Notes under the pieces: model-generated | What the model was told of the DNA's origin: nothing | Database searches by the model: none | What the model saw: the letters and a program-made list of their open reading frames with translations, nothing else | From: Candolleomyces eurysporus | Taxonomy: Eukaryota > Basidiomycota > Agaricomycetes > Agaricales > Psathyrellaceae | Assembly (NCBI GenBank): GCA_027579435.1 | Contig: JANBPK010001583.1 | Span: 1 to 27,394, forward strand | DNA: 27,394 bases | Direction of reading: 5' to 3' | Shown here: positions 1 to 27,394 of the stretch, in pieces | How the letters are laid out: the number at the start of each line of letters is the position of its first letter | How positions within the stretch are numbered: the stretch's first letter is position 1 | Program-made: the position numbers and the translations under genes

Positions 1-98
1 TCTTGGGAAACCTTTGCCAAGGTTTCCCCGGTGTTCTGACTGTTCCCATGACCGTGTCGTTCTTCGGCGGATTGTTCGCGCTCGAGCCTCGCATACTT

Positions 99-104
99 TA
101 TAAA
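99..104 (+). promoter_or_regulatory. Possible TATA box of the membrane-protein gene
   Basis: A TATAAA hexamer lies about 215-250 nt before the two candidate start codons (317 and 347) of the membrane-protein gene. Nothing else supports it, and the distance would need a long leader or an extra 5' intron. Bases 1-316 otherwise show only short, mutually frame-shifted open stretches and one N at 138. Confidence 0.25.
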
Positions 105-346
105 CAGAGATTGCTCATAGCAGTGGTGGTGTGAAAGNCCCCCTTTGTATCTCGTCCGCACTGTCCTCCCTCTGCTCTCTAGGTTGCCTTATGGTCTTCG
201 GACCTCGTCAAGTTGGCTTTGGATGACGAGTTTTCAATGGGAGGCGATTTCAAGCCCTCTGGGGCGGCGGCAGTCTTTTTCCCTTGTTCCCACGTCTCTT
301 CCTCAGAAGGAGGTGGATGCTCTTGTTAGTTTCTTGCAGGTCACCA

Positions 347-1778
347 ATGCGAGCTTTCTGGTGCGTACTCAAAAGTCTTCCAGCTCGGGCACCACTGATC
401 GCGATACTTCAGGTCGAAGTGATGCTCTATGGTGACCATTGCATATCATCTAATGCCCGCCGAATGCCCGCTCACTTTCTTGATGCCGATATTTAGGGGT
501 CCATGTTGTTCTATTCTTTCTCTGCTGCTACGTTCTTATCTGCCGCCAGAAGCGAGTACCATGGTTCATCTTAGGCTCCGCCTTTGCCATGTTCGCTCTT
601 TCCACCGCCGACACCGCATATACAATTCGATGCTCAACCACAGACCTGATCGACCTGCTTCGACCAATCGATCTCAATAACTTTATCGTGCGCATGCGTC
701 CCAAGCCTGCCATGTTCGTTACCAACAAGTAAGACTGCACTTCCCATTTGCTCTCTTCGTAACGCTGACCGCGTTTCCGCAGCTTTATCGCAGACATACT
801 CTTGGTAATTTTAGCCTCGTCCCCTAAACTGCCTCTTGATTCTGATGCTTCGGTCAGTTCCATCGGTGTTATGTGATTTGGGGAAGACCCAAAATCCTTC
901 TCCTAATCTCCCTCGTGGGTCTAACGGCCGATACTAGTACGTCACGTTCCTCCTGATTCCGAAGCAAGAAAAGCCGTTTTCTGATCGTTGTTAGTGTGGG
1001 GATGGCTGGCGGTGGGATTCTCCAAGAACAAAATGTTCAACATCCTCCACCCAATGTACCTCTGGAGCGTCTTTGCTCTCAACGTCGCGGTTACTGCGGC
1101 TGCCGGTGCGTTCGGTTACTTCATCCTATTCCCGAAAGGTCTTCGGGTTGCTAACTTGTGGTCGATCGCCGCTTTCTAGTCGGAAGGATATATTGGGTAA
1201 CGATCTCTGCTTCGCCAGTTGAGAGAGGGACGAAGAAGGTCTATCGTTCTATTATATCAACACTGTATGTCGTTGTTCTTCCTTGACGATGCGTCGCCTT
1301 GCTAATCTGTATTGTGAAGCGTCGAATCTGCGGCTGTGTACTCAGCATCCATTCTCACATATCTCGTTTGGTCGATGCGTCGTCCTCATAATCCTTATTC
1401 TGTATTTATCTTCCCCGCTTTCATTTCCGCACAGTGTTTTAACAGGCTTCTAGATGGTAATGCTTTATGTCATGACACGATTAGTGGTGCGTGCATTCTC
1501 TGATCCACGTTCAGAATTGAAGCTGAAAGCCCCCCCTCCTCCTCCAGGCTATAATGCCCACTCTTATGATCGTGCAAGTGGCATTCTCCCGCGACGCAGG
1601 ATCGATCAGCCGGGACTCAACAGCAACAGAGACGGCAGGAGGGCAAGCAGAATCAGTCATTCTGGACACAATCATCTCTCGGGAGTCTCAAACCGGGACA
1701 TCTCCACTGGGATGGGTCGAGGCATTAGATCGGGTTGGTCAGCGGACCAGTACTGCGACTGACGAAGAAAAACAGTAA
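347..1778 (+). CDS. Multi-span integral membrane protein, basidiomycete-type family
   Basis: Nine exons phase together: 347-431, 497-728, 783-804, 858-936, 995-1105, 1180-1264, 1320-1401, 1454-1486 and 1548-1778. They total 320 codons (319 residues), and every intron is GT...AG and 49-74 nt. The product is a chain of hydrophobic segments with the hallmark blocks of a family widespread in mushroom genomes: MLYG at the end of exon 1, CCYVLI plus FALSTADTAYTIR in exon 2, FVTNNFIAD across the second intron, RCYVIWG in exon 4, and IMPTLMIVQVA before a hydrophilic Ser/Thr-rich cytosolic tail. About seven membrane spans are expected. No molecular function is established for the family. The start is uncertain. 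ATG 347 is used here, and an in-frame ATG at 317 would add ten residues. A peptide in another frame at about 292-360 also looks coding and may be a frame-shifted upstream exon. The AATAAA overlapping the stop supports the 3' end. Confidence 0.8.
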
Positions 1779-1782
1779 TAAA
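1777..1782 (+). terminator. Possible polyadenylation signal
   Basis: AATAAA overlaps the last two bases of the stop codon (1776-1778) of the membrane-protein gene and continues into an A/G-rich stretch. If used, the 3' UTR would be very short. Confidence 0.35.
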
Positions 1783-2903
1783 AAAAGAGAAATGACAGTA
1801 TACATATCCTTATTTATCTCCTATCTTACCTCATTCATCACCATACTCACTCACGTCGCATCCAGAATCTATACTCATGTATCATTAGTGACCTCGTACG
1901 GATCCTGAGCTGACTCGTTGAAAGTCCAGCTCTTCCGTAGCTAGCGAGGATGTATGTAGCCGTTACTCATTTACAGACTATTTTGTCCTTTCTATACAGT
2001 CTTTCTTCTCTTGAGTCAGGACTCAGCCTGTGATTCGATTCTCTCTTTCTCTTCGCTTCGTCGGTTCTTCGATACCTTATATGGTGCTTCTTGTGGCTTT
2101 TTGGGACATTAGTTCACATCGTACAAAAGCTATCCTTGGTTCTTCGTCAGTGATTTCTCCGGTGGTTCTGGGATACCTTATTAACAACACCCTCTGTTAG
2201 GAAGTCAGGGGTTACATTTGAGAAGCTGTCCTCGAGAGCCCAACTTCTTGGTGGCGTCACTTCGCGTGGGGTGGGTGGCCACGTTGGATATATTTCTCCA
2301 TGGTTTTGACGACGATGCCAGGCTGTCTGTCGATGATCGGCGAACTATTACCTTATGGTAACGCAAGGCGCATTCGAATTTTTTTTGCGTTCCCCAAGTT
2401 GAATGTTATTATCGTCGGCTTCATGCGTTCGTAGTCTGAGAAATCCAGCACGCGGGCGAGTGGGTGCATATTTGTTTTGGCTGTGTAGTGGCAATCGGCG
2501 TCGGAGGCCAACCAAGGAGCGGACACGGCGGATCAGCCCAAATCTCTTCATCTTCCACGCCAACACAGAACTCAACACTATCCGGGCTCTTGCATACGGC
2601 TAGCCGCAATCAAATGCCCTTGTCCTTCAGAAACGGAGACACATTCGCGTGTAATCCTTAGTCGTCCCTATATGATATCCGATATTACGGCCCAATGTGG
2701 ATTGGTTGTCGAGAATTCGTGTTGTCGTTTAGTCACCCAAGGTCACTGCTCCTGGATAATCGCTTTTTGTTCAATGCCTTGTAATTCTCCTGGACTGTGA
2801 CATTTTACCTGTCGCACGGGCCTAGCTATTGGCAAGCGTGAGTAAGAGCTTTCCATTGGTCTCCGCATGTTATCGTGAACGGACACTAATTTGGGCGCAC
2901 ACA
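1783..2903. other. Intergenic stretch without a recognisable gene
   Basis: About 1.1 kb. The first half is T/C-rich. The interval 2348-2663 is open in several frames on both strands for 60-76 codons, but none shows a domain, a supporting intron or a homologue elsewhere in the window. I see no terminal repeats or tandem repeats in it. Confidence 0.5.
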
Positions 2904-2976
2904 GCATCGTCCAGTCTCCACTCCTCAAGTTCCATGCCATCCCGCCCAAGAAGCAGAAATCCGTTACTTTGAAGGC
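2904..2976 (+). promoter_or_regulatory. 5' flank conserved between units 1 and 2
   Basis: The bases just upstream of the A1 start align with those upstream of A2 (13992-14076). Both contain a CCAGTCT core, then a CCATGCCATCC/CTATGCCATCC block, then AAGAAGCAG/TAGAAGCAG, and then the ATG. It is likely leader or core-promoter sequence carried along in the duplication. Confidence 0.5.
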
Positions 2977-5033
2977 ATGGCCGAACCACAAGATTGCGTA
3001 GCCACCGAGCTGTTCTCGAACTCCTGTCACACATCATTGCACGGTGCTAAGTTCAGAACGGCGGGCAACAACGTTAACAGCACCAAGGTCAACATTGGCA
3101 GTATTCACATTGCTTCACCTTCGTCATCCAGCATTACTGGCGTTGGGCAGATGTGGAACAGTATCTCCCAGCAGGTGACCAGATTCTTTCAGTCCCCAGA
3201 GAATCGTGGTGCTCTTGTACATCAGGATCCGTATTCTGGAACGGCGGTAGACACCACCAGCGCGATGATAGGGGCGCAATACTCCATAGGGAATGCAGAA
3301 TCTGAGCAAGACATTCAAGAAGACACCACCGGAAATCATGTCAGTGAACGAAGCAGCCAGGGGAATCCATCCCGCGACAACCCTGAACAATTCCACGATG
3401 ACTACCAAGTGGTGCGTATCCATTTGATCTTTCATTGTTTTCAGACTTAAATAAGCTTGGTTCAACCCTCGCAGTCTGAAATGGCCAAGACTGACATGCG
3501 AGAGGTCCAAGTTCTAGATGTCGTGACGAACGCTGAAATTTACACTCGCACTATGCTGTCTTCAAACGCTGGGCTGCCTTGTTGGTACCCCAAACCTTGT
3601 GGTCCTGTAGGAGAAAGGGGGATAGTTCCAGGCGATGTAGGAACATTCGATCTCATGGATGGCTTCACCAAAATCTTCAACATTTGGGAAGATGAATCTT
3701 TCGCGTACCAGACACCCTCTAGAGAGTGCACCACCAGTCCTGGCCGTTTTGAGGAGGGGCAAACTGTTACAGATGGAATTTCAGCTGAAGTGCAACGATC
3801 AGACGACGGAAGGTGCGCATTCCAACTTTTATCTCATCATATACGCGACTATTTTCGCTAACCGTCCACGCATCAAGTTACATTAAATCATATCGATTTC
3901 GTTGTAAAGCAAAGAAAGGCGCGGTACTTGCATGTACAACCTCAGCAGACTTAGAGCAACTAGTCGACGTTGCTGCTCTTCGCAAGTTCTTGATCCGACA
4001 TGCTGGAGCCATCCTCCAACACGCGAATGGTTTTCGACAGATCGCCGACGAAGACTCCCTCTATATCGTATCTGGATGCATCAAGAGTGACAGTTGGGCA
4101 CTGGCGGCTTATCAAGACTCCACTGAATCTTCGGGCGAAGTCCTCAGGCTTGCAAGAAGAAACGTGCCCAATCTGAATGCAATCCGAGTGCCGACTTATG
4201 ATTGGCTAGCTCGCGGCACCGGGGAGGCTCGATTTGGATCGAACTCAGAAAAGGCTGGCGAGGCTTATAAAGGCAAGGATCAGTCCCTCTTCCTTCGGGG
4301 ATTCAAGCTGGCCTTCTCCCGGGAGTTTCGCGCTCGCTCGAGCGTTACCCTGCTAGTCAAAAGTAACGAGGGGGGGCTAGAGGATGCACCGCCAGGGGCG
4401 AGCTCTTCGGTCAATCGAGACCAAGGAACAGGTGGTAGAAGCTGGGGTACTGATAATTTAGCAGTGACCCGTGATAGATCTAGAGTGGGGGGCTCCGATT
4501 CGTCCGGGTCGCTAACAGGCGACGCACAAGTCACTCATTTCCCCGATTGTTCGAGGCCGGTACGCCGTTTTCCTAGAATGTACGGAGCGTTCGTTACAAT
4601 GCAACTCTAGGTCTTTCATCCAAGCGATAGGATCACCCAATTCCTGCTAGAGTTGGTGAGTTGACCCGTGCTGTTTCAAAATACACAAGAACCTATCCTT
4701 GACGAAATATTGAGACTGGGGCAGACTGCGCACTTTGCCACGACGACGACTGGAGGCACAATCCCAACCTCTCCACGCCGTCTTGGAACGGTGAGTGCAG
4801 GCTCTCCTATTCGAGCTTTGCATTAATTTTCGTGAACAGATGCTTCATGTATTGAGAATATCGCATCGACAACGATATCCGCCCTCAACGGTAAGCATGA
4901 TGAACAATTTTTGCACGGATAACAATACGACCATAACCCCAATCAATCTACAGGGGTAGCCTACTTAACCCATAGAGATGAAGATCACCTGCCCCAAGAA
5001 CCAACTTCAGACGNAAAACCGCCGCCCTTGTAA
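2977..5033 (+). CDS. A1: unnamed agaric GDVGTF-family protein
   Basis: Seven exons: 2977-3411, 3475-3812, 3878-4559, 4611-4655, 4715-4790, 4840-4890 and 4954-5033. They give 568 residues. Exons 4-6 are small but match A2 (14077 onward) border for border. An N-terminal module of about 75 residues (FRTAG, then FFQSPE) is followed by a disordered acidic stretch. The family core follows: NAEIYTRTML, PVGERGIVPGDVGTFDLMDG and FNIW at about residues 160-235, LACTTSADLE and SLYIVSGCIKSDSWALAA at about 270-335, and KDQSLFLRGFKLAFS near 395. The tail has HPSD and CHDDDW. This arrangement recurs as an expanded family in agarics and has no assigned function. No signal peptide or membrane span is visible, so it is probably cytosolic. 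The third exon starts at 3878 only by phase reasoning. An N at 5014 lies four residues before the conserved part ends. A GTAAGA donor at 5030 could bypass the stop and splice to 5091, which would fuse A1 to B1. Confidence 0.72.
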
Positions 5034-5202
5034 GAACATCTCTCCTGGGTCGGACTCTAGGATGTTCGAACATGGTCATAGGCCGCGCAGAAAAGCAAGG
5101 CTCATCCCTCTACCAGCATATCCACAATCGAAATTTGATATTGTTACGATTCCGGTGCCTAGCTACCGGTCCAGATCGCGAAGGCGACACAGAACTTCGC
5201 TC

Positions 5203-8200
5203 ATGCCTCTATTGGCGGGGCGAACCGATAATTTGGCTTATGCCCATGATCCTCTAACAATACTGACCAGCCCACAGATATGCACCACTGAGATATTACC
5301 TCATTCTCACCACCAATCAATCCAGAATGCAGACATCAGGGCGGCAGGGAGTAACATGTATAATGCGCCAACTTACAACATCAACATTCAAACGCCATGG
5401 CCAGGGCACACAGATGTCTGGAATGCTCCCAAAGGCAAGATTTCGATTGCGCAGCCTGAAGCTTCCCCTACGGCACCCTATGTCCGGCACAGTAAGTTCG
5501 TCCACAATGCATTCTATGCAGCCTTTTCCCCATCGCAATTAACAAACGATGTTCCTGGAGGCGGAGGGGATATCACTCCGCCCCTCTCAGAAGACGGCAC
5601 GGAAGCGAATCCTTGGCAGCAAGGGCTCGTCCAGTCGGGAATCGAGAGCGACACTGATCTTGAGCGGCGTAGACCCCCAGCGATATCTTCTACACTCAAA
5701 CCTCCTCTTCGCCTGGACATCCCCCCACGCCCTGAAAATCGAAGATCGCAAGCTACCAGTTCGTCTGCAAAGTCACATAGTTACGGGGAACGACAGCGTC
5801 AAAGTGCCTCATTTGATTCATCCATCCCCGTAGTCGCCAACTGGATAAACGATGCTCATGAAGGTAGAGGTAACGATCCCCAGCTGCACCGGCGTCACAC
5901 TGGAGACCGTACCAACACCTCCTTGGGTGAGGGTGCAATATCTCGCAAGGCCAGGGCTACCCAAGGTCTAGATTCCGTGCCTCAAAGCCAGAAGTGGATC
6001 TTTTCTCTGGCAGATCGTAGGTCATTCGNCCCTGCCCCCAATTCCTCACCTGACGTATTCACCGCAGTCAGGGACCGAGTCAGAGTCACAACAGAGCGGC
6101 CAGTATTTGTCAGTTCATACAACGAAATCTACCTTGGTACGTTCTGCCTAAAAGAGGTCCCCACGGAATCAGATATTCGTATTTACATTGATCTTGTCCA
6201 CGCCAGGCACCCTGTTGGGCAATGAACAGGTAAAATTGGACTCCATCTTCTGTTGTCGCTCTGACATCTCGGACATAGGTTGGGCTGCGTCTACCGATAA
6301 CCTTATCCGACGACGACGATGTTGACAACGTGGGTTCCCCAGTGTCAGTTTTGTATACGGGGAATTTAATCAGTCATGTGTTCGTACCAGCGCTTCCGGC
6401 ACGAGGTTGCTCGATGGGGTACTTTCGACCACCCGAATCTGCTACCTATCTACGGGATTGCTAACATTGGGAACCGTCTGTGTGCAGTCTCGCCATGGAT
6501 GGCCAATGGCACAGCGATAGAGTTTGTCAAAAGGCGTCCGGATGTCGACGTTTTGAAGATACTGTCGGAGATCACGGAAGGTATGTATTCTGCACCTTTG
6601 CGTGTCCCTGTCCCTCTCCCAATCCAACATGCGTGCGCCCCGTGGCTTACAATCATACAGGACTCGCTTATCTGCATTCTAAGGAGATTACCCATGGTAA
6701 TCTACGAGGTGTGAGTGTATTGGCCTGTGTAATATGACCCTATATGACCAAACTCATGTTCTTGTAGGCAAACGTTGTGATTTCGTCAGACGGTATTGCT
6801 AGACTATCCGATTTCAAACTCTCCAGACGCGGCGAAAACGTACGCTTTACTCCATCTCGAACGAGGGACTCCTCTGACTTTTGTGCTTTCAAGGGCGACA
6901 AAGGGCTCCCATCTCCCCACATAAATCCTCGATGGTCTTCCCCTGAAATTTCTGTCTGCAAGAAACTTCCTTTGCTGTCCAAACAATCGGACGTATGGTC
7001 ACTTGGTATGACTTTCCTGGAACTCCTAACTGGGGAGCAGCCCTTCAGTGAGATGGTCCATGTGTCAGAGGTTATGCACGCGCACACTAAGGGAATCCTC
7101 CCGAAACGCCCAACGAGCCCTACGGCGATAGGGGCCGAGCTGAATAACGACATGTGGTGTCTATTAAATCTATGTTGGAAGAAGGCCAGATCACGACCGA
7201 GCATTGAAGAGGTGCAAGCCATGTTATCCTCTAATCGAGAGGGGTCTGTAGGTCCGTCCACATAATTGCCGTTTCTCCAACAGTGTTCCACAGTCACTCA
7301 GAGGTTATTACAGCAAAGGGACACGGAGTCTCATTTCTTGGCAGCTTGCGCCAGATGAATTTACGCTCGTCAAGACCAAACACAGCCAACAGTGTGACAA
7401 GCCGCCGGTTCTTCTCCTCTTCCAGCACTTGGAAGACCGTCGAAACGCACGAAACATCGGCAACCTCGTATTCTCTGGACCCAAACATAACTGATTCGCC
7501 TGTTGATGATCCGCTCTATTTTGAGGTATCTAGAGCACCAAAGCTGCGGCTGGACTATCTGGAACAGACATCATGCCCAACCAATGGTGCTACCGCTCGT
7601 GCTACCAGCGCCAATGCATGGGAGCAAGACAGCTACAACCTGCAATGGGACGAGGAAGATGACCGCCTTCGAACGACTTTGGAGTCAGAGCGTAGCCGCT
7701 CTGTACATGTGAATGCCTCGGGTGCAGTTACTTGCGGGACTCTTGAAGGGTTGGTCGACCGGCTTGTTGACAATTTCCGTGGGTGACTTCGCTTGAAGTG
7801 TTCTAGATCTCATCCCAAGAACTAACCATTTTGTAGACCTTCATAAGGACGAGGAGCTTCGTGACGTAATAATCACCGCCTCTCTCGAATTCACCACGCC
7901 GGAAGGTCTCTGCGCGATGCTAGGGGCACGCTTCGACGAAGCCGAGCAAGACAAATACCAGAACCCTGAGAGGATGGCGGAAACGCAAATCAAGTAAACC
8001 TATTCCACGCTTTATGGAAGCAATCACACTGATCCCTGTATCTAGTGTCCTCGAAATCATGCGCTACTGGCTGACGCAACCTCAGCTGCCAGTCAGCCCA
8101 GAACTACTCTGGGAAATGCAAGAGTTCTGCTTGAAAGCACGGGAGATGAAAACGGCTCCAACCATGGTTGAGAAGGTCCAAAACCTGTTGCATAAGATTG

Positions 8201-9286
8201 AAATGCGGGTAAGCATGGTCTCTCTGGACGTGTTCCGTCTTGTTAAATTTCTTCAGCCTAAGCAGGATGCTGGATCAAGGACATCATTGTCGCCTAGTGG
8301 GAGAACGCTGACTTCGAAGGAGATTACGCCCCAGGGCTTGGCGCTCGCGCTGACGCTTCTCGAAGGGGACAAGTTCAGGCAGATCTCGCCAAGCGACTAT
8401 CTGGCACATCTATGTGGCCGTCCTGAATATACGAACGTGGAGGCTGCGAGCTCCGTTAACGAGAAGATAGTGTTGTGGGTCAAACAGAGCCTTCTCCACT
8501 ATGAGGCTTTGTATCCCCGAGTAGCGCTCATGAAGTTCTTCATCAATACAGCCAAGGTACGACGCATCTATCTCATTCCGCTACAATCTCCTTTGCTCAC
8601 GTATTCCTTGCGGTGACAGGAATGCCGAGAGCTGCGGAACTATCAAAGCCTCGCTGCAATTGCAGTGGCTTTGGGCTCTCCTCCAGTTCAGAGCTTAGAA
8701 GTGACAATGAAAGCTCTTGAAAAGAGCGTGGCTTCCGAGCTGGAGGAGATCGTGAATTTATGCAGTGCCGAAAAAAAATTATTCTCGGTACCGCAAGGCG
8801 CTGAGAGAGGTGGTTGATAGGACTTATCGCGACTACTGCATTCCGTGGATCGGTAAGAATTCGCATTGTCGCTTCGCCTCACCAGATTCGAGCTAAAAAC
8901 TACAATTCTAACCCTACCTGACACCTCTAGACGCGCATATGGGAGATCTTCTCGCAGTACTGCAGGCCCACGAGAAGACAATTGAAGTCAACGGCCAGTC
9001 ACTCATCAATGTCGAGAGGTATACCAAATTCATGATTCAACTCAAAGAGCTGGTCCGCCTCCCTCCCCCTGACCTTGAGCGTTACCGACATCAAGGCCAG
9101 CTCGCCTACCTGGAATCCAAGCTTGCAGATGTCAGGGTGGGTAGGGATGCGGAAGATGCCCTCCTAGAAAAGGCCCAAGGTCTCAAAACTATTGAGAATA
9201 CCCTCGTTTCTAAACGGATCCTACAGAAAATACGCCTGGGTTTTTCTGTAGATGAACAGATGAAGAAGCGATATGTCACTGGATAG
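5203..9286 (+). CDS. B1: pseudokinase-RasGEF fusion protein
   Basis: Thirteen exons end at 6136, 6229, 6329, 6580, 6710, 6839, 7251, 7778, 7993, 8208, 8556, 8852 and 9286, giving about 1120 residues if one extra A in the A8 run at 8771-8778 is discounted. Without that correction the frame stops near 8817, before the conserved PWI and LINVERYTKF blocks. Order: shared N-terminal module (TTEIL, AAGSNMYN, FVHNAFYAAFSPS), about 200 disordered residues, kinase fold (about 305-560), linker, RasGEF_N (GTLEGLVDRLVDNF), then RasGEF (ITPQGLALALTLLEG, KFFINTAKECRELRNYQSL). The RasGEF part should load GTP onto a Ras-family GTPase. The kinase fold looks inactive: no glycine loop, VGLR instead of VAxK, HGNL instead of HGDL, and DFK instead of DFG. 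Residues REEV-like HEV and SPEI remain. The start is uncertain: 5203 is the nearest in-frame ATG before the module, and 5062 and 5356 are alternatives. One N lies at 6029. Confidence 0.7.
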
Positions 9287-9629
9287 GCTTCGCTTCCTCC
9301 TTGCTCCCATTCTTACCGCATGTCAATGTACGGACTAGTTACGTTTGTTCATATCATTACAGCCATTCTAGTTCTTGGACTTCTACTTCATTGAAAATCT
9401 CAGGCGATACCGGTACTGGTCCGTTTGCAACCCGTCAGTATTTCCAGCTGTCGCTATTCCAAGAGTCTTGGATCGACGACTGTCGAGTCCAACTTAAACC
9501 GATCACTTGCGTCCTTCACCCCGGGAGGGTGAATTTGTTCTTGGATTGAATCTTCGAATTACCCGAGTCCACGGGCACCGCTCCCTCCTCCGTTACGCTG
9601 ATGTGGCGACAAATTGAAGACAAGCAACC

Positions 9630-10010
9630 GACAGCCTCGGCGCGACACATCCTGCAGACCGCGCGCAATTCTTTGAAGTCCCAGCGATCGGCTAAGAGAT
9701 CGAAGATGAAACGGTCATGCTAGGCTGGGTTGACGACCACCTGAAGGATATCTGGCAGGATTTCAGGGGGTAGCTCCCGCCACGGCGAAGAAATCGAAGC
9801 CATTCGCTCTGAGGGTGCTGTCGCGTGATTTAGTTCAGATAAGCGAATTGGAGCTTCATCATTTTATCCTACAGCCCCTTCAGCTCGAGATCGATATCCT
9901 GGAGTGTCCGTGAGGCCAACTCGTACTCTTCCAACGTTACTTCCTACGAGCCTGATCAATGGGCCCTGGTTCATAAGAATTCCGAGTGGTTTAGAGTCGG
10001 GGGAGGTCAT
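9630..10010 (-). pseudogene. F-box gene relic, N-terminal part
   Basis: Read on the minus strand from ATG 10010, the sequence begins like the intact F-box genes at 22702 and 25032 (MTSPDS versus MISSDE). It then needs a frame change to give TLEEYELASRTLQDIDLELK, which matches the coiled coil, and the frame then meets a stop. An F-box core (ELPPEILPDILQVVVNP) follows, with a TAG at 9720-9722 where the intact genes have Trp, then FKELRAVCRM. Homology fades below about 9630. The upstream motif AAAGGGGCGTTTAG is shared with the F-box gene at 22702. This is a dead 5' fragment. The C-terminal two thirds are missing here. Confidence 0.8.
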
Positions 10011-10372
10011 GGTGGGAGGAAAGGGGCGTTTAGGAGCTGAGCATCCAGAACTCACATACATGGTAAAAGTAGTCGACTTCCAAACGAGGGCTTCGACATC
10101 TGTTCTAAATTCTCTTAACTTGGCTGACTTTAACGACTCGAAGGGCTCAGCCACGCGTATACTACAGAAAGAGATGACTAAGCTAACATCGTTCCAAGAC
10201 TTCTAGGAAACTGAGGGTTCAAGAGCCGCTGTACCTTGTGAACGTTTTAGACCAGACAGAACACAGGGTGTCTCCAAGAAAACGAGATCAGGTATTGGTT
10301 GATATCGACGAGCGTATAAGACATCGAGCGTGTCAGCGGTATGGAAATCGTTCAAAGTATTTATCGCCCAAC

Positions 10373-11880
10373 TCAAACATCACAAGTACAGTCGCGTTAA
10401 ATAGTTACGGACACCCCATCGAGCCCACGAATCGATGCAACGGCCTCCAGTTGAGTATCATCCATTCCACACACGCCCTTCTCCAAGTCCGATGGTAAAC
10501 GAGTATTTCGGCTTGCTTATAATGCTCCGGAGTGGGCAACAAGTCCAGGAGCTTCGGCCGTGGGACCAGGAATACCGACATCCGATTCGGAGGCTGTTTT
10601 TCTCGAGTGCAAAAATGCCGCGAACGACCTCCAAAACCGAGGGTTGAGGACAAATGGAGGAGGACCTTCCCACCGGGAAGGAACCTCTTGTGGCAGATGT
10701 TGACAAATTTCGCGAACGTTGGGCAGTAAATTAGTGATTGGTTGCTTATTTATGGTCCGCGCGATCGGTCTTCATCTATGGAAGCGGATTCGGAGTCGTC
10801 CGTGAACCAATTGTCCAGGCTGAGCCTTCGCACGGAGGCGCCGAAGGGCTTCATGGTCTTGCATGAACCAGCCCCTGAGGTAGAAATTTTGGAACTTTGG
10901 CCCCGTTTCTTGTAGTAAGCCAATCAATTGCGGGAAAGTCGTCCACAACTCTGTGTGTGTGTAAGTTTCCAAGGTCGGTCTGCCATCACCGACACTGTTG
11001 TCGAACGCCCGGAGTCCCATGAACGAAAGTAACAATCTGGAGGTCGGAGAGAGAAGGGGCTCGTATCTTGGACAAATCGGTGAACGAGCAGGGGTCGCGT
11101 ATGTTGAGGTATTGGAGGCTGGGGAGTTCGCAGGATGGGGCATCGTTTGATATTGACCGGAACGCGCAAGTGGTTAGAATGAATTCATGAATGTGTTTAT
11201 GTAAAACCGCAGAGCTTGGAGAAATGCCAGTCCTGATTGATTGACCATATTGAGGTAACTTGGCCAGGCCTGGATGGCCGGCGAGGAGGGCTAGGCGAAA
11301 GCTTTCATCGCTGTCCGATGAGATATGGATAGATTCGAGCACTGGGAAAGACGCGTCGATGAAGTCGAGGTGGCAAGCAACCAGTTGCCAGAACGTGGTT
11401 GGGAGGGCTTGCTGAACGGCGTCTGCTTCGTCCTCTAAATAGCCACTCTCATCGGGCAGAGAAGTAGCGATCTGGGGGGTGGAGAGGGATGGGGCTTGTC
11501 TATTGAGGAAAATTGTGGATGAACATGGGTTGCTTATCTTGAACAATTTAAGCCGGGGGAAGCGGAAAAATAGTGTGTTGTTCGATCGAAGTGTTGCGGG
11601 GAGCATGATTGATAGGAGTTCTTCGAGGTGGGAATCCCCCGAGGTTGGAGAATTACACGTTTAGTTTGACAGGGACAGGGAAGATCAAATGGCCGCGGCA
11701 AGACTTGGATGGCCTGCAATCCTTGTCGTCGCAGCTGAAGTGCAAACTGTTGAGCACCGGGAAAGACACGCCGATGACTTTGTCAGAAAGAGAAACGCCG
11801 CTTCGGTCGCTGATGCCTCGGCGCCTCAACTGCTTCAATTGCCACTTCATCAAGGTGGAACGCTGAACGCATTCCATAGT
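10373..11880 (-). pseudogene. Chimeric F-box/LRR-like pseudogene
   Basis: On the minus strand the upstream half (11880 to about 11380) matches the F-box gene at 20968-22702: VSFPVLNSLHFSCDD, then in another frame AGHPSLA, then FPRLKLFKISNPCSSTIF and APSLSTPQIATSLPDE. The downstream half (about 11379 to 10373) matches the other gene at 23327-25032: IDASFPVLESIHISSD, LAGHPGLAKL, LPSLQYLNIRDPCSF and WTTFPQLIGLL. Damage includes frameshifts near 11700, an insertion of about 45 nt near 10950-10990 containing a short TG run, a deletion of about 17 nt near 10830 removing the SVRRLCLDTWF block, and in-frame stops in the last 100 codons. About 110 nt beyond the stop also align with the flank at 23216-23326, so the copy came with its 3' surroundings. 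Confidence 0.8.
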
Positions 11881-12689
11881 AGATCAACATTCAACGCCAC
11901 ACCATCCAGGTGTCCACGAGCACTGGAGAGCGACCATTTTCGCCTTCCTTTGACGTTTTGATTATCTTCAACAGCTTGCACCGCCCTCCTCCTCCACCGT
12001 AGCTGGGCTTTCATCAGCACAGGAGCTGTACTTACGCCACTCGCCTCCCTGGCCCTCTAAGCTTCTAGAGGATGTCCTTTTCCTATTATTTCAAATGGCT
12101 TGCGGGACCCTCGCCTTCCAGTGCTGTTGAATGCCGGGAAAGTGTCTTTCNGTCGGCNTTTTTTCTGATGCCGCTTATCTCCCTTGCCCTTCAGGCGTTT
12201 GTCGACGCTAAAGGCAGACCTTTTCTATTATCTCTTGATAGTTCGCTTACCCTCCAGTGCTGTTGAGCGCCCGATAGGTAGCTGTTGTCGATTTCTTTCG
12301 ACCACGCTCGCAATCTTTGCCCTCCAGACGTCCAGTGCAGATTCTTAGAGGGTTTTCCTTTTCAATCATTTCCTCCCTCTCTCATTTCCGCCCCTTCCAG
12401 ACATCCAGAGACTTGGTTCTTCAGCGACTGGAAACACCTTTCACTACCCTATTTCCCTAGACTTTCAACGACTGAGAGGTAGATTTTATCGATGGTCGTG
12501 GCGCTTTGCACCTCCAACTCCTTCTGCCATGCTCAAAACCACATTGACTGGTGGATATCATCTTCAACTCCAACTTCGTCCCTTTGCGATACTTAGTTGG
12601 AAATGAATATGATTTCTCGTTATCTATGAGCTTATTGAAGATGTAATAACACTGCTACTCACTGCCAGTGACCGATCATATTCTTTGGG
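11881..12689. other. Non-coding interval interrupting F-box relics
   Basis: About 800 bases, pyrimidine-rich on the plus strand, with N at 12151 and 12158 flanking a GTCGGC. It separates two pieces of F-box relic that are adjacent in intact copies, so it is either an insertion or a badly decayed stretch. I see no transposase frame or clear terminal repeats. It does hold short copies of an F-box-like segment (see the repeat at 12114-12271). Confidence 0.4.
12114..12271. repeat. Two degenerate direct repeats of an F-box-gene segment
   Basis: CCTTCCAGTGCTGTTGAATG at 12114 and CCCTCCAGTGCTGTTGAGCG at 12250 are near-identical and about 136 nt apart. Each is preceded by a CCTTTT-CTATTAT motif. The repeat core resembles the antisense of the conserved SFPVLNSL segment of the F-box genes (compare 11748-11775 and 21905-21925), so these may be scrambled F-box debris. 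Confidence 0.35.
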
Positions 12690-12955
12690 CTCGAGACAGC
12701 TGGATGCCACTTAAGTGCGACCAAATGAGGCGGTTGAAGCATGTTCGTTTCCCACACGCCCACCCAGGCTGAGGTTCTCAGCTTGTCCCCAAATCTCACA
12801 AAATCAAAGGTCAGTACGAGGAAGACCAGCTCTGTCAGACAGGATCTCTGAGAGAGCAGATATTCCAACCAGTTGTCAGGAATTGTTGCCGGCGAGATAG
12901 GAAGTGAAAGCGCTTGGGCCGCGCGGCACCAAATATGTTGGCGGAGTACTTAGGA
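12690..12955 (-). pseudogene. F-box gene relic, middle part
   Basis: On the minus strand this reads IPDNWLEYLLSQRSCLTELV, followed by FGDKLRTS and WETN. It aligns with IPDDWLEYLFSQRSRL...FEDKLRAP...WETRY of the F-box gene at 20968-22702. Just upstream, a frame-compatible stretch (VLRQHIW, RAAQALSLPIS) is a decayed match to VQKYFERAGPSLPLQ. No F-box or start codon is found above it, and the frame ends soon after WETN. It is probably the 5' remainder of the chimeric pseudogene at 10373-11880. Confidence 0.65.
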
Positions 12956-13470
12956 CGAACACGTTAAAATAGCGGACGGAAAACAGGCGGAGCTGCGAAA
13001 TGAATGATGGGAGAGAGTTGCGGCCTACAAGGAGCGACATGGTCTTGGCATTTTTGGACCCCTTAAGTACCCTCGGCAACAACATAGAAACATAGAAGTG
13101 CATGCAAAATGGGTCGAATGGGTCCCGCCTTTCTTCGTGCAATAGCTTTGTATCTTTTCCCTACCGTTTTCTATGTTCCTCATCAATAAACCTTTGTATC
13201 TCTCAAGCTGATTGCCCTCCATTCGATTTACCTCATGCGCCATGCTATTATGATCTTCCATACTATCACAAGCTGTTTCCCGAGATTTCTAGCGAGGCAG
13301 ATTGCCTAGTGGTTGCTTGGTGCTCTCTGAGGCCAGTTTGCTTCACTGAACCATCTTATCGACTCTGGAACGCTGGGCTTTCATTTTAAGGTGCGTCACT
13401 CTTCATGCAAGGAAACGGAGAATCGTTTCATTTTGCACGTTCTACCAGACTGACCAATTTATATTGGCAG

Positions 13471-13700
13471 AATGGGCTTACTTTGGAGTTCCTCAAGTTC
13501 TCCGGGGTCGCTCTCATTTCACTATCGACGACCTCCGGAACCAAATTCAACTATCATTTCCGCTGTCTGGTTCTGCTAAAGGATATATTGCTGTCTGGCA
13601 GACTTGTCCCTCTAAGTGGCACTGCCGGGGCTCATGGAGGCCCAGAAGTCAGGGACTGGCCCCACAGAGGCGCCGCTATAGTTTTGGTTTGAGCCAGCGC
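13471..13700 (+). CDS. Possible orphan coding exon (hypothetical)
   Basis: After a well-formed acceptor (ATATTGGCAG, ending 13470), a frame of about 70 codons begins EWAYFGVPQVLRGRSHF and contains TIDDLRNQIQLSF and GYIAVWQTC. It has a balanced amphipathic composition unlike random sequence. An upstream frame at 13200-13380 (YYHKLFPEIS, VVAWCSLRPVCF) ends near a GTGCGT donor at 13391, but the phases of the two stretches do not join cleanly. I do not recognise the family. It may be the remains of a gene displaced when the units duplicated, or a leader exon of A2. Nothing similar lies upstream of A1. Confidence 0.3.
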
Positions 13701-13991
13701 CGAGCGGTTAGACTTTCGGCGACAACCGAAACGTGCTCGTCGTATAATACCCGTATTCTCCACCGTATCTTTTCCCTTACACCGCTCTTTTATCAGACGC
13801 TTACACCCATTCGATAACTCCTGCTCTTGATTCTCGAGAATGGTACACTCCCTTTAATCTAATGCTGTGATTGTCATACAGCAATGTGACCCCGTTGACG
13901 GCCTGTCAAAACGATTCAATTGGCACTGCTTGTCCGAACCCCAACCCCCGCATGGTATCCGCGTTTTCCTGTAAACGAGCGCTAATGCCCA
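13701..13991. other. Spacer before unit 2
   Basis: No frame here is supported by homology or splicing. A possible acceptor (TCATACAG, near 13882) is followed by a C-rich stretch, but no upstream donor partner could be phased. Confidence 0.35.
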
Positions 13992-14076
13992 TGGACACCT
14001 CGTCTTGTCAACTCCAGTCTTCTATGCCATCCCTCCCTAGAAGCAGGGATTTCTCGATCCTCTGAAATCCGAACCC
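13992..14076 (+). promoter_or_regulatory. 5' flank of A2 conserved with A1
   Basis: This block aligns with 2904-2976 upstream of A1, including CCAGTCTTC, TATGCCATCC and AGAAGCAG, with a 12-nt longer spacer before the start codon. Both genes then start with a Met-(Ala/Ser)-Glu-Pro context. The conservation supports 14077 and 2977 as true starts. Confidence 0.5.
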
Positions 14077-16235
14077 ATGTCCGAACCGCCGCCGCGAGAG
14101 CGTGGAACCACCGAAATCTTCTCGGACTCCAGCAATCACACACTGCAGAATCCTGAATTCAGAGTTGCGGGGCGGAATATGTACAACTTCTATCTCAACC
14201 TTCCACCATCCGGAGAGCCTTCATCCTACAACCTTAGGCGGACGTGTTGCCGCTTCGTTCAGCAGGTGTACAATTTCTTTCGGTCTCCTGAGAGCCAAAG
14301 CGCTCTTCTGCACCAATCGCAGGGAATGGCGACAGTCAACACTGGCGCGGTGAGGGAAGCGCACTATCCCATCGAGAACGTGGGACCTCCAGGAGGTCTT
14401 CAAGAAAATTCCTCTGGTAATGACATCGGCGAAGAAAACACCAGGGGGAATTCACCCCGAGATGATGACTCCGAACCATCTCAAGACGACTATCACTGGG
14501 ACGTGGTGCGTATACAGCCTGTCCTGTACTTGCTTGAACCTGACGGTCTCGCAGTCTGGAATGAGCAACTTGAATTTGCGAGAACTTCAATCTCAAGGGA
14601 CCATGTCTAACGCCGAAATCTATACTCGTCACATGTTGTGTTCCTACGCAGGGCTGCCTTGCTGGTGCCCCGAACCACGTCACCCAGTAGGGGAGAGGGG
14701 GGGTTGTACCAGGTGATGTGGGAACGTTTGATCTCATGCATGGTTTTAGAAAGATATTCAACCTTTGGGATAATGAATTTATCTTACGGGATCTACTCCC
14801 CCCCCAAGGAAACCACAGTTCATCGGGGCCATTTCGCCGAAGGTCACACAATAACAAAGGGCACTTCTTCAAAAGTTGAACGATCGACAGATGGAAGGTA
14901 CGTTCTGATGTTGCTTTTATTGCATCGAACAGCATGCGCTGACGCTAGTTTGAAGCTACTTCAAGTCGTATCATTTTCACTGCAGAGGCAAGCAAGGTGC
15001 TGTGCTCGCATGCACCACGTCAGCGGACCTGGAAGAACTGGTTGACCCTATCGCCCTCCGTCGCTTCTTGATACAGCACGCAGGAGTCATTTATCAATAT
15101 GCAAATGCTGCTCGATCAATCGCCAACGGGGAGTCCCTCTATGTCGTGTCCAGGTGCATCAAGAGCGACAGCTGGGGACTTGCGGCATTTAACGATCCAA
15201 TGGAAACTCCGGGTGAGATTCTCAAACTTGAAAGGAGAGATATCCACTGTACAACCCGGGCTCCAAAGTATGATTGGTTAGATCGCGGGATGGGGGAGGG
15301 TCGCTTTGGGTCGAACTCGGAAAAGGATCCAGCAGTATACAAAGGAAAGGATCAAGCCCTGTTCCTTCAGGGTTTCAGGGTCGGTTACTCCCAGCCATTT
15401 CGGGATCGGATGAATTCCTGCCCGGGAGTGGCGCATCAGGGCAACGACTCCTCGAAGGATGATTTTCCAAGTACGGGTTCCCCAGGCGACAAAGGAGGAG
15501 CCGGCCAGGGAGGCCGCACTACTAAGAACGCCGATTCCTCTACAAATTCTCCATCTTCGGGACATGGAAGCGCCTCGTTATCCGGCCATGTGCGCTTGGA
15601 TTATTTCCCCGATCTCTCAAAACCGGTACGTCTCTGTGACGTCTTCAGATTATTTTCCTGCTTCAACAATTCCATTCCAACTGTAGGTTTTCCACCCTAG
15701 TGATACAATTACTAGGCTTTTGCTGGAGCTGGTGTGTCAGCCTTCTTGTCAAACTAGCGCGTTCTAATTCTTCATCATTGGCCTCAACTGAATGTCAGAC
15801 CGATGCCGATTGCGCACTCAGCCATGATGAAGATTGGATGCAAAGTTACGAGTTCCGCGCACCCTCTTGGAGTGGTAAGTACTAAGAATGAACGTCGCTT
15901 GAGCACACCCTGAATCTGTACCAATTCAGATGCTTCATGCCTTCGTGTCATTGCGTCGAGTCAGGCTATTTCTGTCGTCAATGGTAGGCATGCCTACCAC
16001 CTCATGGGTCATGGCAGCTGAAATACGAACTCAACTTTCCCTGAATCAAACTTCAGGGGTAGCCTCCTTGACTCTTAGACATGAAGCCCAGTCGCCAGAT
16101 ACGATAACAGTGCCCTTGATTGCTGAGAACACGCTCAGTGCCTTGCCCGTCGACGATACTAATCATGCCTTGGGCCTCCAACAGCCAAACAAAATCCTCG
16201 CGCACCGTATGGCCTGTTCCATCCTGGTTAAGTGA
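14077..16235 (+). CDS. A2: GDVGTF-family protein, N-terminal part of the fusion
   Basis: Exons 14077-14505, 14555-14897, 14986-15625, 15687-15731, 15799-15874, 15930-15983 and 16057-16206 (or reading on to the stop at 16235). The N-terminal module reads FSDSSNHTLQNPEFRVAGRN, then FFRSPE. The family core has NAEIYTRHML, GLPCWCPEP, GDVGTFDLMHGF, LACTTSADLEELVD, SLYVVSRCIKSDSWGLAA and KDQALFLQGFRVGYS, with a tail of HPSD and SHDEDW. It is co-linear with A1. Exon 2 carries two +1 shifts relative to A1: a G7 run at 14697-14703, after which the encoded frame would stop within six codons, and a C8 run at 14798-14805. Taken literally the gene is broken after about 210 residues. The conserved frame on both sides and the homopolymer location make sequencing error about as likely as decay. 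Function is unknown and the location is probably cytosolic. Confidence 0.62.
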
Positions 16236-16259
16236 TTCATACTGACCCGGATTGCTCAG

Positions 16260-19200
16260 TTACCGCTATCTGTGAAAACATCCAAACCCTCGATGTTTAT
16301 CGGGTGCGCCTCCTCGGTCTTTGACGTTGGCCGACATCAAAGCTTATCGGCCTTTGTTTACAGAAACAATGCGAGAATATGGTGACGCAATGTATGGAGT
16401 TGATCCGTTCCGTCCAGGAAGGTGCTCAGGGCCAAGAGGAGACTAAGGCTGCTGCGCTGACGCAACATCTCGAACCGTATGTGGCCTTTTTATTACAGGT
16501 TGCCTAGTCCTGATTTTCTGTTTCGCAGTTCCATAGAAACGATCGATGAGAAGGTTGTGGAGTGGGTAAATTGGGGACCTCTGAAACGCCTCCTGCAGCG
16601 GAGCGAAATCAAGGACGGCGTCGACTTGCTCCAGAGACAGCTCGATGATGCTATTTTCCACTTTGGTGTAAGCTTTTCGCGTTCTTTGTATTGGGATGTG
16701 ACTCACATCATCCGCTTGCTTACAGGCTCCTACAAATTTTGAGCTGCAGCGCAGTCCGCGTGAATCAAAAGTCAGCAGCAGTACCGACAGTACCGAAATC
16801 CGTGAGGCTCTGCAAGCCATTATCGACAGCAGGGTGGAAATAAAAACGTTGTTGGCAATCCAATCTCCACAGCCTGTGGAACAGGTTATGCGACACCTAC
16901 AAGAAGTCAGTCCTTCCTCGACACGTAGTTTTGTTCCTTTATTTGACCTTCAATTTAGGAGCTCCAAAATCCCGACATGCCCGCCGAGCAGAGGGGGAGC
17001 TTCCGAGGAGGGCTATGGGCTCTTTATAGCAAGACGTCAAAATTGCCTCCGTTAACNGACCGTACGTTACAGCGTCACTCTTCATCTCTTCATCTGACGC
17101 ATTTCCTTCAGTCACTGGTCAAGTGGAACTGAACAGCAGAAACCCAGAATTCATAGGCTCATCCAACGATATCTATACAGGTATGTCGTCATGTTCCCTT
17201 CAATAGGCCTCTGCGGAATGGAGTGTTCACATTTTTTTACCTCGAGGCACATGGCTGGACAAGGAAATGGTACAACCGCTCCCTTCAAGTGTTTACATTG
17301 TATTTGACCTTAAGCTCGATAGGTTGCCTTGCGCTTTCCGAAAACGCTATCTCATAGTGCGATTATTATTCATAATAAGGTGTGTCCCAAACGTCCAATA
17401 GCAGTCATATATGGGAATTCTGACTGGATGCGATTCAGGACCTCGAACGAGAAGTCTCTATCTGGCGCAACGTCGATCACCCTAATGTGCTCCCTCTATA
17501 CGGTATTGTGTACATCAGAAAGCATCTGTATTCCGTCGCTCCCTGGATGACCAATGGCACTGCCATCAACTTCGTCCAGAAGCGTCCACAAGCCAATGTC
17601 CTCAAAATGCTGTCGGAGATAGCTGAGGGTACGGAATTTTTTTTTTAGGAAGTGTTTCCTTTCATTTAACACAGGCGCTGACTTCGATGACCGTGTAGGC
17701 CTGGCTTATCTCCATTCCAAGGGGATTGTTCATGGTGATCTCCAGGGCGTAAGTGTATCTGTGTCTGACCATGAACCTTGCCGAGCTGACATTGAGCACA
17801 GGCAAACGTCCTTATTTCGAAGGATGGCGTAGCGAGATTATCAGGCTTTGACCTTTCTAAATTCTTACTAAACGTATGTAATTGACCTTCCTCACTCCAG
17901 ACCATTCCTGATTTCGCGTCCGTTAAGTGCAATAAAGGGTGGACATCCCTGACTTCTTTGCCAATCAATCCTCGATGGCTTGCACCTGAGATACTCCACG
18001 ACAAGCCATCATCAAAAGAGTCTGATGTATGGTCCTTAGGCATGACCTTTTTGGAACTCCTGACTGGTCACCAGCCCTTCGGCCACATAGGGCATGATCT
18101 GGTGGTACTGGACGCACTTAACAAGGGCAAGATCCCAAACCGCCCGACCGGTCCCGCGGTTATCAATGCGGGGCTCAACAAGGACATGTGGTCTCTGTTG
18201 AAAAGTTGTTGGTCGAAAAAGCCAGCGTCAAGACCCCCCATCAAAGAGATAAAACAGACATTGGCTTATATTAGAGGTGAAGATCCTGAAGGTTCGTCGG
18301 TATTGTCAGAATCTCGCCAATGACCCGGCATGCTTACAAAGTGACGTCAGCTTCTTCCTGTGCTGGACGTAAGAAGCGCCGGTCCCTGATTCGCGTGAAG
18401 AAGTCAGAATCCAGGCCAAATGCTGTTAGCAGTATGGCCAATAGCAAATCTTCGTCATCGTTGGGACGACTCCTTGCAGGCTTAGCGGTCAAGAGCATCC
18501 GAGAGGATCTCCGAGGCCTATTGCCCCTCTCCTCAGGATCACCTTCGCCTTTCTATTCGCCGAACCTCTCACAATCCCATTTGCCATACTCTCCAAGCGC
18601 CCGTCGACCGTCGAGCGAGACGCAGCCTCACGACAACACTGGAGGAGGATCTACCTCATCCTTCTTTGCCACAACTTATCACCGTGATGCCAATTGCATC
18701 ATGCCCAAAGCAGCCAGGCTTGAGCTTGCGTATCTGGAAACACCCGCACTGATGTCCTCAGTCGACCGAATTTCCCCCTTGCCTCTTGCTCGGAGATCGC
18801 AGGTGGCCGATAGCCTCAACACCACGGCACGAAGCATTCTCGCCGTTGACTCTGTGAACCAGGAATTCCTCCTTCAGAAAGCTATCTCAGACAGAGATCA
18901 TCTTGTGTATACGAATCACTCCGGTTTAGTGCTTGCTGGCACTCTCAAAGGTTTGGTGAACAGATTGGTGGACAATTTCAGTAAGTAATTTCCATTTCCC
19001 ATTTGTATTGCTCTGGGATGCTAAGCTGCCGTCAGACCTGTGCAAGGATGAAGAGTACCGCAAGGTGATGCTCACAGCATGTACCGACTTCATCACGCCA
19101 GAAGATCTATTTGCAATGTTACAATGTCGCTTTGATGAAGCTGAGCAGGACACACACAAAAATCCCGCAACTAGACTGGCAACCCAATACAAGTACGTGC

Positions 19201-20356
19201 AATGCCCCCACGTCTACCAGACAGTGCATAGAGGGCTGACACGCGACTTATAGCGTCTTCATGGTGATCAGCTACTGGCTTAAACGGCAGCAACTGCCGA
19301 TCGATTCCCGGCTGCTCTGGCAGATGCGAGGGTTTTGTGAAGCTGCGATCAGAATGAAACCCTCCTCTCCAATGGTTGACAAGGCTGCAGATTTGTTGCT
19401 ATTGATTGATACCCAGGTAAGTGTCGATTCCCTTCCCCTCTTCGGAACACTTAATTGTGTTTAGCCCAAGCGAGACGTCATTTCGAGAACGTCGTTGATG
19501 CCTGGAGGGCGAATGCTGTCTGCCAACGAGATTACCCCCCAAGGTTTGGCTATTGCACTTACCCTTCTCGAGGGAGACAGGTACAAGCAGATCATGCCAT
19601 GCGATTATCTAGCCAAGTTTGACCGTCCAGGATACAACAATGTGGACGCTGCCTGTTCAGCTAATAAGAAGATCACGTTGTGGATTAAGCGATCTCTACT
19701 GCACTATGACTCTCTGCAGTCCCGAGCAGCTGTCTCGAAGTTTTTCATCCAAACAGCTCATGTGAGAGATGAACCCCATCGTTTTTCCCTGGCTAACTCC
19801 GTTGACAGGAATGCCGCAAACTTCGGAATTATCATAGCCTCATTGCGATTGCGATTGCGCTGGACTCTGCACAGAGTTTGGATTCGACGAGAGACTACCT
19901 CAGTACCAACACGGTGGCGCAATTGGAAGCTCTCGTGAAATTACCTCATCCTGAAGGCAATTATTCACGATACCGCGAAGTGCTGGCTGAAGTAATTGAT
20001 CCTGCCTACCGCGACTACGGTATCCCGTGGATCGGTAAGTAATTCACGATCCCTTTATCTCGCAAGGATTTAACTGACCGAACCGTTGATGGGATTTTAC
20101 GCGTTTAGCTTTGCATTCGGAAGAACTGCATTTAGTGCTCCACCTGAACGCAAAAGTCGTCGAGATCGAGAAGCGACCCCTCATCAACTTCCAGCGGTAC
20201 ACCAAATTCATGGACCGAGCCAAAGAAATATTCCCTCTAACCCCGCCTGACCTCGAACGTTACCGTCAGCAAGGTCAGCTTGCCTATCTGGAAGCAAAGC
20301 TAGCGGAAGTCGGGCTAGACGAAGGGGAAGAGATGCTCAAGAGGGTCAATCTGTAG
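16260..20356 (+). CDS. B2: MLKL/HeLo-like domain, pseudokinase, RasGEF
   Basis: Exons 8-25 of the candidate fusion, last exon 20109-20356. Exons 8-10 (16260-16667, about 99 residues) give AICENIQTLDVYRKQCENMV, then EEWVNWG-like EWVNWGPLKRLLQRSEIKDG and LQRQLDDAIFHFG. The Cys/Leu spacing and the I-x-x-G/A...LDDA signature are typical of fungal MLKL N-terminal/HeLo-like helical bundles. A linker leads to LTGQVEL and a kinase fold (17112-18291). Its glycine loop is GSSNDIYTG, VALR replaces VAxK, HGDL is intact, GFD replaces DFG, and APEI and SDVWSLGMTFLELLTG are present. After about 200 low-complexity residues with KKRRSLIRVKK come RasGEF_N (GTLKGLVNRLVDNF to YWLKRQQLP) and RasGEF (ITPQGLAIALTLLEGDRYKQ, KFFIQTAHECRKLRNYHSL, YRDYGIPWIG, PPDLERYRQQGQLAYLEAKL). 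The predicted role is a Ras-family GTPase activator scaffolded by an inactive kinase. No frame break was found here. N at 17057 is in phase. Confidence 0.75.
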
Positions 20357-20967
20357 GAACTGCCCCACTCAATGGTGCTCTGACTCAAGAGCGGGTAGGG
20401 TTTGGTGTCTCTATACCCAAAGGTTTCTGCGTATAAATGGAAAAGAACAACTCACAAGCATCAGTCAGGGTACGCAAGCAGATCTGAAGAAGTCGAGGAA
20501 TCACTCAGCCGTAATAAGTTCAAAATTGAGGAAGAAAGGGAGCTGCACCCAAAGATCATTGTGTGAAGCTCCGAATGAAGTTGAACCTTTCGAGTAGTAA
20601 CATTTGCCTACCTGCCTGCTTTCCGCCATGATCAGGCGAGGACAGAAGTACCGCACTTGGTTTTGTTGTAAACGACACTTGTAGCTACGATAATACTGTA
20701 TCTTTGTCGCCTATGTTTTTATTCCACCCAGTCCTCAATATTCCCAGCGATTACTATCCCCTTGGCCCACCATCCGAGGGTGAGGTGTCAAAATTAACGG
20801 CAGATTGCTGTCTTACGCGAAGGGTACAACTTCATGTTGAGGCTTGTCACTGATTCTTGATCAAGTCTTTGCTCGCAGTGTGTCTCGAGCATGGTATAGA
20901 ACGAGTTTTCTGTGGATAATCCGACTCAAATATCATTGCAGGGTGCACGGCACTGAGACGCAGAGAA
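20357..20967. other. Spacer between convergent B2 and the F-box gene
   Basis: About 600 bases between two genes whose 3' ends face each other. No frame with homology was found, and no strong polyadenylation motif is evident. It holds 3' UTRs at most. Confidence 0.4.
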
Positions 20968-22702
20968 TCATTGGACCCCGCAGCCTTTGCCCATAATGGT
21001 GTCAAAATCACAACTACATGCGGTTTGAATAGTTATCGATACCCCGTCAAGCTCGCGAATCGATTCAACAGCAGCTTTCAGCTGAACGCCACCACTACCC
21101 GAGCCCACCCCCCGGGACACGCCCTTCGGCAGACAAACTAGAAGCTTCGGGTTGCTCGTATGGCCCTCGGAATACTGGGAGCCTTCTGCTGTCGAAAGCC
21201 TCGAGTGCNAAAAACGCCGCGAATGACCTCCAATAACTTGCATTGCGGACAAATGATAAGTTTTTACCCCGCTGCCTATGTCGATAAAGGGTGCTATTCG
21301 ACGGATGCAGACAAATCTCGTGAACGTTAGGGAGTAACGCTTGGGTGTCGGCGATGGCCTGCCTGCTACCGTCAACCGATTCGGCATCGTCCGTGAACCA
21401 GGTGTCGAGGCAGAGCCTTCGCACGGAGGAGAGGCCTTTTAAGAGACTGAGAAGGGTTTCGTTGTCTTGGATGAACCAACATCTGAGGTAGAATTCCTGT
21501 AAATTTGATCCATTGTTCTGGAGGAAGCTGACCACTTGTGGTAACGTCTCTGAGAGAGACCGCTGAACGGCGTCATTTTCATAATCGGGGTACCCTTTAT
21601 CAGTGGGTAGGAAAGTAACGATCTGGAGGGTGGAGAGAGATGGGGCATTTATTTTGGAGAAGATGGTGTACGAGCAGGGGTTGATGATTTTGAGGAATTG
21701 AAGCCGGGGGAAGTAGAATGACGGTGCATTGCCCGATAGAGGTTTGGCAAGGCGCATGCTGAGGGTGAGTTCTTTGAGATTTGAGAATCCCCCTAGCTTG
21801 GAGAAATACACGTTTGGGTCGATGTTGTGCATGTGCAAGATCATCTTGGCAAGACTTGGATGGCCAGCAAGGAACGGCAAGCTGCAGTCGTTGTTGCTGA
21901 AACACTTGAGATGCAAAGTGCTGAGCACTGGGAAAGACACCCTGATGACGTCGCATGGGGAAGATGTGGTCCAACTGCAACTGTCTCCAAGTTCGATGTT
22001 TAAATAGCGCGTTTCCCATCGTGCTCCCGCTGGAGCTCGCAGCTTGTCCTCGAATTGCTTGAAGTTGAATTTCCTTACACAGAAGGCTAACCCCATCAGG
22101 CGGGATCGCTGAGAGAATAGGTATTCCAGCCAGTCGTCGGGAATTGGCTTGTTCGACATCCAGTCGAAACCGAGTTGGAGAGGTAGAGACGGTCCCGCTC
22201 GCTCGAAGTATTTCTGGACGCGACGAATCGCATCAGCTACTTTCCCGTCGGTATCAATTGCGATCCAAATATTGGTCCAGAGGGAGTGTGTAGAGAACGA
22301 CACCTCGCGCCACATCCTACAGACAGCACGCAGCTTCTTGAAGTGCCGAAGATCCGTTGTGCTGGTGCGGGAGATTGAACTATGCCAGCCTGTTGGGTTG
22401 ATTGCGACCTGCAGAATATCTGCCAGGATTTCGGGGGGCAGCTTCCGCCACGGGGACAGAATCGGCGCTATCTTATCGTCTCTTCCTTTTTTGAGGGACT
22501 GGTATCGTGATTGAAGTTGAAACAATCGGTCTTGGAGAGTATCGATCTCGTCTGCGCGACGTTCCAACTCTATATCGATGTCCTTCAGCGACTGTGAAGC
22601 CGACTGGCACTCTTCCGAGGTTGGAGGTTCGTTATTCCCTATCACCCTGAGCAAAGAGTTCTGATTTAAGAGGTTTTCAAGGAACTCATCGCTGGAGATC
22701 AT
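20968..22702 (-). CDS. F-box protein with coiled coil and LRR-like tail (alpha copy)
   Basis: Single exon, 577 residues if the N at 21209 is treated as a spurious extra base. With N counted, the frame diverges at AAF and stops at 21095. Without it, the frame passes through AAFLHSR to a tail ending SIRELDGVSITIQTACSCDF..., which matches the beta copy. Start at ATG 22702 (MISSDEF), because the beta copy starts the same way. Residues 32-75 form a coiled coil, and an F-box follows at about 82-150 (SPWRKLPPEILADILQVA, LRAVCRMWREVSF, LWTNIWI). The rest is leucine-rich-like (SLPLQLGFDW, WLEYLFSQRSRLMGL, VSFPVLSTLHLKC, LAGHPSLAKMIL, SVRRLCLDTWF). F-box proteins recruit substrates to SCF ubiquitin ligases through Skp1. 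Such families are greatly expanded in agarics. It is convergent with B2. Confidence 0.82.
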
Positions 22703-22884
22703 GGCAAGAGGAAAGGGGCGTTTAGTGGGCCAGATGCGTGACGCACGGAAGACATTCTCACGTGCATGGTAAATTACATTGAGGAAACACTCCCTGCGTA
22801 GCGAGTGTCGGTACCTCAGACAAAAATAGNTTTTTATTGTCCAGCTCAAATTTGAATAGCTATCATGAATCGACTGAACAATTG

Positions 22885-23190
22885 CCGCGTTCAATTCCTC
22901 CTAATACCGAAGGCCTGCGCCACCATTTTCTCCAAAATACGAACCTCTTCTCTCTTCAAGCTCCCTCAAAATCGTTACCTCCCTGCCTACTGACAGTGAC
23001 CTGTCCTTTAGCGAAAATGATATCCTCAAGGTCTCTCGACGACGTTCCTGCAGCTCGCCAGCTTCCTCCAAGAAGGGAGGTCGGGATGATTAGATTTCTA
23101 CCTCAGATGCTAGTTCATGGAGGACAACGAAACCCTCCGACGCCCGTTCGACGTCCTTGCCTCCGTACGACGCCTCTGCCTCGACAGCCG
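22885..23190 (+). pseudogene. Inverted F-box relic on the plus strand
   Basis: On the plus strand this stretch reads RVQFLLIPKACATIFSKIR, which matches RLQFLKIINPCSYTIFSKIN of the alpha F-box gene. Later it reads QLASFLQEG, LDFYLRC, FMEDNETLRR and SVRRLCLDS, which match VVSFLQ, QEFYLRC, FIQDNETLLS and SVRRLCLDT. The frame shifts between blocks and contains stops after RSG and after YLRC. It is a third F-box-derived piece, in the opposite orientation to its neighbours, and lies directly in the spacer between the alpha promoter and the beta 3' end. Confidence 0.75.
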
Positions 23191-23326
23191 TTGTGAACTT
23201 TTGAGCCCAGACATGAACACAGGGTGTCTCCAAGAAACAAGATCAAATATTGTTTGATACATAGTGACTAGTGTAATATATTGAGCGTATGTAGTATTGA
23301 AATAGTTGAAGTATTTATCACTCAAC

Positions 23327-25032
23327 TCAAACATCACAAGTACACTTGTTTTGAATAATTATGGACGCCCCATTGAGCTCACGAATCGACGCAACGGCCT
23401 CCAATTGAGTATCATCCACTCCATACACGCCCTCCTCCAAGTCCGGAAGGTAAACGAGTATTTTTGGCTTGCTTATAATGCCCTCGGAGTGGTTCACAAG
23501 TCCAGGAGCTTTGGCTGTGGAACCAGGAATACCAACATCCGATTCGGAGGCCGGTTTTCTCGAGTGCAAAAATGCAGCGAACGACCTCCAAAACCGAGGG
23601 TTGCGGACAAACGGTGGGGGACCTGTCCAGCGGGAAGGAATTTCTTCTGGCAGATGTTGACAAATTTCGCGAACGTTAGGCAGTAGTGATTGATTACTTA
23701 TGGTCCGCGCTCGGTCGTCATCCTCGGAAGTGGATTCGGAGTCGTCCGTGAACCAAGTGTCGAGGCAGAGCCTTCGCACGGAGGGGAGAGCTTCAAGGAG
23801 GCGGCGAAGGGCTTCATCGTCTTGCATGAACCAGCATCTGAGGTAGAAATCTTGGATTTTTGACCCCGCTTCTTGTAGGAAGCCGATCAATTGCGGGAAA
23901 GTCGTCCACAACTGCTGTTGGACGCTCGGAGTCCCATGAACGGAAGTCGCGATCCGGAGGTCGGAGAGAGAAGGGGCTCGTATCTTGGACAACACGGTGA
24001 ATGAGCAGGGGTCGCGTATGGTGAGGTATTGGAGGTCGGGGAGTTCGCAGGATGGGGCGTCGTTTTGATATTGACTGATACGCGCAAGTGGTCAAAGTGA
24101 GTTCATAAATGTGTTTAAAACCGCCGAGCCTGGAGAAACACCGGTCCTGGTTGATTTTGGCCATATTGAGGTGTAACTTGGCCAGGCCTGGATGGCCGGC
24201 AAGGATAGCTAGGTGACAGCTTTCATCTCTGTCCGACGAGATATGGATAGATTGGAGCGCTGGGAAAGACGCGTCGATGACGTCGGAGGTGGCAAGCGCT
24301 GTTCCACCTCGAAGTCTGACATTTAGATAGCGTGTTTCCCATGTTGCTCCGTCTGAATCTTTCAACCTCTCCTCGAACGCCCGAAAATAGGACGTTGTTG
24401 ATTTGACGGTAATCTCTATCAGACGGGATCGCTGAGACAACAGGTATTCCAGCCAGGTGTCAGAAACGGGGTTGGACTTCTTCCTCCATTTGAATCCCAG
24501 CTGGAGAGGCAGAGAGGGCCCCGCCCGCTCGAAGTATTTCTGGACGCCACGAATAGCATCAGCCACTTCCTCTGTTCTGTACTCGTCAAAGTCGATCCAA
24601 ACGTTGGTCCAGAGTGAGGGGGTAGAGAATGCCACCTCACGCCACATCCTGCAAACCGCACGCAGGTTCTTGAAGAGCCTGCGATTGGTTGAGTGGACAG
24701 CGGAGACGAAGTAATCATCCCAACCTGGGTTGACTGCGACCTGGAGGGTATCGGCCACGATTTCNGGGGGGTAGCTTCCGCCATGGCGAAAGAATCGCCG
24801 AAATATCCTTTCTTTTCGTTTCGAGAATCTTGCATCGTGATTGTAGTCGAGAGAGTTGCGATGGGAGCGCCTCGATTTCAGCCTGCAGCTGTTTCAACTC
24901 CGTATCGATGTCCTTTAGTTTTTGTGAAGCTAACTTGGACTCTTCCAACGTTGTTGGAAGGTTATTGCCCGTAATTCTGGCCAGAGGGTCGTAATCTGAC
25001 TGACTTTCAGGGGGAGTATCGCTGGAGATCAT
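23327..25032 (-). CDS. F-box protein with coiled coil and LRR-like tail (beta copy)
   Basis: Single exon, 567 residues if two single-base excesses are discounted. One is the N at 24765 beside a G6 run, inside the F-box (KLPP then EIVADTLQVAVN). The other is a fourth A on the minus strand (T4 at 24063-24066) where the left paralogue at about 11140 has three. Without these corrections the gene falls into three frames. Start at ATG 25032. The coiled coil is about residues 25-70 (KLKDIDTELKQLQAEIEAL), then an F-box with LRAVCRMWREVAF and LWTNVWID, then the LRR-like region (WLEYLLSQRSRLIEI, IDASFPALQSIHI, LAGHPGLAKLHLNM, FYLRCWFMQDDEALRRLL, FVRNPRFWRSFAAFLHSR), ending NKCTCDV. The likely role is an SCF substrate adaptor. 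It is paralogous to alpha and to the downstream half of the chimeric pseudogene at 10373-11880. It may be a pseudogene if the A-run insertion is real. Confidence 0.78.
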
Positions 25033-25212
25033 GGTGGACCGAGGTCAGGGTACCCTCGGCATGTGCGGCATTGGACCGCGGGAATATTCCGATCACGTGT
25101 GGTGTTGAACCTCGCGTCGCGTTCCCGATTTGGCCTCGTGCAATTTCAACGTTCTTTGTCCTCCATCATCTGCGACACCACCGATAACACCAAATCATCC
25201 ATATATCCCGCG
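25033..25212. promoter_or_regulatory. Short divergent promoter region
   Basis: Only 180 bases separate the start codons of the beta F-box gene (25032, minus) and the MAP65/Ase1 gene (25213, plus). Both promoters or leaders must lie here or within the neighbouring gene. The Ase1 frame stays open upstream to 25063, so an extended N-terminus from a non-ATG start cannot be excluded. I see no clear TATA box. Confidence 0.45.
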
Positions 25213-27394
25213 ATGTCGACGGCGGAGACAGCGACGACGACGACAATAACAACAGCAACAACCACTACCACAGCACCGACGACAGCAATGACCCTGACGT
25301 CTCTGCTGGACTCGCTGCACACTCATCTACAATCGCAAACACAACTCCTACCCACCCTCCATGCCCAGCTGGGACTTCCACCAACAGCTCTCGAGGATGA
25401 CCTCAAGAACTTGCAAGAGCAACTCATCCAAGGTGTTGAGAAGCACATTGATCTGCGGCGGAAACAGGTCGATGAGTGGATGGAGAGCTGCGAGGCCGTG
25501 GAGACGGTCTGCATTCGATATACCAAAGCTCTGGGCGGTAACGTCAAAGCGACAGGCACGAGTCTGGGGGAGCTGAGGAAGGAGCAGTCCTTACCTCGAC
25601 GATACGAACTCGTCACCGAATTCCAAGAAAAGCTACGCCAGACCTACCACGCCAAACTCGAACAATTAACCACATTAACCAACCGCCTCAACCACCTCGC
25701 TCGAACACTCGGCACACTCTACTTCGCACAAGACGTTTTGGAGGCCACACCAGCCGCGGGGGAGGCGGCGTTTGACGCTACCGCTCCGAGGGATATCACC
25801 CCAGAACGATTCTTGAAACTCGAGAAGGAGTTGGTGAGGGGCAAGGCGGAGGTGACGAAGCGGTTGCACCAGCTTTCTTCTGTATTCGTCCAAATAGACT
25901 GGCTGTACTCGGAGCTTGGGATGCCGCCACCTTTGCCCGGTGAAAGTCCACCCCCACCGACGTCCATGGCAACCGACGACCCGTTCTGCGTTTCAACTCC
26001 CACACCGGCATCACGAACCTCCAGCACTACGCCTCTCCTATTCCAAGACAACGAAGAGGCCGAGTACCTGCGGATATTTGGGAATTTCGTTGCGCGGATT
26101 GAGGAAGTGGAGGAAGGAAGTTTGGTAGGCCTTGAAGGCGTTGAGCCAACCCAGGGCCTCTTGGAATGGGCAGCCATGCTCCATTCCTCGCTGGAAGAAC
26201 TAAAGAAGAAGCGTGAAGCTCACATTCAAGCCATGTATGATCAACTGGAGGGGCTGTGGCGGCGGCTGGGCGTGAACGAAGAGGCCATGGACGCATTCGT
26301 TGAAATGCATCGCGGGAGCACGGAAGAGGTCATCAGAGAGTACGAAGAGGAGCTGGAGAGGATGTTGGAGCTGAAGCAGGATCGGATGGGTCAATTTATC
26401 GAGAGTGCTCGAGAGGAGATTGTGCGGCTGTGGGATGACCTCATGGTTGGCGAGGACGAGAAGGCTGACTTTGCGCCTTTCGTCGATGGTGCGTTTTCGC
26501 GACTATTTTCGTTTTCTGTCGCTGACTTTTTTTATAGACGAATTCACGGAAGAGCTGCTCACCATTCATGAAGACGAGATCCGGAGGCTGAAAGAAGAGC
26601 GACGAATGAAGGCACCTCTCCTCGCAAGTATCAAGAAGTACTTCCAGATATGCGACGAGGAGAAGGAACTGCAAGCAGCAGCGGCCGACCAAACGCGACT
26701 ACTCGGACGAGGCCGTGACCCCGGCCGACTCTTGCGAGAAGAGAAAATGCGAAAACGCGTTCAGAAAGAGAAACCAAGGGTAAGTCAACCATACCAGGTT
26801 TTCGCAGCCACTCATGCTTATCATATGTTATTTTCATCTAGCTCGAACAAGACCTCCTCACATCCATCCCAGCATGGGAGCTCGAAGCTTGCAAACCCTT
26901 CCTCATACATGGGGAAAGCATCCTACAGCTCCTCCTCGAAACCGTGGCTGTTTCTCAAGAACAAGAAAACAAACGCAAGACGACACGAGCAGGGACACGC
27001 GCTACTACCCCGACAGGGACGTCAGGCGGGTACGTGCCAGGTGGCAGCACCAGCAAAGCAAGTGGTTCCGTCACTCCAGCTGTTCGCCCCGCATCCTCCA
27101 TGGCATCTTCCGGACCTAACAAACGCCAAAAACTGGGTGACTCGACTTCCTCTTCCTTGTCAAACTCGACGTCAAACCCGACTCCGGCGTATGCACCAGC
27201 GACTGGAAAGCGGGTTCCGCTTGCCTCGCATAAAGGGAACGGAAATGGGACGGCAACGAAGAATGTAAGGTCGCGGTCGAAGACGCCTGGACCTGCAGCG
27301 TCGTCATTACCCAAACCTCCGTCATCTCAGCGTCAGCAACAACAGCCATCGCAGATTGCGATGCCGGTTCCAAGAGCGGGGACGCAGCATCATG
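25213..27394 (+). CDS. ase1: Ase1/PRC1/MAP65 microtubule-bundling protein, 3' truncated
   Basis: Exons 25213-26488, 26538-26779 and 26842 to the window edge (at least 690 residues). Ase1/PRC1/MAP65 proteins crosslink antiparallel microtubules in the spindle midzone and recruit kinesins for anaphase and cytokinesis. Seen here: a Thr-rich start (about 2-27), then a long helical rod with repeated coiled-coil heptads from LLDSLHTHLQSQ to the spectrin-like region. The family landmark LWDDLMVGEDEK...FAPFVD lies at the first intron, then LKEERRMKAPLLASIKKYF, LLREEKMRKRVQKEKPRLEQ and the SIPAWELEACKPFLIHGE block. The C-terminal tail is basic and Ser/Pro-rich with an NKRQKL nuclear-localisation-like motif. 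Start is at ATG 25213, the first ATG in frame. The gene looks single-copy and intact, and probably marks the edge of the duplicated accessory region. Confidence 0.9.
25226..25290 (+). repeat. ACN trinucleotide tract coding poly-Thr
   Basis: Imperfect ACA/ACG/ACC triplets encode a Thr-rich run at residues 5-27 of the Ase1 homologue. It is a low-complexity, slippage-prone coding microsatellite near the start codon. Confidence 0.7.

What the first reader, a model, noticed from the sequence alone, without database searches (positions are those of the whole stretch)
14077..20356. Predicted MLKL-like, pseudokinase, RasGEF fusion, N-terminally joined to an agaric GDVGTF domain
The sequence shows a phased 25-exon path of 1620 codons. 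MLKL and fungal HeLo-like helical bundles are known membrane-acting cell-death effectors, and MLKL itself couples such a bundle to a pseudokinase. Here the same pairing is followed by RasGEF_N and a RasGEF domain. The combination suggests a sensor-to-Ras or cell-death signalling protein. The signalling role is inference.
Basis: partly seen in the sequence, partly recalled or inferred. Interest (0 to 1): 0.88.

Follow-up and report, generated by a model that had tools for sequence, protein, structure and literature searches.

The report
Predicted mushroom gasdermin–MLKL–RasGEF fusion protein
A mushroom gene likely encodes one protein that joins a domain predicted to fold like the pore-forming gasdermins to a shortened MLKL-like helical bundle, a kinase-like domain lacking key catalytic residues and a Ras-exchange-factor-like module, so it would tie cell-death-type parts and Ras signalling into a single chain.

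The parts
14077..14505 (+). exon 1: ATG, N-terminal motif (SSNHTLQNPEFRVAGRNMYN), low-complexity leader
   Evidence: no difference at the ATG in the other haplotype
14555..14897 (+). exon 2: GDVGTF core start; two frame breaks inside
   Evidence: frame intact in tandem copy 3475-3812
14697..14703 (+). G7 run, first frame break; NGGGGGG in the other haplotype
14798..14805 (+). C8 run, second frame break; haplotypes do not differ
   Evidence: run counts
14986..16206 (+). exons 3-7: rest of the GDVG (predicted gasdermin-like) domain and its C-terminal segment
16207..16259 (+). intron 7, the joining intron: GTATGG donor, CTGAC branch-like site 15 nt before the end, CAG; read unspliced, the upstream frame stops at 16235
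16260..17061 (+). exons 8-12: MLKL-like bundle without its first about 20 residues (hG and first half of helix 1), then further helices/linker
17112..18291 (+). exons 13-19: kinase-like domain
   Evidence: PF07714 4.1e-41
17332..17334 (+). beta-3 'VALR' Arg in place of the VAIK Lys; His in the other haplotype
17731..17739 (+). HGD catalytic-loop motif, Asp kept (HND in the other haplotype)
17844..17852 (+). GFD in place of DFG
18351..18980 (+). exon 20: basic/Ser-Pro linker and start of RasGEF_N
19036..20356 (+). exons 21-25: rest of RasGEF_N (REM) and RasGEF (Cdc25) module, stop codon
2977..9286 (+). tandem copy: GDVG domain, linker with second N-terminal motif (5284), kinase-like domain (HGN, DFK), RasGEF; no bundle detected; A8 run at 8771 breaks the RasGEF frame

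Best explanation
The exons lie in one orientation and order for a domain predicted to fold like a gasdermin, a 5'-truncated MLKL-like bundle, a kinase-like domain without beta-3 Lys or DFG, and a RasGEF module, and they are likely spliced into one protein that would work as a latched membrane switch. Origin (tree shown; fusion step inferred): a conserved agaric bundle-kinase-RasGEF gene was duplicated in the Candolleomyces lineage, and the copy lost its own first exon and was captured by an upstream gasdermin-like gene before the tandem copies split. Mechanism (inferred throughout): the C-terminal bundle plus pseudokinase holds the N-terminal gasdermin-like domain inactive, in the place of the C-terminal repressor of ordinary gasdermins. 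A signal read by the pseudokinase or the N-terminal motif frees it to act on the membrane. The RasGEF, brought to the membrane with it, would load Ras as a second, non-lethal output. The truncated bundle is taken to be a regulatory or docking part, not the killer.
Confidence: 0.42

Rival explanations
1. Two neighbouring genes: a stand-alone gasdermin-like GDVG gene ending near 16235, followed by a bundle-kinase-RasGEF gene whose first exon is lost or unrecognised.
For: GDVG proteins with no Pfam domain, 320-912 aa, exist. The agaric family mostly starts with its own MSLKDLL..-type exon. The unspliced frame stops at 16235. Automated models do merge neighbours: P0123 carries a NOPCHAP1 domain in front.
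Against: No first exon of the family type is found upstream of exon 8, and by eye the in-frame stretch just upstream has a stop and no ATG. The orthologue P0001 is open across the junction. The tandem copy repeats the order. Intron 7 is well formed.
Confidence: 0.3
2. A decaying copy (pseudogene or partly decayed fusion) in a birth-and-death cluster.
For: Frame breaks at G7, C8 and, in the tandem copy, A8. Loss of the bundle's start, GFD, beta-3 R/H difference between haplotypes. A 4.3-kb stretch of the tandem copy (3005-7341) is missing from the other haplotype. Two further inverted copies without a clear GDVG domain on C260; one weak N-terminal hit, E 0.003.
Against: 1393 aa open in both haplotypes, no stops among 121 SNPs, pN/pS 0.31. 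83% identity to the C. aberdarensis orthologue in the RasGEF part with short branches. N's beside homopolymers show that run lengths are uncertain in this assembly.
Confidence: 0.2
3. A Ras exchange factor in which both upstream domains are only docking or sensor modules; no pore is ever made.
For: The kinase-like to RasGEF parts are the best constrained between haplotypes (pN/pS 0.18-0.30 against 0.41-0.52 upstream). The bundle is truncated. A shared fold shows no function (note).
Against: The leading fold matches of the GDVG model are membrane-perforating families (gasdermins, then MACPF/CDC). The domain is also joined to a caspase in the model P0147.
Confidence: 0.3

Closest known systems
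Agaric bundle-kinase-RasGEF family (e.g. P0002 Ephemerocybe angulata, P0017 Coprinopsis cinerea 'TKL/TKL-ccin')
   Same: MLKL_N-like bundle, VALR/VAVR kinase-like domain, RasGEF_N + RasGEF; the window gene nests inside it
   Different: most relatives start at the bundle (full models about 965-1208 aa), keep its first helix and DFG, and show no GDVG domain
Fungal gasdermins RCD-1 and HET-Q1 (PMC10197012, passages seen)
   Different: no detectable sequence match; C-terminal half is a long signalling chain, not a short inhibitory tail with a separate protease gene
MLKL and fungal HeLo/BaMLKL bundles (PMC9815663, passages seen)
   Same: four-helix bundle profile match and bundle followed by a pseudokinase
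   Different: start of the bundle missing here; RasGEF behind; MLKL's own catalytic defects differ from VALR/GFD (recalled)
Candolleomyces efflorescens MD484_g6448 (P0150)
   Same: GDVG domain + MLKL_N-like stretch (E 0.0011, below Pfam's cut-off) + kinase in one model
   Different: kinase keeps VAIK, HGD and DFG (sequence); no RasGEF
RasGRP2 / SOS1 / fungal Cdc25 exchange factors
   Same: REM + Cdc25 architecture (model of P0002)
   Different: 20-23% identity in the rows shown; preceded by bundle and kinase-like domain

Membership tests
Gasdermin | pore-forming N-terminal fold | tested here: met
Gasdermin | match to a gasdermin sequence profile | tested here: not met
   Pfam: no gasdermin family in 13 of 13, PDB sequences none, PADLOC bGSDM 1 of 13 at E 0.024; hence 'gasdermin-like', not filed as a member
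Gasdermin | oligomeric membrane pore | not testable with these tools
   needs liposome or cell assay
Gasdermin | activation by a (clustered) protease | not tested
   no neighbourhood protease search was run; only six other window ORFs were scanned with Pfam
MLKL / HeLo four-helix bundle | profile similarity of the bundle | tested here: met
   family level; the window copy alone is below the Pfam cut-off
MLKL / HeLo four-helix bundle | intact N-terminal helix that acts on the membrane | tested here: not met
   window copy begins at LTAICENIQ, lacking about 20 residues
Pseudokinase | loss of catalytic residues | tested here: met
   beta-3 Lys to Arg/His and DFG to GFD; HGD Asp kept; activity not measured
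RasGEF (Cdc25 family) | REM plus Cdc25 domains | tested here: met
   PF00617 positions 2-180 of 181, PF00618 positions 2-87 of 106; fold of relative P0002
RasGEF (Cdc25 family) | nucleotide exchange on Ras | not testable with these tools
   needs biochemistry
Agaric bundle-kinase-RasGEF family | common descent | tested here: met
   tree of the RasGEF part
Agaric bundle-kinase-RasGEF family | start at the bundle's first helix | tested here: not met
   derived, likely fused copy

The most novel reading that the evidence does not exclude
Mushrooms of the Psathyrellaceae carry an unrecognised gasdermin-like superfamily whose pore-forming head is joined in cis to different controllers (caspase, MLKL-like bundle + kinase, bundle + pseudokinase + RasGEF). 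The window gene is a single chain uniting a pyroptosis-type and a necroptosis-type executioner module with a Ras activator: a one-protein cell-fate switch between membrane rupture and Ras signalling.
Probability: 0.33. Interest if true: 0.92.

Novelty: new variant of a known kind. Interest (0 to 1): 0.72.

Why it matters
Gasdermins and MLKL are separate executioners of pyroptosis and necroptosis. [quoted passage not shown] A gasdermin-like head in agarics that the sequence profiles tried here miss, with its controllers fused to it, would extend that biology to mushrooms. It would give a direct test of whether Ras signalling and membrane death are decided in one molecule. The agaric bundle-kinase-RasGEF family with a fixed beta-3 Arg is a second testable case: an MLKL-like architecture in which a pseudokinase would control a Ras exchange factor.

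Tried and rejected
Considered and dropped. (1) A tiny intron to bridge the G run: the GT..AG options in reach are too short (my reading), and the tandem copy reads the same protein stretch without an intron. (2) The bundle as a chance helical match: rejected at family level. (3) A programmed shift at the runs: not tested. (4) C. cinerea fruiting-body transcript tables (PMC4082614, passages) list a TKL-ccin kinase and a ras GEF, but I could not tie either to P0017, so they are not used. (5) N-terminal motif as an amyloid signal: similar in kind to agaric NLR motifs described in PMC9815663, but not tested. (6) The fold searches of P0002 did not test the bundle: kinase and RasGEF rows fill the 50 shown, and no MLKL row is among them. 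(7) GDVG joined to GATA, Fungal_trans and Forkhead domains may be merged neighbours and is not built on. (8) Five other RasGEF loci of this genome (L002, L003, L006-L008) match the family at only 25-39% in fragments: other RasGEFs.

Limits of the searches: one search scored only the 7988 candidates sharing most words (134 hits, 120 listed; I aligned the first 31 and left out P0116, a further RasGEF protein at 24%); two searches were capped in the same way (7994 and 7988 candidates).

Literature: ten searches of the held CC library. Among the titles and abstract openings listed (3 to 20 per search, not all matching papers) none is about an MLKL-like/kinase/RasGEF protein or gasdermins of agarics. 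Two key fungal gasdermin papers are not held, so this is weak evidence of absence. Passages only were seen of PMC9815663, PMC10197012, PMC9119436, PMC4082614, PMC13304501.

Not answered: whether the same genome keeps a canonical bundle-kinase-RasGEF gene (e.g. on C1138 or C41) and how many GDVG genes it has. The genome machine answered and never again.

Full report
What was checked. The window is contig C578 of a 65.85-Mb assembly of 1296 contigs. Contig C260 holds the other haplotype of 13636-21369 at 97.3% identity. The closest named protein is from Candolleomyces aberdarensis, a Psathyrellaceae agaric, so the source is probably a relative; it is not named. All coordinates are window, + strand.

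The gene path. Their sum is 4862 nt, not a multiple of three. Exon 2 moves frame at a G7 run (14697-14703) and again at a C8 run (14798-14805). From 14806 to the stop one frame of 1393 codons is open through all later junctions. The tandem copy reads the first segment (GERGIVPGDVGTFDL...) without a break, and P0001 reads through the second place in frame, so each run looks one base too long for the conserved protein. The other haplotype reads NGGGGGG at the G run. Seven of nine N's in aligned stretches face a gap in the other copy, so that N is probably not a base and that haplotype is probably in frame there. The C8 run is unflagged and shows no difference between haplotypes. Whether it is a systematic read error or a true defect is open.

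Constraint. Between haplotypes the exons differ at 121 sites: 60 synonymous, 61 non-synonymous, no stop, pN/pS 0.31. Apart from the N, indels inside the gene lie only in introns. By part: exons 1-7 have 25 non-synonymous of 41 (p 0.017 against a site-count null, 0.14 against a stricter 70% null); bundle to end 36 of 80 (p 1e-9 and 3e-6). So the C-terminal two thirds are clearly constrained and the N-terminal third only weakly.

Domains. Pfam: kinase 4.1e-41, RasGEF 7.9e-28, RasGEF_N 8.6e-9; MLKL_N weak in this copy (0.0055 on the piece, below the cut-off). In the family the bundle is better supported: MLKL_N matches 16 of 16 bundle pieces at E <= 0.1, best 2.1e-8, though P0002 itself, at 25.3 bits, is just under the 27-bit cut-off (15 relatives chosen for a fairly complete N terminus from the 31 aligned, plus the window piece). 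A profile of them finds seven MLKL chains first among 11 PDB hits (9.6e-5 to 3.7e-3; the rest E >= 1.8). The AlphaFold model of P0002 (mean pLDDT 74.6, pTM 0.44) has helices 16-29, 36-57, 63-87, 90-96, 98-118 and 132-154, which fits the four-helix core with a short helix between h3 and h4 that PMC9815663 describes for MLKL and basidiomycete MLKL-like domains (passages). The fold searches did not test the bundle. The window copy begins at LTAICENIQ and lacks about the first 20 residues. PMC10197012 (passages) stresses the N-terminal helix for killing by MLKL and HeLo bundles, so this bundle is unlikely to kill by itself.

Kinase-like part. In the 31 relatives aligned, the beta-3 residue is Arg in the 20 named agaric models that cover it, Lys in the 4 Rhizoctonia models, and not covered in 7. 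DFG is present in 26, GFG in 2, and the motif is missing from 3 models. The window has GFD and keeps HGD. The other haplotype has His for the beta-3 Arg and HND for HGD. A catalytically impaired domain is the natural reading; it is not measured.

Is it one protein? For: the orthologue P0001 shows the same order and an open frame across the junction; the tandem copy 2977-9286 repeats GDVG domain, linker, kinase-like, RasGEF, without a detectable bundle; intron 7 has a good donor, a CTGAC site and CAG; no family-type first exon lies upstream of exon 8. Against: unspliced, the upstream frame ends at 16235, and stand-alone GDVG proteins exist. The P0001 model skips parts. Automated models merge neighbours, as P0123 with NOPCHAP1 shows. 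In the tandem copy the path depends on an N at 5014 counting as a base, and I could not phase its exon 3 acceptor by eye.

A wider pattern. With the window's N-terminal third as query (candidate lengths 890-2830 aa), 7 hits came back, all Candolleomyces. They are P0001; P0147 with a caspase domain (3.2e-18); P0150 with an MLKL_N-like stretch (0.0011, below the cut-off) and a kinase; P0137 with a kinase; P0146 (GATA) and P0149 (Fungal_trans); P0148 without a Pfam hit. Only P0001 has a RasGEF. The caspase and MLKL-kinase cases fit a pore-forming head joined to its controllers; the transcription-factor cases may be merged genes.

How it most likely works. Shown: exon path, domains, missing catalytic residues, missing bundle start, family membership. 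Predicted: gasdermin-like fold. Inferred: one chain; the C-terminal half as latch; membrane action of the head after release; Ras loading as second output. My confidence is about 0.8 for the fold relation, 0.6 for the fusion and 0.42 for the whole account.

Noticed in passing
window 2977-9286: Tandem copy with intact GDVGTF exon, no MLKL bundle detected, kinase-like domain with HGN and DFK, RasGEF broken at an A8 run (8771) in both haplotypes.
   Followed up: partly
window 3005-7341 versus C260 about 32051: A 4.3-kb stretch of the tandem copy is absent from the other haplotype: presence/absence polymorphism or assembly collapse.
   Followed up: no
G000:C260 15.9-18.8 kb and 22.9-25.5 kb, minus strand: Two more kinase-RasGEF copies, one 88% like window 5525-9431, without a clear GDVG domain.
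   Followed up: partly
family alignment: The 20 named agaric models that cover the beta-3 strand have Arg for Lys while 4 of 4 Rhizoctonia models keep Lys; HGD Asp is aligned in all rows and DFG in 26 of 31.
   Followed up: partly
P0147 (C. aberdarensis EST38_g8147): GDVG (gasdermin-like) domain and a caspase domain (PF00656, 3.2e-18) in one gene model; if real, a pore former and its protease in one chain.
   Followed up: partly
P0150 (C. efflorescens MD484_g6448): GDVG domain + MLKL_N-like stretch (E 0.0011) + kinase with VAIK/HGD/DFG in one gene model: a second combination of GDVG head with bundle and kinase.
   Followed up: partly
window 14116-14200 and 5284-5400: N-terminal motif (roughly SHNxS...AG[RN][DN]) seen in several GDVG proteins and duplicated in the tandem copy; resembles in kind the amyloid-like N-terminal motifs of agaric NLRs; untested.
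   Followed up: no
single N's (window 138, 6029, 12151, 12158, 21209 and two in C260): 7 of 9 N's in aligned stretches face a gap in the other copy, often next to homopolymers: probably spurious bases.
   Followed up: yes
window 25000-27265 and 21098-24893: MAP65/ASE1 gene (+; 8.5e-27) and F-box-like genes (-) beside the cluster.
   Followed up: no
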